In this document: in pieces, positions 1-64,000 of the stretch | How the letters are laid out: every line of letters starts with the position of its first letter | Position numbering within the stretch: the first letter of the stretch is position 1 | From: Gelria sp. Kuro-4 | Lineage (GTDB): Bacteria; Bacillota; DTU030; DUMP01 | Length of the DNA stretch: 64,000 nt | Reading direction: 5' to 3' | Assembly: GCF_019668485.1 (NCBI RefSeq) | Contig: NZ_AP024619.1 | Span: 318,501-382,500, forward strand | Notes under the pieces: model-generated | What the model was told of the DNA's origin: nothing | What the model saw: only the letters and a program-made list of their open reading frames with translations | Databases searched by the model: none | Made by a program: the position numbers and the translations under genes

Positions 1-1184
1 TGCGTCTTCAGGATGTACCCGGACTTGAAGTCCTGCAGGTTGTCCCCCGCCAGGCCGCAGGCCACCGCCACCACCGCGGCCACAAAGAAGGCGGCCGTGG
101 CGTCGGGCTGCCAGAACAGCTTCACGGCCAGCAGCACCAGGATGCCGAAGATCTCCATGGGATCGATGCCCGTTTGGCCGTCCAGGGTCGCCGCCATGGC
201 CGTGGTGACCCAAACGCCCAACACCGTCACCAGGGTGGGTAGAAAACCGATCCCGGCCACGGTGGTGAGAAGGAAGATGATGGCCGCCACAGTCAAGGGC
301 GCCCAGCGCAGGTTGATATCTCCTTTGCCGCCCAGGAGCGGCCCGAAGATCTCCCGGGCCCTGGGCAGCACCCCCTTAAGGAGCACACCCACCCCGGCGC
401 CCACGATGAGCCCGATGCCCAGGCTGTTTTTCAGGGCGGTGGCCGCCTCCATGCTCAGGTAGCCGCCGTTTACGGCCAGCGGGATAAAGAGCAGGTAACT
501 CAGCGCCGCCCCCAGGAACCAGGTACCGGTGAAGAAGGGACCGATCAGGTAACCGATACCCACCGCCATGGGAGACACCCAGAGGCCGAATTGGATGTTC
601 CGGGACCAGAGGGCCGGCGGCGTCCAGGCCCCGGGGATTCTCTGCCACTGGTCGCGCAGGGCCGTGAGCAGCGCCGCCGCCCCCAAGGAGCCGAACAGCC
701 ACTTGGCCTTCTGGCCGCCTTCATCGCCGGCCAGCACCGTCTCGGCCGCGGCGATCCCCATGGGAAAGGGGAGCTCTTCCACCTCGATGAAGTGGCGGCG
801 AATGGAAGCAACGAGGATGACACCGAGCACCGTACCCGCCAGGGCGACCGTAAGGAGCGGCCAGAGGCCCACGGCGGCATTTTTGTCCAGCATCCAAATC
901 CCCGGGATGGTGAAGGCCACCCCGCCGGCCACCATCCCCCCCGCCGACATGGCGGTGTGGGTGACGTTGATCTCGTTGAGGTTGGTGCGTCCCAGCGCCT
1001 TGAGCACGGTTAAGGAGAGAATGGCCACAAAAATGGTGGGCCAGGGCAGCGCCCCCATGCGCAGGGCCACGTACATGGAGCTGGTGGTGATGATGGCCGA
1101 GCCGATAGCACCCAGGATCACCGCCCGCCACGTGAACTGGTCCCGGAACGAGGACGCGTAGCTCATGCCAGCCTGCTTTTCCAC
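1..1184 (-). CDS. OPT-family oligopeptide transporter (3' end outside window)
   Basis: Reading the minus strand inward from 1184 gives one open frame of about 394 codons that runs off the left edge. It is rich in hydrophobic segments and has the OPT-like stretch NLNEINVTHTAMSAGGMVAGG, followed by ELPFPMGIAAAETV near residue 110. Family members are membrane carriers for oligopeptides or metal chelates. I prefer a GTG start at 1184, which has AAAGGAGG eight bases upstream; an in-frame ATG at 1166 is the alternative. The gene is transcribed away from the MoeB-MobB gene and the first ferredoxin cassette. Family assignment is fairly secure, substrate unknown. The C-terminus cannot be seen. Confidence 0.8.
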   Translation of the reverse strand, partial: MEKQAGMSYASSFRDQFTWRAVILGAIGSAIITTSSMYVALRMGALPWPTIFVAILSLTVLKALGRTNLNEINVTHTAMSAGGMVAGGVAFTIPGIWMLDKNAAVGLWPLLTVALAGTVLGVILVASIRRHFIEVEELPFPMGIAAAETVLAGDEGGQKAKWLFGSLGAAALLTALRDQWQRIPGAWTPPALWSRNIQFGLWVSPMAVGIGYLIGPFFTGTWFLGAALSYLLFIPLAVNGGYLSMEAATALKNSLGIGLIVGAGVGVLLKGVLPRAREIFGPLLGGKGDINLRWAPLTVAAIIFLLTTVAGIGFLPTLVTVLGVWVTTAMAATLDGQTGIDPMEIFGILVLLAVKLFWQPDATAAFFVAAVVAVACGLAGDNLQDFKSGYILKT

Positions 1185-1267
1185 TCCTCCTGCCTCCTTT
1201 GGATGATTTTGGCCCGCACAGCGAGTCATGTTCCCCCTTTATTCTCGGCCGAGGCGGAAAGTACCTG

Positions 1268-2674
1268 CTAATTCTGCCCTGCGCCCACCCGAAAAGTACG
1301 CATCAGGAATTCGCCCAGCTCCTCCACTTCCTCCCAGCCGAAGCCGGGCCGGTCGGCGGGGAGACCCGCTGCCCGGGCCGCCGCCACGTCGCCCACGACA
1401 GCGATCGTATCGGGCGGCGGCGGGCTTAAGGGCTCGGAGACCCCGGCCCGAAATACAAGCACTCGGGGGAAGGGCCCGTGTTTCCAGCCCTCCACCAGGA
1501 TCAAGTCGACCCCGGGAAACCAGTCCGTCAAGCGGGCCCCCGCCTCCTCGTCCGCCAACGGGTAAAAAAGCGCCGTGCGCGCCGGGGTTAGGAGTGCCAC
1601 CCCCTCCGCCCCGGCCTGTTTGAGCCGCTGTGTGTCTTTGCCGGGCGCGTCGCCGGCGTTTTCCTCGTGCGAGTGTTTCACCGCCGCGACCTTCAAGCCG
1701 CGGCGCGTCAGCGCTGTAATCAGCTCGACCAAAAGGGTGGTCTTGCCGCTCCCGGAGGTGCCGACAAAGCTGACCACCGCCGGTCCCTGCCTGGTTCCAG
1801 CGGCCTTTTGTTCTTCCTTGCCCCTTTCCCCCAGGTTGAGCGTATAGACCTCGCCGCCGGCCGAATCGATGTAGAGCAGCCGCCGGCGCAGCGGCTCCCC
1901 TGCCCCCGTAAGGATCTTGACCACCTCTTGTGCCTGGTAAGCCGCTACCAGGGCCGGAGTGGCGGCCGGGTTGCCCGTCTCCACCTCCACGCCCCGCTCG
2001 CGGCTTCCCTCCGGGCCATAAAGCTCGGCCAGCCCGGGGTCGTCCGGATAGATGGTCAGAACCTGCCCCAAGAAGCCGGCAATGGCCCCGTGCACCAGAG
2101 GAATCTGCAGCCGGCGCGCGGCCCTTTCCAGGACAAAGCGGCTGGGCAGGTTGTCCAGTGCGTCAACCACTACGTCCGCGCCCCCGAGCAGGAAGGCGGC
2201 GTTTTCCTTTGTTAGGCGCGTCTCGTGGCAGCGCACTTCCACGGCGGCATTGATGGCCAGCACGCGCTCGTAGGCCGCCATCACTTTGGGCTTCCCCAGG
2301 TCGGCCTCGGTGCAGAGAAGCTGGCGGTTAAGGTTGTTGTCTTCGAAAACATCGCCGTCCACCAGCACCAACGTGCCCACCCCCATCCGGGCCAGGAGTT
2401 CCACCACCAGTCCGCCTAAACCACCACAGCCCACCACCGCCACCGTGGCGTTTAAGAGGCGCAACTGGCCGGAAATCCCCACGGTGCCCACGTTGCGCAG
2501 GTAACGCCCGGGGATGATCCCAGCCGTAAGCGCGGCGCGCTCCACCTCCCGCCGTGACCGCTGAGACCCCTTAGCCAGTTTCTCTGCCGCGGCCTGCGGG
2601 AGCACGCAGAACTCCCTGCCCCCCACCTGCACCCTCTGCGAGGCAGCGGCCAGGTCAACGCTCAAGTCCGTCAT
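1268..2674 (-). CDS. ThiF/MoeB-type E1-like protein fused to MobB GTPase domain
   Basis: This is a two-domain protein of 468 aa. The N-terminal two thirds is a ThiF/MoeB/HesA adenylating fold with the nucleotide loop GCGGLGG and the DGD / NLNRQ motifs. The C-terminal third is MobB-like: P-loop GTSGSGKTT, the KHSHEE histidines and ILVEGWKHGPFP. MobB helps attach GMP to molybdopterin, and MoeB activates the MPT-synthase small subunit. The segment that holds the catalytic Cys and zinc CxxC pairs of classical MoeB has no cysteine here (the equivalent region reads GNPAATPALVAAYQAQE). It may therefore act differently, for example in tungsten/molybdenum cofactor chemistry. Start chosen at ATG 2674 because AGGAGGGG lies eight bases upstream; longer in-frame starts (to 2734) lack this. 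Confidence 0.8.
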   Translation of the reverse strand: MTDLSVDLAAASQRVQVGGREFCVLPQAAAEKLAKGSQRSRREVERAALTAGIIPGRYLRNVGTVGISGQLRLLNATVAVVGCGGLGGLVVELLARMGVGTLVLVDGDVFEDNNLNRQLLCTEADLGKPKVMAAYERVLAINAAVEVRCHETRLTKENAAFLLGGADVVVDALDNLPSRFVLERAARRLQIPLVHGAIAGFLGQVLTIYPDDPGLAELYGPEGSRERGVEVETGNPAATPALVAAYQAQEVVKILTGAGEPLRRRLLYIDSAGGEVYTLNLGERGKEEQKAAGTRQGPAVVSFVGTSGSGKTTLLVELITALTRRGLKVAAVKHSHEENAGDAPGKDTQRLKQAGAEGVALLTPARTALFYPLADEEAGARLTDWFPGVDLILVEGWKHGPFPRVLVFRAGVSEPLSPPPPDTIAVVGDVAAARAAGLPADRPGFGWEEVEELGEFLMRTFRVGAGQN

Positions 2675-2866
2675 TTCGTAGTCCCCTCCTCGTCTACCCG
2701 AAGTCTTGCTATCCATTTCTTTTCCCACTGCCAAAACCCTGCCGGGCGCAAAAAGAAATAGGCCGTACGCCTGTTTTGTTTATGTACTTTAATTACAAAA
2801 CTCGAATCTTAGCTGTTGTAAGAAGGTGTTACCTTTTTACCGTCGAATTTCCCTTGTACAGAAAAT

Positions 2867-2906
2867 CCAGAAACTCTGTCTTATTATATAAGACACGCAG
2901 TTCTGG
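2867..2906. promoter_or_regulatory. Nested inverted repeat upstream of ferredoxin cassette 1
   Basis: The core 2878-2894 is a perfect palindrome, GTCTTATTATATAAGAC (7-bp arms, 3-nt centre). It is nested inside outer arms CCAGAAACT (2867-2875) and AGTTCTGG (2899-2906). The centre resembles a -10 element (TATTAT). The repeat ends 28 nt before the ATG at 2935 in an AT-rich intergenic stretch unlike the GC-rich genes. It could be an operator over the promoter or an RNA hairpin in the leader. No matching copy is seen before cassettes 2 or 3. Confidence 0.45.
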
Positions 2907-2934
2907 TTAACATCTTGACGAAGGGGAGAGTGGC

Positions 2935-3657
2935 ATGCAGGTAGACGAAGATCGCTGCGTCGGTTGCGGCCGCTGCGTCCTGTACTGCCCGGTGCAGGCC
3001 ATCAGCCTGAGCGCGGACGGCGGGCACGCCGTAATCGACCAAGATGAGTGTGTGGAGTGTGGGGCCTGTCTGCGCAGCCCCGCCTGCAAGACGGGTGCGC
3101 TGTACCAGCCCGAGCTGAGCTACCCGCGGAGCGTACGCAGCATTTTGAGCGACCCCCTCACCATTGCTCCCGAAAGCGGCATCACCGGCCGCGGCACGGA
3201 AGAGATGAAGACCAACGACGTCACCGCCCGCTTCAAGCGGGGCTGCGCCGGCGTGGCCGTGGAGGTGGGACGGCCGCTCCTCGGCGCGCGCCTCAGCGAC
3301 GTGGAGAAGATCGCCATGGCCATCGCCCGCTTCGGGGTGGAATTCGAGAAGGTCAACCCCACCACCAGCCTTATGGCCGACCCCAAGACCGGCAAGTTTA
3401 AGGACGAGCTTTTGCGCGAAAAGGTGCTCTCCGCCATCATCGAGTTTGCCGTACCGCTTGAAAAGCTGGAGGATGTGCTCTACACCCTGGAGCGCGTGTC
3501 CCATGAGGTGGAGTCGGTGTTCAGCGTGGACGTCTGCTCGCGCTGCAACCCCGACGGCTCTATCCCGCACGAAGAGATACTGGCCAAAGGCAACTGGTGG
3601 TATTCCATCAACACCAAGACCAACGTCGGGCTGGGCCGGCCGCCGGCGGCGGAATAG
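2935..3657 (+). CDS. Ferredoxin-domain protein F1 of the repeated F-P cassette (unknown function)
   Basis: 240 aa. Residues 1-55 form a two-cluster ferredoxin: Cys8, 11, 14, 18 (CX2CX2CX3CP) and Cys39, 42, 45, 51 (CX2CX2CX5C, wider than the standard spacing). The remaining 185 residues are a conserved domain I cannot name. Its hallmarks are GRGTEEMKTNDVT, a GRP motif, NPTT, EKVLSAI(I/V)EF, a FS(V/L)D segment and a terminal KTNVGLGRP. Two paralogues occur at 8818 and 20948, and each is followed by a P gene, here after 14 nt. The start is supported by GGGGAGAG upstream. It probably carries electrons in the cytoplasm (no signal or membrane segment), probably to its P partner; that pairing is inferred from the context. 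Confidence 0.85.
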   Translation: MQVDEDRCVGCGRCVLYCPVQAISLSADGGHAVIDQDECVECGACLRSPACKTGALYQPELSYPRSVRSILSDPLTIAPESGITGRGTEEMKTNDVTARFKRGCAGVAVEVGRPLLGARLSDVEKIAMAIARFGVEFEKVNPTTSLMADPKTGKFKDELLREKVLSAIIEFAVPLEKLEDVLYTLERVSHEVESVFSVDVCSRCNPDGSIPHEEILAKGNWWYSINTKTNVGLGRPPAAE

Positions 3658-3671
3658 AGGAGGCAGCAGAG

Positions 3672-4301
3672 ATGACACACACCCTGCACCGGATCGGTAG
3701 TTGGGACGACTTAGCCGGCGATTATGTATTTCTCATGATGCCGTCCAAGGGCATCAACGTCCAGGGTTCCGGCGAAAAACTCCGCACCTTCTTGCAGATT
3801 GCGCTGCAGCACAACCCGGTCAGCATCGGTGATGCCCGCAAGGGCAACGCCTACCATCAGGGCGGTATCGACAACCTCCTGGCCAATGTGGAGGACCAGG
3901 CGGTGGTGCACGCCGTCTTCGACAACAAGGAAACCGTGGTGGAGGTGCTCAAGGAACTCGTCAAGGCCGACCTGGGGATGTCGGTGGTAGTGTCGGGCAT
4001 TGCCGCCGAGGTGCACGAAGCCTGCCACGCCGCCGGCCTCACGCGGCACACGGTGGAACACTCGCTGGGCCGCTGGGGCCGCACCGACAAGCTACCGCCC
4101 CGTGAGATCCTGGAGATAACCAACATGTGCGGCCACTCCATGGTACCGGCCCAGCTGGTGCACAAAATGATTGAAGACGTAAAAGCCGGGCGCCGCACCG
4201 CCGCGGCGGCAGCGGCGGAGCTCGCCAAGCCCTGCATGTGCGGGATCTTTAACACCGAGCGCGCCGCGCGCCTGCTCACCGCCCTGGCCGCACGCTTTTA
4301 G
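3672..4301 (+). CDS. Partner protein P1 of the repeated F-P cassette (unknown function)
   Basis: 209 aa, soluble, family not recognised. Begins MTHTLHR, shared by all three copies. Residues invariant in the three copies include Cys118, His126 (HTVE), Cys153 and His155 (MCGHxMV) and Cys188/Cys190 (CxCGxFN). The His80 region (VHAVF) and SxVVSG are also conserved. Four invariant Cys plus His residues suggest a metal or Fe-S site that could accept electrons from F1; this is inference. The start at 3672 was chosen because GAGGAGG precedes it and the MTHTLHR start aligns in all copies. An upstream in-frame extension would overlap F1. Confidence 0.8.
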   Translation: MTHTLHRIGSWDDLAGDYVFLMMPSKGINVQGSGEKLRTFLQIALQHNPVSIGDARKGNAYHQGGIDNLLANVEDQAVVHAVFDNKETVVEVLKELVKADLGMSVVVSGIAAEVHEACHAAGLTRHTVEHSLGRWGRTDKLPPREILEITNMCGHSMVPAQLVHKMIEDVKAGRRTAAAAAAELAKPCMCGIFNTERAARLLTALAARF

Positions 4302-4375
4302 CAGCACCCTGCCGGGGCGCCGCGGCCGGCTAAGCAACCTCCTTTTTCCCGTCGCGCAGCTGAAGGGAGGTGCGA

Positions 4376-4399
4376 ATGCCAGAAAGAACAGTCGGGTAG
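4376..4399 (+). CDS. Possible 7-codon leader peptide before tctC
   Basis: A strong Shine-Dalgarno sequence (AGGGAGGTG) precedes ATG and the mini-ORF MPERTVG-stop, in the 150-nt gap between P1 and tctC. The SD is better than that of the following tctC gene, so translation here is plausible. It could be a leader that affects tctC expression or a decayed gene start. Nothing else supports a function. Confidence 0.25.
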   Translation: MPERTVG

Positions 4400-4451
4400 C
4401 GTCGATCATGCAGAAAAGATGGTGCAGAAAGTGCGGAAGGGGGTTATAAGA

Positions 4452-5450
4452 GTGACAAGGCGAATTGGCGTTGTGGCGGCGGCACTTATGGTGCTCCTTC
4501 TCGTTGCCGGCTGCGGTGCGCAGAGCGGCGGGCAGCAGGCTGCACCTGAGTCCAAGTACCCGGAAAAAACCATCACCTACGTCGTTCCTTGGGGCGCCGG
4601 CGGCGGCAGCGACGTTATGGCCCGCATGGTGGTGGACATCATCCAGCAGAACAAGTTCCTGCCACAACCTGTGGTCGTGGTTAACAAGCCGGGCGGCAGC
4701 GGGGCCATCGGCATGAACGAAGTGGCCCAGAAGAAGGGAGACCCGTACACCATCATCGGCGTCGTTTCCGGCCAGATCAGTACGCCCATCACCACCGGTG
4801 CCGAGGTGAAAGCCTCCACCTTCAAGCCCATCGCCGCTCTGGCCCTGGATGAGTTCTTCCTCCTGGTCAAGCCTGACTCCCAGTTCAAAACCCTGAAAGA
4901 CGCCGTGGATTACGCCAAAGCCAACCCTGGGAAACTCACGGTGGGCGGCACCGGCACCGGCTCCGAGGACCACATGTGCACCGGCCTCTTCCAAAAGGCC
5001 GCCGGCATTAAGGTGGAGTACATCCCCTTCGACGGCGGCGGCGAAACCATCAGCGCCCTCCTCGGCGGGCACGTTCAGTTAGCCTGGGCTAACCCGTCGG
5101 AGTGCGCCTCGCAGCTGAAGGGCGGTCTGGTGAAGGTGCTGGGCGTTATGGCACCCGAGCGCTTGAAGACCTACCCGGACATTCCCACCTTCAAGGAGCA
5201 GGGCTACGACGCCGTCTTCCGCCAGCTTCGTGCCATTTCCGGTACACCGGACATGCCGGACTACGCCGTCAAGACCATCGCCGAGGCCCTGAAGAAGGTC
5301 TCCGAGTCGGAGCGCTGGCAGAAGGACTACATCGAGAAGAACGCCCTCACCTCCCAGTACCTGGGACCGGAAGAGTACGCCCAGGCCGTTGCCGACGCGG
5401 AGAAACAGTACACCGAGATTCTTACCGATCTTGGGCTTATAAAGAAGTAA
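4452..5450 (+). CDS. tctC: Tripartite tricarboxylate transporter substrate-binding lipoprotein TctC
   Basis: 332 aa from a GTG at 4452, which follows GAAGGGGG; an in-frame ATG at 4419 has a weaker ribosome site. A short signal peptide ends in the lipobox LLVAGC, so the protein is likely lipid-anchored outside the membrane. The mature part starts YPEKTITYVVPWGAGGGSD, typical of the TctC/Bug family, which bind carboxylates for the TctAB permease. It is followed by tctB and tctA, giving the complete three-part system. The ligand cannot be read from sequence. The adjacent FAH-family enzyme and cassette genes suggest an organic acid to be catabolised. Confidence 0.92.
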   Translation: MTRRIGVVAAALMVLLLVAGCGAQSGGQQAAPESKYPEKTITYVVPWGAGGGSDVMARMVVDIIQQNKFLPQPVVVVNKPGGSGAIGMNEVAQKKGDPYTIIGVVSGQISTPITTGAEVKASTFKPIAALALDEFFLLVKPDSQFKTLKDAVDYAKANPGKLTVGGTGTGSEDHMCTGLFQKAAGIKVEYIPFDGGGETISALLGGHVQLAWANPSECASQLKGGLVKVLGVMAPERLKTYPDIPTFKEQGYDAVFRQLRAISGTPDMPDYAVKTIAEALKKVSESERWQKDYIEKNALTSQYLGPEEYAQAVADAEKQYTEILTDLGLIKK

Positions 5451-5541
5451 AACAGCCTGAACGGGGCTTGCCCACACGGGCAGAGCAGGTTTCATCCTCC
5501 GCCCGCTGCCTTGGGCGCCCGGCGCGCTGCAAGACCAGATA

Positions 5542-5591
5542 GGGGAGGGCTTACTGGGTCGCGGCCTGCCGGGAGCCGGAAAACCCTCCCC
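5542..5591 (+). other. Stem-loop between tctC and tctB
   Basis: GGGGAGGG (5542-5549) pairs exactly with CCCTCCCC (5584-5591) around a 34-nt loop. There is no downstream T-run, so it is more likely an mRNA-stabilising or partial attenuation structure that favours the binding protein over the permease. A similar stem lies after the dipeptide-binding gene at 16845-16880. Confidence 0.35.
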
Positions 5592-5627
5592 GCTTCGTGG
5601 CGGACTAAGAGAACGGGGGCAGATCAT

Positions 5628-6065
5628 ATGTCTGGCGATCGTCTAGCCGCCCTGGTAAGCTTTGTCGTCGGCCTGCACTGGTCCTACAAGGGCCTGGTTT
5701 ACGGTTACTGGATGGACATGGGACCAGGGCCCGGGTTTATCCCGGTACTTTTCGGCAGCCTGACGCTCATCCTCAGTATTTCACTTTTCCTGCAAACCCT
5801 GCGCAAAAAAGGCGACGCCCTAACCGTCCGGGAGGTGCGTACAGTCGCCCTCGTGGCAGCCGCGGTAGGCGTAAGCATCTGGCTCATGCACCTTCTCGGC
5901 ACCTTTGTCAGCTTGGGACTTTTTCTGGTCGCCTGGCTGTGTCTCCTGGAACATTACCGCTTGGCGGCCGCGCTGAAGATCGCTCTACCCACCGTGATAG
6001 TGGCTTATCTTGTCTTCACCGTCTGGCTCCAGGTTCCACTGCCGCAGGGTCTTTTCGGTTTTTAA
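5628..6065 (+). CDS. tctB: Tripartite tricarboxylate transporter small membrane subunit TctB
   Basis: 145 aa, about four hydrophobic segments, with the TctB-like start in which a first helix is followed by GPGPGFIPVLFGSLTL near residue 30. TctB is the small integral membrane subunit that pairs with TctA. The ATG at 5628 has GGGGGC upstream; an in-frame extension to 5511 has no family-like residues. It ends 18 nt before tctA. Divergence in this family is high, so the order tctC-tctB-tctA is part of the assignment. Confidence 0.88.
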   Translation: MSGDRLAALVSFVVGLHWSYKGLVYGYWMDMGPGPGFIPVLFGSLTLILSISLFLQTLRKKGDALTVREVRTVALVAAAVGVSIWLMHLLGTFVSLGLFLVAWLCLLEHYRLAAALKIALPTVIVAYLVFTVWLQVPLPQGLFGF

Positions 6066-6083
6066 GGAAAGGTAGGGTCACCT

Positions 6084-7610
6084 ATGGAAATCCTCAATTA
6101 CCTGCTGCTAGGATTTGCCCAGGCGTTGCAACCGGTCAACATCCTGTTCGCCTTCCTGGGCGGCCTGATGGGCGTCATCGTGGGCGGACTCCCGGGGCTG
6201 GGGTCGGTCGCCGGCGTGGCCCTGCTTCTGCCGCTCACCTTTAAGATGAACCCGGCCACGGCCATCATCATGTTGGCCGCCCTGTACTACGGTAACATGT
6301 TCGGCGGCTCCATCAGCGCCATCCTCATTAACATCCCCGGGGACTCACCTGCCGTGATGACCGCCCTGGACGGTAACCAGCTCGCCAAGCAAGGTCGCGC
6401 CGGTCACGCCCTCTTTATGGCCTTCAGCGCCTCCTTCTGCGGCGGACTGATCGGTATCATCATCCTCACCCTCATGGGGCCGCTGCTCGCCTTTTTAGGG
6501 CTCAAGTTCGGGCCGCCGGAGTTCGCGGCGCTCATCGTCCTCGCCCTCACCAGCATCGGCTGGCTTCTGGGGGACAATCCGGTGAAGGGTGTCATCGCCG
6601 GCGCGGTGGGACTGCTCTTGGCCACCATCGGGGTGGACATGATTCAAGGCCAACCGCGCTTCACTTTCGGCCTGGTCAACCTCTCTGCCGGCGTTCCCTT
6701 CATCCCGTTCGTCATCGGTCTCTTCGGCCTCTCCCAAGTGATGCTGATGCTGGCTCGTCCGGAGGAGTTCACCGGCGGCGAACAACTGTATCAGAAATTG
6801 TCGCTCAAAGACAGCCTCCTCGCGTGGGCCGAGTGGCTCCGTTGCGCCTGGACCATTGTACGCAGCGCCGTTTTGGGCTTTTACATCGGCCTGCTTCCCG
6901 GCTCGGGGGCAACCACTGCCGCCTTCCTTTCGTATATCGCCGCCAAGCGGCTGAGTAAGCACCCGGAACGGCTGGGCAAAGGCGCCCTCGAGGGTGTAGC
7001 CGCGTCGGAGGCGGCGAACAACGCCGCCAGCATCGGCGCCTTTGCTCCGCTCTTATCGCTGGGCATTCCCGGCTCCGGCACCACGGCCATCCTGCTCGGC
7101 GGTCTCATGATGTGGGGGCTCACCCCCGGCCCTCTCCTCTTTAAGGAAGCGCCGCAGTTCGTCTGGGGCCTCATCGCCAGCATGTACGTAGGGAACCTCC
7201 TGGTAGCCCTCACGTGCATTTTGTCCATTCCCTTTTTGATTTACGTCCTTAAGGTGCCGCGCTCCGCGCTGGCGCCCATCATCGTTACTGTCTGCATCCT
7301 CGGTGCCTACAGCGTGAACAACAGCGTTTTCGACCTCTGGGTGATGGTTTTCGCCGGGCTCCTGGGCTACTTCATGAACCGCTTCAGTTTCCCCATCCCG
7401 GCGCTGGTGCTCTCCCTCGTGCTCGGCCCGCGCCTGCAGACTTCCATCCGCCAGTCCTTCATGATCTCCCACGGCAGCGCAGCCATCTTTCTCACCCGGC
7501 CCATCTCCCTGACCCTGCTTTTGATCGCGGTCTTTCTGACGCTGCTTCCGGCGCTCAGCGCCTGGCACAAGAAGCGGCTGGCGCAACAGAGTGCAGTGGT
7601 CGGCGGGTAA
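6084..7610 (+). CDS. tctA: Tripartite tricarboxylate transporter large membrane subunit TctA
   Basis: 508 aa with roughly a dozen transmembrane segments, the usual TctA length. Diagnostic stretches are GVIVGGLPGLGSVAGVALLLP near residue 30, ISAILINIPGDSPAVMTALDG, and FYIGLLPGSGATTAAFLSY in the second half. This is the channel-forming subunit of a cation-driven carboxylate importer that works with TctC and TctB. The start follows GGAAAGGTAGGG. Its end reaches within 20 nt of the FAH-family gene, consistent with one operon. Confidence 0.95.
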   Translation: MEILNYLLLGFAQALQPVNILFAFLGGLMGVIVGGLPGLGSVAGVALLLPLTFKMNPATAIIMLAALYYGNMFGGSISAILINIPGDSPAVMTALDGNQLAKQGRAGHALFMAFSASFCGGLIGIIILTLMGPLLAFLGLKFGPPEFAALIVLALTSIGWLLGDNPVKGVIAGAVGLLLATIGVDMIQGQPRFTFGLVNLSAGVPFIPFVIGLFGLSQVMLMLARPEEFTGGEQLYQKLSLKDSLLAWAEWLRCAWTIVRSAVLGFYIGLLPGSGATTAAFLSYIAAKRLSKHPERLGKGALEGVAASEAANNAASIGAFAPLLSLGIPGSGTTAILLGGLMMWGLTPGPLLFKEAPQFVWGLIASMYVGNLLVALTCILSIPFLIYVLKVPRSALAPIIVTVCILGAYSVNNSVFDLWVMVFAGLLGYFMNRFSFPIPALVLSLVLGPRLQTSIRQSFMISHGSAAIFLTRPISLTLLLIAVFLTLLPALSAWHKKRLAQQSAVVGG

Positions 7611-7629
7611 GCGGGAAGGAGGCTGGAGT

Positions 7630-8508
7630 ATGAAGCTGGTGCAGTTTTACGGTCCACAAGGTGCGCTTAAGGTGGGCCTGCTCCAGGGCAACGTTGTGCG
7701 CGATTTAACCCTGCCCGGGGACGGGCTGACCACTACCAATGCCTACTGTCGGTGCGCTCTGGCCGCCGGTACCGACCTGGCCGCTCTGGTGGCGGGCGTA
7801 GCGGCCGGTCGGGAACTCCCGTGCTGGGAGTTGGCGCAGGTTCGCCTTACCCTGCCCTTTTACCCGGACGAGGTGTGGGGATGCGGTGTAACCTACAAAA
7901 AGAGCATGGAGTTTCGGGCCGAGGAACTAGCCGAACCAGAGAACATTTATGAACGGGTCTACAGCGCCGCCCGGCCGGAGGTTTTCTTCAAGGGTACGGC
8001 GGCCCGCTGCAGCGGGCCGGGCGAGACCATCGGCAAGCGGGCCGACTCGCACTTCACCGCGCCCGAGCCGGAGTTGGCCGTGCTGGTGGGAGCGGAGGGG
8101 CAGGTGCTGGGCTACACCCTGGCCAACGACGTCTCTGCCTGGGACATCGAGCGGGAAAACGCCCTCTACCTCCCACAAAGCAAAATCTACGCCAAGTGTT
8201 GCGCCCTCGGGCCTTACCTCGTCACCCCCGACGAAATCCCTGATCCGTATGCCATAGCCATATCTTGCCGCATCCGGCGGCAAGGGGATATAATCTTCAC
8301 AGGTGCCAGCAGCACCGCTAATTTGAAGCGGCGGATCCCCGACCTGGTCAGCACCGTTCGCTCCGCCAACGTTCTTCCACCCCTCACCGCCATCCTCACC
8401 GGCACGGGGATCATCGTCCCGGAGGCGGCGGCGCTCGCGCCGGGTGACGTGGTGGAGATAACCGGCAGCGGGCTCGGCACTCTGGAAAACGTCGTGGAGG
8501 AGGTTTAG
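7630..8508 (+). CDS. Fumarylacetoacetate hydrolase (FAH) family enzyme
   Basis: 292 aa. The FAH fold is recognised by the metal site: the acidic PEPELAVLVG motif (residue about 140) and NDVSAWDIE some 20 residues later, then GTGIIVPE near the C-terminus. Members cleave or dehydrate 2-keto acids and sugar acids (for example 2-keto-3-deoxy acid dehydratases or acylpyruvases) using Mg2+ or Mn2+. The ATG at 7630 has GGAGG upstream. It follows tctA by 19 nt, so it probably processes what TctCBA imports. The exact reaction is unknown; the sugar-acid branch is a guess, helped by the nearby alcohol dehydrogenase. Confidence 0.85.
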   Translation: MKLVQFYGPQGALKVGLLQGNVVRDLTLPGDGLTTTNAYCRCALAAGTDLAALVAGVAAGRELPCWELAQVRLTLPFYPDEVWGCGVTYKKSMEFRAEELAEPENIYERVYSAARPEVFFKGTAARCSGPGETIGKRADSHFTAPEPELAVLVGAEGQVLGYTLANDVSAWDIERENALYLPQSKIYAKCCALGPYLVTPDEIPDPYAIAISCRIRRQGDIIFTGASSTANLKRRIPDLVSTVRSANVLPPLTAILTGTGIIVPEAAALAPGDVVEITGSGLGTLENVVEEV

Positions 8509-8509
8509 A

Positions 8510-8722
8510 TTGCTCGCCGATTTGCTCTATGAACTGGTGCAGATCCCAGGCCCTTCAGGGCACGAGGGGCGTGTGGCCGCGCGCATGGAAGCAGCCCTGC
8601 AGCCATACGTGGAGCGCCGCTATTCGCACTCGCCCTGCGAGGTGGTGGACGTGCGCGACGCTGCAGCCGCTGCCCGCATCCTCGTCGGCGCGCTGCCCCA
8701 CATCTTCGCCTCCGCTGACTAG
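8510..8722 (+). pseudogene. Internally deleted M42-type aminopeptidase relic
   Basis: A 70-codon frame from TTG. The first half (LLYELVQIPGPSGHEGRVA) looks like the N-terminus of an M42 glutamyl aminopeptidase/endoglucanase-family peptidase. The second half (RRYSHSPCEVVDVRD) looks like its C-terminal end. The central about 270 residues with the metal ligands are missing, so it cannot be an active peptidase. The two ends are joined in frame. It suggests a peptidase gene once sat in this operon between the FAH enzyme and the second cassette. Confidence 0.65.
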
Positions 8723-8817
8723 TACTGAGCAAAAAGCTCCCGGCCGGCGGCCCACTTCAAGATACCTGTACTTTCTCTTTAATCTAAATGCCAACCGGCA
8801 AAAGAGGAGGACCGTTC

Positions 8818-9534
8818 ATGCGCATCAACCCCGATCTTTGCATCGGCTGCGGGTCCTGCGTCCCGTACTGCCCCATGCGCGCCATCAGCCTGAAAGACCA
8901 CGCCGTGGTGAACGAGGACGAGTGCGTGGAGTGCGGCATCTGCATCCGCGCCGGCGTCTGCCCCGTGGACGCCTTCGAGCCGCCTAAGCTCGAGTACCCG
9001 CGCATCCTGCGCCAGGTCTTCTCCGACCCTCTGGTGACCCACCCCGGGACCAACGTCCCCGGGCGCGGCACCGAGGAGATGAAGACCAACGACGTCACCG
9101 GCCGCTTCCGCCGCGGTCACGCCGGCATCGCCGTGGAGCTCGGCCGGCCCGGCACCGGCACCCGCCTCTACAACGTGGAGAAGGTGGCCCAGGCGGTGGC
9201 CCCCTTCGGCGTCAAGTTCGAGCCGAAGAACCCCACCACTCAGCTCATGGTGGACCAGAGCACCGGGAAATTAAAGGACGACTGCCTGAACGAGAAGGTC
9301 CTTTCCGCCATTGTGGAGTTCGACTGCCGGGAGGACCAGGTGGTGCCCATCCTCACCGCCATCAAGAAGGTGGCGGCCGAGCTCGATACTGTCTTCTCGC
9401 TGGACATCTGCAGCCGCGTGGCGGAGGACGGCACCATCCCCACGGCGGAGCTGGCCCGCCGGGCCGGGTTCACCCCTTCCATCAACGGCAAAACCAACGC
9501 CGGCCTCGGCCGGCCCCTGGCAAAGGAGGACTAA
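8818..9534 (+). CDS. Ferredoxin-domain protein F2 of the repeated F-P cassette
   Basis: 238 aa. Same architecture as the copies at 2935 and 20948. The N-terminal clusters are Cys8, 11, 14, 18 and Cys36, 39, 42, 48. The C-terminal domain has GRGTEEMKTNDVTGRF, ELGRPGTGTR, NPTTQLM, EKVLSAIVEF, FSLDICSR and a terminal KTNAGLGRP. The ATG at 8818 follows AGAGGAGG; an upstream in-frame ATG at 8788 adds ten non-conserved residues. The P2 gene begins 3 nt after its stop, so the two are surely cotranscribed. Likely an electron carrier subunit; the electron donor is not visible. Confidence 0.85.
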   Translation: MRINPDLCIGCGSCVPYCPMRAISLKDHAVVNEDECVECGICIRAGVCPVDAFEPPKLEYPRILRQVFSDPLVTHPGTNVPGRGTEEMKTNDVTGRFRRGHAGIAVELGRPGTGTRLYNVEKVAQAVAPFGVKFEPKNPTTQLMVDQSTGKLKDDCLNEKVLSAIVEFDCREDQVVPILTAIKKVAAELDTVFSLDICSRVAEDGTIPTAELARRAGFTPSINGKTNAGLGRPLAKED

Positions 9535-9537
9535 CCC

Positions 9538-10155
9538 ATGACCCACACCCTGCACCGAAGCGGCGACCCCGCTGGCCTAGCCCACGACTACGTGATCTTT
9601 GCCATCGCGGCCCAGGGGGTGAACTCCCAGGGCGCGGCCCCCAAGTTCAAACGGTTCGCCGACATCGCTTTGAAGTACAACCCGGTGAACTTCGGCGACA
9701 TGAAGAGCGGGAACATGTTCACCGTGGGGAAGGACGAGATTCTGGGGAACTTCCGGGAGAACTCCATCGTCCACGCGGTGTTCACGGATAAAGAGACCGT
9801 CCTCAAGTGCCTGAAAGAGGTGAAGGAGGCGGACATCGGGCTTTCCATCGTGGTCTCGGGCCTGGTGCACGAGGTGGGCGAGGCCTGCTGCGCCGCCGGG
9901 ACGGCGGCGCACACGGTGGAGCACTCGCTGGGGATCCACGGGGCGAGGGAGAAGCTCCCGGCCCCGGCGGTGCTCGACATCAGCACGATGTGCGGCCACG
10001 GCATGGTGGCCTTCTCGCTGGTGGAGCACCTGGTGGACGAGGTGAAGGCCGGGCGCACCACGGTGGAAAAGGCGGCCCGGGAGCTGGCCAAGCAGTGCGT
10101 CTGCGGGGTCTTTAACCCCGTGCGGGCGGCGGAGATCATCCAAGGGCTGGTGTAA
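9538..10155 (+). CDS. Partner protein P2 of the repeated F-P cassette
   Basis: 205 aa; starts MTHTLHR like the other two copies. The invariant residues correspond to Cys117, His125, Cys152, His154, Cys187 and Cys189, plus an extra Cys118 and Cys91. It ends a few residues after FNPVRAAEI and so marks the native C-terminus of the family. It lies 3 nt after F2 and is followed by a rho-independent terminator, so F2-P2 ends a transcription unit, possibly one beginning at tctC. No membrane segment or signal peptide. Function unknown. Confidence 0.82.
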   Translation: MTHTLHRSGDPAGLAHDYVIFAIAAQGVNSQGAAPKFKRFADIALKYNPVNFGDMKSGNMFTVGKDEILGNFRENSIVHAVFTDKETVLKCLKEVKEADIGLSIVVSGLVHEVGEACCAAGTAAHTVEHSLGIHGAREKLPAPAVLDISTMCGHGMVAFSLVEHLVDEVKAGRTTVEKAARELAKQCVCGVFNPVRAAEIIQGLV

Positions 10156-10163
10156 CCGTGCGG

Positions 10164-10186
10164 GGGCGCCCAGTGCGCCCTTTTTT
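10164..10186 (+). terminator. Rho-independent terminator after cassette 2
   Basis: GGGCGC (10164-10169), loop CCAGT, GCGCCC (10175-10180), then six T. It lies 8 nt after the P2 stop codon. Confidence 0.85.
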
Positions 10187-10213
10187 CTGTAGAAAGAGAA
10201 AGGAGTGACCGTC

Positions 10214-11200
10214 GTGTCCATCAAGACCCGCGCTGCCGTGCTGAAGGGGCCGTATGATATTGAGCTCACGGAACGGGAACTCACCTGCGGGCCCACCGAG
10301 GTGATCGTCAAAAACCACCTCATGGGCATCTGCGGCTCCGACAAGAACTTCTACCGCGGCAAGCTCCCGCCGCAGACGGCGGAGTTTCGCCAGGAACCCG
10401 GCTTCCCCTTCTACCTCGGCCACGAAAGCGGCGGTACCGTGGTGGAAGTGGGCGAGCGCGTCCACGAGTACAAGGTGGGCGATGCGGTTATGGCCTTCGG
10501 CTGGAACAACAACTTCGCCGACTACTTCAAGGCCCCGGTGACCGACCTGCAGCCCGTCCCGCCCGGCCTCGACCTGGACCTGGCGAGCCTGGGCGAGCCC
10601 GTCGGCTGCGCCATGTTCGCCGGCATGGAAGCGCAGGTGAAGCTGGGAGACGTGGTGGCGGTGTTCGGCGCCGGCTTCGCCGGCCAGGTGATCGCCCAGT
10701 GCGCCAAGGCCGCCGGCGCCTATCGCGTGGCCGTGGTGGACGTCTGCGCCGGCAAGCTCCGCCTGGCCAAGGAGCTGGGGGCGGACGTCGTGGTGAACAC
10801 CGCCGAAGAAGACCCGGTGGCCGCCGTTAAAGACCTAACCGGCGGCCGGGGCGCCGACGTGGTGGTGGAAGCGGCCGGCAGCGAGGAGGCCATCAACCAG
10901 GCCACGCAGGCCCTGGCCTACGGCGGGAAGTTCGTCTTTTACAGCTGGGTGACACAGCCGGTGCGCCTCGATATCTCGCGCTGGCACGACGACGGCTTCA
11001 CTTTCATCAACGCCTGCCTGGTCCACCACACGCGCGAAGAGCGCTTCGTCTGGGCGCCGCGCGCCCTGCGGCCGGTGGCCCAGGGCTTGGTGAAGATCCG
11101 CCCCCTCATCACCCACGAGTTCAAGCTGAGCGAGATCAAAGATGCTTTTGCCCTGGTGGACAAGGATGACACGGCGGTGAAGGTGGTACTGCGGCCCTAG
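10214..11200 (+). CDS. Zinc-type medium-chain alcohol dehydrogenase
   Basis: 328 aa MDR-superfamily oxidoreductase. Catalytic-zinc motifs are visible: Cys in GICGSD, GHE, and GEPVGCA near residue 130. The Rossmann loop is GAGFAGQ, followed by an acidic residue suggesting NAD use. The four-Cys structural zinc lobe of classical ADHs is absent: the region after DAVMAFGW has no cysteines. It probably oxidises a sugar alcohol, sugar acid or hydroxy acid; the substrate is unknown. I prefer GTG 10214, eight bases after AAAGGAG, over GTG 10205, which overlaps that site. It follows the cassette-2 terminator, so it may be separately expressed. Confidence 0.88.
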   Translation: MSIKTRAAVLKGPYDIELTERELTCGPTEVIVKNHLMGICGSDKNFYRGKLPPQTAEFRQEPGFPFYLGHESGGTVVEVGERVHEYKVGDAVMAFGWNNNFADYFKAPVTDLQPVPPGLDLDLASLGEPVGCAMFAGMEAQVKLGDVVAVFGAGFAGQVIAQCAKAAGAYRVAVVDVCAGKLRLAKELGADVVVNTAEEDPVAAVKDLTGGRGADVVVEAAGSEEAINQATQALAYGGKFVFYSWVTQPVRLDISRWHDDGFTFINACLVHHTREERFVWAPRALRPVAQGLVKIRPLITHEFKLSEIKDAFALVDKDDTAVKVVLRP

Positions 11201-11291
11201 CCCAAGCACCGGTCGGTGGTTTATTCGAGCAGGTGGGGGCGCGGCAGAGGCATCCCAGACCAGGTTGATGAGTCTTATGAAGAGCTCCTTG

Positions 11292-11300
11292 TGGTATAAT
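11292..11300 (+). promoter_or_regulatory. Extended -10 promoter element for the Uma2 gene
   Basis: TGGTATAAT, a consensus extended -10 (TGnTATAAT), 24 nt before the ATG at 11325. The -35 region is weak, which extended -10 promoters tolerate. Confidence 0.5.
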
Positions 11301-11324
11301 AAACCAGGAAAGGAGGGCAAAGCC

Positions 11325-11912
11325 ATGGGCATGGCACTCGAAGAGGTCGCCGCCACCAAGCTCACCTACGAGGACTACCTGCTCTTCCCGGAAGACGGGC
11401 GGCGGCACGAACTGATTGGGGGGGAGCATTACGTGACGCCGGCACCAACCACACGGCACCAGCGCTTGTTGGCCAGACTGTTCCGTGTCCTTAGCGAGCA
11501 GGTGGAAAAGTATACGCTGGGTGAAGTATTGTTTGCCCCCGTCGACGTCGTCCTTTCCCCCGAGGATGTGGTGCAGCCGGATCTCATCTTCCTCAGCAAC
11601 AGCCGCCGCCAGCGCCTGACGGCCAAGAACATTCAGGGCGCCCCCGACCTGGTGGTGGAGGTCATCTCCGATGCCTCCCGCCGGCTGGACAAGAAGCTCA
11701 AGCGCGCCCTCTACAGCCGCTGCGATGTCCGCGAGTACTGGCTTTTCGACCCCGAGCTGCGCATCGCTGAGATCTACCGCCGCGACGGCGAGAACCACCT
11801 GGTGAAGGTTGCCGAATACGAAGACACAGGCGAGCTCACTTCTACCCTCTTCCCGGGCCTGACCCTCGCCCTCGCCGGTCTCTGGCCGCCGGAACCGGAG
11901 GGCAGTGCCTGA
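11325..11912 (+). CDS. Uma2-family (DUF820) nuclease-fold protein
   Basis: 195 aa. PD-(D/E)XK-like Uma2 features are in order: LTYEDYLLFPEDGRRHELIGGE at the N-terminus (Glu of the fold), VQPDLIFLS and APDLVVEVISDAS with the acidic catalytic residues, DKKLKRALYSRCDVREYWLFDP with the conserved Lys. These proteins are widespread in cyanobacteria and Firmicutes; their biological role is not established. The ATG at 11325 follows AAGGAGGG. It stands alone with its own extended -10 element and ends before a strong bidirectional hairpin. Confidence 0.85.
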   Translation: MGMALEEVAATKLTYEDYLLFPEDGRRHELIGGEHYVTPAPTTRHQRLLARLFRVLSEQVEKYTLGEVLFAPVDVVLSPEDVVQPDLIFLSNSRRQRLTAKNIQGAPDLVVEVISDASRRLDKKLKRALYSRCDVREYWLFDPELRIAEIYRRDGENHLVKVAEYEDTGELTSTLFPGLTLALAGLWPPEPEGSA

Positions 11913-12003
11913 GCGCCGGGTTCCGCACACCCCCTTTTAGTGCGGGCAGGTGAGTTGTGCAGTGCCGCGGCCAGGTGGAAAAACCGCCGGCAGAAATGTG
12001 CGC

Positions 12004-12028
12004 GGGCGGCCCTATTGTAGGGCCGCCC
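12004..12028. terminator. Bidirectional terminator hairpin between convergent genes
   Basis: GGGCGGCCCTA (12004-12014), loop TTG, TAGGGCCGCCC (12018-12028): an 11-bp perfect stem between the Uma2 gene (+) and the creatininase gene (-). The rest of 11913-12190 shows no gene. Confidence 0.6.
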
Positions 12029-12190
12029 TAAGTATGATGCGGTTTCCGCTTCGCTCCTGTTTAACGGCGGGCAGCGTTCCTCCTGCAGCCCATGGGGCTT
12101 TTCTCCGCTTACCGCCGCGCCGGTTCTTGTATCTTAGTGCTCTCCACGGCGAAGGTGCATTATCGAACGGGTTGGGAGTTTACAGCCGGA

Positions 12191-12952
12191 TCACGCGTTC
12201 TTGACAAAGTCGCGGATAAAAACCCCCAGCCGCTCCACTACCTTGTCGCAGATCTCTTTCCCCAGCTCTTTGCCGGTTCCCTCTGGATCGCCAAAGGCAC
12301 CGTTAGCAGTGACTTCGTGGGTATAGAAGGGAAAGTCCACCTTCCACTGGTCCCGCGAGCCGATCATTTTGTAGGGCCAGTGCTCGTCACCCTTGGCTAA
12401 GCGGTCCATATGCACAAGATCCTCGTCCAGGTAGAGCGCGACAGCCAACCCTGGGTCGGCCCCGTGGCCGCGCTTTTCAGCCGGGATTTTGGCGACCACG
12501 TCGCGTACCAGGTCGATGTACAGGGTGTGCGCCACTTCCACACCCAGCTTTTCTTTTAGGTCCATAGCCACCACGTTGCAGGCGTGTTTGTTGCCGCCGT
12601 GCGTGTCGATTAAGAGAAACTTCTTGAAACCGAACCGATGCAGGCTGGTGACGATGTCCTCAACCACGGCCATAAAGGTGGACTGTCGCAACGTCACTGT
12701 GCCGGGAAAGCGCATGTGGTGGAAAGAAACACCGATGTGCACCGGCGGGGTGACAACCGCCAGCGGATGCACCTGCTTGGCCACCAGCTTGGCCAGTTCG
12801 TACGCCTGCGCCCCGTCCACCTTCAGCTTAATGCCGGGGCCGTGCTGTTCATTGGATCCCACAGGAATAATCGCCAGTTTCGCTACCTTGTAGGCTGCTT
12901 CAGCCTCCGGCCAGGTCATCTCAGGCAGAAGGTAGATGCCCTCTATATTCAC
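12191..12952 (-). CDS. Creatininase-family amidohydrolase
   Basis: About 253 aa. Creatininase-fold metal motifs: GSNEQHGPGIKLKVD (Glu, His, Asp ligands) near residue 36 and DTHGGNKHA in the middle. The usual HAGExETS motif is replaced by GHGADPGLA, so one Glu ligand appears to be Asp or absent. Family members open cyclic amides or act on pterin/riboflavin precursors. It is the last gene of the dipeptide-transporter block and so may hydrolyse an imported lactam or amide. GTG 12952 lies nine bases from GGAGGG; ATG 12961 abuts that site and is less likely. Confidence 0.8.
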   Translation of the reverse strand: MNIEGIYLLPEMTWPEAEAAYKVAKLAIIPVGSNEQHGPGIKLKVDGAQAYELAKLVAKQVHPLAVVTPPVHIGVSFHHMRFPGTVTLRQSTFMAVVEDIVTSLHRFGFKKFLLIDTHGGNKHACNVVAMDLKEKLGVEVAHTLYIDLVRDVVAKIPAEKRGHGADPGLAVALYLDEDLVHMDRLAKGDEHWPYKMIGSRDQWKVDFPFYTHEVTANGAFGDPEGTGKELGKEICDKVVERLGVFIRDFVKNA

Positions 12953-13029
12953 GCCAATCATCCCTCCGTAGTTTTTCCGGCGGCAGCGCAGACAGCGTAC
13001 GCCGCCGGTTCTGTTTTTTCCGGGCTTGC

Positions 13030-13980
13030 TCACTGCACCAGGTGGCAAGCCACTCGGTGTCCCGGTGCCACTTCCTTCAGTACCGGATCTTCTTTCCCGC
13101 ACCTTTCTTCTGCCCGCCAGCAACGCTTGGCAAAGCGGCAGCCGGGCGGCGGGTTGATGGGGCTGGGCACGTCGCCCTTCAGGATGATACGTTCCCGCTG
13201 TTTACCTACCTTCGGCACGGGGATGGCCGAGAGCAAGGCCTGAGTGTAGGGATGGATCGGCCGCCGGAACAGTTCCTCGCCCTCGGCCTCCTCCACCACG
13301 CGTCCCAGGTACATCACCAGGATCCGCTGGGAGATGTGCTTCACCACGCTCAGGTCATGGGAAATGAAGAGGTAGGTGAGCCCCAGCTTTTCCTGCAGGT
13401 CCTGCAGCAGGTTGAGGATCTGCGCCTGAATGGAAACGTCCAGTGCGGACACCGGCTCGTCGCAGACGATGAACTCCGGGTTAAGCGCCAGGGCGCGGGT
13501 GATGCCCACCCGTTGCCGCCGGCCGCCATCCAACTCGTGGGGAAATTTATCGGCCATCTCAGACGTGACGCCTGTGGCCGCCATTAGCTCGTCCACCCGC
13601 TCCCAAAGCTCTTTGCCCTTGACAGTGCGTTGAATCAAGAGCGGTTCGGCAATGATCTGGCGCACCGTCTTGCGCGGGTCCAGGCACGAATACGGGTCCT
13701 GGAAGATCATCTGCATTCTGCGCCGCAGGACCTTCATTTGTGCCGCCCCGGCCGCCAGGACGTTTTCGCCGGCAAAGAGAACCTGTCCCTTGGTAGCCGG
13801 CAGGAGCCGCAACACCAAGCGGCCGGTGGTGGACTTCCCGCACCCGCTCTCCCCTACCAGGCCCAGGGTTTCCCCCCGGTTGATGGCAAAGTCGACGCCA
13901 TCCACGGCGTGGAGTTTACCGCGTCCCTTTACCTCAAAGTGCTTGGTCAGGTCTTTAACCGTAAGCAGCGGTGTGCTCAT
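13030..13980 (-). CDS. Dipeptide/oligopeptide ABC transporter ATPase (DppF/OppF type)
   Basis: 316 aa. Walker A GESGCGKST near residue 41, Q-loop MIFQDPY, Walker B IVCDEP, H-loop ISHDLS, and the C-terminal peptide-transporter extension with the cysteine cluster around CRFAKRCWRAEERC. The ABC signature reads LDGGRRQR instead of the canonical LSGGQ, which is odd but keeps both glycines. The start overlaps the stop of the preceding DppD-type gene by 4 nt (ATGA), so translation is coupled. It energises import with its DppD partner. Confidence 0.92.
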   Translation of the reverse strand: MSTPLLTVKDLTKHFEVKGRGKLHAVDGVDFAINRGETLGLVGESGCGKSTTGRLVLRLLPATKGQVLFAGENVLAAGAAQMKVLRRRMQMIFQDPYSCLDPRKTVRQIIAEPLLIQRTVKGKELWERVDELMAATGVTSEMADKFPHELDGGRRQRVGITRALALNPEFIVCDEPVSALDVSIQAQILNLLQDLQEKLGLTYLFISHDLSVVKHISQRILVMYLGRVVEEAEGEELFRRPIHPYTQALLSAIPVPKVGKQRERIILKGDVPSPINPPPGCRFAKRCWRAEERCGKEDPVLKEVAPGHRVACHLVQ

Positions 13981-14954
13981 CGGCCTCCACCTCCCCTCCC
14001 GGCCTTCAGGCAGGCAACACTATGGTCCTGAGCCACCGGCACCAGATTGGGGCGCTCTCCGGCGCAGGCCGCGGCAGCTTCCGGGCAACGCGGGTAGAAG
14101 GCGCAACCGCGCGGCAGGTGCAGCGGATCCGGCATCATACCCTCCACCGGCCGTAAGCGCCGGCTGCGCCTTTCCAGATCGGGCAACGAGCCGAACAGCC
14201 CCCGTGAGTACGGGTGCGCCGGAGCGCCAAACACCGCTGCCACTGTACCGCTCTCGACAATGCTGCCTGCGTACATGACCGCCACCCGGTCGCAGATTTC
14301 CGCCACAATCCCCAGGTTGTGGGTAATCATGATGAGCGACATCCGGAACTTCTCTTTCAGCTCATTCATTAGCGCCAGCACCTGGGCCTGGATGGTGACA
14401 TCGAGAGCCGTGGTCGGCTCGTCGGCGATAAGCAGCTCCGGGCGACAAGCCAGGGCCATGGCGATGCCCACACGTTGGCGCATCCCACCGCTGAACTGGT
14501 GCGGGTACTCGTTCGCCCGGTAAGAGGGTATACCTACCACTTCCAGCATGCCGCCCGCCCGTTCCTGCGCCTCGCGGGGCTGCAGCCCCTGGTGCTGGGC
14601 CAAAACAGCGGCAATTTGCTCGCCCACAGTGAAGACAGGGTTGAGCGACGTCATCGGGTTCTGGAAGATCATCGAGATCTCGTTACCGCGCAGGCGGCGC
14701 ATTTCGAGTTCAGGCAGCTCAAGAATGTTGCGCCCCTTAAACTTGATCTCCCCGCCTACAATGCGGCCGACCGGTTGCGGCAGCAGGCGCAGGATGGACA
14801 ACGCCGTGGTGGTCTTGCCTGCTCCTGTCTCCCCCACCAGCCCCAGGCTTTCGCCTCCGCCGACGACCAGGTGCAAGTGGTTCACGGCCTGCGCCCGGCC
14901 CTCAAACGTGTGGTACTCCACCGAAAGGTCGTGGATTTCTAGTAGCGAGGCCAA
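13977..14954 (-). CDS. Dipeptide/oligopeptide ABC transporter ATPase (DppD/OppD type)
   Basis: 325 aa from TTG 14954, preceded by GGGGGTGAG; upstream in-frame starts run into the dppC-type gene. Walker [11 protein letters not shown]-loop [12 protein letters not shown], a canonical signature [12 protein letters not shown], Walker B LLIADEP, and the C-terminal cysteine motif ([14 protein letters not shown]) typical of peptide-family ATPases. It pairs with the adjacent DppF-type subunit, whose signature motif is non-canonical, giving two unequal ATP sites. Cytoplasmic face of the membrane. Confidence 0.92.
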
Positions 14955-14973
14955 TGTCTCACCCCCGGTGCAG

Positions 14974-15876
14974 CTATTCCTTAAGTTTTGGATCGAGAAT
15001 GTCACGCAGGCCATCGCCCAAGAGGTTAAGTCCCAGCGCCAGGAGCAGAATGGCCAAGCCAGTATACGTGGTTAGGTGCGGTGCGACCAGGAGGTACTCG
15101 CGCCCCTTGGCCAGCATGGCACCCCATTCAGGTGAAGGCGGTTGCGCCCCCAGCCCCAGAAAGCCCAACCCGGCAGCGGTAAGAATCGCCGAACTCACGT
15201 TCAGGGTGCTCCAGACGATGAGCGGGGAGATGATGTTGGGCAAAATGTGCCAGGCGAGGATCCAGAGGTCACTAGCCCCCATAGCCCGGGCGGCCTCGAT
15301 ATACTCTTGATTCTTAATGGAAAGCACCTCTCCCCGCGCCAGGCGCGCGAAGGCCGGCACGGTAAACACGCCCACCGCGATCACGGCGTTCTGGAGGTTG
15401 GGGCCAAGAATGCTGACAATGACGATGGCAAGAAGGATGCTCGGAAACGCCATCAAAACGTCAATAATCCGCATCACCACGTTGTCAAACGTCCCGCCGT
15501 AATACCCGGCGGTGAGCCCGAGCGGTACACCAACCAGAGCCGCCAGCCCTACCGCCACCAAGCCGACGAGCAGGGAAATCTGCGAGCCGTACAGGATACG
15601 GCTCAGGATGTCGCGGCCTAGTTCGTCCGTCCCCAAGAGGTGCTGGGGCCCCGGCTTAGTCAAAATTTGAGCGAAGTCAGGCAGCAAAGGATCGTAAGGT
15701 GCTATCCAGGGTGTAATTAGAGCCACCGCGACAAAGGCAAGGACAATCACCAGCCCGATGACGGCCACCGGGCGTTTACGGAACCGGTACCACTGCCGTG
15801 CCAGTTCCCGGCGCGTAGCCGGGCTGAGCCAGGCCCGCCGCGGTGGTGCCGGCCGTGCAACCTGTACCTGAGGCAA
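14974..15876 (-). CDS. Dipeptide ABC transporter permease (DppC type)
   Basis: 300 aa with an N-terminal cytoplasmic arm, a first membrane helix near residues 38-55, then LLGTDELGRDILSRILYG, the hallmark of DppC/OppC, followed by about five more helices. The EAA loop (EAARAMGASDLWILAWHILPN) contacts the ATPases. It lies 18 nt downstream of the DppB-type gene. Together they form the membrane channel for short peptides or related solutes. Confidence 0.94.
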   Translation of the reverse strand: MPQVQVARPAPPRRAWLSPATRRELARQWYRFRKRPVAVIGLVIVLAFVAVALITPWIAPYDPLLPDFAQILTKPGPQHLLGTDELGRDILSRILYGSQISLLVGLVAVGLAALVGVPLGLTAGYYGGTFDNVVMRIIDVLMAFPSILLAIVIVSILGPNLQNAVIAVGVFTVPAFARLARGEVLSIKNQEYIEAARAMGASDLWILAWHILPNIISPLIVWSTLNVSSAILTAAGLGFLGLGAQPPSPEWGAMLAKGREYLLVAPHLTTYTGLAILLLALGLNLLGDGLRDILDPKLKE

Positions 15877-15894
15877 GGCACTACCCCCTCGTCC

Positions 15895-16815
15895 TTAGCT
15901 GTAGCGAATGCGCGGGTTAACGTAGGCGTAAAGCAGGTCGACCACCAGGTTCACCAGGACGAAGGCTGCGGCCACCACCAGGATCGCCGCCTGCACGACA
16001 GGAAAATCGCGCGCCTTTATGGACTCCACCGCCAGGCGACCGATCCCCGGCAACGCAAAGACCGTCTCCGTGATCACCGCCCCGCCCAGCTGCTGCCCAA
16101 ATTGCAGGCCGACCACAGTGATGACGGTGTTGAGTGCGTTCTTGAGGGCGTATTTAAAAATAATCACCCACTCCGGTAGTCCTTGGGCGCGGGCGGTCAG
16201 GATATAATCCTGGCCCATAATCTCCAGCATACTGGAACGCGTCATCCGCGCGATCATGGCCAGCGGCCGCGCCCCCAGGGTAATGGCCGGCAGGATCCAT
16301 GCCCGCCAGGAATCGAGGCCCATAAGCGGCAGCCAGCCAAGCCGTACCGAAAAAAACAGCATCAGCATAAGGCCCAGGTAAAAGGGTGTAATCGAAATGC
16401 CGATCAAAGCGACCACCATGCTGATGTTGTCGTAAACCGAATACCGGCGTACGGCCGATATGATCCCGGTGACCAGGCCGAAAATGGTGGCAAAAAGCAT
16501 GGAGAAGACGGTAAGATTGAGGGTGTTTTTGAAGCGAAAACCAATCTCCTGCGCTACCGGCCGACCGGTACGTATGGACGTGCCGAAGTCCCCATGCACC
16601 GCCCGTGCCATCCAGCTCAGGTACTGTTCGTACAACGGGCGGTCCAGGCCCAGGCTCTGGCGCACGTTGGCGATGTCTTCCTGTGAAGCTCCTTCGCCGG
16701 CAATCACCTCGGCCGGGTCCCCCGGCATCAGGTAGATGGTAGAAAACACCAGGACTGACACCACAACAAGAAGCGGGATCAGCATCAGCAACCGGCGGAG
16801 GGTATACTTGAACAT
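15895..16815 (-). CDS. Dipeptide ABC transporter permease (DppB type)
   Basis: 306 aa, six predicted membrane helices. N-terminus YTLRRLLMLIPLLVVVSVLVF and MPGDPAE are typical of DppB/OppB. The EAA loop is TARAQGLPEWVIIFKYALKN and the end LLYAYVNPRIRYS is family-typical. First permease gene after the binding protein, from which it is separated by a 79-nt gap with a stem-loop. Confidence 0.94.
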   Translation of the reverse strand: MFKYTLRRLLMLIPLLVVVSVLVFSTIYLMPGDPAEVIAGEGASQEDIANVRQSLGLDRPLYEQYLSWMARAVHGDFGTSIRTGRPVAQEIGFRFKNTLNLTVFSMLFATIFGLVTGIISAVRRYSVYDNISMVVALIGISITPFYLGLMLMLFFSVRLGWLPLMGLDSWRAWILPAITLGARPLAMIARMTRSSMLEIMGQDYILTARAQGLPEWVIIFKYALKNALNTVITVVGLQFGQQLGGAVITETVFALPGIGRLAVESIKARDFPVVQAAILVVAAAFVLVNLVVDLLYAYVNPRIRYS

Positions 16816-16844
16816 ACGGCCACCCTCTCAAGGTGATTTGGAGC

Positions 16845-16880
16845 GGCCCCTGGACAGCAGGAGCTCCCTGGCCAGGGGCC
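16845..16880 (-). other. Stem-loop between binding-protein and permease genes
   Basis: GGCCCCTGG (16845-16853) pairs with CCAGGGGCC (16872-16880). It lies in the 79-nt gap after the dppA-type stop codon. The lack of a T-run suggests an mRNA 3'-end stabiliser or partial terminator that gives excess binding protein, like the stem at 5542-5591. Confidence 0.4.
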
Positions 16881-16894
16881 GGCTTAAGACGGAA

Positions 16895-18472
16895 CTACTT
16901 CTTTTCTACGTAGCGCAGGTCAACGAACTCGTTGGGCCAAATGACCTCGCCTGCGATGTTCTTGCGCTTGGCCACAATTTGTTTTTCGTAGTAAAGGGAA
17001 GCCCAGGGCAGCGCCTCCTGCACCTTGAGCTGCATTTCGTGCAAAACCTGCTTTCTCTTCTCCGGGTCCACCGTGCGCCGCTGTTCATCCACCAGCTTGT
17101 CAATGGTAGGATCGGAGAGGAAGGAGTAGTTCAGGGAACCACCCGTCTTCCAACAAATCTGAGAGGTAAAGTCGAGGTCGCCGGAGGGCGAGCCCTTGCC
17201 TACCATAAAAAGTTGCGTATCCTTACCCTCTCGAAGAGCATTGGAGAAGATGGACCAGTCCAGCGTCTGTAGATCGGCCTTAAACCCTGCCTGTGCAATT
17301 TGGGCCTGGATGGCTTCCGCCACCTGCTTGTCCATGTTATAGCGGCCAAAAGGCGCGTAGAACTTGATTTCGACACCGTTGGGGTAACCGGCCTCGGCCA
17401 GAAGCTGCTTGGCCTTGTCCGGATTGTACTCGTACGTCGGCAGGTCACTGGCAGCGCCGGGGATAGAGGTAGCCTCCGGGCCGACGGCCTTCGTTGCCGT
17501 ACCGCCGAGGACGGTCTGGATGATGGCATCGCGGTCGATGGCGTAGTTGAGCGCCTGGCGGACGCGAACATCATTGAAGGGTTTATTCTTCATGTTCATG
17601 CCCAGGTAGATGGTGCGGAACCCTTCCGCCAAGACAACCTCGACATCCTTGTTGGCCTTGAGCTGCTCGATCTGGAAGGGCGGTACGTTGGAGATGATGT
17701 CCACTTCGCCCGTTTGCAGCGCCATCACCCGGGTGGTGTTTTCGGGGATAATCTTAAAGACGAGGGTTTTCGTCTTGGGCTTTTCGCCCCAGTAGTTCTC
17801 GTTACGCTCAAAGACCATTTTTTCGCCCGGTTGCCACTCTTTTAGAATATAGGGGCCGGTGCCGGCGGGGTGCCGGCCGTAGTCCTTACCGTACTGATCA
17901 ATGGCCTTGGGGCTGAGAATAGCCGCGTTGTAAGTAGCCAGCTGTGAAAGGAAGGGACCGAAAGGTTCATTGGTTGTAAGCTCAATGGTGTAAGGGTCCA
18001 CCACCTTCATGGCGGTGATCATGGAAAGGATGGAACGCCGCGGCGAGCCGGTCGCCGGGTCAAGGATGCGTTCAAAGGACTTCTTTACCGCCTCGGCGTT
18101 GAAGTCCGCCCCATCCTGGAACTTTACACCCTGGCGCAGGTGAAAGGTCCAGGTCTTCCCATCGGAGGAGGTCTCCCACGTCTCTGCCAGCTTGCCGACG
18201 ATGTTCATGTCCTTATCCCAGGTTACCAGGGTCTCGTGCACATGCATCACGGCGTTAGCGGTGGGTACATTGTCCACCATCTGCGGGTCCATGGTGGTGG
18301 CATCGACACCAACACCGTAAACGACGGCATCGTTCCCACCGCCGGCGCCGGCACTGTCCTGCTGTCCTTGCGTTCCACCTGCCGGCTGTTGCCCGCCTCC
18401 GGAGGAACAACCGGCGGTAAGGGCCAGTATTGTCGCCAAGAGCAAAGGCAGCCATTTTATTTTTCTGTGCAT
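16895..18472 (-). CDS. Dipeptide/oligopeptide ABC transporter substrate-binding lipoprotein (SBP family 5)
   Basis: 525 aa, the usual length. Signal peptide with lipobox LTAGC, then a Gly/Gln-rich linker. The family-5 signature is visible (LAETWETSSDGKTWTFHLR, then GVKFQDGADFNAEAV), followed by GTGPYILKEWQPGEKMVFERN. Binds peptides or other solutes outside the cell for the DppBCDF subunits encoded downstream. The residues near the ligand site do not reveal the substrate. It is the first transporter gene after the GntR regulator, with a 135-nt gap. Confidence 0.93.
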   Translation of the reverse strand: MHRKIKWLPLLLATILALTAGCSSGGGQQPAGGTQGQQDSAGAGGGNDAVVYGVGVDATTMDPQMVDNVPTANAVMHVHETLVTWDKDMNIVGKLAETWETSSDGKTWTFHLRQGVKFQDGADFNAEAVKKSFERILDPATGSPRRSILSMITAMKVVDPYTIELTTNEPFGPFLSQLATYNAAILSPKAIDQYGKDYGRHPAGTGPYILKEWQPGEKMVFERNENYWGEKPKTKTLVFKIIPENTTRVMALQTGEVDIISNVPPFQIEQLKANKDVEVVLAEGFRTIYLGMNMKNKPFNDVRVRQALNYAIDRDAIIQTVLGGTATKAVGPEATSIPGAASDLPTYEYNPDKAKQLLAEAGYPNGVEIKFYAPFGRYNMDKQVAEAIQAQIAQAGFKADLQTLDWSIFSNALREGKDTQLFMVGKGSPSGDLDFTSQICWKTGGSLNYSFLSDPTIDKLVDEQRRTVDPEKRKQVLHEMQLKVQEALPWASLYYEKQIVAKRKNIAGEVIWPNEFVDLRYVEKK

Positions 18473-18607
18473 GGTTCTACCTCCTCCGAATCTTTTTCTT
18501 AGAAATGCATGGGGCAGTTGCCATAATTGCTGGCCTATTTACCTTCCTTGTCACCTCCTTTGGGCAAAATGACCCGCGGTCTCAACTCTCCAGACTTTGC
18601 GCCCCGG

Positions 18608-19318
18608 CTAGGAAGGCGGACCTTCACTCGGCCGGGCGACAAAATCACCGCGCAGGTGCGTCAGGTGCGCCTCCACCCTTTGGGCGGCCAGGTCGCCGTC
18701 GCGTCGGGCAATGGCGTCATAGATAGCTTGGTGGTCCATGATGGAACGCTCTTTTTGCGCCTGCGACCGTTCCAGGTGACGGTAAACCTCGTTGATCACC
18801 TGGGTTACCGCAGCGTAAAGCGCTGTCGCAAAGGCATTCTTGGCCGCCTCCGCCACCGCCAGGTGAAATCTGGTTCCCGCCTCCACCAGGAGCTCAGTGG
18901 TTCGGGCCTGGCTCATCTCGGCCAGGGAGGCGCGCAGTCGCTCGAGGTCGGCTTCGCCCGCCCTCTCCGCCGCCAGGCGCACCAGTCCCACCTCGAGCAG
19001 CCGACGCAGCTCGGTAAGATCCTCATAGGCCTTGTCTTCAAAATTGATTAGAAACTGAAGCTGAGCCTTAATGGCCTGCTGCGGTTCATTGCGGACAAAC
19101 GTTCCTTTGCCCTGGATTATCTCAACAATGCCCATTTCCGCCAGGGCCCGGAGCGCTTCCCGGACAGAGGACCGCCCCACACCCAGCTGTTCAGCCAGCT
19201 CCTTTTCCGTGGGCAGGCGGTCGCCGGGTTGCAGCTTGCCGGCCACGATCAGGCGTTCAATTTCGTCGCGCACAACCTGAACCAGCCCGGCCGGCCGACC
19301 GACTCGTCGTAAGTGCAT
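18608..19318 (-). CDS. FadR-subfamily GntR transcriptional regulator
   Basis: 236 aa. N-terminal winged helix-turn-helix (GDRLPTEKELAEQLGVGRSSVREALRALAEMG), then a wing IIQGKGTFV, then an all-helical FCD ligand-binding domain with His in TRFHLAVAEAA and the later MDHQAIYDAI and RVEAHL histidines, likely a metal-dependent effector site for a carboxylate. The ATG at 19318 has AGGGGATG upstream. It is divergent from the M20 peptidase and cassette 3 and precedes the dpp-type genes, so it probably controls both. Two 17-bp repeats in the divergent region are its likely binding sites. Confidence 0.9.
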   Translation of the reverse strand: MHLRRVGRPAGLVQVVRDEIERLIVAGKLQPGDRLPTEKELAEQLGVGRSSVREALRALAEMGIVEIIQGKGTFVRNEPQQAIKAQLQFLINFEDKAYEDLTELRRLLEVGLVRLAAERAGEADLERLRASLAEMSQARTTELLVEAGTRFHLAVAEAAKNAFATALYAAVTQVINEVYRHLERSQAQKERSIMDHQAIYDAIARRDGDLAAQRVEAHLTHLRGDFVARPSEGPPS

Positions 19319-19333
19319 TAGACATCCCCTATC

Positions 19334-19350
19334 ATCAGGTCATCAGATGT
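19334..19350. promoter_or_regulatory. Putative GntR operator, proximal to the regulator gene
   Basis: ATCAGGTCATCAGATGT, identical in 16 of 17 positions to the copy at 19511-19527. It begins 16 nt upstream of the GntR start codon, a position suited to autoregulation. Confidence 0.6.
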
Positions 19351-19510
19351 TTAGGCGGAGATTAGAAGATAGATTCGCGGCCGGTCGGTGAATTCCTCCC
19401 GGGTAGTAGAAAATATTTTTTCCCCGGACTTTAATTACCCACGGCACAATTTTTTAAGATCAGGCAGGAGAAACACGGGCGACGGCAAATATATTAGCAT
19501 CCCATCTGTC

Positions 19511-19527
19511 ATCATGTCATCAGATGT
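19511..19527. promoter_or_regulatory. Putative GntR operator, proximal to the M20 peptidase gene
   Basis: ATCATGTCATCAGATGT. It is also part of the palindrome CATCTG (19503-19508) ... CAGATG (19521-19526). It sits 31 nt before the TTG start of the peptidase gene. The rest of the 239-nt divergent region is AT-rich and contains no gene. Confidence 0.6.
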
Positions 19528-19557
19528 GTACGATAGTTCTAATAAGGAGGGGCAGCC

Positions 19558-20943
19558 TTGGACCTTGAGCCTGTGTACGCCTATGTTGACGCGCACGCCG
19601 ACGCCCTGCTGGCCGACCTTTTTCGCTTACTCCGGCAGCGGAGTATCAGCACCCAGGACGATGGCGTGAAGGAGTGCGCGGAACTCCTCGCCACCCAAAT
19701 GCGCGAGGTGGGCATCGACGCCACGGTTTACCCTACGGCCCGGCACCCGGTGGTTTACGGGGAGATCGGCCCGGCCGGCGCTCCCACCATCCTGGTCTAC
19801 GGCCACTACGACGTGCAACCGCCGGAGCCGCTCGAGCTCTGGCAGTGTGACCCTTTTGAACCGGTGATTCGGGACGGTAAAATCTACGCCCGCGGCAGCT
19901 CGGACAACAAGGGCCAGCTTTTCGCCCACGTTAAGGGTATCCAGGCCTACCGGGCCGCACTGGGTGAACTGCCGCTCAAGGTGAAGTTTATCTTTGAAGG
20001 GGAAGAAGAGATCTCCAGCCCCAACCTTGAGCCCTTTGTCGCCGCCCACCGGAACCTGCTGCGTTGTGACGTGTGCATTTTCTCCGACAGCCACGTCCAG
20101 GAAAACGGCCGCCCGCTGGTGGTGTTGGGGCTCAAGGGGATGCTCTACGTGGAGATCACCGTGCGCGGCGCCGACCGGGACCTGCACTCCATGCGCGCTG
20201 CGGCCGTACCCAGTCCGGTCTGGCGTCTGGTCCACCTTTTGGCCGCCTTAAAGGGTGAAGACGGCCTGGTGCGCATCCCTGGTTTTTACGACGACGTGCG
20301 CCCACTCCTGCCGGAAGAGATCGCCGCCGTGGAAGCTGTCCCGTGCGACAAAGCCGCCCTGGCGGCCGACTTGGGCGTAACCTCCCTCCTGGTGAACCGC
20401 CACGGTGACGACTACTACAAGAACATGATCTTCGAGCCCACCTGCAACATCTCGGGCCTTACCGCCGGCTACCAAGGCCCCGGCTCCAAGACGGTGCTCC
20501 CTGCCCAAGCCACGGCCAAGCTCGACCTGCGCCTGGTGCCCGACCAGAAGCCGGAGCGGGTTTTAGAACTCCTCAAGGAGCACCTGGCCCGCAGCGGTTA
20601 TGCCGACGCGGAGGTTAAGCCTCTGGGCTTCCTCGAGCCCTCGCGCACGCCTATCACCCACCCGCTGGTGGCGGTGGCCCGGCGGGCGGTGGCCGACGCC
20701 TACGGCGTCGAACCGTACGTCTACCCCGGCATCGGCGGCGCCGGCCCGAACTACATCTTTGAAAAGCACCTGGGCGTTCCCTGTCTCACCATCCCCTTCG
20801 CCGCCGCCGACCAAAACAACCACGCTCCCAACGAAAGCATGATCGTCGCGGGGTACTTAAACGGCATCAAGACTTCGGCGGCGCTCATCGAGCACGTGGC
20901 AGCTTTTTTCTCCCGGCAGGCAAACTCTAGCAGCAAGGAGTGA
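19558..20943 (+). CDS. M20-family metallopeptidase (dipeptidase type)
   Basis: 461 aa from TTG 19558, which follows AAGGAGGGG. Zinc-site motifs in order: GHYDVQP (residues 82-88), GSSDNKGQ, FEGEEEISS, FSDSHV, and a late NNHAPNE. These match M20 dipeptidases/carnosinase-like hydrolases that split short peptides in the cytoplasm. It starts the operon with cassette 3 (4-nt gap to F3) and shares a regulated divergent promoter region with the dpp-type genes. An imported peptide is therefore probably cleaved by this enzyme. Confidence 0.92.
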   Translation: MDLEPVYAYVDAHADALLADLFRLLRQRSISTQDDGVKECAELLATQMREVGIDATVYPTARHPVVYGEIGPAGAPTILVYGHYDVQPPEPLELWQCDPFEPVIRDGKIYARGSSDNKGQLFAHVKGIQAYRAALGELPLKVKFIFEGEEEISSPNLEPFVAAHRNLLRCDVCIFSDSHVQENGRPLVVLGLKGMLYVEITVRGADRDLHSMRAAAVPSPVWRLVHLLAALKGEDGLVRIPGFYDDVRPLLPEEIAAVEAVPCDKAALAADLGVTSLLVNRHGDDYYKNMIFEPTCNISGLTAGYQGPGSKTVLPAQATAKLDLRLVPDQKPERVLELLKEHLARSGYADAEVKPLGFLEPSRTPITHPLVAVARRAVADAYGVEPYVYPGIGGAGPNYIFEKHLGVPCLTIPFAAADQNNHAPNESMIVAGYLNGIKTSAALIEHVAAFFSRQANSSSKE

Positions 20944-20947
20944 AACC

Positions 20948-21673
20948 ATGCTCGTCGACGAAACAAAGTGCCTGGGATGCGGCAACTGCTTGGACTACTG
21001 CCCCATGAGCGCCATCTCCCTGGCCGGCGCCACGGCGGCCATCGACCAGGCGGAGTGCGTGGAGTGCGGCGTCTGCCTGCGGGCCGGTTGCTGCCCTGGA
21101 GGCGCCCTCTACCGCCCGCCCCTCACTTACCCGCGCGACATCGCCCGTTTCTTCTCCGACCCGGAAGCGACGCATCCCTCCACCCAGGTACCCGGCCGGG
21201 GCACGGAGGAAATGAAGACCAATGAGGTAACGGGCCGCTTTCCGCCCGGCTTCGCCGGGATCGGCATTGAACTGGGGCGGCCCGGTACCGGAACGCGTTT
21301 TCGCGACGTAGAAAAGGTGGCCCGGGCCATGGCCGCCTTTGAGGTACAATTTGAGCCCCAAAACCCGGTTACCGCCTTAATGACCGATAAAGCCGCCGGT
21401 AGCCTGCCCCCGGAGCTGCTGCCGGTGAAAGTCCTTTCGGCCATCGTTGAATTCGCTGCCCCTGCGGCGAAGGTCCCGGCCATCCTGGCACGCCTTAAGG
21501 AGCTTGAACCGGAGCTCGCGACGGTTTTCAGCCTGGACCTGGCTGCTCCCTGCCCAAAAGACGGCTCCTTTCCCTTCGTCGGCTCGGAACTGCCGTACCC
21601 GCTGTCCCCGAACGGCAAAACGAACGTCGGCCTAGGCCGGCCGCGCTGTGACGAGGGGAGGGCTCAGGCGTGA
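20948..21673 (+). CDS. Ferredoxin-domain protein F3 of the repeated F-P cassette
   Basis: 241 aa. Clusters: Cys8, 11, 14, 18 and Cys37, 40, 43, 49 (an additional Cys48). C-terminal domain with GRGTEEMKTNEVTGRF, ELGRPGTGTR, NPVTALM, EKV replaced by PVKVLSAIVEF, FSLD and KTNVGLGRP. Departures from copies 1 and 2 are mild (NPTT to NPVT, DV to EV). It follows the M20 gene by 4 nt and overlaps P3 by 4 nt (GTGA), so the three genes are one operon. Soluble; redox role inferred from the clusters. Confidence 0.85.
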   Translation: MLVDETKCLGCGNCLDYCPMSAISLAGATAAIDQAECVECGVCLRAGCCPGGALYRPPLTYPRDIARFFSDPEATHPSTQVPGRGTEEMKTNEVTGRFPPGFAGIGIELGRPGTGTRFRDVEKVARAMAAFEVQFEPQNPVTALMTDKAAGSLPPELLPVKVLSAIVEFAAPAAKVPAILARLKELEPELATVFSLDLAAPCPKDGSFPFVGSELPYPLSPNGKTNVGLGRPRCDEGRAQA

Positions 21674-22341
21674 CGCATACGCTGCATCGGCAGGGCACGG
21701 CGGAAAATCTGGCGCACGACTACTGCGTTCTGGCCATTGCCGCCCGGGGCATCAACAGCACCGGCTCCGGCCCGAAGCTGCAGGCCATCAAAGAGATCTT
21801 CCGCCGTCACAACCCGGTTAACCTGGGCGACATAAAGCGGGGTAACATGTACAACCCGGGACTGGACGCCGTGCTGACCGCCACTCAGGACGGCACCGTG
21901 GTGCACGCCGTTTTTACCACCCAGGAGGACCTGGTCGCCGTCCTGCGGGAGCTGAAAGACGCCGACACGGGGATGTCCATCGTGGTCTCCGGCCTGTTCG
22001 ATCACGTCGGCGCCTGTTGTCAAAAAGCCGGCCTTACACGGCACACCGTGGAATACTCGCTGGGGGTGCACGGCGCGGTGGAGCGTCTACCCGAGCGCTC
22101 CCTGCTCGAGGTGACCACCATGTGTGGCCACGGCATGGTTTCATTCAACCTGGTCCGCCGGATGGTCCGGGAGATTGAAGCCGGCCGCCGGACAGCCGAA
22201 GACGCCGCCCAGGAACTGGCACGGCAGTGCATCTGCGGCGTCTTCAACCCCGCCCGTGCCGCCGAACTCCTGACCCGGCTTGTCGACGAAGGCTTCGGCA
22301 ACGCGCGGTTGAACTCATGCGGCTCTGGGCTTCCCACTTAG
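21670..22341 (+). CDS. Partner protein P3 of the repeated F-P cassette, with foreign C-terminal tail
   Basis: 223 aa from a GTG start that overlaps the F3 stop (GTGA), implying translational coupling. MTHTLHR start, Cys117, His125, Cys152, His154, Cys187 and Cys189 conserved. Relative to P1 and P2 the family sequence ends near LLTRLV; the last about 17 residues (DEGFGNARLNSCGSGLPT) have no counterpart and lie over a group II intron-like fragment on the other strand. The native stop was therefore probably lost by that insertion. The catalytic-looking part is intact. Confidence 0.8.
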   Translation: MTHTLHRQGTAENLAHDYCVLAIAARGINSTGSGPKLQAIKEIFRRHNPVNLGDIKRGNMYNPGLDAVLTATQDGTVVHAVFTTQEDLVAVLRELKDADTGMSIVVSGLFDHVGACCQKAGLTRHTVEYSLGVHGAVERLPERSLLEVTTMCGHGMVSFNLVRRMVREIEAGRRTAEDAAQELARQCICGVFNPARAAELLTRLVDEGFGNARLNSCGSGLPT

Positions 22342-22530
22342 GTGGTGCCGTGCTCTATTCATCGGCCTGGGCCTCGGTGACTCCCTCCGGTTCAAGGGCC
22401 TTCGACCCGGCCGGCCAGTATCCCCGGCGTAGCCGACACACCCACCTTCGGCGGGCACCCGGCGTCGCCGCAGGCATCCCTGCCTTAGGCTACGCCTGCT
22501 TTTACCTTCGCCGTTCAGTACTTTCACCCT
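22305..22530 (-). mobile_element. Fragment of a group II intron (5' structural region), no ORF
   Basis: Read on the minus strand this stretch has short motifs I recognise from bacterial group II introns: GGTGAAAGTACTGAACGGCG, then AGCCTAAGGCAGGG, GCGGCGACGCCGG, GAACCGGAGGGAGTCACC, and AGAGCCGCATGAGTT at its 3' end. No maturase is present and domains V-VI were not found, so it is a dead fragment. It overlaps the end of P3. Assignment is by memory of intron consensus sequences, not a covariance search. Confidence 0.45.
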
Positions 22531-22563
22531 GAAGACAGCGCCCATGCCGGGCGCACCCAGAAA

Positions 22564-22588
22564 GAGGCGGCCCGCTCGGGGCCGCCTC
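22564..22588 (-). terminator. Hairpin terminator after the DUF4340 gene
   Basis: GAGGCGGCCC (22564-22573) and GGGCCGCCTC (22579-22588) form a 10-bp GC stem directly after the stop codon at 22589, followed on the minus strand by TTTCT. The T-run is weak. Confidence 0.55.
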
Positions 22589-23173
22589 TCACTTTTGCCC
22601 TGTTTCGGCCGCCTTTCCCGCCTCGGAGGGGGTGGACGTCTTCGGCTGCGGCCAGAAGTCGGCGGGTTTTTTCTTGAGCTGGTCGGCGGTGAAACTGGAA
22701 AGAAGATACACCCGGTTTTTAGCGTCAGTGGTGACGTAGCGCGCCATGGCCACCGGCGCCTCGGCTCCGACATAGAGGACGTGCTGCGCACCGTCTCTGA
22801 GCTTAACCGTCACTGTAAGTTCAGGCTTGGTCAGGCCGTACTGGGCCAGGTCCGGGTGATCGACCTCAAGTTCCCGGTCGGCCGTAAGGCCGGCCAGTTG
22901 GTCGGCATAGAAGGAGGCCTCGGCCGCCTCCACGGGCGCCTTCTCCGGCGCCGCCTGTTCCCAGCGCGGCGCCGGCTGTTCGGCGGTCCGTTTGAGCGTA
23001 AAGCTCCCGTCGGGGCCGGCGATGGTGAACTCGGCAACGTCGTCGCCGGCGAAACTGAAGAGTTTGGGGTTTGGAAGCTGCTCTTTTTTACGCGCCGCCG
23101 GGCTGTACAGGGTGAAGGCACCCAGGGCCACAGCCAGGGCGAGCACACCCAAAACAAGCAGCCAGCGCTTCAT
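22589..23173 (-). CDS. DUF4340-domain membrane-anchored protein
   Basis: 194 aa. One N-terminal membrane anchor (residues 4-24), then an extracytoplasmic domain that begins FSFAGDDVAEFTIAGPDGSFTL, the DUF4340 pattern. Such proteins commonly accompany GldG-like ABC components; their role is unknown. The start overlaps the GldG-like stop by 4 nt. Last gene of the sigma factor-ABC operon. Confidence 0.75.
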   Translation of the reverse strand: MKRWLLVLGVLALAVALGAFTLYSPAARKKEQLPNPKLFSFAGDDVAEFTIAGPDGSFTLKRTAEQPAPRWEQAAPEKAPVEAAEASFYADQLAGLTADRELEVDHPDLAQYGLTKPELTVTVKLRDGAQHVLYVGAEAPVAMARYVTTDAKNRVYLLSSFTADQLKKKPADFWPQPKTSTPSEAGKAAETGQK

Positions 23174-24612
23174 AGCGCCCGCCTCCTCAGCCAGATGGTC
23201 GCTCCAGCCGCCAAGATTACGGCCGGCAGGCCCAAGGTGGTGCCGTAGAGCAGGCGCCGGGCGCCGCTCGCGGTAAGCTGGATGGTGCTGGTGCCCAGGG
23301 CCTTGGGCCGGATAGTCACGAGCTTATCCTGCCCTACCAGCCAGTTCACGGCGTTGGTAAAGAAATCGGCGTTGCCCTGAAGGCCAAAGGTGGCGTCGGT
23401 GATGAAGGAACTCGAGCCCACCACCACCGCCACTCGCTGCTCATCGGTGGTGTCGGCGCCGCTGCCTGCGCCCTGCGGGGCGCTCGGGCGCGAGATGGCC
23501 GCTGCCAGGGTGAGCGGCCCGGGGACATCGGCGCCATCGCGGGCGAGCTTAGCCTTAAAGTTGGTCTCGCCCCAAGCCTGGCCGGTGGTGACGAGGAGGG
23601 GGGTGAAGGTGAAGTCCTTGCCGGCCGCGCTCAAGCTGGCGGCGCGGGGCAGAATGACGTTCAGGTTGTTCTCCTTGAGCCGACCGGTGATCTCGTGCTC
23701 GCCCAGCTCCGGGAGCGAGGTGAGCGGATCGGCGAAGAAGGAACGCGGTGGGTCTACAGCCACGTCATTCGCCACCTTTACCCCCACCGCCGCCGCCACC
23801 TCCGCCCAGTGAGGCAGGGCCGGCTGCGTGCCGCGCGGATCGAAAAGCAGCAGCAGCCGCCCGCCTCCGGCGACATAGTTCTTCAGGAGGCCCGCTTCCG
23901 CTGGGGTAAGGTCCTTGGTGGGGCCGGCCGCCACCACCAAGGTCGCGTCGGCGGGTACCTGGCCTTGAGCCAGGTTCAGCTCGCGCACGGTGAAGCCTTC
24001 GCCCGTAAGGTAGCTCTTAAGGTCCGACGCATCCTGGCTCAGGTTCACCTCGCCGTGTCCACCCAGGAAGTAGAGCACCGCCGACTGCTTGCTTTGCAGT
24101 TTAAGGAGCGCGCGGGTCAGGGCCTGTTCCCCGCGGAACTCGCTGAAGGTCATGTCTGCACCCAAGGAAAACATGTTGGACGGCTCGATCACCTGGCGCC
24201 GGCCGCCGGCGTCCTCCACCACCACCGTGTCGTAGAGGCGTACCCCCGCTGCTTTCGCCTGTGCCGGCTGCTTATCGGCATCCACCACCGTCGTCGTCAC
24301 CTTGGGCGAGGCCGCCCGGTACTGCTGGAGCAGGTCCTCAATCTGCCGGGCGGTGTCCGTGCCCGCCTGCACGTAAGCCGTCACCTGCACCGGCCCCTTC
24401 AGGTCCGCCAGCACCTCCTTTGTCTGGGGAGAAAGGGTGTGCAGGCCGTTCTTGGTGAGATCGAAACGCTGGGGAAAGCGCCCCGCCAGGACGTTGACGC
24501 AAACCAGTATCACCAAAAGAGCCACCGCCAGCAGTGTGGCCTGGCTCCCGCGCTGCAGCGCCCGGCCCCTGCCGGCGCTGTTAAGATTTTTCCAGAGTCT
24601 CGCAAGCTGCAT
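23170..24612 (-). CDS. GldG-like ABC-associated extracytoplasmic protein
   Basis: 480 aa from ATG 24612, six bases after GGGGTG. N-terminal membrane helix (about residues 24-43), then FDLTKNGLHTLSPQTKEVLADL, characteristic of GldG/DUF7088 proteins, a central domain with YFLGGHGEVNLS, and a C-terminal membrane helix before LRRRAL. In Bacteroidetes GldG belongs to a gliding-associated ABC complex; Firmicutes homologues are auxiliary ABC components of unknown cargo. Encoded between the ABC-2 permease and DUF4340 genes. Confidence 0.82.
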   Translation of the reverse strand: MQLARLWKNLNSAGRGRALQRGSQATLLAVALLVILVCVNVLAGRFPQRFDLTKNGLHTLSPQTKEVLADLKGPVQVTAYVQAGTDTARQIEDLLQQYRAASPKVTTTVVDADKQPAQAKAAGVRLYDTVVVEDAGGRRQVIEPSNMFSLGADMTFSEFRGEQALTRALLKLQSKQSAVLYFLGGHGEVNLSQDASDLKSYLTGEGFTVRELNLAQGQVPADATLVVAAGPTKDLTPAEAGLLKNYVAGGGRLLLLFDPRGTQPALPHWAEVAAAVGVKVANDVAVDPPRSFFADPLTSLPELGEHEITGRLKENNLNVILPRAASLSAAGKDFTFTPLLVTTGQAWGETNFKAKLARDGADVPGPLTLAAAISRPSAPQGAGSGADTTDEQRVAVVVGSSSFITDATFGLQGNADFFTNAVNWLVGQDKLVTIRPKALGTSTIQLTASGARRLLYGTTLGLPAVILAAGATIWLRRRAL

Positions 24613-24625
24613 ATCTTTCACCCCG

Positions 24626-25333
24626 TTAGGCCCAGGTTCGTTTGGCAATGCTTTGCACCGCCAGGAACAGGAACAGGACGACGGCGCTCAGGTAAAATAC
24701 GATATGATTCGTCACCACCAGGCCCTTGAGGAAGTCCACCAGGTGCCCGGGGAAGGAGATGGCCTTAAGCACGCTCCCCAGCCCGGCCGGCACGGAAGAG
24801 CTGACCCAGTCCACCACCCAGAAGAGAAGGAGCAGCCCGAAGCCGATCAGCCCGGCCACCATCTGGCTCGAGGATAGAGAAGAAGCAAACAGCCCCACCG
24901 CCAAAGAGGCGGCGACAAGGAGGGTAAAGCCCAGGTAAGAAGCGAGAACGGTCCCCCAGTCGGGGCTGCCCAGGCGCCAGAGGATAAGGACATACACCAG
25001 GCTGGCCAGCTCTGCCAGGAGCATCAGGGAGAAGGCGGCCAAAAACTTGGCCGTTACCACCTCGGCCACCGTGACGGGAGCAGTCAGGAGGAAACGGCTG
25101 GTGCCGCGCGCCTCCTCTTCCGACCAGAGGCGCATGGTGAGCGCCGGCACCAGAAAGAGCAGGGTCACGGCCATATTGCCGAAGTAGCCGGTCAGGTCCG
25201 CCTGGCCGGTAATGATAATGATGCCGGAGAAAAAGTAACCGCCCAAGGCAAAATAGACGGCCAGCAGCACCCAGGCCAGGGGTGAGAGCAGGTAACTCCG
25301 GAGCTCCTTCTTCATTAGATGCCAGACGTTCAC
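24626..25333 (-). CDS. ABC-2 type permease (GldF-like)
   Basis: 235 aa, six hydrophobic helices. The beginning MNVWHLMKKELRSYLLSPLAW is typical of ABC-2 permeases encoded with GldG. The conserved RLWSEEEARGT motif lies in the first cytoplasmic loop. GTG 25333 overlaps the ATPase stop codon (GTGA) and has GGAGG ten bases upstream; longer in-frame starts would overlap the ATPase gene. Forms the membrane part of the exporter or remodelling complex with the ATPase. Confidence 0.85.
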   Translation of the reverse strand: MNVWHLMKKELRSYLLSPLAWVLLAVYFALGGYFFSGIIIITGQADLTGYFGNMAVTLLFLVPALTMRLWSEEEARGTSRFLLTAPVTVAEVVTAKFLAAFSLMLLAELASLVYVLILWRLGSPDWGTVLASYLGFTLLVAASLAVGLFASSLSSSQMVAGLIGFGLLLLFWVVDWVSSSVPAGLGSVLKAISFPGHLVDFLKGLVVTNHIVFYLSAVVLFLFLAVQSIAKRTWA

Positions 25334-26310
25334 TTTGACGCTGCCTCCTTTTCCGCCGCCGGGGAAGTTGCCTCCCTGGTCACCAGGTTGAGGAAGATCT
25401 CCTCGAGTGAAGTGCTCTGCCAACTAAGTTCGAGGAGCGGATAGCGCCGGTCCGCCAGCGCGTAGAAGAGCTCAGGGCGGACGTCCCGGTCTTTGGCCAC
25501 CGTAAGGGTAAAGCGGCAGGCCTCCGCTTCCAGCGCTTCTGCGGGCGTCACGCCCTCTACGCCGGGAAGCTCGCTGAGGAGCGATGCCACCTCCGCCGCC
25601 GGCCCGCGCACCGCCACTGTGAGCACGCGGCCGCCTGCAAGGCGCTGGGCCAGGTTCTCCGGCGTGTCCTCCGCCACAAGTTCACCGTGGTTTAAGATGG
25701 CCACGCGGCGGCAGAGCATGCTCACCTCCGGCAGGATGTGGGAACTTAAGATCACCGTGCGTTCCTGGGCCAGCTCGCGGATGAGGGAGCGGATCTCGGT
25801 GATCTGCTGCGGGTCCAGGCCGCTGGTGGGCTCGTCCAGCACCAGGACAGCCGGATCGTTCACAATAGCCTGGGCCAGACCGACCCGCTGCCGGTAGCCG
25901 TGGGAGAGATGGGCGATCAGGCGGTGGCGCATGGCGGTAAGGCCCGTCGCCAGCACCACCTTGTCCACCGCCGCGCGCGCCCTTTTGCCGCGCAGCCCCT
26001 TCATCTCGGCCGCAAAGCCCAGGTACTCGGCCACGGTAAGTTCGTCATAGAGCGGCGGTACCTCGGGTAAATAGCCCAGGTGCTTTTTCGCCTCACGCGG
26101 GTGCTCCGTCACATCAATCCCCAGTACCTCCACGCGCCCCGCGGTGGGCGGGAGATAACCGGTGATGATGCCCATGGTGGTTGACTTGCCGGCCCCGTTC
26201 GGCCCCAGGAGCCCGAGAATCTCCCCGGGTTCCGCCGTGAGCGTCAGGTTGCGCACGCCCACCTGGTTGCCGTAATACTTAGTTACATTTTGCAGGCGAA
26301 TCACAGCCAT
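25330..26310 (-). CDS. ABC transporter ATPase (GldA/CcmA-like)
   Basis: 326 aa. Walker A GPNGAGKST, Q-loop GYLPEVPPLYD, signature LSHGYRQRVGLAQA (LSHGY type), Walker B VLVLDEPTSGLDP, H-loop LSSHILPE, and a C-terminal domain usual for ABC-2 exporters. LSHGYRQR is common in GldA-type ATPases. ATG 26310 and GTG 26304 are both possible starts near the same ribosome site. It is nearly contiguous with the anti-sigma-like gene. Confidence 0.9.
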   Translation of the reverse strand: MAVIRLQNVTKYYGNQVGVRNLTLTAEPGEILGLLGPNGAGKSTTMGIITGYLPPTAGRVEVLGIDVTEHPREAKKHLGYLPEVPPLYDELTVAEYLGFAAEMKGLRGKRARAAVDKVVLATGLTAMRHRLIAHLSHGYRQRVGLAQAIVNDPAVLVLDEPTSGLDPQQITEIRSLIRELAQERTVILSSHILPEVSMLCRRVAILNHGELVAEDTPENLAQRLAGGRVLTVAVRGPAAEVASLLSELPGVEGVTPAEALEAEACRFTLTVAKDRDVRPELFYALADRRYPLLELSWQSTSLEEIFLNLVTREATSPAAEKEAASK

Positions 26311-26314
26311 CACC

Positions 26315-27283
26315 TCAATCTGCGTCGTCTTTAACCTCTACCGCCAGCGAAGCAGCCGCCGGCCAGCCTCCCTGCACCGGCACGAGATACAGGCGGGCGC
26401 TGCCCGGCGTAAGCGCCCGGAACCCGGTCATCTCCTGCCGCAGCACCGTGGCGGGGAGGGCTGCCTGGCGCACCTCCTGCCGCCTGGGACCCATTGCCAA
26501 CAGGTACTGGCCAGGCCGCAGCCGGACCGGCCCCGGGGTCGTGAAAGCCGGTCGCCCGGCCGCGTCGAGACTGTAGGACACCACCACCGGGCCGGGAACA
26601 GCCGGTACCTCGCCGCCGGTGAAGGCCGCGCCGTCCCACCAGTAGAGGCGCTGCTCCCCCTGCCTGCTGGCCTCGCGGATATAACCCAAGCCCGCCGTAA
26701 CCTCCCCGGCCGGTACCCCCGAGCGCGCCAGGTAGGTGACCACCCGGGTACCATCGTAGCCCAGTACGCGGTAGTGCAAGAGTTTCGTCTTCACCTCCTG
26801 CGCCGCCGCCAGCAACAGGTGGTACGGCACGTCCGGAAGGGAAATAGCCTCCACCGGCAGCGGCTCGCTTCCCGCCGCCCACCCCTCACTGTAGACCAGG
26901 TTCCAACGCCCCGCCAGGCCGGCGTCCGCAGCCCAGATGGTGGTGAGGTAACCGGCCGAGTCCGCCCCGGGTGCGGTGAGGCGCAGCACCCTGACCACCT
27001 CGGCCGGCAGACGGCCGTCCAGGTCCACCCGTTCCTCCGCCACGGTGACCGCCGGGCCGGAGCCGGGTGCCGGCCGCAGGCTCAGAAAAAGCAGCGCCGC
27101 GACTCCGGCGAGCGCCACAGCCGGTGGCCAGCAAAGGGGGCACCGCCGCCGGCGCCCGCCACCTTGTGCCCGGGCCAGCGTCCCGGCGCGCAGGAGCGAG
27201 GAAAAGCCGCCGCGCTTCTTAAGCTGTACCTCCACTGCGCGGCCCAGGTCTCTAAGGCGTTCCTCCAGGTCTCTTTCCCCCAC
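26315..27283 (-). CDS. Membrane anti-sigma-like protein, partner of the ECF sigma factor
   Basis: 322 aa from GTG 27283, ten bases after AAGGAGG. A short cytoplasmic N-terminus (about 60 aa, ERDLEERLRDLGRAVEVQLKK) precedes one membrane helix (PAVALAGVAALLFLSL) and a large external region without a family I recognise. This topology and the 32-nt overlap with the sigma gene fit a one-pass anti-sigma factor. No zinc HxxxCxxC motif is present. Function is inferred from position and topology. Confidence 0.6.
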   Translation of the reverse strand: MGERDLEERLRDLGRAVEVQLKKRGGFSSLLRAGTLARAQGGGRRRRCPLCWPPAVALAGVAALLFLSLRPAPGSGPAVTVAEERVDLDGRLPAEVVRVLRLTAPGADSAGYLTTIWAADAGLAGRWNLVYSEGWAAGSEPLPVEAISLPDVPYHLLLAAAQEVKTKLLHYRVLGYDGTRVVTYLARSGVPAGEVTAGLGYIREASRQGEQRLYWWDGAAFTGGEVPAVPGPVVVSYSLDAAGRPAFTTPGPVRLRPGQYLLAMGPRRQEVRQAALPATVLRQEMTGFRALTPGSARLYLVPVQGGWPAAASLAVEVKDDAD

Positions 27284-27851
27284 CTGAACCACCTCCTTCG
27301 TCCAGGTACGTCCTAAGGAGCGCATGCGCGCGGAAAAGCCGCACGCGCACATTGCCCGGGCTGAGCCCCAATATGGCCGCTATCTCGCTATTTTCCAAAT
27401 CATGGAAATAACGTAATACAATAACCGCCCTGTACTTGAGCGGCAGACGCAGCACCGCCTGCAGCAGCTGATTTTTTTCTTCGGCTGACAAAAAGAGCGC
27501 CTCGGGCGCCGGTGCTCCTTCGTCATCGGCAGCCGGCCCCAGCATGGAAAAGAGGCGCCGCCGGCCGGCGCGGCGCAGGTAGTCCAGGCAGATATTTACG
27601 GTGATCCGGTACAGCCAGGTACCGGGCGCGCTCTCCCCCCGGAAACCGTCCAGGCGGCGAAAGGCTTTCAGAAAAACCTCCTGTGCCGCATCCTCGGCCA
27701 GGTGGTAGTCTTTAAGATAAAAGTAAGCCAACTTCAGCACCTGATCACCGTAGCGGCGCATGAGGAAATCCAGGTAGGCCGCGCGCGTGTCGGCGGCCCC
27801 CGGCTCGGGGTGGTTTTTCTTCTCTTCGGGTGCCGGCTGCAACCCAACCAC
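27252..27851 (-). CDS. ECF-type RNA polymerase sigma factor
   Basis: 199 aa. Region 2: YGDQVLKLAYFYLKDYHLAEDAAQEVFLKAFRRLDGFRG with the DAAQEVF core and the TWLYRITVNICLDYLRR extension. Region 4: LPLKYRAVIVLRYFHDLENSEIAAILGLSPGNVRVRLFRA. A Pro/Glu-rich N-terminal 20 residues precede region 2. GTG 27851 is used; TTG 27842 is an alternative. It heads the anti-sigma/ABC/DUF4340 gene block and likely drives it in response to envelope stress. Confidence 0.9.
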   Translation of the reverse strand: MVGLQPAPEEKKNHPEPGAADTRAAYLDFLMRRYGDQVLKLAYFYLKDYHLAEDAAQEVFLKAFRRLDGFRGESAPGTWLYRITVNICLDYLRRAGRRRLFSMLGPAADDEGAPAPEALFLSAEEKNQLLQAVLRLPLKYRAVIVLRYFHDLENSEIAAILGLSPGNVRVRLFRAHALLRTYLDEGGGSGGGKRPGGTP

Positions 27852-28036
27852 CTTCTCTATCCGTTAGACGTCATGCGACAGAGCAGCGTTACAACCAAAC
27901 ATAAAATTTTCGTCCACCCTTATTATAAAACAAAAACTTGTCGTTAGCTCGGCAGGAAGAAAGCGTCCCTGCTTCCTTTAGTTTGCGGGCAAGTTGCTCT
28001 TTGTTCAGGGCAAAATAAAACCAGGAGGTGAGGCTG

Positions 28037-28267
28037 ATGGCACGTGGGAGCTGGAACAAGAGGCAGCACGTTGTTCCCGAGGCTCACCAAGCCATGGACA
28101 ACTTTAAGTACGAGGTGGCGGCAGAGCTGGGGATTCCAGTATATCAGGGCTCCGAGGACTACTGGGGCGACATTCCCTCCCGCGACTGCGGCGCGGTGGG
28201 CGGCCACATGGTGCGCAAGATGATCGAGATGGCGGAACAGGCCTTAAACAGTAAGGTCAGTAGGTAG
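28037..28267 (+). CDS. Alpha/beta-type small acid-soluble spore protein
   Basis: 76 aa. Two SASP signature parts: KYEVAAELGIP with the germination-protease-like cleavage region, and DYWGDIPSRDCGAVGGHMVRK followed by MIEMAEQAL. These proteins coat DNA in the spore core and protect it from UV. ATG 28037 is preceded by GGAGGTG with six-base spacing. It is monocistronic. Direct evidence that the organism makes endospores. Confidence 0.95.
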   Translation: MARGSWNKRQHVVPEAHQAMDNFKYEVAAELGIPVYQGSEDYWGDIPSRDCGAVGGHMVRKMIEMAEQALNSKVSR

Positions 28268-28339
28268 AAAAAAACAAGGACAGGCCGGAAGCCTCCTGCG
28301 AGGCAGGTCTGTCCCGTACCTAGCGAAAGGAGTACCGCT

Positions 28340-28786
28340 GTGAAACTCATTCCGCTCGCCATCGCTGCTGCCGCCGGCCTGACCATGGCCGTCCAAGGCT
28401 CACTCAATGCCGCGTTAGGCAAGGTGATCGGCCTCTGGGAGGCCACCCTGGTGGTGCACGCCCTGGGCGTGGCGGCGGCGCTTCTTTTTTTCTTGCGCCT
28501 GGGTGACGGGCAGCTGGCTCAGATCACCCGTGCGCCCTGGTACACCCTGCTGGGCGGTATCCTCAGCGTGCTGATCATTTACGGCGTAGCCACCAGTATT
28601 CCCAAGCTCGGCGTGGCCACGGCCACCACGGCCATCATCGTCGGCCAGACGCTTACGGCGCTGTTCATCGACCACCTGGGTTGCTTTGGGTTGGACAAGG
28701 TGCCCTTTACCTGGCTCAAACTCCTGGGGGTGGTCTTTTTGGCGGCCGGTGCCTGGCTCCTCTTGGCCAAGTCCGTTTCCTCTTAG
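28340..28786 (+). CDS. DMT-superfamily small membrane transporter (YdcZ/DUF606)
   Basis: 148 aa, five hydrophobic helices, one half-size DMT unit: LAIAAAAGLTMAVQGSLNAALGKVIG at the N-terminus is the DUF606 signature, then APWYTLLGGILSVLIIYG and TTAIIVGQTLTALFIDHLG. The GTG start follows AAAGGAG. Substrate unknown; a single copy here would need to form a dimer. Confidence 0.85.
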   Translation: MKLIPLAIAAAAGLTMAVQGSLNAALGKVIGLWEATLVVHALGVAAALLFFLRLGDGQLAQITRAPWYTLLGGILSVLIIYGVATSIPKLGVATATTAIIVGQTLTALFIDHLGCFGLDKVPFTWLKLLGVVFLAAGAWLLLAKSVSS

Positions 28787-28847
28787 ATCACGGCCTTTTC
28801 CCTCCCGCGGACATGGCCCTGCAGCGCGGACGGCCGCGAGGACTCCG

Positions 28848-30236
28848 CTAGGAGCGTGTAAGCCGGCCCAGCATATTTTTACCGGCGCTGAAGGCGATGG
28901 AAAGGAAGCTCTTTTGGCGGCTCAGGATCTCTTCCAAGGCGTCCACCACCCGGTCGAGCTCTTCTTTTGTCACGATAAGCGGCGGCTCCAGCCGGATGAC
29001 ATTGGGGTTGTTCAGGGTATAGGCGGTGATGATGTGGTGCTTGTTGAGCAGTTCCCCGGCCACCAGCGCCCCCTGGTATTCGTGGGCCAGGTTCTTCAAG
29101 GCGCCGCCGGTCAGCGTGTTGAGCAGCCCCTCCGGCTGGTTGAACTCAAGCCCGATAAAAAGCCCCCGCCCCCGGACCTCCTTTAATAAGGGGTATTTTT
29201 GTTGCAGGGCGCGCAGGCGGCCCAGAAAGTATTCGCCCTTCTCTTTGGCCTGGTCGGCGAGCCTTCCCTCTACCACCGCCTGGATGGCGGCCAGGGCCGC
29301 CGCCATGGCCCAGGTATTGCCGCCGAAGGTGGAGGTGTGCAGCAGCGCCTTGTCCATGCTGCCGTAGGCGCGTTGCCAAACCTCCTCCGCCGCCACGTAA
29401 GCGCTCACGGGCATCACGCCCCCGCCCAAAGACTTGGCCAGGCAGATCACGTCCGGGACCACGCCTTCGTAGTCGCAGCCAAAGAGGTACCCTGTGCGCC
29501 CAAAGCCGGTCTGCACCTCATCGGCAATGAAGAGCGCCCCGTACTTCTGCGTCAGCTCTCGCACGCCCTTTAGGTAGCCGTCGGGGGGCACAATGATCCC
29601 GCCCTCGCCCTGGACGGGTTCCACAATGAAGGCCGCCACGTCGCCGCCCTTGAGCTTGGCCTCAAGAAGGTCCAGGTTACCGTAGGGGATGGTTTCACAG
29701 CCCGGCAGCAGGGGCCGGAAGGGCTCCTGGTATTTTTTGCGTCCGGTCACCGAAAGTGCGCCCAGGGTTTTGCCGTGAAACGAACCTTCGCACGAGATAA
29801 TCTTCTCCCGGCCGGTGGCGATGCGGGCCAGCTTCAATGCTCCCTCCACCGCCTCGGCCCCGCTGTTGCCAAAAAAGGCCCGTTTAAGGCCGCTCGGCAG
29901 GATGGCCGCAAGGTTGCGGGCCACAGCCCCGGCCAGGGGATTCAGCGCCGCCTGCAGCATGTTGGGCAGATCCTTCACCTGCTCGATGGCCGCCAGGACG
30001 GCGGGCGGGTTGTGTCCCAGGTTGAGGGCCCCGTAACTCCCCAAAAAGTCCAGGTACTCGCCGCCCTCCTCGTCCCAGACACGCGTTCCGGCCGCCCGTA
30101 CAAAGTGCTTGTCGAAGCCGATGAGCCCCAGCATGGCGGTGAGGCCGGCATTTACATACTCACGGTGATTTTTGATGATTTCTTCGCGGGTCTGTGCGAC
30201 AGCAGTCTCCACGCTGTAGAGTTTGTCCTCCGCCAC
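28848..30236 (-). CDS. Class III aminotransferase, putrescine/acetylornithine type
   Basis: 462 aa from GTG 30236. PLP-fold motifs: YLDFLGSYGALNLGHNPP, GNSGAEAVEGALKLARIATGR, the Asp in IADEVQTGFGRTG, and the Schiff-base Lys in CLAKSLGGG. The about 40-residue N-terminal extension and overall length match putrescine aminotransferase-like (YgjG) enzymes rather than ArgD. It probably transaminates a diamine or omega-amino acid. Transcribed alone; no ornithine or polyamine genes adjoin it. Confidence 0.88.
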   Translation of the reverse strand: MAEDKLYSVETAVAQTREEIIKNHREYVNAGLTAMLGLIGFDKHFVRAAGTRVWDEEGGEYLDFLGSYGALNLGHNPPAVLAAIEQVKDLPNMLQAALNPLAGAVARNLAAILPSGLKRAFFGNSGAEAVEGALKLARIATGREKIISCEGSFHGKTLGALSVTGRKKYQEPFRPLLPGCETIPYGNLDLLEAKLKGGDVAAFIVEPVQGEGGIIVPPDGYLKGVRELTQKYGALFIADEVQTGFGRTGYLFGCDYEGVVPDVICLAKSLGGGVMPVSAYVAAEEVWQRAYGSMDKALLHTSTFGGNTWAMAAALAAIQAVVEGRLADQAKEKGEYFLGRLRALQQKYPLLKEVRGRGLFIGLEFNQPEGLLNTLTGGALKNLAHEYQGALVAGELLNKHHIITAYTLNNPNVIRLEPPLIVTKEELDRVVDALEEILSRQKSFLSIAFSAGKNMLGRLTRS

Positions 30237-30351
30237 GGCATCGCCCCCTGTTTCTGTCTAATCTTTCCGCTTTCCGTCCAGGTAATTCGACGGGAGCGCG
30301 TACGCCTCCTGCCGCTTCTCTGCATATAAATGCTGGCGAGGAGGTGAACGG

Positions 30352-30948
30352 ATGTACAGCATCGTCATCGACGTGCCGGCGCGCCTGCTCTATCTTTACC
30401 AGGGGAACCACCAGGAAAAAAGCTTCCCGGTGGCCGTGGGTAAGCCGGAGACACCCACACCTGCCGGTACCTACACCATCATCGAGAAAATCCCCTACCC
30501 GGGCGGCGTCTTCGGCACCCGCTGGCTCGGCCTTTCACGCCGTTACTACGGCATCCACGGTACTGACGCCCCTTGGCTCCTCGGCCAGGCCGTCTCGAAC
30601 GGCTGCGTCCGTATGCACAATGCAGATGTGGAGTACGTCTATGACCGGGTGGAGGTGGGCACGCAGGTGCGCATCCTGAACCTCAGCCCGGAAGCCAACC
30701 CGGGCACAGGCGGCGCGTACGTGGTCCAGCCGGGCGATTCCCTCTGGCTCATCGCCGGACGCTTCGGCACTACCGTCGATGAACTGGCCGCCCGCAACCA
30801 TATCGAACCGCCCTACATCATCTATCCCGGCCAGAAGCTCTACCTGCCGGGCAGCGAGCGTCCTCCCCTTCTCCGCAGTCCGGCAGGAGGGCCCGGGAAC
30901 AACTTACCATGCCGGCCTCCTACCTTCGCCCGATTGTCAGCGCCTTGA
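30352..30948 (+). CDS. L,D-transpeptidase (YkuD) with LysM domain
   Basis: 198 aa. Residues 1-105 are a YkuD domain: VAVGKPETPTPAGTY, the catalytic HGTDAP histidine and SNGCVRMHN cysteine. Residues about 124-167 are a LysM peptidoglycan-binding domain (YVVQPGDSLWLIAGRFGT to IYPGQKLYLPG). No signal peptide is visible, as is common in spore-associated homologues. The ATG follows GAGGAGGTG. It makes non-classical 3-3 or protein-linked peptidoglycan cross-links, perhaps in the spore cortex or forespore. Confidence 0.93.
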   Translation: MYSIVIDVPARLLYLYQGNHQEKSFPVAVGKPETPTPAGTYTIIEKIPYPGGVFGTRWLGLSRRYYGIHGTDAPWLLGQAVSNGCVRMHNADVEYVYDRVEVGTQVRILNLSPEANPGTGGAYVVQPGDSLWLIAGRFGTTVDELAARNHIEPPYIIYPGQKLYLPGSERPPLLRSPAGGPGNNLPCRPPTFARLSAP

Positions 30949-31103
30949 TTTTCCCTTAATATGGAAAGCAGGCGGGCTTCCTTTATTTTTCAGAAGCTAT
31001 TTTACTTACCCGTCTTCGCACTTGAACCTTGGCGGCTGAGACAGCGAATACCTATCTATGTAACCGGATCGTAGCTGAGTTTGTTTGAAAGGCAGGCCGC
31101 TAA

Positions 31104-31352
31104 ATGACTGAGAAGAGCCTGAAAGATCTGATAACCGCGGCGCAAAAAGGGGATAAGGAAGCTGCCGCCGAGATCGTCCGCCGCTTTCTCCCGGTACTGA
31201 AAAAGTACAGCCGACGCTTAAACGGCGAGGAGACTTTCTCCGATCTCGTCCTTTGGCTGATGACCGCCATCCACCAGTACGAACCGGAGGCGGCGCCGGA
31301 AGAAAGCCGCGGCGGGGCGTCAGCAGAGAAAAAGGACGACGGGGGTTATTAA
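31104..31352 (+). CDS. N-terminal half of a split UviA/BotR-like sigma factor
   Basis: 82 aa. LKDLITAAQKGDKEAAAEIVRRFLPVLKKYSRRLNGEETFSDLVLWL (read in parts) resembles sigma region 2 of the UviA/BotR/TcdR-like group: AAQKGDKEAAAEIV, KKYSRRL, SDLVLWLM. It stops just after region 2; a second gene 57 nt downstream supplies a region-4-like domain. The pair plus the holin gene after it match the uviA-uviB arrangement of bacteriocin plasmids. Whether this half is translated and functional is not shown. Confidence 0.6.
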   Translation: MTEKSLKDLITAAQKGDKEAAAEIVRRFLPVLKKYSRRLNGEETFSDLVLWLMTAIHQYEPEAAPEESRGGASAEKKDDGGY

Positions 31353-31408
31353 AAAGCGGCATACAAGCCTCTTTATAAGGTGAAACCGCAAGGAAGAAGG
31401 TGAGAACC

Positions 31409-31844
31409 GTGGACCGCCTGTAAATCTGCGGGCGAGGACGCCAGGATCGTAACGTGGATTCTGACCGGACTGCGCCATGAGTTTGGCAGGTTAGTCAAGC
31501 AGCGGGCCCGACAGAAGGAACACGAACTTCTGATCCTCAATGAACGCGTGCACCGGGAGCCTGAGCCCGAAGCGGTGGAAAGGTTGGAGACCATTGCCGG
31601 ACCGGCGGACACCGCCGCTCAAGCGGAAGAGCTCCTTTTCCTCGCTGAGCTTCTCTCCCTGCTCACGGCAGAGCAACAAAAAATCATCAAGGCCACCATC
31701 CTGCAGGCGGCCACCGAAACCGAAGTCGCCCGCAGGATGGGTTTGTCCCAGCCGGCGGTTCACCGTCTGAAGAAACGGGGCTTAAAGCGGCTCAGGCAGT
31801 ATCTGCTGCGGAATAACCCAACCCCAGGTCGAGGTTGCCGCTAG
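31409..31844 (+). CDS. C-terminal half of the split UviA-like sigma factor, probable frameshift
   Basis: A GTG at 31409 with AAGGAAGAAGGTGA upstream opens only MDRL before TAA at 31421. In the next frame the reading continues without a stop from 31404 to 31844 (DARIVTWILTGLRHEFGRLV near its start). The last 60 residues are a sigma region-4 helix-turn-helix: LTAEQQKIIKATI, TETEVARRMGLSQPAVHRLKKRG. So either a one-base frameshift lies near 31420, or translation starts later (GTG 31548 is open). Completes the sigma-like module with the preceding ORF. Confidence 0.55.
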
Positions 31845-31865
31845 GTTCTGGCGGGAGGTGGGCCA

Positions 31866-32186
31866 ATGGACCTTGAGATCTTCAGGCTGGCAGCCTCCCA
31901 GGGCCTGTGGGCGGTACTTTTTGTCGCCCTCCTCTTCTGGACCCTCAAAGAGAACAGCAAGCGCGAAAGTCGCCACCAGGAGATTCTAAACGGCTTGGCT
32001 GCAAAACTCGCCGTTCTCGAAAACATCGAAGACAGGCTGGACCATATTGGCACTGCCCTCTTAAGCGCCGAGATCGTCTGGCAGCGGCAGGACATGTGCA
32101 CCCGCCTGGGTGCACCGCACCCCCTAATGTATACTGCTCCGCCTGGCGAATGCCCGGAACCGAACCCACGGCCGCCACAGGTCTAG
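31866..32186 (+). CDS. UviB/BhlA-type holin-like protein
   Basis: 106 aa. Begins MDLEIFRLAASQGLWAVLF, then one membrane helix through VALLFWTLKENSKRE and a charged coiled-coil tail, the BhlA/UviB pattern; the last about 35 residues are Pro-rich and unlike the family. The ATG follows GGGAGG. Members are small membrane proteins thought to release bacteriocins or toxins. It lies 21 nt after the split sigma gene, so the module resembles uviAB. Confidence 0.75.
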   Translation: MDLEIFRLAASQGLWAVLFVALLFWTLKENSKRESRHQEILNGLAAKLAVLENIEDRLDHIGTALLSAEIVWQRQDMCTRLGAPHPLMYTAPPGECPEPNPRPPQV

Positions 32187-32224
32187 GAGTGGCCCCTCGT
32201 TTCGGGAGGTGCTGTTAAAGCCGC

Positions 32225-32255
32225 GGTGGCCGCCTCGCAGTGCGAGGCGGCCACC
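32225..32255. terminator. Bidirectional terminator hairpin
   Basis: GGTGGCCGCCTCGC (32225-32238), loop AGT, GCGAGGCGGCCACC (32242-32255): a perfect 14-bp stem between the convergent uviB-like and membrane-protein genes. T-tracts are short. Confidence 0.6.
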
Positions 32256-32291
32256 TTACTTGCTGCCGGCAAAAATGGGGTTTCTCCTCCC

Positions 32292-32648
32292 TCACTGTTC
32301 TACGGCGCCACCGGCGTTGGTGCCCGTATCCGACACACCAGTGCCCTCTGCGGTTGGCGCAACGCCAACCGCACCCGTGCGCGGCGGCTCCTCCGGCGGA
32401 CAGCCGCCGCCCTTTCCGCTTTCTCCCGGCGCGGTTTCACCCTCCTCGGCGCCTGCTTCTGGCGCCGGCTTCCCGCCCCCTGCCGGTGGCCGGTCCTCCT
32501 CCGGGGCGCCGGCTTTCTCCACCGGTGCCGGCAGAGTCGGCTTCTTCGGCTGCGACATGGTTACTTGGCGCCGCAGCAGCCACCAGAAAGCGGCCAGAAA
32601 GGCGACAGCCACCAGCACCAAAGCGAGTACCGTTCCCGGCCCCATATC
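32292..32648 (-). CDS. Single-pass membrane protein with Pro/Gly/Glu-rich tail
   Basis: 118 aa from ATG 32648 (GGGGGCGGGG upstream); GTG/ATG starts further out add an unremarkable 15 residues. One membrane helix (TVLALVLVAVAFLAAFWWLL) near the N-terminus is followed by a low-complexity cytoplasmic or external tail rich in Pro, Gly, Glu and Ala. No family recognised. Both strands are open here because of GC bias, but the minus frame has the better ribosome site and a clear hydrophobic segment. Confidence 0.5.
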   Translation of the reverse strand, partial: DMGPGTVLALVLVAVAFLAAFWWLLRRQVTMSQPKKPTLPAPVEKAGAPEEDRPPAGGGKPAPEAGAEEGETAPGESGKGGGCPPEEPPRTGAVGVAPTAEGTGVSDTGTNAGGAVEQ

Positions 32649-32725
32649 CCCGCCCCCTTTCACTTCCCCGCTGAAAAGGCCTATCTCCTTCATTCATATG
32701 AACCAGGGGCAGGGGTTGTGACCCG

Positions 32726-32754
32726 TTGTAATATTATACTCTATGGTGTATAAT
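32726..32754 (+). promoter_or_regulatory. Sigma-A type promoter of the dehydrogenase/SsuABC operon
   Basis: TTGTAA (32726-32731), 17-nt spacer, TATAAT (32749-32754). The expected start of transcription is about 20 nt before the GTG at 32780. Confidence 0.65.
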
Positions 32755-32779
32755 TATCGCTGTCAGGGAGGGAGAACTG

Positions 32780-33883
32780 GTGCAGCTGACACCGGCCCCC
32801 GGCCGCTACGTGCGGCAGGCAGGGGCGCTTAAGAATTGTGGAACCTGGATGAAGCTCTGGGGCGGGCGCCCGCTGATTGTCGGCGGTGAGACCGCCTTAA
32901 AGGTGGCCGGCGCGGTCCTCACGCAAAGCCTGGTGGAAAGCGGCCTGGAGCCGGCCGGGACCCTTTGGTACGGCGGGCAGTGCTCGGCTGCCAACATCCA
33001 GCGCGTGGCCCGGGCGGCCCGTTCCCAGAAGGCTGACCTCCTGGTGGGCGTAGGCGGCGGGAGGGCCCTTGACACGGTGAAGGCCGCAGCGGCGGAACTC
33101 AATCTGCCGCTGGTCACAGTACCCACCATCGCGGCCACCTGTGCGGCCTGGACCAGTGTGGCCGTGCACTACAGCGACGACGGCGTGTTTATCGCCTTGA
33201 AACCGGCCGTCAGTCCGGCCCTGGTGGTGGTGGATACGGACATCGTCGCCCACGCGCCGGTACGCCTCCTGAGCGCCGGGATGGGGGATACGCTGGCCAA
33301 GTGGGTGGAGCTGGCAGCCACCTTCACCCCGGAGAAAAGGAACGCCGCCACCGAAGCGGCCCACACGCTGGCCCGCCTTACCCTGGACGTCCTCTTTCGC
33401 TCCGGGGCCGCCGCCCGGCGCGCCGCGTTGGCGGGGGCGACCACGCCCGCGCTCGAAGAGGTGATCGACGCCATCATCCTCCTTTCCGGTTCGGTGAGCG
33501 GTTACGGCGGCGACGCCTGCCGCACCGCCGCGGCCCACGCCATCTACTCCGGCCTCACTGTACTGCCGGCCGTCCACCGCTTGTACCACGGTGAGCTGGT
33601 GGCCTTCGGCGTGCTGGCCCAGCTGGCGCTGGAAGGAAAGGCCGCGACCGAGGTGCAGGATTACCTGGCGTTTTTGGCCGGGGCGGGGCTTCCCATCACC
33701 CTGGCGGAGATCGGCCTCGCCGGGGTGAGCCGGTCCGACCTTGAGAAGGTGGCCGCCACCTCGGTCGAGGTGGAAGATATGTTCAACATGCCTTACCCGG
33801 TGACGCCCCCCATGGTCCTCGACGCACTGTACCAGGCCGATGCCTGGGGCAAAAAATGGCATGAGGAGGAAGATAGGCGATGA
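32780..33883 (+). CDS. Iron-containing alcohol dehydrogenase family (GldA/HcxA-like)
   Basis: 367 aa from GTG 32780 (GGGAGGGAG upstream). Nucleotide-binding GVGGGRALDTVKAAA near residue 92, TVPTIAATCAAWT, and metal-ligand motifs GMGDTLAKW (Asp), AAAHAIYSGL (His) and YHGELVAFG (His). Closest in pattern to glycerol dehydrogenase and hydroxycarboxylate dehydrogenases. The stop overlaps the SsuA-type start (ATGA), an unusual coupling of a dehydrogenase to an ABC importer. The importer probably supplies its substrate, which is unknown. Confidence 0.88.
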   Translation: MQLTPAPGRYVRQAGALKNCGTWMKLWGGRPLIVGGETALKVAGAVLTQSLVESGLEPAGTLWYGGQCSAANIQRVARAARSQKADLLVGVGGGRALDTVKAAAAELNLPLVTVPTIAATCAAWTSVAVHYSDDGVFIALKPAVSPALVVVDTDIVAHAPVRLLSAGMGDTLAKWVELAATFTPEKRNAATEAAHTLARLTLDVLFRSGAAARRAALAGATTPALEEVIDAIILLSGSVSGYGGDACRTAAAHAIYSGLTVLPAVHRLYHGELVAFGVLAQLALEGKAATEVQDYLAFLAGAGLPITLAEIGLAGVSRSDLEKVAATSVEVEDMFNMPYPVTPPMVLDALYQADAWGKKWHEEEDRR

Positions 33884-34890
33884 AAAAGTGGATCGGTGCG
33901 GCGCTGGCCCTGCTGCTCGTGGTGAGCTTGGCCGGCTGTGGCGCCGCGTCGCAAAAGCCCGCGCAGGTGGACGGTGACCGGGCGCCGGGCACCACCAGCC
34001 TTACCATCACGCTGCCGACCTGGACGGGTTACGGCCCGCTCTTTCTGGCTAAAGACAAAGGCTTCTTTGCCAAGCACGGCCTGGATGTCAAGCTCACTGT
34101 GGTGCAGGGCCTGGCCGAGCGCAAGCAGGCGCTGGCCGGCAACCAGGTGCAGGGCATGGCTACGGCACAGGACGTGCAGGTGACGCTGGCGGCGGCGGGC
34201 CTGCCTATCAAGGTGGTCTGGGCGCTGGATGAGTCGGCCGGCGGCGACGGCATCCTGGCTAAGGACGACATCAAGAGCGTAGCCGACCTGAAGGGCAAGA
34301 CGGTGGCCCTGGAGGTAGGTTCCACCAGCCACCTTTTCCTCCTCACCGCCCTGCAGCAGGCCGGCCTTAGCGACCAGGACGTCAAGATCGCTCAGATGAG
34401 CGCCGCCGATGCGGGGGCGGCTTTCGTGTCCGGCAAGGTGGATGCGGCCGTCACCTGGGAGCCCTGGCTGAGTAAGGCCGTGGCGCAGAAGAAGGGCCAC
34501 GTGCTCCTCTCCTCGCAAGATCTCCCGGGTATCATCGTGGACAGCGTCAGCCTGCGCAGCGACTTTGTGGCGGCGCACCCGGAGGCCGTGCAGGGCTTCG
34601 TAGCGGCGCTGGCCGAGGCCATGGACTACTACAAGGCGAATCCGGATGAGGCCGCCGCCCTTATGGCCAAAGGGCTGGGCATCGAGGTTAAGGAGTTCAC
34701 CGACACCGCCCAGGGCCTCCACTTCTTCGACGCGGCCGGCAACAAGGCGTTCTTCGGCACGCCGGAGAAACCAGGCGGCCTTTACGCCACCACCGAAAAA
34801 GCGGCCGCCTTCTACAAGGACCAGAAGCTGATCGATACCGCCCCCCAAGCGGCCGCTGTCATTGACCCCACCTTCGTGAATAAGCTCTAG
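33880..34890 (+). CDS. SsuA/TauA/NMT1-type ABC substrate-binding lipoprotein
   Basis: 336 aa. Signal peptide with lipobox SLAGC. The NMT1/SsuA pattern follows: LTITLPTWTGYGPLFLAKDKG, FFAKHGLDVKL, DLKGKTVALEVGS, VSGKVDAAVTWEPWL. Relatives bind sulfonates, nitrate, or thiamine pyrimidine precursors. The ATG overlaps the dehydrogenase stop by 4 nt. The ligand cannot be read from the sequence. Confidence 0.9.
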   Translation: MKKWIGAALALLLVVSLAGCGAASQKPAQVDGDRAPGTTSLTITLPTWTGYGPLFLAKDKGFFAKHGLDVKLTVVQGLAERKQALAGNQVQGMATAQDVQVTLAAAGLPIKVVWALDESAGGDGILAKDDIKSVADLKGKTVALEVGSTSHLFLLTALQQAGLSDQDVKIAQMSAADAGAAFVSGKVDAAVTWEPWLSKAVAQKKGHVLLSSQDLPGIIVDSVSLRSDFVAAHPEAVQGFVAALAEAMDYYKANPDEAAALMAKGLGIEVKEFTDTAQGLHFFDAAGNKAFFGTPEKPGGLYATTEKAAAFYKDQKLIDTAPQAAAVIDPTFVNKL

Positions 34891-34901
34891 GAGAGATACC
34901 G

Positions 34902-35702
34902 GTGCTAAACCCCAAGCTTTTTACGCCGAAAGAAGATATACCCCGGGGCCTGTACACAGCCCTGGGGCTCGCTTGTTTTTTCGCCATTTTACTGGTCTGG
35001 TCGCTCTTAACCTACACCGGTCTGGTGGCACCCATGTTCCTGCCCCGGCCGGACCAAGCCCTTAGGGCAGGGCTGGCGCTGCTTCAGGGCGGGGGCCTTA
35101 TCGCCGACACCGGTCTCAGCGTCTTTCGTGTCGCCGCCGGCTTTCTCCTGGCCGCCCTCCTCGGGGTGCCCCTGGGCATCCTCATGGGCACCCTCAAGGT
35201 TTTTGAGGGGCTGTTTGAGCCGGTGATCGGCTTTATCCGCTACCTGCCCGCCTCCGCCTTCATCCCCCTCTTTATCCTGTGGCTGGGCCTGGGCGAGCTG
35301 GAGAAGATTGCGGTGATTTTCTTCGGTACCTTCTTCCAGCTTACGCTCATGGTGATGGACGCCACCAAGAACACCCCCATGGACCTGATCGAGGTCTCCT
35401 ACACCCTGGGGGCCGGCCGCCGCGACGTCTTCTTCAAGGTGATCCTCCCCTACTCCCTGCCCGGCATCGTGGACACGCTGCGCATCACCTTCGGCTGGGC
35501 CTGGACTTACCTGGTGGTGGCGGAGATCGTAGGTGCCACCTCCGGCCTGGGCTTTATGATCATGCAGTCGTCGCGTTTTCTAAAGCCGGAGCGCATCATC
35601 GTGGGCATCCTCGTCATCGGTTTTTTGGGCATTATCACCGATGCGCTCTTTAAGCTGACCTACCGGCTGTCCTTCCCCTGGCTGGGAAAGGAGGGGCGCT
35701 GA
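34902..35702 (+). CDS. SsuC/TauC-type ABC permease
   Basis: 266 aa from GTG 34902. About six helices; PMFLPRPDQALRAGLALLQGG after the first helix and the EAA loop EVSYTLGAGRRDVFFKVILPYSLPG are typical. It ends with TYRLSFPWLGKEGR. The stop shares one base with the ATPase start, so the two are coupled. Forms the channel with a homodimer presumed. Confidence 0.92.
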   Translation: MLNPKLFTPKEDIPRGLYTALGLACFFAILLVWSLLTYTGLVAPMFLPRPDQALRAGLALLQGGGLIADTGLSVFRVAAGFLLAALLGVPLGILMGTLKVFEGLFEPVIGFIRYLPASAFIPLFILWLGLGELEKIAVIFFGTFFQLTLMVMDATKNTPMDLIEVSYTLGAGRRDVFFKVILPYSLPGIVDTLRITFGWAWTYLVVAEIVGATSGLGFMIMQSSRFLKPERIIVGILVIGFLGIITDALFKLTYRLSFPWLGKEGR

Positions 35703-36490
35703 TGGGTAACAAGCTGCAGGTGGACGGGGTGAGCAAGTCCTTCGCCGCCGGTGCCGGCCGCGTGGAGGCGTTAAGCGCTGCGTCCTTCACCGTGGCTGAG
35801 GGCGAATTCATCACCCTCCTGGGGCCCTCCGGCTGCGGCAAATCCACGCTCCTTAGAATAATCGCCGGTCTGGAAGAGCCCTCCACCGGCCGGGTGCTCC
35901 TCGGTGGCCGGCCCATCACCGGGCCGGGGCCGGAACGCGGCATGGTGTTTCAATCGTACACTTTGTTCCCCTGGCTCACCGTGTACGAAAACATCGAGTT
36001 CGGCCTTGAGCTTAAGGGCCTGCCCCGCGCCGAGCGCCGGGCGGTGGCGGAGCGTTACCTCAAGCTTATCGGGCTTGCCGGCTTTGAAAACGCGCTCCCG
36101 AAAAACCTCTCCGGCGGCATGAAGCAGCGCGTGGCCATCGCGCGGGCCCTGGCCAACGATCCCGAAGTGCTTCTCATGGATGAGCCCTTCGGCGCCCTGG
36201 ACGCCCAAACCCGCACGGTGATGCAGGAGGTCCTGCTTACAGCCTGGGAAGAAAGCAAAAAGACCATCCTCTTTGTCACCCATGACGTGGAGGAGGCCAT
36301 CTTTCTCGCCGACAAGGTGCTGGTGATGACGGCGCGGCCGGGGAAAATCAAGGCTGTCCTTGAGGTCGACCTCCCGCGCCCGCGCCCCTTCTCCCTCAAA
36401 ACCACAGCCGCCTTTCTGCGCCTCAAGGAACAGGCTCTCACCCTCATCCGCGAGGAAACCCTGCGCGCCATCCAGGGTCATCAGGTTTGA
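35702..36490 (+). CDS. SsuB/TauB-type ABC ATPase
   Basis: 262 aa. Walker A GPSGCGKST near residue 42, Q-loop MVFQSYTLFPW, canonical signature LSGGMKQRVAIARA, Walker B VLLMDEPFGALD, H-loop VTHDVEEA. Fits the nitrate/sulfonate/taurine subfamily. Last gene of the promoter-dehydrogenase-binding protein-permease-ATPase operon. No clear terminator follows in the 157-nt gap to the convergent CAP gene. Confidence 0.94.
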   Translation: MGNKLQVDGVSKSFAAGAGRVEALSAASFTVAEGEFITLLGPSGCGKSTLLRIIAGLEEPSTGRVLLGGRPITGPGPERGMVFQSYTLFPWLTVYENIEFGLELKGLPRAERRAVAERYLKLIGLAGFENALPKNLSGGMKQRVAIARALANDPEVLLMDEPFGALDAQTRTVMQEVLLTAWEESKKTILFVTHDVEEAIFLADKVLVMTARPGKIKAVLEVDLPRPRPFSLKTTAAFLRLKEQALTLIREETLRAIQGHQV

Positions 36491-36647
36491 GAAAAGGCTG
36501 CCTGCAAGCGCCCGGCGCGGCCGCTGTCCAGGCGTGCCGCGCCTTCCCACCTCACTCTACGAAGTGGAGTTCCCCCAGCCTTTCATCCCGCGCAGGGTCG
36601 CAGAGAACGCTGCGCTTACGGGACACGTCAGGAGAAAGGGAAGACAG

Positions 36648-37388
36648 TCACCCGATAAACTGCTGCGTAAACATCTTGCCATAGGGCCCGCCGTCCACTA
36701 TTCCCACGCCGATGCACGTGAAGTGGGGACTTAAGATGTTGGCGCGGTGGCCGGAGCTCTTCATGAGGGCCGCGTGGGCCCGGTCCACGGTGGGCGCGCC
36801 GGCCAGGTTCTCCCCAGCATACCGGTAGCTGATGCCCGCACGCTGCATCTGTTCAAACGGCGAGCCGAGCTTAGGTGAGATGTGGCCGAAGTAGTTCTCT
36901 TCGATCAAATCCCGGCTCTTGGCCCGCGCCGTCTCCACCAGCCGCATGTCCACGGCGAGGGGCTTGAGGCCTGCCTTGGCCCGTTCCTGATTCACGAGCT
37001 CCACCATACGGGCTTCGTCCACCGTAAGGCCCGTCCGGGGAGCAGGAGCGGGCTCGGGTGCCGGCGCCGGCTGTGGTTCAGGGACCGGTTGCGGCTTGGG
37101 TACGGGTTGCGGCGCCGGTGCCGGTTGCGGATCCGGCGGCGTGCCGGTGCCGCCGCCCAGGCGGGCAACCACCTGTTCGCTCAAGCGCCGGGCCAGGTCG
37201 GCAATGGTCGCCGGACTGAGCAGGTAACCGAGGTGCCGCTGCAGCTGGGCGTGGACCTGGCTGTAAACTTGGTTGTAGCCGGTCCCGCCGGCAGCCGGGA
37301 GGGTGACCGTGGCCGGCCGGGCCTGGACCGCCAGGCTCAAGGCAAGAACCAAAAGCAGGGCCAGGAGCGCTGAAAACCGTTTCTGCAT
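36648..37388 (-). CDS. Secreted CAP/SCP-domain protein (YkwD-like)
   Basis: 246 aa. Signal peptide (RFSALLALLLVLALSLAVQA), a region of about 45 residues, a Pro/Ala/Gln-rich linker of repeated PxPxP units (about residues 90-125), then a CAP domain: EARMVELVNQERAKAGLKPL, FGHISPK, AGENLAG, SSGHRANIL. Such proteins occur in spore formers, extracellular or at the spore surface; molecular function unclear. ATG 37388 lies six bases after GAGGTG. Confidence 0.9.
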   Translation of the reverse strand: MQKRFSALLALLLVLALSLAVQARPATVTLPAAGGTGYNQVYSQVHAQLQRHLGYLLSPATIADLARRLSEQVVARLGGGTGTPPDPQPAPAPQPVPKPQPVPEPQPAPAPEPAPAPRTGLTVDEARMVELVNQERAKAGLKPLAVDMRLVETARAKSRDLIEENYFGHISPKLGSPFEQMQRAGISYRYAGENLAGAPTVDRAHAALMKSSGHRANILSPHFTCIGVGIVDGGPYGKMFTQQFIG

Positions 37389-37595
37389 CTCTTTCACCTC
37401 TTACCATAACTTTGTGTAGAATTAAGTTGGCAGTATAATTATAACGGTGTCACCAGTTTTTGTGCAAAGTCCCAGTAAGAGGCGGATCCGGTTCATCCTC
37501 CCAAGAGAAAGGCTGGGGCGGCGTTGAACCCGGCTCGCAAAGGCAGCCGCCCTTTTCGCCTGCGGCACAGGCAACTGGAAACGAACCCCTAACAA

Positions 37596-37621
37596 AAAAC
37601 CACGGACTGGGCCGTGGTTTT
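37596..37621 (-). terminator. Rho-independent terminator of the DUF3794 gene
   Basis: AAAACCACGG (37596-37605) pairs with CCGTGGTTTT (37612-37621), followed on the minus strand by a T-rich run. It is 15 nt past the stop codon at 37636. Confidence 0.75.
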
Positions 37622-37635
37622 CTTCTTTGCGCTTT

Positions 37636-39237
37636 TTATCCCTGACCAATAACCCGGGGAGGAATACAGACCTTCTGGCCGGGGTAGAGGAGTTCCGGCT
37701 GCTTGAGGGTGGGGTTCGCGGCCAAAAGGGCCTCCAGGGTCACGCCGTAGCGCTGGGCGATGCTCCAGAGGCTCTCGCCCGGCTGCACCACGTGGAAGCG
37801 CATGCTCGGGCACTCGGCCATGGGTGGCGTCGGCGGGGCGCCCGTTTCGCGGACGTCCACCACCACGTTGAGCTGAACCTCTTCGGTAACCTTGGCAAAT
37901 GCTTCCACGACGACAGCCTGGTGGACAACGTTGCCGCACGGTTGTTGTACAGGCATCGCAGGTGCCGGGCAAGTCGGGTCCACCGCAGGTTGCTTCGCCG
38001 CCGGGCCTTTCAGCGTGAATTCTATATCGCCAATGATCTTAACCCGTTCGTGAACGGTCATGTCCTCTTCGGCGCCCGGAGTGTCGAGGACGATGCTGAA
38101 GGGAACGTTCTCCGCATGGTGCCGCAGGAGATTCCCCATGTCCACAAAGATGATCTGCTTGTGCAGCGTGCCGCGGATAATGACTTTATCCCGTTTGACC
38201 TGGGCCGTAACATCCTCGATCTTCGCCATGATGGTGAAGATCTTCAGGGCCTGCATGGGCAGGGTGATATCGCTCTCGATAACCTCGCGCTCGGTCTCTT
38301 CCGCCACCACCTGCTCCACCTTGAGCAACCGGCGCTCCACCATGATGTTGGGGCCGGTAACGTTGGTAACCACCTGGAGCTGGAGCGGCTCGACGACCTT
38401 GACAAAGGCTTCGACGATGAGGGTTTGCCTCAGCTCCCGGCCCGGGATCATCTTAAGAGAGAATTCGTCGACGACGACGTCCACGTCCACAAAGGCTTCC
38501 ATATCCGGCTCGGCGCCGGGGATGTCTACGGAAATGGCAAATGGAACGCTTTCGGCATGGTGGCGCACCAGGTTGCCTTCATCTACGAAGAAGATCTGCT
38601 TGTGCACGGTGCCACGGATGGTGACCAGGTCTTCTTTGATCTCGGTGGTGACGTTTTTCACCTCAGCCCGGACTTCGAAGATCTTGATGGCGTTCATGGG
38701 CAGCGTGACGGTGCTCTCGATGGTCTCCCGCTTGGTGTCCTCGCCCACCACGCTCTCGACGCGCAGGAGTTCACGGGTTACCTGGATGTTCGTGTCGGTG
38801 ACGTCGGTCACAACCTCCATCTGCTCGGTCTCGGTGACCTTGACGAAGGCCTGCACGGCGACGTCCTGGTCCACCTCGCGCCCATCAGCGGAAAGGGTCC
38901 AGTCCACGCTGACGATCTTAGTGCGCACCTGGCAGTGCATATCGGGTTCCGCGCCCTCTACGTCCACAAAGAAGTGGAACGGCACGTCCTCCGCCACATG
39001 GCGCACCAGGTCGCCCTGGTCGACATAAAACACCTGTTTATGAATTGTTCCCTGCACGTAGACGCCATCACGCCGGACCTCGCACTTGGTGTCCTTGAGG
39101 GTGGCCTGAACCTCAAAGACCTTGATCGCACAGACCGGCAGGACGACGGTAGCTTGGATGGTTTTTGTCTCTGTAGCTTCTCCGACCACGCGTTGGACGC
39201 GCAGCAGGCGGCGGCGCACTGTAAGTTGAGGTGCCAT
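37636..39237 (-). CDS. Triple DUF3794 (SPOCS) protein with C-terminal LysM
   Basis: 533 aa. Three tandem repeats of about 150 residues, each with a VQG/IRGTxHKQ(V/I)(F/I)(Y/F)VD element followed by (R/L)H(H/V)AE and a GAExDM motif, at roughly residues 65, 220 and 355. A LysM domain occupies the last 50 residues (FHVVQPGESLWSIAQRYGV). A fourth partial copy precedes the LysM. This layout is that of spore-coat or spore-envelope morphogenetic proteins. ATG 39237 follows GGAGGG. Compared with typical members of the family the repeat number is high. Confidence 0.88.
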   Translation of the reverse strand: MAPQLTVRRRLLRVQRVVGEATETKTIQATVVLPVCAIKVFEVQATLKDTKCEVRRDGVYVQGTIHKQVFYVDQGDLVRHVAEDVPFHFFVDVEGAEPDMHCQVRTKIVSVDWTLSADGREVDQDVAVQAFVKVTETEQMEVVTDVTDTNIQVTRELLRVESVVGEDTKRETIESTVTLPMNAIKIFEVRAEVKNVTTEIKEDLVTIRGTVHKQIFFVDEGNLVRHHAESVPFAISVDIPGAEPDMEAFVDVDVVVDEFSLKMIPGRELRQTLIVEAFVKVVEPLQLQVVTNVTGPNIMVERRLLKVEQVVAEETEREVIESDITLPMQALKIFTIMAKIEDVTAQVKRDKVIIRGTLHKQIIFVDMGNLLRHHAENVPFSIVLDTPGAEEDMTVHERVKIIGDIEFTLKGPAAKQPAVDPTCPAPAMPVQQPCGNVVHQAVVVEAFAKVTEEVQLNVVVDVRETGAPPTPPMAECPSMRFHVVQPGESLWSIAQRYGVTLEALLAANPTLKQPELLYPGQKVCIPPRVIGQG

Positions 39238-39379
39238 GTTCTCTTCCCTCCTTGCCAAAATCTCAGTCTAAATATATGCGCACAGGAGGGGTTGTGTGCC
39301 CTCTTTTCCCGGCAAGAAAAATCCGGCCCCGCAGGGGAGGCCGGAGAAGGAAGGGGGTTGGGGGATATCAGGGGGTAAG

Positions 39380-39799
39380 CTAGGCGAAGTAGCGCTTGAG
39401 CAGCCCTTCCAGGGCCCGGGCGTGGCGCGCCTCGTCGCGCGAGGACTCGTCGAAGTAGTCGTGCGCATGATCCAGGCCGGCTTCCTTGGCCTGCACAGCG
39501 GCCTCGCGCTTGCCGCGGTTGGCTCCCTGCTCACCCTTGAGCATCCGCTCGATGTTCTCCTTGGTGCTGGCGGAGATCATCCCGTTGAGCTCGGCGTAGT
39601 GCGAAGCATGTTCAGCCTCTTCCCAGGCGATCCGCCGCAGGGCCTCGGCCACCTCGGGGAATCCTTCCCGCATGGCCTGGCGCGCCATGGCCAGGTAAAG
39701 GCCGACCTCGCTCGTCTCGCCCTTGAAATTCATTTCCACCGCTTGTTCCACGGCCGTCCCTTTGGTAACACCGAGCCTGCTCTCGTTGATGAGGTCCAT
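39380..39799 (-). CDS. Reverse-rubrerythrin-like ferritin-domain protein lacking rubredoxin
   Basis: 139 aa. Diiron four-helix bundle: [20 protein letters not shown] and [13 protein letters not shown] in the first half, then [25 protein letters not shown]. The sequence matches the ferritin-like part of clostridial reverse rubrerythrin/NADH peroxidase but begins directly with the diiron domain, with no CxxC rubredoxin. It likely reduces peroxide with an external electron donor. ATG 39799 follows GGAGG. A 19-bp palindrome lies just upstream. Confidence 0.85.
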
Positions 39800-39822
39800 G
39801 CGTCTGCCTCCTTGTCGATAAT

Positions 39823-39841
39823 TGTAATCCTTACGATTACA
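39823..39841. promoter_or_regulatory. 19-bp palindromic operator candidate upstream of the rubrerythrin gene
   Basis: TGTAATCCTTACGATTACA: 7-bp arms TGTAATC/GATTACA with a 5-nt centre, 24 nt from the ATG at 39799. Size and place suit a PerR/Fur-type peroxide sensor box, although it is not the standard PerR sequence. Confidence 0.55.
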
Positions 39842-39955
39842 TAATAGCACCCGCCGTCGCTGCTGTCAAGTAGTATGTCTCTTTACCGCCGGCCGCATGA
39901 GCGCAGGAGGTGGAACAGATAATAAGGCTAGCTAAAGCAGTGAGGAGGTGACGAT

Positions 39956-40177
39956 ATGGCACCGGTGACAATGGCCACCGAGCGCGAAAAGCTGCACCTC
40001 ATCGACCAAGTAAGCGCCGAGCAGCTCAAGCAAAAAAAATACGCCCTCTACGCCGCCGAAGCCGAGGACGAAGACCTGCAGGCGCTCTTTAGCCGTCTCG
40101 CCCAAAGCAGCGGGCAGCACGAGGAAAAGTTGCAGGAGCTGCTCCGGGAGACCGGTCTCGCCATTCAACCTCATTAA
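39956..40177 (+). CDS. Small ferritin-like/coat-associated protein
   Basis: 73 aa, all-helical, starting MAPVTMATEREKLHLIDQ. Helices with YALYAAEAEDEDLQALFSRLAQSSGQHEEKLQELL recall the small proteins found next to CotF in Clostridia. Not a confident family match. ATG follows GAGGAGGTG; the CotF-like gene starts 30 nt downstream, so the pair is one operon. Confidence 0.6.
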   Translation: MAPVTMATEREKLHLIDQVSAEQLKQKKYALYAAEAEDEDLQALFSRLAQSSGQHEEKLQELLRETGLAIQPH

Positions 40178-40207
40178 AACGCCCCTGCGTGCAAGGAGGA
40201 ATTTGCT

Positions 40208-40441
40208 GTGCGTGAAGGAAAGCTGTGCGACCGCGACCGTCTTACCGATATGCTGCTTCTTTCCAAGGGCGTGGCCGGCGGGTACCATACCGCCGCGCTC
40301 GAAGCCGCCACGCCGAAGGTCCGCTCGACCCTGGCGAAGCTCCACGCCGAGGAGCTGAAAGACGCCGAGGCCCTGTTTTCCGCCATGGAAAAGCGCGGCT
40401 GGTACCGGCCCGAGCCCGCCGGTCCACCTAACCTGCGCTGA
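40208..40441 (+). CDS. CotF-family spore coat protein
   Basis: 77 aa from GTG 40208 (AAGGAGG upstream). Coat F pattern: DRLTDMLLLSKGVAGGYHTAALEAAT, then LHAEELKDAEALFSAMEKRGWYRPE with the family-typical MxxRGWY ending. Shorter than B. subtilis CotF but like the clostridial forms. Located on the spore coat by homology. Ends before a strong hairpin. Confidence 0.8.
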   Translation: MREGKLCDRDRLTDMLLLSKGVAGGYHTAALEAATPKVRSTLAKLHAEELKDAEALFSAMEKRGWYRPEPAGPPNLR

Positions 40442-40464
40442 CCGTCGCGCCGAAAGTACACGAA

Positions 40465-40504
40465 AACGGCCAGGTCTCACCACCAGCGGTGGGACCTGGC
40501 CGTT
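40465..40504 (+). terminator. Hairpin terminator after the CotF-like gene
   Basis: AACGGCCAGGTC (40465-40476) pairs with GACCTGGCCGTT (40493-40504), with an inner CACC/GGTG stem. No long T-run. Confidence 0.6.
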
Positions 40505-40558
40505 CGGCTGCACCCTGAGTCAGGCGCCGGCATAAGCTAGGGTTGGGAGGTGGTATCT

Positions 40559-40822
40559 ATGGACAAAGCGCTCATTACCGCTCTCATTGTGGCCCTGGTG
40601 GAAGGTCTCAAGCGCCACGGGCTCGCAGCGGACTACGCTCCACTGACGGCCGTCGGCTTGGGCGTTGTACTTAGCCTGTTCAACCTTACTCTCTTTGGCG
40701 GCCTCACCTTGGCCCAGGCCATCGTTCAGGGCATCATCATGGGTCTTTCCGCGATCGGCTTGTACCACGCCGGCCGTGCCAGCCGCCTGGCCCTGCGCCG
40801 CCTGCGTAAAAGAAAGCGCTAA
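40559..40822 (+). CDS. Small two-helix membrane protein, holin-like
   Basis: 87 aa from ATG 40559 (GGGAGGTGG upstream). Two hydrophobic helices (ALITALIVALVEGL and AVGLGVVLSLFNLTL) with a third weak one, and a basic tail RLALRRLRKRKR. Size and the lysine/arginine tail are those of phage holin-like proteins, but no surrounding phage genes exist. Function not established. Confidence 0.5.
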   Translation: MDKALITALIVALVEGLKRHGLAADYAPLTAVGLGVVLSLFNLTLFGGLTLAQAIVQGIIMGLSAIGLYHAGRASRLALRRLRKRKR

Positions 40823-40830
40823 AAGGTAAG

Positions 40831-40855
40831 CCCCCTTGGTTCTGCACCAAGGGGG
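40831..40855. terminator. Terminator hairpin between holin-like gene and veg
   Basis: CCCCCTTGGT (40831-40840), loop TCTGC, ACCAAGGGGG (40846-40855). A 10-bp perfect stem between convergent genes; it serves both. Confidence 0.65.
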
Positions 40856-40859
40856 ACGC

Positions 40860-41126
40860 TTATCTACAGGCTATTTTGCGTTCTTCTTCGTCGTCGCACA
40901 AGCTGATCTCTACCGTTTTTGTAAGCACGTCGGAGTAACTGTACGAGACTCTTTTAACCGTATCGTCGTCGATCAACCGGATGGTGAAAACGTTCGGGTA
41001 GGTCTGTTCCAGAACTCCCTCGCGCACAATCACCTTATGGCGTCCACGGTGAGCCTCCAGGCGCAGGCGCTGTCCGCGGCAAGCTTCCAGGTCCCGGCGG
41101 ATCTCAGCTAGAGTGGTCTGGCGCAC
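40860..41126 (-). CDS. veg: Veg family protein
   Basis: 88 aa from GTG 41126 (GGGAGG upstream). TLAEIRRDLEACRGQRLRLEAH, the KVIVREGVLEQTYPNVFTI stretch and VSYSYSDVLTKTVEISL are family-typical. Veg is highly expressed in Bacillus and stimulates biofilm genes there. The neighbour yabG is the same as in Bacillus genomes. An in-frame longer start (41192) has no ribosome site. Confidence 0.9.
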   Translation of the reverse strand: MRQTTLAEIRRDLEACRGQRLRLEAHRGRHKVIVREGVLEQTYPNVFTIRLIDDDTVKRVSYSYSDVLTKTVEISLCDDEEERKIACR

Positions 41127-41315
41127 GGCTTGTGACCTCCCTTTCCGAAGGTTGAAGCCAGAATGGCTCTCAATGTCCATATTGTAACACAATTGTTCTG
41201 CCCTGTCAACAGAAACTATATATTATACAGAAGGCAAAGCCTGCCGTCAAGGTTAAGATTGCATTACATTTGGGGCTGGTGGCCGCTGCCGCCAGCCCCA
41301 AATGTCCCCAAGGCC

Positions 41316-42182
41316 TTACCCAGCTTTAGGGAAGCCCAGGCGGAACTTGCCGCGGGTTTCTATGCCCCCGATACCTTCTTTGCCGGTGATGGTACCGGCC
41401 ACCAGCTCCGGCAATGAAACCAGCTTGGAGATGGGCGTAAACGCCACTTCTTCGGCGATGAACACCGGATCCAGGCAGTGGATAAGCACCCGTTTCGGCG
41501 CGCTGGCGTAATTGGCGCCGGCTGCAATGATGGCTTCAAAGTTGGACTGACACGCCCCAGCAAAAATCACCAGATCGTCTCTCCCCGGTACCACCTGCCG
41601 CGCGTTTCTTACCGCCTCGATGAAATAGCGCGTGTTGCGATAGCTGCGCGGGTCACTATAATCGCGGGCGCCCTTAATCAGGGCATCGTGCCCGGTGAGA
41701 ATCAGGATATCCGGGGAGTGCTCCCGGATGAGTTCGGCCACGTACTTGGGCTGCTCTTGTTCCGTCACCTGCTTGCCTACGGCGGCGACACCGAGCTGCT
41801 TGTAGGCGCTGAGGCAGAACTCCAGGTAGTCGGGGTCGCCGTCGAGATGGAGCACCTTCCCCGGTAACTCAAAAAAACTTTCTTCCCCGCCGTTCCCCGC
41901 CGCCCCTTTCACCAGCTGGGCCCGGACCAGGCTCTGGCGTTCGCTGATGCGCCGGAAGCACTCGGCGTTGCGCTTGAGGAGCTTCTCTCTGTACTCCCTC
42001 AGCTCCCCCGCCTCCACCTTGCGCAGGTCGCTTAAGGGCGCATCAGCCAGGAGGCGCACATCCAGGCCCTTCAAGATGGCTACCGCGCGGTCTCCCTCGA
42101 AAAGTACCTCCATTACTTTGAAAAAAATATCCCCCTGATATGAACGACGGGTAACGATATCCCCCTGTTGGATTTTTTCCAC
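41316..42182 (-). CDS. yabG: Sporulation-specific protease YabG
   Basis: 288 aa from GTG 42182 (AAAGGGAG upstream). YabG features: QGDIVTRRSYQGDIFFKV at the N-terminus, KVLHLDGDPDYLEFCL, ILTGHDALIK, FAGACQSNFEA. It is a cysteine protease that processes spore-coat proteins. The predicted catalytic pair His/Cys corresponds to TGHD and GACQ. It lies upstream of veg, conserved order in spore formers. Confidence 0.92.
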   Translation of the reverse strand: MEKIQQGDIVTRRSYQGDIFFKVMEVLFEGDRAVAILKGLDVRLLADAPLSDLRKVEAGELREYREKLLKRNAECFRRISERQSLVRAQLVKGAAGNGGEESFFELPGKVLHLDGDPDYLEFCLSAYKQLGVAAVGKQVTEQEQPKYVAELIREHSPDILILTGHDALIKGARDYSDPRSYRNTRYFIEAVRNARQVVPGRDDLVIFAGACQSNFEAIIAAGANYASAPKRVLIHCLDPVFIAEEVAFTPISKLVSLPELVAGTITGKEGIGGIETRGKFRLGFPKAG

Positions 42183-42235
42183 GGCGGTCACACTCCCTTT
42201 ACCCGTCCTACCCACAGCATATGACGGGCAAGGAG

Positions 42236-42265
42236 AAAGGGTGAATCCGGAGGGATTCACCCTTT
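42236..42265. terminator. Terminator hairpin between small ORF and yabG
   Basis: AAAGGGTGAATCC (42236-42248), loop GGAG, GGATTCACCCTTT (42253-42265). 13-bp perfect stem, 15 nt after the stop of the minus-strand ORF at 42280. Confidence 0.75.
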
Positions 42266-42279
42266 GTAGTTAAAAGTCC

Positions 42280-42474
42280 TTAATCCAGCCACTCCGGCAG
42301 GTGACCGCCGGCCGTCTGCATGGCAAACTCCGGCCCGACGGCCTCCTCGCCGGCATCCACCTTGGCGGCGGCCAGGCGCACCGCCGGGCGCCGCAGCGAA
42401 GGCGTCAGGCGACTTAGGGTCTCGCCGCCCAGGTTGCCGTGGTTGCGGCCGAAACCGGCGCCGCTTCTCAGCAC
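42280..42474 (-). CDS. Small hypothetical protein
   Basis: 64 aa from GTG 42474, eight bases after GAAGGAGGTG. Basic N-terminal half (RSGAGFGRNHGNLGGETLSR), then an Ala/Val-rich segment and GGHLPEWLD end. No family recognised. The strong ribosome site and its own terminator support a real gene. It lies between RNase J and YabG. Confidence 0.55.
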   Translation of the reverse strand: MLRSGAGFGRNHGNLGGETLSRLTPSLRRPAVRLAAAKVDAGEEAVGPEFAMQTAGGHLPEWLD

Positions 42475-42549
42475 GTGAGCACCTCCTTCGGGGAAACCCC
42501 CGCTTTACTCGTCACTAGTGTTCACCCGGCGGAGGTGCGCTAGTCATAG

Positions 42550-44265
42550 CTAGATTTCGATTATGATGGGCAGGATATTGGGCCGGCGCCCGGTGGCCGC
42601 ATCCAGGTAGCTGCTTAGGTTTTCTTGAATCTTGGCCTTGATAACCGACCACTCGGTGATCCCTTTCTCTTCAATTTCTTTGAGCGCGCCGCCCACCTGT
42701 TTCTTGGCCGCTTCCAGGAGCGCCTCCGACTCGCGCACGTAAACAAAGCCGCGCGTGATGATGTCGGGACCGGAGAGGAAGCGCCCCTTTTGCTTGTCCA
42801 TAACTACCACCACCACCAGCACGCCGTTGGTGGCCAGCGAAAGACGGTCCCGCAGCACAATGTGACCCACATCGCCGACGCCCAGGCCGTCGATAAAGAC
42901 AGAACCCGAGCTGACGTGGCCGGTGAGGGCGCCTTTTTCCCGGCTCACCTCGATGCGGTCGCCGATGTCAGGAATGAGAACGCGCTCCCGGTCAATGCCC
43001 AGCTCCTCTGCAATTTTGAGAAAAGCCGCCAGATGCCGGTACTCGCCGTGGAAGGGAATGAGGTAACGGGGCCGCACCATATTGGTCATAAACTTGATCT
43101 CTTCCTGGCTGGCGTGCCCCGAAACGTGCACCTGAGCCACTTCTTTGTAAACCACTTCGGCCCCGAGACGGAAGAGGTTGTCGATGGTCCGGCCCACCAG
43201 GCTTTCGTTCCCCGGAATGGGCGTGGCCGAGATGATCACGGTGTCCCCCTGGCGGATTTGCACCTGGCGGTGGTCGTTGTTGGCCATGCGGGTGAGGGCG
43301 GCCATGGGCTCGCCCTGGCTCCCGGTGGTGAGAATGACCACCTTGTCATCCGGTAGGCGGTTTATTTCCTCCAGCTCCACCAGGGTGCCTTTGGGCGCTT
43401 GGAGGTAGCCAAGCTCCTCCGCCACCGCCACGTTCTCGCGCATGCTGCGGCCGGCAATGCCCACCTTGCGCCGGCAGCGCACCGCGGTATCGATGGCCTG
43501 CTGGATGCGGTGGATGTTAGACGCGAAGGTCGCGATGAGGATCCGGCCCTCCGCCTCTTCAAAGACCCGGTCGAAGGTCTCCCCGACCACCTTTTCCGAG
43601 GGGGTGTAACCCGGCCGCTCGGCGTTGGTGGCATCGCAAAAAAGCGCCAGCACGCCCTTTTCGCCCAGAGCGGACAGGCGGGCGATGTCCGTGTGCCGGC
43701 CGTCGATAGGGGTCGGGTCAATCTTGAAGTCGCCGGAGTGAATGACGACCCCCGCCGGGGTATGAAAGGCCAGGGCGCACCCGTCCGGGATGCTGTGATT
43801 GGTACGAATCCACTCCACGCTGATCTGCCCCAGCTTCACCGGGCCGCCGCCCGGAACCACCACGTGGAGCTTGGCCTGCTTTTGCAGGTGGTGTTCTTCG
43901 AGCTTCTTTTGCACCAAGCCGATGGTGAGCTTGGTGCCGTACACGGGGACGTTGAGGCGGGGCAGCACGTAGGGCAGGGCCCCAATGTGGTCCTCATGCC
44001 CGTGGGTGAGGACAATGCCGCGCACCCGGTTGGCATTTTCCAGCAGGTAGCCGATGTCAGGCACCACCAGGTCGATGCCGAGGAGTTCCTCATCGGGAAA
44101 GGCCACCCCGGCGTCGATGACCACTATGTCGTCGCCGAACTCGACCACCATCATGTTCTTGCCGATTTCCCGCGTTCCCCCCAGGGGAATCAAGGACACC
44201 GCCGGTGCCGCCACGCGCTCGTCCCTCCTTTTCCCGGCCCGCGGCCGTCTCTTCGCTGTTTCCAT
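42550..44265 (-). CDS. rnj: Ribonuclease J
   Basis: 571 aa. Metallo-beta-lactamase fold with IPLGGTREIGKNMMVVE at the N-terminus, THGHEDHIGALP zinc motif near residue 78, beta-CASP region (TGSQGEPMAALTRMAN), FHGEYRHLAA, and a C-terminal domain ending in RPNILPIIIEI. Acts as 5'-3' exo- and endonuclease in mRNA decay. The ATG shares its A with the thiI stop (TAATG), so translation is coupled. Start upstream at 44277 is possible but not favoured. Confidence 0.96.
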   Translation of the reverse strand: METAKRRPRAGKRRDERVAAPAVSLIPLGGTREIGKNMMVVEFGDDIVVIDAGVAFPDEELLGIDLVVPDIGYLLENANRVRGIVLTHGHEDHIGALPYVLPRLNVPVYGTKLTIGLVQKKLEEHHLQKQAKLHVVVPGGGPVKLGQISVEWIRTNHSIPDGCALAFHTPAGVVIHSGDFKIDPTPIDGRHTDIARLSALGEKGVLALFCDATNAERPGYTPSEKVVGETFDRVFEEAEGRILIATFASNIHRIQQAIDTAVRCRRKVGIAGRSMRENVAVAEELGYLQAPKGTLVELEEINRLPDDKVVILTTGSQGEPMAALTRMANNDHRQVQIRQGDTVIISATPIPGNESLVGRTIDNLFRLGAEVVYKEVAQVHVSGHASQEEIKFMTNMVRPRYLIPFHGEYRHLAAFLKIAEELGIDRERVLIPDIGDRIEVSREKGALTGHVSSGSVFIDGLGVGDVGHIVLRDRLSLATNGVLVVVVVMDKQKGRFLSGPDIITRGFVYVRESEALLEAAKKQVGGALKEIEEKGITEWSVIKAKIQENLSSYLDAATGRRPNILPIIIEI

Positions 44266-45452
44266 TAGGTCTCCCAACTTCCTTCCTGCGTACTATCCAC
44301 TTCTAATATTTCCGCCTTCGCCACCGCCTCCTGGAGCAGGGACTCCGCCACCAGCCCCGCTTCGGCAGCCTCCACCCGCTCCAGGCAGGGGTGGGTCTCC
44401 GGGTGGCGGGGCACAAACACGGTGCAGCAGTCGGCGTAGGGGCGGATGGAGATGTCAAAGGTGCCGATGGCTTTGGCGCGGGCGATGATCTCCTCTTTGT
44501 CCAGGGCGATGAGCGGGCGCAGCAGGGGAAGGTCCACCACCGCGCCGGTGGCGGCGAGGCTGGGCAGAGTCTGGCTCGCCACCTGGCCCACGCTCTCCCC
44601 GGTGACCAGGGCGGCAGCCCCCTCGCGCTCCGCCACCCGCCGGGCGATGCGCATCATCATGCGCCGCAGCAGAATCGTCTCGAGCTCATCCGGCCCGCCC
44701 TGGTGCAGCGCTTTTTGGATGGCCGTAAAGGGTATCACATAGAGCTTCACCTTGCCGCTGTAGCGCGCCAGCACGCGGCAAAGGTCGATCACCTTTTCCT
44801 TGGCCCGGTCGCTTGTAAAAGGAAAACTGTGAAAGTAGACGGCGACAATCTCCACCCCGCGTTTCATGATCATCCAGCCGGCCACCGGGCTGTCGATACC
44901 GCCGGAGAGGAGCAGCACCGCCCGGCCACTGACGCCGAGCGGCAAGCCGCCCGGTCCCGGCAGGGAACGCCAATACAGGTACGACCGGTCGCGCAGTTCC
45001 ACGTGCAGGGTTACCGCTGGCCGGTGCACATCCACGCTCAGGTCCGGGAAACGCTGGAGCAGGTGAGCTCCCAGGGCCCTGTTCACCTCCGGTGAGGTGA
45101 GGGGAAAGGCTTTGTTGGGCCGGCGAGTATCCACCTTGAAGGTGCGGGCGCCGGCGGCGTACGCCTCCGCCAGGGACGCCTCCGCCGCCGTTTTGATGGC
45201 GCCGAGGTCAAGGTCCGTGCTTACCGCCGGGCTCACCGCCACCAGCCCAAAGACCCGGGTAAGACGGCGGCAGGCCTCCTCCCCGTCCCCGTTCAGGTGC
45301 ACATAGATGCGCCCGTACTCGCGCCGGATACCCTGCACGCTCAGCCCCGCCAATGCGGCATGCATCCGCTCGATGAGTTTTCCTTCGAAAAGCCGGCGGT
45401 TTTTGCCCTTAAGGCCGATCTCCCCGTAGCGGGCGAGAATGAGTCCGGGCAT
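44265..45452 (-). CDS. thiI: tRNA 4-thiouridine synthetase ThiI
   Basis: 395 aa. N-terminal ferredoxin-like/THUMP region (ARYGEIGLKGKNRRLFE, then AAGARTFKVDTRR), and PP-loop SGGIDSPVAGW near residue 190. It lacks the C-terminal rhodanese extension, like Bacillus ThiI; a Cys pair occurs in YADCCTVF. It adenylates U8 of tRNA and accepts sulfur from the partner desulfurase. ATG 45452 follows GGAG. The desulfurase gene precedes it by 44 nt. Confidence 0.95.
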   Translation of the reverse strand: MPGLILARYGEIGLKGKNRRLFEGKLIERMHAALAGLSVQGIRREYGRIYVHLNGDGEEACRRLTRVFGLVAVSPAVSTDLDLGAIKTAAEASLAEAYAAGARTFKVDTRRPNKAFPLTSPEVNRALGAHLLQRFPDLSVDVHRPAVTLHVELRDRSYLYWRSLPGPGGLPLGVSGRAVLLLSGGIDSPVAGWMIMKRGVEIVAVYFHSFPFTSDRAKEKVIDLCRVLARYSGKVKLYVIPFTAIQKALHQGGPDELETILLRRMMMRIARRVAEREGAAALVTGESVGQVASQTLPSLAATGAVVDLPLLRPLIALDKEEIIARAKAIGTFDISIRPYADCCTVFVPRHPETHPCLERVEAAEAGLVAESLLQEAVAKAEILEVDSTQEGSWET

Positions 45453-45496
45453 AGCTGTCACTCCGTTTCACCATGGAACATTGTCTTTGCCACCTG

Positions 45497-46651
45497 TCAG
45501 CGCATCAGCGCCCGCAGCTCCGGCACTATCTCCTTCAAGCAGTCTGCGGTGTAGTCGATCTCGGCCTCCGTATTGGCCGGCGCCAGGCTGAACCGGATGG
45601 CGCCCTCGCGCTGGGCGGGAGGCAGTTTCATGGCCGCCAGCACATGGCTCCCCGGCGCATGGTGCGAAGAACAGGCCGACCCGGTGGAAACGTAGATCCC
45701 CCGCTCCTCCAGGGCATGGAGCAGCACCTCGCCCTTTACCCCGGCAAAGGAAAGGTTGAGGATGTGCGGCGCCCCGCGGTCATCCTGGGGACCGTTGGCT
45801 GTGGTATCCGGGAGCGCGTTCAGGGTGCGGTCACGGAGCCGCGCCTTTAGTCTACCCATGTGGGCACAGGCGGTCGCGCTCTCTTTTCCCATCAGCCGGG
45901 CGGCCACGCCCAGGCCGACGATCCCGGGGACGTTTTCTGTGCCCGAGCGCAGGCCGGCTTCCTGCCCGCCGCCCAGAAGCTGCGCCTCCAGGCGCACGCC
46001 GCGCCGGACAAACAGCGCCCCCACCCCTTTCGGCCCCTGAATCTTATGGGCGCTGAGGGACAAGAGGTCGATGCCCAGGCGGTGCGGCTCGAGGGGAAGC
46101 CGGGCAAAACCCTGCACGGCATCCACATGCCAGGCCGGTCGCGGCCGGCACTGGCTGAGGAGCCCAGCGATCTCGGCCAGGGGGGCGATGGCCCCCACTT
46201 CATTGTTGACATGCATGGTGCTCACTAAAATGGTCTCGGGGCCAAGGGCCGCCCGGAGGGCGTCCAGGTCGAGCATGCCTTCCCGGTCCACGGGCAGATA
46301 GGTTACCGAAAAGCCCTCTTTCTCCAGGCGATGAAAGGCCTCTAACACCGAAGGGTGCTCGACGGCGGTGGTGATAAGGTGCCGGCCCCGGCGCGCCCGC
46401 GCCCGGGCCAGGCCGAGAATGGCCAGGTTGTTGGCCTCCGTGCCCCCGGAAGTGAAGAAAATTTCCCCCGGTTCGGCAGCCAGCGTCTCCGCCACCGCCG
46501 CGCGCGCCGCCTTTACCGCCCGCTCCGCCGCCTGACCGCGCCGGTGAACCGACGAGGGGTTGCCGTAATCTTCTTCCATGGCCTTGACCATGGCCGCCAC
46601 CACCTCCGGCCGCACCCGGGTGGTGGCACTGTTGTCTAAATAGACCTCCAC
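45497..46651 (-). CDS. Cysteine desulfurase, NifZ/IscS-like partner of ThiI
   Basis: 384 aa from GTG 46651 (AGGAAGG eight bases upstream). PLP fold: YLDNSATTR at the start, TSGGTEANNLAI, SAHKIQGPKGVGALFVR (Schiff-base Lys) and the catalytic Cys in YVSTGSACSSHHAPGS. Its position ahead of thiI is the same as B. subtilis nifZ-thiI, where it supplies sulfur for tRNA thiolation. A role in Fe-S assembly is not excluded. Confidence 0.93.
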   Translation of the reverse strand: MEVYLDNSATTRVRPEVVAAMVKAMEEDYGNPSSVHRRGQAAERAVKAARAAVAETLAAEPGEIFFTSGGTEANNLAILGLARARARRGRHLITTAVEHPSVLEAFHRLEKEGFSVTYLPVDREGMLDLDALRAALGPETILVSTMHVNNEVGAIAPLAEIAGLLSQCRPRPAWHVDAVQGFARLPLEPHRLGIDLLSLSAHKIQGPKGVGALFVRRGVRLEAQLLGGGQEAGLRSGTENVPGIVGLGVAARLMGKESATACAHMGRLKARLRDRTLNALPDTTANGPQDDRGAPHILNLSFAGVKGEVLLHALEERGIYVSTGSACSSHHAPGSHVLAAMKLPPAQREGAIRFSLAPANTEAEIDYTADCLKEIVPELRALMR

Positions 46652-46691
46652 TCCTGGCACCTTCCTTGTTCATGATTCCTTAATCTTGCTC

Positions 46692-46705
46692 TGGTATAGT
46701 ATAAT
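46692..46705 (+). promoter_or_regulatory. Extended -10 promoter for the DedA-PAP2 gene
   Basis: TGGTATAGTATAAT contains two overlapping -10-like hexamers, TATAGT with an upstream TG and TATAAT, about 52 nt before the ATG at 46757. The -35 region is poor. Confidence 0.4.
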
Positions 46706-46756
46706 GAGTTGGCAATAACTCAGGGCGCGGCTCTGATTTTTGCAGGAGGGTGAGTG

Positions 46757-48031
46757 ATGTCTAGTCTTCACCAATGGCTGGCGGCCACCACGGCCGTGCT
46801 CAGCCAGTACGGCTTAGGGGGCCTCATTGTCACAGCCTTTGCCGAAGCCTCCTTCTTCCCGGTGCCGCCCGACGTTATTCTCATTCCCCTTTGCCTCTTA
46901 CAGCCCGCCTTGGGGTGGTGGTATGCGCTCCTTACCACCCTTTCCTCTTCCTTGGGCGGCGTCTTTGGCGCGTTCATCGGCCTGCGCTTCGGTCGCCCGC
47001 TGCTGCGGCACTTCGCCTCCCCGCAGCGCGTCGGCCAGGTGGAAGGTCTCTTTAACCGCTACGGCGGCTGGGCAGTGGCTCTGGCCGCTCTAACCCCGAT
47101 CCCGTACAAGGTCTTTACCATCGCCGCCGGGGTTTTTCAGGTCAGCCCCTGGGTGGTGCTCGCCGCCTCCCTGGGCGGGCGCGGTCTGCGCTTTTTCCTC
47201 GAAGCCCTGACCATTTACCTCTGGGGTGAACAGGCCACCGCTCTCCTCAGCACTTACCTTGGCCCCGTCACCCTGGGCCTGGGGGTAGTCCTGGCGGCGG
47301 CCGCCTGGTACTTCGCCCGGCGCCCGCGGCGGGCCCGCCCCGCCTACACCGCCGTCCCCGCCTGGAGGTGGTGGTGGCAGCGGTCACCCCTCGCGCGCTG
47401 GGGCGAGCCCGGCCTGTACCTCATGGCCGGGGCGTGCCTCTCCTTTATCTTTCTGATTCTCTTTGCCAAGCTGGCCGATGAAGTGGCCGAGCAGGAGTTC
47501 CTCCGCGCCGACACCTACCTCTTGGCTCTCGCCGCTTCCGTGCGGCAGCCCCTCTTCACGCTGGTGATGCAGGCCGTCACCACCCTGGGGTCCTTTACCG
47601 TGCTTGTTCCGCTGGCCGCCCTGAGTATGCTGCTCTTGGCCCGCCGCGGCGCCCGTTTTCAAGCGCTGCTCCTGGCACTGGCCTTGGCGGGCGGCTGGAG
47701 CATCGACGAGCTCCTCAAATGGGGCTTTCACCGCACGCGGCCCAACATCGCGCGCCTCATCGACGTGAGCGGTTACAGCTTCCCCAGCGGGCACGCCATG
47801 GTGGCCACCGCCTTCTACGGGATGCTGGCCTATCTCTGGTGGCGCCGTCTACCCGCTGCGCCAGCGCGCCGGCTGGTGGTGGCGGCAACCCTGCTCCTTC
47901 TCCTCGGCATCGGCTTCAGCCGCGTCTACCTGGGCGCCCACTACCCCACCGACGTCTTGGGCGGCTTCTTGGCCGGCGCCCTCTGGCTCACCTGCTGCAT
48001 CATGGCCGACCTGCCGCGGCCGGGCGCCTAG
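46757..48031 (+). CDS. Fusion of DedA-type (VTT) membrane protein and PAP2 phosphatase
   Basis: 424 aa. The first 180 residues are DedA/SNARE-associated: FAEASFFPVPPDVILIPL, then GLRFGRPLL, ALTPIPYKVFTIAAGVF. The last 190 are a PAP2 lipid phosphatase: KWGFHRTRPN (KxxxxxxRP), SFPSGHAM (PSGH) and SRVYLGAHYPTD (SRxxxxxHxxxD). The central linker (RRPRRARPAYTAV) is basic. DedA proteins flip polyprenyl phosphate; PAP2 removes phosphate from undecaprenyl pyrophosphate. A fused protein would couple the two steps of carrier recycling. ATG 46757 follows GGAGGG. Confidence 0.9.
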   Translation: MSSLHQWLAATTAVLSQYGLGGLIVTAFAEASFFPVPPDVILIPLCLLQPALGWWYALLTTLSSSLGGVFGAFIGLRFGRPLLRHFASPQRVGQVEGLFNRYGGWAVALAALTPIPYKVFTIAAGVFQVSPWVVLAASLGGRGLRFFLEALTIYLWGEQATALLSTYLGPVTLGLGVVLAAAAWYFARRPRRARPAYTAVPAWRWWWQRSPLARWGEPGLYLMAGACLSFIFLILFAKLADEVAEQEFLRADTYLLALAASVRQPLFTLVMQAVTTLGSFTVLVPLAALSMLLLARRGARFQALLLALALAGGWSIDELLKWGFHRTRPNIARLIDVSGYSFPSGHAMVATAFYGMLAYLWWRRLPAAPARRLVVAATLLLLLGIGFSRVYLGAHYPTDVLGGFLAGALWLTCCIMADLPRPGA

Positions 48032-48060
48032 GGGGTGAACAACAAAGGGGGCACCGCCCC

Positions 48061-48912
48061 CTAGACCGTGTAGTAGATCACCCCGACCGCCCCCGGCCCC
48101 ACGTGGGTGCCGATAACCGGCCCAAACTCGGAAGGTATGATCTCCGCCTGCGGCAGGGCCGCCAGCAGCTGGGTCTGAAGTTCCTGCCGCGTGTCCTTGG
48201 CGTCGGCATCGAGTACGGTGGCGGTCACCTTTTTCTCCCGGCTGCAGGCGCTTGCAGCGAGTTCCACCAGGCGCTCGAGCGCCTTCTTTTTTGTCCGCAC
48301 CTTGTCCTCCACGCTGATAATCCCCTGGGCGTTCTTCATGGCCAGGATGGGCTTTACCGCCAGGAGCGAGCCCAGGAACGCCTGAGCCATACCGATGCGC
48401 CCGCCTTTGTGTAGGTAGTGCAGGTCGTCCACCATGAAAAAGGCCGTGACGTTGTCGATCACCGCACGCGCCCGCTGCAACACCTCCGGCAGCGCCCGGC
48501 CCGCGGCCACAGCGCGCGCCGCTTCCCACACTGCAAAGCCCAGCCCCAGGCAGGTGATGCGGCTGTCGAGGATATGGATATCGAGCTCGGGCAGCATGCG
48601 CCGCGCCGTTTCCGCCGCCGCCACCGTACCGCTCAGGTCGCCTGAGATATGGATGGAGACGATACTGCCCCCGTCGCGGCCCAGCTCTTGGTAGAGGGAG
48701 GCGAACTCCCCAGCCGGCGGTTGCGACGTGGTAGGTAGAGTCGCGGCGGAACGCAGGCGCCGGAAAAACTCTGCATTGGTGATGTCGCTTCCCTCGCGCA
48801 GCGAGGCCCCTTCCATGTTCACCCTGAGCGGCACCACGTGAATGTTATACTCCTTGATAACCGCAGGCGGCAGGTAGCTGGTGCTGTCAGTTACCAGGTG
48901 GATCTTTGGCAC
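48061..48912 (-). CDS. DegV-family fatty-acid-binding protein
   Basis: 283 aa. IHLVTDSTSYLPPAV at the start, TTSQPPAGEF near residue 73, ISGDLSGTV, and DDLHYLHKGGRIG are DegV motifs. Members bind fatty acids for the FakA kinase, which is not seen in the window. The stop is 29 nt from the convergent DedA-PAP2 stop. Transcribed before the phasin-like gene in the opposite direction of the GH18 gene. Confidence 0.92.
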   Translation of the reverse strand: MPKIHLVTDSTSYLPPAVIKEYNIHVVPLRVNMEGASLREGSDITNAEFFRRLRSAATLPTTSQPPAGEFASLYQELGRDGGSIVSIHISGDLSGTVAAAETARRMLPELDIHILDSRITCLGLGFAVWEAARAVAAGRALPEVLQRARAVIDNVTAFFMVDDLHYLHKGGRIGMAQAFLGSLLAVKPILAMKNAQGIISVEDKVRTKKKALERLVELAASACSREKKVTATVLDADAKDTRQELQTQLLAALPQAEIIPSEFGPVIGTHVGPGAVGVIYYTV

Positions 48913-48954
48913 GGCGACTCCTCTCCCCCAAGCCGCGCGCCGGAAGGCACGCGG

Positions 48955-49314
48955 CTATTCGTTTTCCTGGTGCGGCGTTTCGACATTATCCACCGGGGCC
49001 GCAGGCTCTTGGTCTGGGCTCGGGCCCAGGCGGCGTTCCAGCGCGGCAACCCGTGCCTCCAAGGCGGCCAGGTCCTCGCGCGAGGCGCCTTTAAAAGCCT
49101 TTAGGGCGCGCTCGGTTTGTTCCCGCACCAGGCGTGTCAGGTTGTCCCGCTCCTTTTGCCCGCGTTCCCACAGCTCGCGCATCATCTCGCGGGCCTCCTC
49201 CTGGCTCACCTCGCCCTTTTTCACCAGTTCGTCAATCCCTTTTTCCAAGGCCTCCTTGGTCATGCTCAAGGCGCCGATGCCGAGCAGCATGGCTTTACGC
49301 AGCAGCGACTCCAT
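48955..49314 (-). CDS. Phasin-family/PhaF-like coiled-coil protein
   Basis: 119 aa from ATG 49314 (GGGAGGG upstream). Helical N-terminus MESLLRKAMLLGIGALSMTKE, then ELVKKGEVSQEEAREMMRELWERG, a leucine-zipper-like section EDLAALEARVAALERRLG and an acidic end. Matches the small phasin-like proteins in many Clostridia without PHA genes. Role there is unknown; may be a stress coiled coil. No PHA synthase visible. Confidence 0.7.
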   Translation of the reverse strand: MESLLRKAMLLGIGALSMTKEALEKGIDELVKKGEVSQEEAREMMRELWERGQKERDNLTRLVREQTERALKAFKGASREDLAALEARVAALERRLGPSPDQEPAAPVDNVETPHQENE

Positions 49315-49568
49315 TTCGCTTCCCTCCCGGTGAAGTTGTCTTTTCTTCATGATGCCCGGCCGAGACCGGTTTGTATGCCTCGGCCGGCTTTCTCCCTGCT
49401 TCTTTCCAGGTTAATCATAACTTCGCCCCGGGGCGTTGTCAATGCCGCCGCCCGCCCCGCCTGCCCCGGCTCCCCTGTTAGCTGTTCAGGGAAGGATTCC
49501 GCCGCCCGAAGACGAAGTATATTTGGTAGTTCTGGTACCGATCACCACCTTAGGAAAGGGGTACAACC

Positions 49569-50999
49569 ATGGGGCCAGGTAAACGCCCGCCGGTTCTTCT
49601 TCTCAGCCTGCTGCTCTTGACAGCCGTCCTTGCACCGCAGCCTGCCGGGGCGGCTGCCCCCGTTCGCGTCCTTTTAAACGGCCGTCCCCTTGTCTTTGAC
49701 GTCCCGCCCGTTCTTGAGCAGGGCCGCACGCTGGTACCTTTCCGCGCCATAGGTGAGGCCCTGGGCGTAAACGTCCATTGGGATGGCGCCCGCCGCGTGG
49801 TGCACGCCGAGCGCGGGGACCTGGTGGTGGAACTTACTATCGGCGCACGGACTGCCAAGGTGGCAGGCCGGCAGGTTCCGCTCGACGCCCCGGCGGTGGT
49901 GCGGCAAAGCCGCACCCTGGTGCCGCTGCGCTTTTTCAGCCAGGCCTTCGGCGCAGCCGTCGGTTGGGATAACGCTACCCGCACTGTAACCATCCACACC
50001 GGACCTACCCCAGCCTATATACTGGGCTACTACTTCTCGCGCTCCTACCCGGATTTCATGGCCAGCTACCGCGAACTTTCTGGGGTGGCGCCCAAGTGGT
50101 ATACCCTGGATGAAAACGGGCGGCTCACGGGGCAGGCGGCCCAGCGCGGCATCAGCGTGCCCGAGGGCTACCAGGAGCCGCTGACCGTGGCCGCTCAGGC
50201 AGGGGTGGAAACTTATGCCCTCATTTTTGAGAACACCCCCGACAAACTCCACCAGGTGCTCGGCGATCGGACGCGGGGCGACCAGCTCATCGCCGACATC
50301 ACGGCGCTCCTGGCACGGGAAGGCTTCACCGGCGTCAACATCGACTTTGAACTGGTGCGCGAAGCAGACGGTCCCGCCCTTACCGCCTTCGTCGAGCGGC
50401 TGGCGCAGGCCGTCCATGCGCAGGGCAAAAAGCTCGCTCTGTCGCTTCCTGCCCGCACGGAAAACGGCTGGCACCGGGCGTACGACTACGCCGCCCTGGG
50501 CCGCGCCGCCGACCAGGTGGCCATCATGGCTTACGACAAGTCGCCGGGTACGGCCGGCCCGCAGACGCCGCTCCCCTGGGTGAGGGAGGTGGTGGACTAC
50601 ACCCTGAAGCGCATCCCGGCCGAGAAGGTCCTCCTCGGCCTGGGGATCTACGGCTACGACTGGTCGCCGGCCGGCCGCCGCACCATCCTCTTCGCCCACA
50701 ACGGGCTCGACGCCTACGTCTCCTACCTGGACGACATCCTCAAGCGCTACCGCCCAGAAGTGAAGTGGGATGAGAGTGCCGCCCTGCCCTACTTCACTTA
50801 CACCGACGAACAGGGCCAGGCGCACACTGTGTGGTACGAAAACACCGCCAGCCTGCGGGCTAAGCTCGACCTGGTGCGTGAGAAGGGGCTGGCCGGCGTG
50901 GCATTCTGGCGCCTGGGTTATACTACGCCCGAGTTCTACCAGCTGCTGCGCCAGTACTGGACGCCCGTCAAGCCCCGCGCCCCGCAGGGCGCGCGCTAG
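49569..50999 (+). CDS. Copper amine oxidase N-domain protein with GH18 hydrolase domain
   Basis: 476 aa. Signal peptide (VLLLSLLLLTAVLAPQPAGA), a double copper-amine-oxidase-N-like fold (VLLNGRPLVFDVPPVLEQGRT, LVPFRAIGEALG; repeated at AVVRQSRTLVPLRFF), then a GH18 TIM barrel with FTGVNIDFELV (catalytic Glu; first Asp of the motif is Asn) and KVLLGLGIYGYDWSP. Similar two-domain proteins include spore germination hydrolases such as YaaH/SleL. Likely acts on cortex peptidoglycan or chitin-like chains outside the cell. ATG follows AGGAAAGGGG. Confidence 0.88.
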   Translation: MGPGKRPPVLLLSLLLLTAVLAPQPAGAAAPVRVLLNGRPLVFDVPPVLEQGRTLVPFRAIGEALGVNVHWDGARRVVHAERGDLVVELTIGARTAKVAGRQVPLDAPAVVRQSRTLVPLRFFSQAFGAAVGWDNATRTVTIHTGPTPAYILGYYFSRSYPDFMASYRELSGVAPKWYTLDENGRLTGQAAQRGISVPEGYQEPLTVAAQAGVETYALIFENTPDKLHQVLGDRTRGDQLIADITALLAREGFTGVNIDFELVREADGPALTAFVERLAQAVHAQGKKLALSLPARTENGWHRAYDYAALGRAADQVAIMAYDKSPGTAGPQTPLPWVREVVDYTLKRIPAEKVLLGLGIYGYDWSPAGRRTILFAHNGLDAYVSYLDDILKRYRPEVKWDESAALPYFTYTDEQGQAHTVWYENTASLRAKLDLVREKGLAGVAFWRLGYTTPEFYQLLRQYWTPVKPRAPQGAR

Positions 51000-51179
51000 C
51001 ACCGCAGTTTAAGGCATTCTACCACCCACGTCCTACACCTGGTTCCCACCCGCAGGGACTTAGCACCCAGGTTCCCGCCGGACCAATGATCAGCCGCCTC
51101 GGCAAAAATGCAACCCCTGCCGTCCGCTCTTCAGCGGCCACAGCACGTTTGTAACTTCACAGCAAAGGAGCTTTGTTTA

Positions 51180-51890
51180 ATGAAGGTAACGGTCTACGCC
51201 CTGCCGACCCTTGTTCCTCCCGCAACCCCCGGTCCCGCGGTCGTGATCGACGTGCTGCGCGCCACCAGCGTCATGATAACGGCCCTGGCGCACGGCGCCC
51301 AGGCCGTCCGGCCCGTGGCCGAAATAGAAGAAGCCAGGGCGCTGGCCGCCACCTTCCCTCCCGGGACAGCCCTCTGCGGCGGGGAGCGCCGCGCCCTCCC
51401 CATTCCCGGCTTCCCCCTGGGCAACTCGCCGCTCGAGTACACGCCGGAAAAAGTGGCGGGCAAAACCGTCATCCTCACCACCACCAACGGCACCCGGGCC
51501 CTGGCCGCCCTGCGACACGTGGAACCGCTCTTCATCGGCGCTTTCCTTAACGCCGGGGCAGTGGCCCGCACCCTGGCCCACCTCGGGCAGGACGCCATCC
51601 TCGTCTGCTCCGGCACGCGGGGGCGCTTCTCTCTCGACGACGCCTCCTGCGCCGGGCGCATCGTCGCCCACCTTAAGGCCCTGGTTCCGGACCTTGTCCT
51701 GGACGACCTGGCCTACGCCGCTTTGCTTCTCTCTGAAACCCACCGCACCAACCTGCGCGAACTCATCAGCCATGCCGGCCACTACCAGTACCTGCTCTCC
51801 CTCGGCCTGGAGCCGGATATCACCTACTGCCTGCAAGAGGACGTTTTCGACCTGGTACCCAGCGCCAGCGAGGGGCAGATCAGAGGATAG
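51180..51890 (+). CDS. comB: 2-phosphosulfolactate phosphatase (ComB)
   Basis: 236 aa from ATG 51180 (AGGAG upstream). ComB motifs: VVIDVLRATS, ALCGGERRALPIPGFPLGNSP, TTTNGTRAL, CSGTRGRFSLDD. Catalyses Mg-dependent hydrolysis of phosphosulfolactate to sulfolactate, a coenzyme M step in archaea; in spore formers sulfolactate accumulates in spores. The 51000-51179 stretch upstream holds no gene. Confidence 0.92.
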   Translation: MKVTVYALPTLVPPATPGPAVVIDVLRATSVMITALAHGAQAVRPVAEIEEARALAATFPPGTALCGGERRALPIPGFPLGNSPLEYTPEKVAGKTVILTTTNGTRALAALRHVEPLFIGAFLNAGAVARTLAHLGQDAILVCSGTRGRFSLDDASCAGRIVAHLKALVPDLVLDDLAYAALLLSETHRTNLRELISHAGHYQYLLSLGLEPDITYCLQEDVFDLVPSASEGQIRG

Positions 51891-51955
51891 GCGTTGTAAA
51901 ACAAAAACGCCTTCATCGCGCTCGGCCTCGATGAAGACGTCACGTTTTCATGAAT

Positions 51956-52031
51956 TGGTAGCCCTATGGGGAGTCGAACCCCAGTTTCCGCCGTGAGAGG
52001 GCGGCGTCCTAGGCCACTAGACGATAGGGCC
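51956..52031 (-). tRNA. tRNA-Glu (CTC)
   Basis: 76 nt including an encoded CCA. Acceptor GGCCCTA/TAGGGCT (G1:T72 wobble), D-arm TCGTCTAGTGGCC, anticodon arm CCGCC-CTCTCAC-GGCGG with anticodon CTC, T-arm GGGGTTCGACTCCCC. The element-rich 52-55 kb region begins 49 nt from its 5' end, consistent with a tRNA-linked insertion hotspot. Confidence 0.92.
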
Positions 52032-52084
52032 ATCGCGTACCGGCATTTTGTATTATAGCATCGGTTGCCGCTTTCGTCAACCCT

Positions 52085-52496
52085 TCGTTTGGCCGCTGCT
52101 GCACCGGCCTGTTGGAAGCATTTCCACACGGTCATGGCGCTGACCCGGGGAACCAGCAGGCCGATGATCTTGGCGGCCTGCCGGAAGGGAACATCAAGGC
52201 CGATCTCTTGGCACATCTGGGTGAGGTTGTCGGAAATTCGGGCGGAAGCGGGCAGCCCAAAGTGTTTCCTCAAGAAGAAAAACTGCCTTTCCTATCTTGG
52301 CGTCACGGTAGAACCTGCGCTTTATCTTGAGAGGGCCAAACAGCGTCAGGATCGTTCGGGAGCGAGTCCCCGCCAGGCGAAGCGACTCCTCGCACTTGGC
52401 CATGAGTTCCTGGTCCATGGCTTCCAGGATGGCCTCCAGGAGGGTTCTCGCCATCTGCTGCGTGAGAGCCTGAATTCCCCGCTCTAGTTCCGACAT
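52085..52496 (-). pseudogene. ISLre2-type transposase, frameshifted and truncated
   Basis: The reading starts MSELERGIQALTQQMARTLLEAI at 52496, continues LTLFGPLKIKRRFYRDAKIG, and breaks near 52270. The sequence resumes in another frame as KHFGLPASARISDNLTQMC and VPRVSAMTVWKCFQQAG, then ends at about 52090 before the tRNA. So a one-base frameshift and a large C-terminal truncation are both present. Belongs to the UPF0236/ISLre2 family. Dead remnant. Confidence 0.75.
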
Positions 52497-52578
52497 ATTG
52501 CGGCTCTCACGTACAAAAGTCAAAATCCCTTTGATGAGAAGAAGGATTGCACAGATAATGTGGCGAATACTCAGCATG

Positions 52579-52642
52579 AGAGATCTCACACTCCTTGGCG
52601 GGATTTGGGTGGCCTTCCAGACCAACCCTGTGTGAGATCTCT
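52579..52642. repeat. Inverted repeat upstream of the ISLre2 relic
   Basis: GAGAGATCTCACAC (52579-52592) and GTGTGAGATCTCTC (52629-52642), perfect 14-bp arms, 36-nt centre. A related AGATCTC word occurs again at 52665. Likely the terminal or sub-terminal repeat of the ISLre2 element, or an operator of the transposase. Confidence 0.6.
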
Positions 52643-52701
52643 CTTTCTATACCCCCCCACACAAGATCTCCTGTTTACCTCCTCCTCCTCAGAAAATGAT
52701 T

Positions 52702-53961
52702 CTATGCACTTGCCGCCAAGGCGGCATCGATAGGCTCTAACGTCACTTTGTACCCTAACCGTTCGAGTTCTCTGATCGATCGACGCTTTGCCACTTCGTT
52801 GTTGCGCTTCGCGAAGTAATCAGCGCCGAGGTCGGTGTAGTTGGTATCATCGCGGAGCATATGGTAGATGGTCACGAGAAGACTGTGCGCTACAGCGACG
52901 ATGGCTTTCTGATCGCCGCGACGAACCACAAGTCGCCTGTAGAGGGCGCCGAAGTAGGAATCCTTTTGGCGAACCGCAGCACGGGCCGCCTGGACGAGAG
53001 CTGCGCGTAACCACTTGTTCCCATGCCTGGTCTTGCCACTTTTCTTCTTGCCGGCGCTCTCGTTGTTGCCTGGACAAATGGCTGCCCAACTCGCGATGTG
53101 CCGTGCGGTAGGGAAGTGGCTCATGTTGTCGGTGATTTCAGCCAGGATGTCCTCAATCACCTTGCGTTCCAGACCTGGGACCGCCTTCAGCTTGATCACC
53201 GACTTCTCGAAAGGGTGCATCAACGTCTCAATCCGGGTCGATACATCCTCCAGGGTTGCTTCAATCCCATCGATAAGGCTTAGAATCTGTGCTGCCATAA
53301 AGGCGTGGTGTTCGCGAAATTTGCCGGTCAATGCTTTTTGTAGCAGCGGTAGCTTCTTGCGCAGTTTACCTTTGGCTAGGCCAGCCAAGACTTCGGGGTC
53401 CGTTGTCCCCTGGATCAGTCCCTCGATCATCGCACGACCACTTACTCCCATCACGTCCGTAGCGACATTGCTCAGCTTAACCCCGCTATCCTGCAAAATC
53501 TTATGGAGGCGGTTGACCTCCCGCACACGGTCGTTGATTAACTGTTTGCGGAACCGGGTCAAATCACGCAAGTCCCGGAAGGGCCGCGGCAGCACGAAAC
53601 TACCCTTTAAAAGCCCTACTTCCATCAACTTCGCCAGCCAGGCACAGTCCTTGACGTCGGTCTTGTGCCCGGGAACGTTCTTCACGTGGGCAGCATTAAC
53701 AAGTACGATCTCCATGTCCTCCTCGAGGATATGGTAAACCGGCTTCCAGTATACCCCTGTACTCTCCATCGCCACGTGCGTAACCCCGTGACTGACCAGC
53801 CAATCCCGCAGAACCAACAGATCCGTCGTCATCGTGCCAAAGGTACGAATCTCTTGCTGCTTACCGTTTGGTCCCGGTACACGGATGCACGCCGCCACCG
53901 TTTCTTTGTGGACGTCCAACGCAGCACAGCGCTCGTATACTTCTGGCAGTTCGCTTTGCAT
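52702..53961 (-). mobile_element. IS110-family transposase (intact)
   Basis: 419 aa. N-terminal DEDD/RuvC-like domain: CAALDVHKETVAA (Asp), AMESTGVYWKP (Glu), NVPGHKTDVKDCAWLA (Asp pair). C-terminal transposase_20 domain: LKAVPGLERKVIEDILAEI, FPTARHIASWAAICPGNNESAGKKK. Full length without stops. This group lacks terminal inverted repeats and uses a noncoding bridge RNA to select target and donor. The 283-nt noncoding block beyond its start may hold it. Confidence 0.93.
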
Positions 53962-54244
53962 TCGTCGTTCCCCCTAACCCTAGCGTATCGCCTCGACCGG
54001 AGGGAACTTCCTGCTCAAGACTCTCCTCGACGTGCTCGAAGCAACAATCTACGGCACCTCGAAGTTCCCGCGCGCAAACTCCTTCACGGACTCACTGGTG
54101 CCAAGGAATCCCGGCGTCTGTTCCAACCGAAGCGTTACCTTTACTATCACCTATTACACCTCGTCGGGCAAGCCCTGCACCTACCCATTTTCATGCATCA
54201 CGGTGCGCTCCGCGCGGGGGAACTCCTTCGAAAATTCCCTTGAG
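53962..54244 (-). ncRNA. Candidate bridge-RNA region of the IS110 element
   Basis: This noncoding block lies on the 5' side of the IS110 transposase gene, the place IS110-group elements encode their bridge RNA. It has no convincing ORF. Two similar segments occur, on the plus strand at about 54065-54088 and 54208-54233, sharing AACTCCTTC next to GC-rich CGCGCG tracts, which might form stem-loops. Structure was not folded; boundaries and function are inferred from the family. Confidence 0.35.
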
Positions 54245-54455
54245 CTAAGCTGCAGTCTCATCCTGCTTTAGAGTAACTTTGTATCCCAAGGCTTCAAGGC
54301 GCGCCACCGCCCGAGAGACTGCGCCTCGTTCGTTCAGTTTATCAAAGTAATCGGGACCCTCGCTGGGAAACTGCTCATGTCAACTCCGGTTTCTGCCAAA
54401 ATCTCCTCGGCGTTGCGCCGACCCAAACCGTGAATCTCGCGATCGCCGAGGTCAG
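54245..54455 (-). pseudogene. Internally deleted IS110-family transposase relic
   Basis: Minus-strand reading gives EIHGLGRRNAEEILAETG and VDMSSFPS, which match the start of the IS110 C-terminal domain. They are directly followed by EGPDYFDKLNERGA and LEALGYKVTLKQDETAA-stop, which match its end. Roughly 100 residues between are missing, and nothing of the N-terminal RuvC domain remains. A different subgroup from the intact copy beside it (compare ELERLGYKVTLEP). Confidence 0.75.
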
Positions 54456-54597
54456 ACTACTAATCAGTCTTATCGGCACCAAGGGAAAACGACCTTCTTC
54501 ATCCGGGTAGTGCGATACAAGTTCGCCTTCTCTCTATTTTCATCCTTCGTGGTGCCACTATTTAGCGGCATGGATGACTACTACAAGTTTACTCTAC

Positions 54598-54774
54598 CCT
54601 CTAAGAGATACTTGTCCTGTTTTTCCAGGGCGATTTGCTCAACGTCCTGTCCCAGCCCCATGATGATGTCCCAAAGGCGTTCCTCAAATCCCGAACGCCA
54701 ATCTGCCCTCCTAAGTCACAAATTCTATCAAACACCTGCAGGAAAGCCGCGGCTAGTTGTTGAATTAATTCCAT
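54598..54774 (-). pseudogene. ISLre2-like transposase N-terminal fragment, frameshifted
   Basis: ATG 54774 opens MELIQQLAAAFLQVFDRI, then after a frameshift near 54700 the sequence continues EERLWDIIMGLGQDVEQIALEKQDKYLLEGR. The pattern is that of ISLre2 transposase N-termini, but only about 60 codons remain. Assigned by resemblance; a more AT-rich composition than flanking chromosomal genes. Confidence 0.4.
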
Positions 54775-54879
54775 GAGACCTCACCCTCCTGAGTATCTCC
54801 GATACTCGTCCTGCCTAAGGACGGTGGGGTCTCTTTCTTCGTCTTTCCGCTCAGTTCCTGCCGTGGGAGCTGTTTCCAG

Positions 54880-55310
54880 GGAAGGAGAAACAGCGATAGC
54901 CCGCCTGGATGTACACCCCGTGGCCATGGCCCCATGTGGATCATCACAATTTTGACCTCGGGGAAAACCTCGGCCAGCTGAGCGATGCTCCAAGGAAGGG
55001 GAAAGGGAGGGCGCCCGGAGTAGATGAAAAGAGGGACATCCAGGTCTTTGGCCGCTTCGGCGATGGGGTGCACCACTTCTTCGTTGGCCACAAAGGCATG
55101 CAGGAGGGGATGTAATTTGATGCCTTTGAAGCCAGCACTCTCAATGTAGCGCTTGGCCTCGTCTACGGCTTTTGCTCCCTCCCAGGGGGTAACCCACGCA
55201 ATACCGACAAGCCTATGCTGGTACTTACGAACGGCGGCCCTGGTTTCCTCGTTGTCGAAGGTAATTCGCCATCCGATGTTGCCATCCTTTTGGGCGAAGA
55301 AAATAGCAGA
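54880..55310 (-). pseudogene. Amidohydrolase_2-family fragment
   Basis: An open minus-strand reading from about 55308 contains RLVGIAWVTPWEGAKAVDEA, AGFKGIKLHPLLHAF, DLDVPLFIYSGRPPF and VKIVMIHMGPW, a central TIM-barrel portion of amidohydrolase_2 (decarboxylase-like) enzymes. Both the N-terminal metal motif and the C-terminal part are lost; the ATG at 55091 lies in mid-domain. The break at about 54900 passes into non-homologous sequence. Not functional. Confidence 0.6.
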
Positions 55311-55334
55311 CGCTCACAGGCCATCTATGTGAGA

Positions 55335-55377
55335 GTGAAAAGCCCCCTTTCCTGCGAAGGACAGGAGGCTTTTTCAC
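55335..55377 (-). terminator. Terminator after the HIT gene
   Basis: GTGAAA...TTTCAC arms enclose a stem of AAAAGCC/GGCTTTT and CCTG/CAGG; on the minus strand it ends with CTTTTCAC. It lies 11 nt past the HIT stop. Confidence 0.6.
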
Positions 55378-55387
55378 CGTCTGTTTT

Positions 55388-55741
55388 TTAAACGATGTAT
55401 TTCAGCAGTTTTCCACCTATCAGATGATAGTGGAGGTGGTAGATGACCTGACCACCGTCAGCGCGGCAGTTGTTCACGAGCTTAAAACCGCGTTCGGCTA
55501 TCCCCTGTTGCCGGGCGATTTCCGCTGCTACCCACTGGATATGCCCTAGTACGTCTACATCCTCAGCCGTCGTCTTGGTGAGATCTGGTATATGTTTGCG
55601 AGGTACGATGAGGATGTGTACCGGCGCTATCGGCTTGATGTCCTCAAACGCCATGACCTTTTCGTCTTGATATACCACTTTTGCCGATATTTTGCCTTCA
55701 ATTATTCCGCAAAAAATACAATCGGATGGCAGGTCAGCCAC
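55388..55741 (-). CDS. HIT-family (HINT) nucleotide phosphoramidase/hydrolase
   Basis: 117 aa. CIFCGIIEGKI (zinc-like Cys pair), VVYQDEKVMAFEDI, HILIVPRKHI, and the histidine triad HLHYHLIGG at the C-terminus. HINT proteins remove AMP from amino or sulfur groups. It follows thi4 by 37 nt and so falls under the TPP riboswitch. The GTG at 55741 is used although GGAGG is very close; other in-frame starts are worse. Confidence 0.92.
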   Translation of the reverse strand: MADLPSDCIFCGIIEGKISAKVVYQDEKVMAFEDIKPIAPVHILIVPRKHIPDLTKTTAEDVDVLGHIQWVAAEIARQQGIAERGFKLVNNCRADGGQVIYHLHYHLIGGKLLKYIV

Positions 55742-55778
55742 CTCCTCAGTGGCAGAAAATTACACTTCCCAACGGGCA

Positions 55779-56552
55779 TTATTTCTGAATGTATTCTGCG
55801 ATTAACCCGGCCGCTTTCTTACCCGAGAGTAACATACCTCCAAAGATAGGACCCATCCTGCACCCACCGTCGACGTTGTTTGCCGCCATACCTGCCACAA
55901 ACAATCCCGGGGCTACCATACGGGTATTCCTTACCACCTCTTCTTCGCCCTTTGTGGCATTCATAAAGGATTCTTTTGTCATCTCTAGCTTGGCTCTCTT
56001 GCTGTAGAGATTTACAAGGACAGCGTCATGCCCGGTAGAATCAAGTACAGCTTTGGCTGTGAGCACCATCGGATCTACATGCAATCCTCCCATCTCGATG
56101 GCACTGTTATTGATGACCACGCCGGTGATTTTATTCTCTGTGGAATGAAGATCCACTACAGTAATGAGATTGAACAACTTGATATTGGGGTGGGAAGCGG
56201 CAGCGAAGATGAGCTTGCTGGCGAAGGCCACAGATGAGACAACCAGGGCCTGTTCATCTTCTGTGTACGGGATGCCGAACTGGTTGAGGATGTCCGCTAC
56301 ATCTTTTTGCAGTATGACCTTGTTGAAGCTCATCGAGCCGCCCCATATGCCTCCTCCGGGAGCAATGCGTCTGTCGAGCACTGTGACTTTATATCCTTTT
56401 TCTGCCAGGGTATAAGCGCAGACCAGCCCGGAAGGCCCTGCACCGGTGACTATGATGTCCGATTCCACCGCCTCTTCTAGTTCTTGCAAATAATGCCTGA
56501 GAATTAAGCGGCTCACCTTCACATCGTGAACGGGTTGGGAAAAGACGTTCAT
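55779..56552 (-). CDS. thi4: Sulfide-dependent thiazole synthase (Thi4)
   Basis: 257 aa. FAD/NAD-binding GAGPSGLVCAYTLAEKG near residue 37, GGGIWGGSMSFN, GLHVDPMVLTAKAVLD and the C-terminal RMGPIFGGMLLSGKKAA. At the position of the yeast suicide cysteine (Cys205) there is His in GGLHVDP, so the enzyme should use free sulfide catalytically as archaeal Thi4 does. Makes the ADP-thiazole precursor of thiamine. It is downstream of a TPP riboswitch. The gene is clearly more AT-rich than its GC-rich flanks. Confidence 0.95.
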   Translation of the reverse strand: MNVFSQPVHDVKVSRLILRHYLQELEEAVESDIIVTGAGPSGLVCAYTLAEKGYKVTVLDRRIAPGGGIWGGSMSFNKVILQKDVADILNQFGIPYTEDEQALVVSSVAFASKLIFAAASHPNIKLFNLITVVDLHSTENKITGVVINNSAIEMGGLHVDPMVLTAKAVLDSTGHDAVLVNLYSKRAKLEMTKESFMNATKGEEEVVRNTRMVAPGLFVAGMAANNVDGGCRMGPIFGGMLLSGKKAAGLIAEYIQK

Positions 56553-56620
56553 CTGAGACTCCTCCTCCTTAAAGTTTTATATAGCTCTACCTTGGCCTGG
56601 CAGCCTCAAAGCGCCCTAAA

Positions 56621-56643
56621 TAAAAACGCCGGCGTAGGCCGGC
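56621..56643 (-). terminator. Terminator of the TPP riboswitch expression platform
   Basis: Minus strand: GCCGGC-CTAC-GCCGGC followed by G and TTTTT. It lies right after the aptamer and about 70 nt before the thi4 start, so transcription attenuation is likely. Confidence 0.8.
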
Positions 56644-56649
56644 TGACGC

Positions 56650-56752
56650 TTCTATTGTGACAACCGTTCCCTACGGTGGAATTACCCACATCAGGTTCTA
56701 GGGGTTCGGAGCTTTGCCCTCCGTCTCAGCTTTATAGCTCCCCCACGGCGCG
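56650..56752 (-). promoter_or_regulatory. TPP (thiamine pyrophosphate) riboswitch
   Basis: Minus strand from the 5' side: GTGGGGGAGC, GCTGAGA, then GAACCCCTAGAACCTGATGT with ACCTGAT, and GGGTAATTCCACCGTAGGGAA. These are the conserved THI-box motifs. Binding of TPP would favour the adjacent terminator and reduce thi4-HIT transcription. Confidence 0.93.
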
Positions 56753-57003
56753 ATCCGAGTATTATTTAATTGATCCGAGATCATTTTACAGCTGTAAACT
56801 TCAACAGTCAATACTTTTAAGATGAGTTAGTGTCAAGACTTAGTAAGCACGATTACACGAGTTTACTGTACCAGACTTCTCTCTTCTGTTCCTCAGGCGT
56901 TCTTCGTTCTCCCTCAGGATCATGCACGCGGTGCCAGCGTTCGGCCGGGAGCCGCCGCTTTCGCAGGCTTGCGAAAAACCGTGGAAAGTTGATACCTGAC
57001 CCC

Positions 57004-57483
57004 TTAGTCAGCCAGCATCCGTGCCAGCATGCTGGCTGCAAGATACTGGAACTCCGGTACCTTGATCAGGTTCCACAGCATTTCCACCTGGGATGCTGAG
57101 AGCGGGTTCGGCAGGCCTTCAGTGCCCGGCCCGCCGCCCTCGAGCTTGGTCTTGGCCAGACCGAGGATCTGGAGCAAAACCTCTACTCCTTCTTTCGTTT
57201 TTTCCGCTGCGTTGGCCACGGTGCTGAGCGCCGCTTCCGCCTTGCCGCTTACGATTACCTCGCGCACTGCGGCCTTACCTTGGGCAGCTAGGTTGGCACC
57301 GCCGGCGCCGGACTCCGCCGGTGGAACAGGTGCCTCCCCGGAAGGAGGTGCTTCGTAACCCCCGCCGGTGGTGTCGGCGTTTTTCGGCCCCTCGTCGCCC
57401 GGCTCGGCCGGCAGCAAAGGCGCACCGCGCATCAGGCCCGGGGCCAGTGTATTCTGGATATCACGCTCACGCTCGTGCGGCAT
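57004..57483 (-). CDS. Hypothetical protein, Pro/Gly-rich N-terminus with helical C-terminus
   Basis: 159 aa from ATG 57483 (GGGAGGTATG upstream). The first 70 residues are low-complexity (Pro, Gly, Ala, Glu), the middle is helical (LSTVANAAEKTKEGVEVLLQILGLAK) and the end reads SASQVEMLWNLIKVPEFQYLAASMLARML. No family recognised, no signal or membrane segment. Divergent from the next small gene with a 134-nt gap. Confidence 0.55.
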   Translation of the reverse strand: MPHERERDIQNTLAPGLMRGAPLLPAEPGDEGPKNADTTGGGYEAPPSGEAPVPPAESGAGGANLAAQGKAAVREVIVSGKAEAALSTVANAAEKTKEGVEVLLQILGLAKTKLEGGGPGTEGLPNPLSASQVEMLWNLIKVPEFQYLAASMLARMLAD

Positions 57484-57617
57484 GCTTCATACCTCCCTGG
57501 CAGTTTACCGCCCTGTTCTCTCCATTGTATTCGCCCGGCCTCCAGGTGGTGAAACCCGGCACTTTGTCGGCGCCAGGCGAATACTCTAGACTAGAAAATG
57601 CCAAGGAGGTAAGAAAC

Positions 57618-57971
57618 TTGGGTGAGAAGATGCAGGAGCTCTCGCAAGAAGTCCAAAAGCTGATGACGCAAGGAGGACTGTCGCCGGAAGAGGCCCTGCT
57701 GCAGGCCGGAATCAGCCTAACGGACAAGGCCAAGCTCTATGATCTGGCCCTCGACAGCGGCCTGCTCAAGGACGAACCCACAGACCCGCAGCAGCTTATG
57801 CACATGGCCCAGAGCCTGACGGCCGCCCTGGATCCGGCCACCAAAAAAACGCTCGGAACCCTCATCAGCAGGGTGGCCGAGCAGGCCGGGGCCGGCACAC
57901 CACCGCCTGAGGTCCAGGACTTCCTGCGCAGCCTTCTAGGGAGCGAGGAGGAACACCCACAAGAGAGGTAA
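57618..57971 (+). CDS. Hypothetical helical protein
   Basis: 117 aa from TTG 57618, seven bases after AAGGAGG; an ORF extension upstream to 57321 runs over the divergent gene. Helical repeats: MQELSQEVQKLMTQGG, LSPEEALLQAGISLTDKAKLYDLA, MHMAQSLTAALDPATKKTLGTLI. No family recognised; soluble. Its place opposite the 57004 gene and a shared promoter region suggest a functional link, unproven. Confidence 0.55.
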   Translation: MGEKMQELSQEVQKLMTQGGLSPEEALLQAGISLTDKAKLYDLALDSGLLKDEPTDPQQLMHMAQSLTAALDPATKKTLGTLISRVAEQAGAGTPPPEVQDFLRSLLGSEEEHPQER

Positions 57972-58289
57972 GGTGGACGGCCTCAACCTCAAGCCCGCCC
58001 TTTCAGTCAGCCCGTTCGCTTGCCGAGGCGGCACGCGCAGGCGCTACGGCGCCATCATCAGCGCCATCGGGTCGGCTCTGTTCTTTACCGCGGCCATCTT
58101 GACGCTGTTCCTGCCGCGCGGTGTCGCCCCCGCCCGCCGCCTACCCCGAGTACTCGCTGGATGCCACTTTATCATCCGCCCGCGGGTGACAACGGAGGGC
58201 GGGGAGTGGGCAGGCGCCGGGCAATGCACGGCCCCGCCTAAAGATCGGCCCTGGCACGCGCCAGGGCTGATCCTTGCTTTCATCCGGCC

Positions 58290-58406
58290 TTAGACTTTGC
58301 AACCAGGGAAGAAGAAGAGGAGGAAGAAGAAGAACAGGATGATGATGATGAGGATGAGGATCCACCACCACCAAAAGCCGCCGATGAAAGCCGGTGCGTC
58401 AGCCAT
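58290..58406 (-). CDS. YjcZ-like 38-aa hydrophobic micropeptide
   Basis: ATG 58406 with GGAGGG seven bases upstream. It begins MADAPAFIGGFWWWW and continues as an almost purely Ile/Leu/Phe membrane helix to FFFPGCKV-stop. The homopolymer runs WWWW, IIII, FFFF and FFF are striking. Size, N-terminal Gly/Phe and single helix resemble YjcZ-family sporulation micropeptides, but the match is by shape only. Too short for routine gene calling. Confidence 0.65.
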   Translation of the reverse strand: MADAPAFIGGFWWWWILILIIIILFFFFLLFFFPGCKV

Positions 58407-58494
58407 AGTACACCCTCCTTTGTTCTTGCTTGGGCGCGGAAGCCCCGCCGCCTAACCCACTATATGCCCGGCGGGGGATGTGTGCTACTCGGCT

Positions 58495-60291
58495 TTAGAC
58501 ATCGAGCACCGGATCGACAAACCGGAACCTCAGCGTGTCCACCAAACCCCGGTTGGTGATGCGCAGCTCCGGCAACACCGCCAGCGAAAGAAGGGCCATG
58601 GTCATAAAGGGCGACACCAGCCGGCAGCCCAGCGCCCGCCAGGCCGCCTCCAGGGCGCGCACCGCGGCGTCCACTTCTTCCACCGGCTCAGGCGACATGA
58701 GCCCGGCGATGGGGAGTTTCAGCAGCGCCAGGACCTTCCCGTCCCGCACGGCCGCCATACCGCCGCCGCATTCCGCCAGGGTGTTGCCGGCCAGCGCCAT
58801 GTCGGCATCGTTCATGCCGATGATGAGAAGGTTGTGACTGTCGTGGGCCACGGTGGAGGCCACCGCACCTCCCGTGAAGCCAAACCCCTTCACAAAACCG
58901 AGGCCGATATTCCCCGGACCGCCGTGGCGCTCGATGCAGGCCACCTTAGCCACGTCCGCCGCGGGCACGGCGGCCAGCGCGCCGTCCCGCGCCGGCACAT
59001 GCGCCTCGACGCTTAGGGTCCCCACCTTGGCCTCGATCACCTGCATGGCCCGCACGCGCACCCGCCCCTCGGTCACCGGTGCGGGGATTGTAAAGTCCGC
59101 CGGCGTCAGGGAGTGCTTGAGCCGCACGGACCGGGTGGCCCACTCGGGATACAGGTACGGGGGAAGCTCGACCAAAAGCCGCCCCTCTGCGGCCACGACC
59201 TCACCGTCCACCATGACCTTTGCCGGCCGAAAGTCCGCCAGGTCGGGGACGAAGAGAATGTCGGCGCAGCGCCCCGGCGCGATGCTTCCCAGGTCCCGGC
59301 TCAGGCCGAAACACTCGGCCGGGTTGAGCGTTGCCAGCTGAATGGCGCGGATGGGGCTCAGCCCCTCTTCGATGGCGCGCCGCACCACGTGGCTGAGGTG
59401 CCCCACCGCAAGGAGCGTCGCCGGGTGCGTGTCATCGGTCACCAGCACCGCCCGCCGCGTGTCCACGCCCGTCTCGGTAAGGCTCTTGATGGTGGCCTTG
59501 ATGTCATGCCAGGCCGAGCCTTCGCGCAGCTTGGCGTACATCCCGAGCCGCAGGCGCGCCAGGGCGTCTTCCTTGCGGGTGGACTCGTGGCAGGAGGCAA
59601 TACCGGCCGCGGCGTAGGCCTGGAGCCCCACCTCCGTCTCCGGGAGGGAGTAGTGGCCGGTGATCACCTTGCCGGCCGCCATGGTCGCCTGCAGTTCCCC
59701 GTGGACGCTGGGGTCGCCTGCGAGAACTCCGGGGAAGTTCATCATCTCGCCCAGCCCGATGATGCCCTCCCAGCCCATGGCCTCGGCCACCTCGGCCGGC
59801 CCGATCACGGCACCGGCATCCTCAAAGCCGGGCGCCGCCGGCACGCAGGAGGGCATGGTGGCAAACACCTTGAGCGGCAGGTTCTTCCCCTCTTCCACCA
59901 TGAGGCGGATACCGGGAAGGCCGAAAACGTTGGCGATCTCGTGCGGATCCATGAAGATGGTGGTGGTCCCGCTGGGCAGCACCGCCCGGGCGAACTGGGT
60001 AACGCTTACCATGCTGCTCTCCACGTGGATGTGGCCGTCCAGGAGGCCGGGTACCAAGTAGTACCCCTTAGCATCCAGCACCCGGGTCTCCGGACCGACG
60101 GTGTGCCCGGCCGCCCCCACGAGGACCACCCGCCCGGCACGGACGGCCACGTCGGCCGTAAGGATCTCACCGGTAAAGACGTTCACCACCCGGCCGCCCT
60201 GAATAACCACGTCTGCCTTAACCTTCCCCTGCGCCGCCGCGGCCAGTTCCACCGTGAGCTCGGCGAGGGGCCTTCTTTTCACCTTGTACAA
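58495..60291 (-). CDS. ade: Adenine deaminase
   Basis: 598 aa from TTG 60291, eight bases after CAGGAGG; longer ATG/GTG starts up to 60330 have no ribosome site. Amidohydrolase motifs: LDGHIHVESSM, ALPSGTTTIFMDPHEIANV-type (visible as TTIFMDPHEIANVFG), a Lys-less metal-bridging region GHYSLPETE, and DDTHPATLLAVGHL. It converts adenine to hypoxanthine. Length and motifs agree with Bacillus Ade. Confidence 0.95.
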   Translation of the reverse strand: MYKVKRRPLAELTVELAAAAQGKVKADVVIQGGRVVNVFTGEILTADVAVRAGRVVLVGAAGHTVGPETRVLDAKGYYLVPGLLDGHIHVESSMVSVTQFARAVLPSGTTTIFMDPHEIANVFGLPGIRLMVEEGKNLPLKVFATMPSCVPAAPGFEDAGAVIGPAEVAEAMGWEGIIGLGEMMNFPGVLAGDPSVHGELQATMAAGKVITGHYSLPETEVGLQAYAAAGIASCHESTRKEDALARLRLGMYAKLREGSAWHDIKATIKSLTETGVDTRRAVLVTDDTHPATLLAVGHLSHVVRRAIEEGLSPIRAIQLATLNPAECFGLSRDLGSIAPGRCADILFVPDLADFRPAKVMVDGEVVAAEGRLLVELPPYLYPEWATRSVRLKHSLTPADFTIPAPVTEGRVRVRAMQVIEAKVGTLSVEAHVPARDGALAAVPAADVAKVACIERHGGPGNIGLGFVKGFGFTGGAVASTVAHDSHNLLIIGMNDADMALAGNTLAECGGGMAAVRDGKVLALLKLPIAGLMSPEPVEEVDAAVRALEAAWRALGCRLVSPFMTMALLSLAVLPELRITNRGLVDTLRFRFVDPVLDV

Positions 60292-60483
60292 TCCACCAAC
60301 CTCCTGCTCGTAGAGATAGGCTGCGGCCACTGCGAATCGGCAGCCATCGCGGCGGCAGGCCCCGCAGGGGGCTTCCCCGAAGGTGCATGCCGCCTCGGTT
60401 CAAAAGAACGCAGGCGAGTATAGAGAAGAAGCGTCAGGTCTGCGCTGTTGGAATTCGTGGGATTGTCTTTGGCAACAGAACTG

Positions 60484-61782
60484 TCAAGCCACGGTATCCC
60501 GCTCGCGTGGGAAGAGCTCGTACTCGCGGGTGTCGATGATCTCCTTGAGGTGCCGCACCACCTGCCAGACGTCGTGAAAGCTGGTGTAAAGGGGCACAGG
60601 AGCCAGGCGGATGACGTTGGGCGGCCGGAAATCGGGGATCACCCCGCGCCGCTTGAGGGCGGCGCTCAAGCGTACCGCCTCCTCGTGCTCCACCGCCACG
60701 TGCCCGCCCCGCCGCTCCGGCTCGCGCGGCGTGCCGATGCGGTAGTTATAGGGTGGGCCGCTCAAGCCGGCGTCGATAAGGTAGATCAGGTAAGAGGTGA
60801 GGGCCAAGGACTTGGCGCGCAGCCGTTCCATCCCGGCGGCCTTAAAGAGCGCAAGCGATCCGGCCAGCGGTGCCAGGCTGAGGACGGGCGGTGTCCCCGC
60901 CTGCCAGGCCCCCGCACCGGCCGCCGGCTCAAATGTAAGATTCATGTCAAACTGCCGGTCCTTGCGGTAGCCCCACCAGCCTGCCAGGCCCGGCAGGCGG
61001 CCAAAGTGCTTCTGGTGTACAAAGAGGCTGGCTGCGGCGCCCGGCCCGGCGTTTAAGTACTTGTAGTTGCACCAGAAGGCGAAGTCCACGTCCCAGGCGT
61101 GGAGTTTGTGCGGCACCACCCCGGCCGAGTGGCTAAGGTCGAAGCCGATGAGCGCGCCTTTCTCGTGCGCCGCGTAGGTGAGGAGCGACAGGTTAAGAAG
61201 CTGCCCGCTGCGGTAAAGCACCGATGGCAGCACCGCCACCGCCACCTCATCCGTCAGAGCGGCGATGATGTCTTTTTCCTCCAGGGTACGGCCGTCGCGG
61301 GAGCGCACCAGCACCAGGTTTTCCTGGGGGTCGAGCCCGTGCAGGCGCAGCTGGCTTTCCAGCGCGTACTTGTCGGAGGGAAAATTGAGCTCGTCGGCCA
61401 GGATCTTTTTCCGTTTCCCCTCCGGCCGGTAAAAGGCAGCCATGAGGTTGTGCAGGTTCAAGGTGGTAGAGCCCGTCACAATCACCTCATCCGGCTCCGC
61501 CCCCACTAGCGGCGCCTCTTTCCGCCCCAGCTCTTCCGCCAGGTAGAACCAGGGCTGCTCGGCCCGTGTCCAGCCATCGATGCCCAGGGTCTTCCACTCG
61601 TTCAAGCTGCTAAGCAGAGCTGCCTCGGCCTCCCGGGATAGGAGCCCCAGGGAATTGCCGTCCATGTATATGCTCCCCGGCTTAAGGTAAAAGTGCCCGC
61701 GCCAGTGGGCCAGCTCGTCGCTGCGATCCAGCTCCCGGGCAAACTCTTCCGTCAAAAACTCCTGCCGTATCTCCCGGTCCAC
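60484..61782 (-). CDS. kynU: Kynureninase
   Basis: 432 aa. Starts at GTG 61782 (AAGGGG upstream); an in-frame GTG at 61824 is the longer option. KynU motifs: [50 protein letters not shown] with the PLP Lys, and [15 protein letters not shown]. It cleaves kynurenine or 3-hydroxykynurenine to (hydroxy)anthranilate and alanine. No kynurenine 2,3-dioxygenase or formamidase genes are visible nearby, so the pathway context is incomplete. Confidence 0.95.
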
Positions 61783-61859
61783 ATCTGCCACCCCTTCTTT
61801 ATTTTTAGTCCCTGACTGTGCCACCTTCTTACTCTCTTTCGCGCGCCGAATCCTGCTCT

Positions 61860-62987
61860 TTACCGCCTGCTGCCCGCCAGCACCTCTTCCACCGCCGCCA
61901 ACCGGTTCAGGAGCTCGCCTGCCTCCGCCGGCACCCGCAGGCGAACTGAAGCCGCGCTGAGGCCGGGGAAGTCAGCGCCGGACTCCACCAGCACTCCCTG
62001 GCGCAAAAAGGCATCCCGGAGATCCGTCGCCGGATCCGGCGCCGTTAAGGTAACGATGGGGGTGGTGGGGTGGGTAGTCGACGGCCTTAGGACCTTGAGG
62101 GAACGCAGGACCTCCGCCTTCACCGCGCCCACGCGTCGGCGGGAGCGGACGGCGAATTCCCGGTCGGCCAGGGCCGCCCGCGCCGCCCTGCACGCCGCCC
62201 GGCTGAGGCTGAAAGGGAGGTCCACGCGGCTGTAGAGGGAGCGCAGCTCGTCCCGGAGCACCGCGTAGCCCACCCGCAACCCCGCCAGGCCCCAGCCCTT
62301 GGAGAAAGAACGGACCACAAGAAGGTTCGAGAAGGAAGTACTGAGATAGACGGCGGAACTTTCCGGCGAAACGAACTCCCCGTATGCCTCGTCCACCAGC
62401 ACCGGAACAGAAAGCTCCTGGGCGCGCTCAAGGATGGTGCGGAGGGTGGCGAGGTCCAGCAGCTGACCCGTAGGGTTGTTGGGATTATCAAGATAAACCA
62501 GAGTAACGGCGGGCGTGAGACGCTCGAGAAAGGCAGCCGGGTCAAATTCCAGCTTTTCGCCGGCCAGCGGCAGGCTGCAGTAGACAGCCCCGTTGGCGCG
62601 GGCGTCGCTCACGTACTCGGAAAACTGCGGCGTATACCCTAGGACCTGCGCTCCCGGAAAGAGGAACAACTTGTTCAAGCGCTCCAGCACGCCCATGGAA
62701 CCGGGACCGACGGCGATGTCCGCCGCCGTTATTCCCGCCCCGGCCCAGAAGCGGGCCAGGTTTTCCCGCAGCTCGTCCGCCCAGGGGTCCGGGTAACGTG
62801 AGAAGTCCTCCCCGGCCGCGGCCCGGTAAGCCTCCCGGGCCGCCGGCGGCGCCCCCAAGGGGTTGGTGCCCAAGGCGCAGTCCAGCACCTTCTCTTCCGG
62901 CCAGCCGTAGGACCGCAGTTTCTCCCGCACGTCCACCACGTAACTGTCCCGTTTGAGTTTATAGAGGTAGGCATTAGAACAAAGCAT
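61860..62987 (-). CDS. Class I/II PLP aminotransferase, HisC/CobD-like
   Basis: 375 aa from ATG 62987 (GGAGG upstream). PLP motifs: [44 protein letters not shown], and [15 protein letters not shown] with the Schiff-base Lys. The [10 protein letters not shown] start and length resemble histidinol-phosphate aminotransferase or CobD threonine-phosphate decarboxylase. Neither his nor cobalamin genes adjoin it, so the substrate is open. Located 77 nt upstream of kynU on the same strand. Confidence 0.85.
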
Positions 62988-63299
62988 GGGTTTTCCTCCT
63001 CCGCGGCCTAAGATTCAGTCCCTTGAGAGTATTCGCCGCCGGCCCCGGGGCCATCCTCTTTTAAACGCCAAAGATAAGGGCGCAGCACCAAGCCCTGCCG
63101 GCGCGGCCCGTCTACCGGCGTTCGGCATCTTAAGGCGTGTGAACAAGCCCGAAGCGCTGCACGCACCGCCAGCGTCCCAGCCGGCGTCTCAGGCGGCTGC
63201 ACAGTCGCCCGTCCGGTTGAAAACACCCTTTTTCTGCGCTATAATTTGTCCATTGTGGATGGAGTAGTGTTTACTGCACACATACAGAGGAGGATTCGC
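62988..63299. other. Intergenic region, divergent promoter area
   Basis: 312 nt between the divergent aminotransferase and M20D genes. Apart from the sigma-A promoter at 63217-63245 I see no ORF or RNA gene in it. Confidence 0.6.
63217..63245 (+). promoter_or_regulatory. Sigma-A promoter of the M20D amidohydrolase gene
   Basis: TTGAAA (63217-63222), 17-nt spacer, TATAAT (63240-63245). The start of transcription would lie about 48 nt before the ATG at 63300. Confidence 0.8.
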
Positions 63300-64000
63300 A
63301 TGAACGAAGCAGAGTTGGCGCAGCTGAAGCAGCAGGTATGCCGGAGCATCGCCGCCGCCCGCGACGAGATTGTGGCGCTGGCGGAGGACATCTTCACCCA
63401 CCCGGAGCTCGGCTACAAGGAGACGCGCACCTCCGAGCTGGTGGCGGGCAAACTCGCCGGGCTGGGCCTCACCGTCGAGCGCGGGCTGGCCCTCACCGGG
63501 GTAAGGGCGGTGGCACCCGGCCGGGAACATAACGCCCGGGTGGCCATCCTGGGCGAACTGGACGCCGTGGTTTCCCCCCAGCACCCCCAGGCCGACCCGC
63601 ACACGGGCGCCGCGCACGCCTGCGGGCACCACGGGCAGCTGGCGGCCATGCTGGGGGCCGGAATCGGCCTCGTCCGCTCCGGGGCGGTGAAGGAGCTGGG
63701 CGGTGACGTGGTGCTCATGGCCGTGCCGGCCGAAGAGTTTGTGGAGCTGGGGTATCGCCGCCGCTTGATGGAAGAAGGCAAGATCGAGTTTTTCGGCGGC
63801 AAGCAGGAACTCATCAAGGCAGGTGCCTTCTCCGACCTGGACGCCGTGATGATGGTCCACTCGGAAGCGCAAACGCCGGAGCGCAAGGCCTTCGTCGGCG
63901 GCACCTGCAACGGCTTCATCGGCAAGATCGTCACCTACCTGGGCAAGGCGGCCCACGCCGGCGGTGCTCCCCACGAGGGGATCAATGCCCTTAACGCCGC
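63300..64000 (+). CDS. M20D-family amidohydrolase (truncated by window edge)
   Basis: At least 233 codons from ATG 63300, preceded by AGAGGAGG. HPELGYKETRTSELVAGKL is the M20D start, ILGELDAVV and ACGHHGQLAAMLGAG the metal region, and VPAEEF the catalytic Glu motif. The usual HACGHDxH site reads HACGHHGQ here, resembling the p-aminobenzoyl-glutamate/AbgB-like branch rather than hippurate hydrolases. It hydrolyses N-acyl amino acids. The C-terminus lies beyond the window. Confidence 0.9.
   Translation, partial: MNEAELAQLKQQVCRSIAAARDEIVALAEDIFTHPELGYKETRTSELVAGKLAGLGLTVERGLALTGVRAVAPGREHNARVAILGELDAVVSPQHPQADPHTGAAHACGHHGQLAAMLGAGIGLVRSGAVKELGGDVVLMAVPAEEFVELGYRRRLMEEGKIEFFGGKQELIKAGAFSDLDAVMMVHSEAQTPERKAFVGGTCNGFIGKIVTYLGKAAHAGGAPHEGINALNA

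Follow-up and report, generated by a model that had tools for sequence, protein, structure and literature searches.

The window examined here, a stretch of 64,000 nucleotides from the thermophilic digester bacterium Gelria sp. Kuro-4 (PMC8375477), holds three copies of a gene for a protein, P, each next to a gene for a partner, F (Table 1). This raises the question as to what P binds and what the pair does. The original prediction held that four Cys and several His are invariant in the three copies and that P, as a soluble protein encoded with a ferredoxin, is likely to bind an Fe-S cluster or another metal, or to use thiol chemistry.

Table 1. Features of the window, with their positions, strand and the basis of their assignment
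Feature	Position	Strand	Basis or remark
F1, partner of P1	2935..3657	+	Fer4-type N-terminus (residues 2-55) and ~180-aa domain with GRGTEEMKTNDVT motif
P1 (209 aa)	3672..4301	+	ATG start, TAG stop; ORF reading, alignment, AF2 model
P1 N-terminal motif H3-T-L-H6-R7	3678..3692	+	near-invariant in homologue alignment
P1 Cys118	4023..4025	+	Cys in 87/124 homologues
P1 His126 in HTVE	4047..4049	+	His in 121/124 homologues
P1 Cys153-Gly154-His155 (MCGH motif)	4128..4136	+	124/124 homologues
P1 Cys188-x-Cys190 (CxCGxFN motif)	4233..4241	+	124/124 and 123/124 homologues
TctC substrate-binding protein, downstream of P1	4452..5450	+	PF03401, E=5e-44; start may be 4419
TctB-like membrane protein	5628..6065	+	position and clustering with TctB relatives
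TctA transporter	6084..7610	+	clustering with TctA relatives
FAA-hydrolase-family enzyme	7630..8508	+	best NCBIfam similarity AraD1/GguC, below cut-off
F2, partner of P2	8818..9534	+	start could be 8788
P2	9538..10155	+	aligned with P1 and P3
Zn-dependent alcohol dehydrogenase-like protein, after P2	10205..11200	+	Pfam/NCBIfam scan
M20-peptidase-like protein, directly before F3-P3	19558..20943	+	named from relatives: groups with three genes from other F-P loci
F3, partner of P3	20948..21673	+	overlaps P3 start by 4 bases
P3	21670..22341	+	aligned with P1 and P2

Conserved residues and predicted fold of P

Cys118, His126, Cys153, His155, Cys188 and Cys190 are indeed invariant in P1, P2 and P3, and the four Cys are the only ones of P1. 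An alignment of 124 distinct homologues (pairwise identity down to 29%, with a median of 44%), drawn from a motif-baited genome scan and from motif-free whole-genome searches, narrows this set: Cys153, Gly154, His155 and Cys188 are each present in all 124 sequences and Cys190 in 123, the single exception being a gap in one row, whereas position 118 is Cys in 87 (70%) and Ala, Leu or Val elsewhere. The first scan selected on the two Cys motifs, and the motif-free searches agree with it; Cys118 is present in 17 of the 28 homologues of the motif-free sample. The P family has three invariant Cys (153, 188 and 190), not four. Since Cys118 varies across the family, it is not an obligatory ligand; this excludes a four-Cys [4Fe-4S] site of the classic kind within P and leaves three Cys with a His or with an open iron. 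Only 11 of the 209 columns are fully invariant and three of them are Cys, against four Cys in the whole of P1; given this enrichment (hypergeometric p = 0.0004), the pattern is unlikely to be due to chance.

As to the His, invariance holds for His155 (124/124) and nearly so for His126 (121/124), but His3 and His6 had been overlooked, as had Arg7, Asp17, Asn29, Ser104, Asn194 and Arg197. These residues are near-invariant: His6, Arg7 and Asp17 are kept in 122-123 of the 124 homologues, Asn29, Ser104 and Asn194 in 123, Arg197 in 120 and His3 in 119; Gly136 and Leu141 are further near-invariant positions. Judged by conservation, His126, His6 and Arg7 are candidate active-site residues.

The AlphaFold2 model of P1, built with 93 homologues, is very confident (pLDDT 95.5, pTM 0.91) and displays a ferredoxin-like α+β core (residues 18-108) followed by a C-terminal helical region carrying the Cys/His motifs. 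The Cys motifs are located in two loops (151-159 and 185-194) that share one end of a hairpin formed by helices 160-171 and 177-184; as these loops constitute the start and the end of the hairpin, the secondary structure implies that the motifs should lie near each other, and suggests that Cys153, Cys188 and Cys190 may converge in space. A cofactor or metal site at Cys153, His155, Cys188 and Cys190 is well supported by the invariance of these residues across deeply diverged homologues and by the position of both loops at the same hairpin end in a very confident model; this part of the original prediction stands, without its fourth Cys.

The nature of the site is less firmly set. Its CGH...CxC arrangement could make a Cys3His site for a mononuclear Zn or Fe, and pairs of Cys and His are also typical of thiol catalysis, so that P might hold such a metal or work through redox or nucleophilic thiols, with F supplying electrons. 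A model for the latter is the catalytic subunit of ferredoxin-thioredoxin reductase, which like P is small, contains Cys and has a ferredoxin as its partner; that subunit, however, needs about six conserved Cys (CPC...CPC...CHC), more than P conserves for an arrangement of this type, and P with its three invariant Cys was rejected as such a reductase. As a partner with two cluster sites furthermore favours an Fe-S centre, we regard a mononuclear metal or thiol site as rather unlikely.

Searches of Pfam, NCBIfam and the PDB gave no homologue of P whose function or structure is known. Against Pfam and NCBIfam, none of the 93 homologues scores above a curated cut-off, the scattered matches (E 0.001 or worse) involving one to three members each, and P1 and P2 alone match no family above cut-off; against the PDB, the best hmmsearch match of P has an E of 0.056, and Foldseek gives 0.02 for P and 0.003 for F at best, with none at or below 0.001 for either. 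The Foldseek matches of both proteins cover the common ferredoxin-like core only (TM-score of query <0.35). These sole structural matches, ferredoxin-like α+β proteins (PII-like, dimeric α/β barrel, ACT, McrD), share the strand-helix order of the core, but none matches over the full length or accounts for the C-terminal Cys/His region of P. PII-like proteins are among the top matches of P (TM-score of query ~0.25-0.29) and aspartokinase regulatory domains among those of F, as would be expected if both were PII/ACT-like sensors in which the conserved Cys and His are structural or regulatory. Such a role is very improbable: the matches are weak and restricted to the core, P does not qualify as a PII/ACT fold, and the invariant polar residues and the operon position look enzymatic.

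Partner protein F and its pairing with P

The ferredoxin with which P had been said to be encoded does adjoin it, but is larger than anticipated. The N-terminal ~55 residues of F resemble a bacterial 2[4Fe-4S] ferredoxin (Fer4, PF00037), with two cluster motifs, a score of 44.8 bits against a cut-off of 21.1 and eight cluster Cys that are all invariant in 119 homologues; the match ends at residue ~57, beyond which the Pfam/NCBIfam scan yields no family match. Unlike such ferredoxins, F has an additional ~180-residue C-terminal domain with an invariant pattern of its own, GRGTxE-K...GR...P...G...E...K, and P has no Fer4 domain. Among 86 homologues, the invariant residues of F are the eight Cys and G85, R86, G87, T88, E90, K92, G112, R113, P142, G153, E170, K228 and G234. 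F is not a plain ferredoxin; its GRGTxE-K region looks, from the residues conserved, like a functional site, which suggests that F is no simple carrier but a subunit, and its domain probably contributes to the active site.

Of 160 testable cases, 154 have F directly upstream of P and in the same orientation. In the window, P1 follows F1 after 14 bases and P2 follows F2 after a gap of 3 bases, while P3 and F3 overlap by 4 bases. Six P genes are apparently devoid of an F. Three of them (L043, L066 and L071) are the second P of an F-P-P or P-P tandem, and L146 has a recognisable F within the same stretch; in L037 and its duplicate L139, an ORF apparently lies between F and P, judging by gene order. 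The distances of F and P are correlated (r = 0.80; permutation maximum 0.10), showing that the two are not only co-encoded but also co-inherited. No F-P fusion was found among the long open frames examined, those considered (e.g., L145) being upstream read-through in GC-rich DNA. An ORF whose similarity to F is confined to the C-terminal part, the ferredoxin sites being absent (L150:6708-7088), directly precedes an intact F-P pair and is possibly a pseudogene or a separate domain.

In the AlphaFold2 models (pLDDT 90.9 and pTM 0.88 for F1), the C-terminal part of F and the N-terminal part of P share a ferredoxin-like core with the same strand-helix-strand-strand-helix-strand order. When the two profiles are compared, P 45-125 aligns in register with F 136-223; this match, although weak (E 0.07), makes F and P possible ancient paralogues.

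Occurrence and gene neighbourhoods

The Gelria genome, a single contig of 2,880,462 bases, contains nine P copies, three of which are 98-100% identical to P2 (P2 itself and two further copies at 98-99%); these near-identical copies adjoin different transporters. Relatives of P are found in Bacillota, Desulfobacterota, Chloroflexota, Synergistota (Synergistales) and archaea such as Bathyarchaeota and Desulfurococcaceae, and most of the carrier lineages are anaerobes. Their distribution is patchy, with a match in 20 of 299 genomes of an even sample of the phylum; a plasmid search returned no homologue.

Within the Gelria genome, the pair occurs with TctCBA and the FAA-family enzyme (P1), a Zn-dependent alcohol dehydrogenase (P2), Opp and M20 genes (P3) or TRAP, HIBADH and AOR genes, and in a minimal arrangement at 2.26 Mb (L153:7583-10267) where a GntP-family permease is followed by F-P only, the P being 99% identical to P2. 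In the scan, three neighbour genes of F-P match M20. The neighbourhood of F-P is very mixed overall, with ureide, peptide, transporter and redox genes, including hydantoinase and FdrA/AllG genes at some chloroflexal loci. P subfamilies nevertheless track their neighbours: CooS-like, AOR, LarA, HIBADH and Tct genes each cluster on the P tree beyond any of 500 shuffles, which do not translate into exact probabilities as related loci are not independent; clustering is less clear for TRAP, M20 and PdxA.

Several of these neighbours point to organic acids. The HIBADH-type proteins score best against L-threonate dehydrogenase and the LarA-type proteins against racemases of 2-hydroxy acids (LarA specificity is also covered in PMC7583248). 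PdxA, RraA and GlcD are other neighbours of the hydroxy- or sugar-acid type; together, these neighbours suggest that F-P is an enzyme for imported hydroxy or sugar-type acids that exists in substrate-specific versions.

AOR-like, CooF-like and FAD oxidoreductase genes also recur beside F-P. In the CooS-like neighbours (e.g., L072:5676-7220), just four Cys are conserved (48, 51, 56 and 70), which we take to be the B-cluster positions of CODH, and the conserved C- and D-cluster ligands have been lost, a pattern repeated in L036, L051, L056, L064, L067, L068, L076, L081-L083 and L087. Given this loss and the low score of the L072 protein (80.6 bits against a CODH cut-off of 478), they are probably not CO dehydrogenases, and CO oxidation was rejected as the theme of this clade. 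The AOR-like, CooS-like and LarA metalloenzymes, frequent neighbours in several clades, could be served by F-P as an activator, maturation factor or electron carrier. We consider an accessory role of this kind improbable, since many F-P operons (GntP-F-P, F-P-TctCBA-FAA, M20-F-P-ADH) lack any such enzyme and nine diverged copies in one genome better suit substrate-specific enzymes.

Three further observations concern individual neighbours. In L059:1544-3391, L061:5081-6919 and L066:1-1710, AOR-like proteins encoded beside F-P and LarA read CYACSSHHY where most relatives have CxxCxxxC, so that their third cluster Cys appears to be lost. Near F2-P2, the Zn-dehydrogenase and a creatininase-family protein (12191-13024) display sub-threshold similarity to the IolM/IolN pair of an inositol pathway. 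A gene adjoining F1 on the minus strand (1268-2734), and found also in L009-L011, encodes a large protein in which, from its sequence, a ThiF/HesA-type domain appears to be joined to a MobB-like GTP-binding domain; it may go with the AOR cofactor genes close by.

Proposed function of the F-P pair

We tentatively propose, at a little short of an even chance, that F and P form a two-subunit cytosolic Fe-S enzyme that has its cofactor on the three invariant Cys of P and carries out ferredoxin-linked redox chemistry on imported hydroxy or sugar-type acids. F and P would be two subunits of one enzyme, with several substrate-specific versions per genome, whose ferredoxin-like domains would pack as a pseudo-dimer. 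P would carry the active site, Cys153, Cys188 and Cys190 holding a cofactor, most likely a [4Fe-4S] cluster whose fourth iron is either open or bound by His155; the two F clusters would pass electrons to or from it. A small organic acid, probably an imported carboxylic acid of the hydroxy or sugar type, would be bound by His126, His6 and Arg7 of P and by the GRGTxE-K motif of F, and would undergo ferredoxin-linked reduction or reductive C-O cleavage, or the reverse oxidation. A redox reaction is proposed solely from the F clusters and the redox neighbours, and any chemistry common to all F-P loci is, with neighbourhoods so mixed, a guess.

Open-site [4Fe-4S] enzymes with three Cys ligands include IspG, IspH, NadA and the aconitase type. 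P resembles them in having three and only three invariant Cys, its cluster being putative, and electron supply by a ferredoxin, as proposed for F-P, would resemble that of IspG/IspH. The Pfam/NCBIfam and PDB searches gave no sequence or fold match of P to any of these enzymes, its ferredoxin-like core being unlike their folds.

The same three Cys are the starting point of the main rival, ranked ahead of the mononuclear metal or thiol site and of the accessory role: the open iron of the P cluster would act as a Lewis acid dehydrating hydroxy or sugar acids in a non-redox hydro-lyase, the F clusters only keeping that of P active. Three invariant Cys with no invariant fourth are what it calls for; it also fits the minimal GntP-F-P operon and the succession of F1-P1, Tct transporter genes and an FAA-family gene whose product is most similar to AraD1/GguC, a family that includes 2-keto-3-deoxy sugar acid dehydratases. 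Known Fe-S dehydratases, however, need no dedicated two-cluster ferredoxin subunit, whereas all eight Cys of F are invariant; redox genes recur beside F-P, and the Pfam/NCBIfam scan relates P to no known dehydratase family. A hydro-lyase is thus unlikely, though a serious contender.

The F-P pair is novel at the family level: present in nine copies in one anaerobe, in substrate-specific catabolic operons, it is yet unnamed in Pfam, NCBIfam and the PDB, and the passages searched in papers about 6-hydroxynicotinate reductase, CODH gene clusters and LarA contexts make no mention of it. Possibly, and we say so with reserve, it represents a new class of two-subunit Fe-S enzymes, widespread among anaerobic bacteria and archaea, with a three-Cys cluster in a C-terminal module of the catalytic subunit devoid of a known structural counterpart, and provides the entry step of many pathways for organic acids in anaerobes. 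Should F-P be an Fe-S enzyme, it would fill a gap in many anaerobic pathways; its substrates could be narrowed from the adjoining transporters, and the minimal GntP-F-P operon makes this directly testable.
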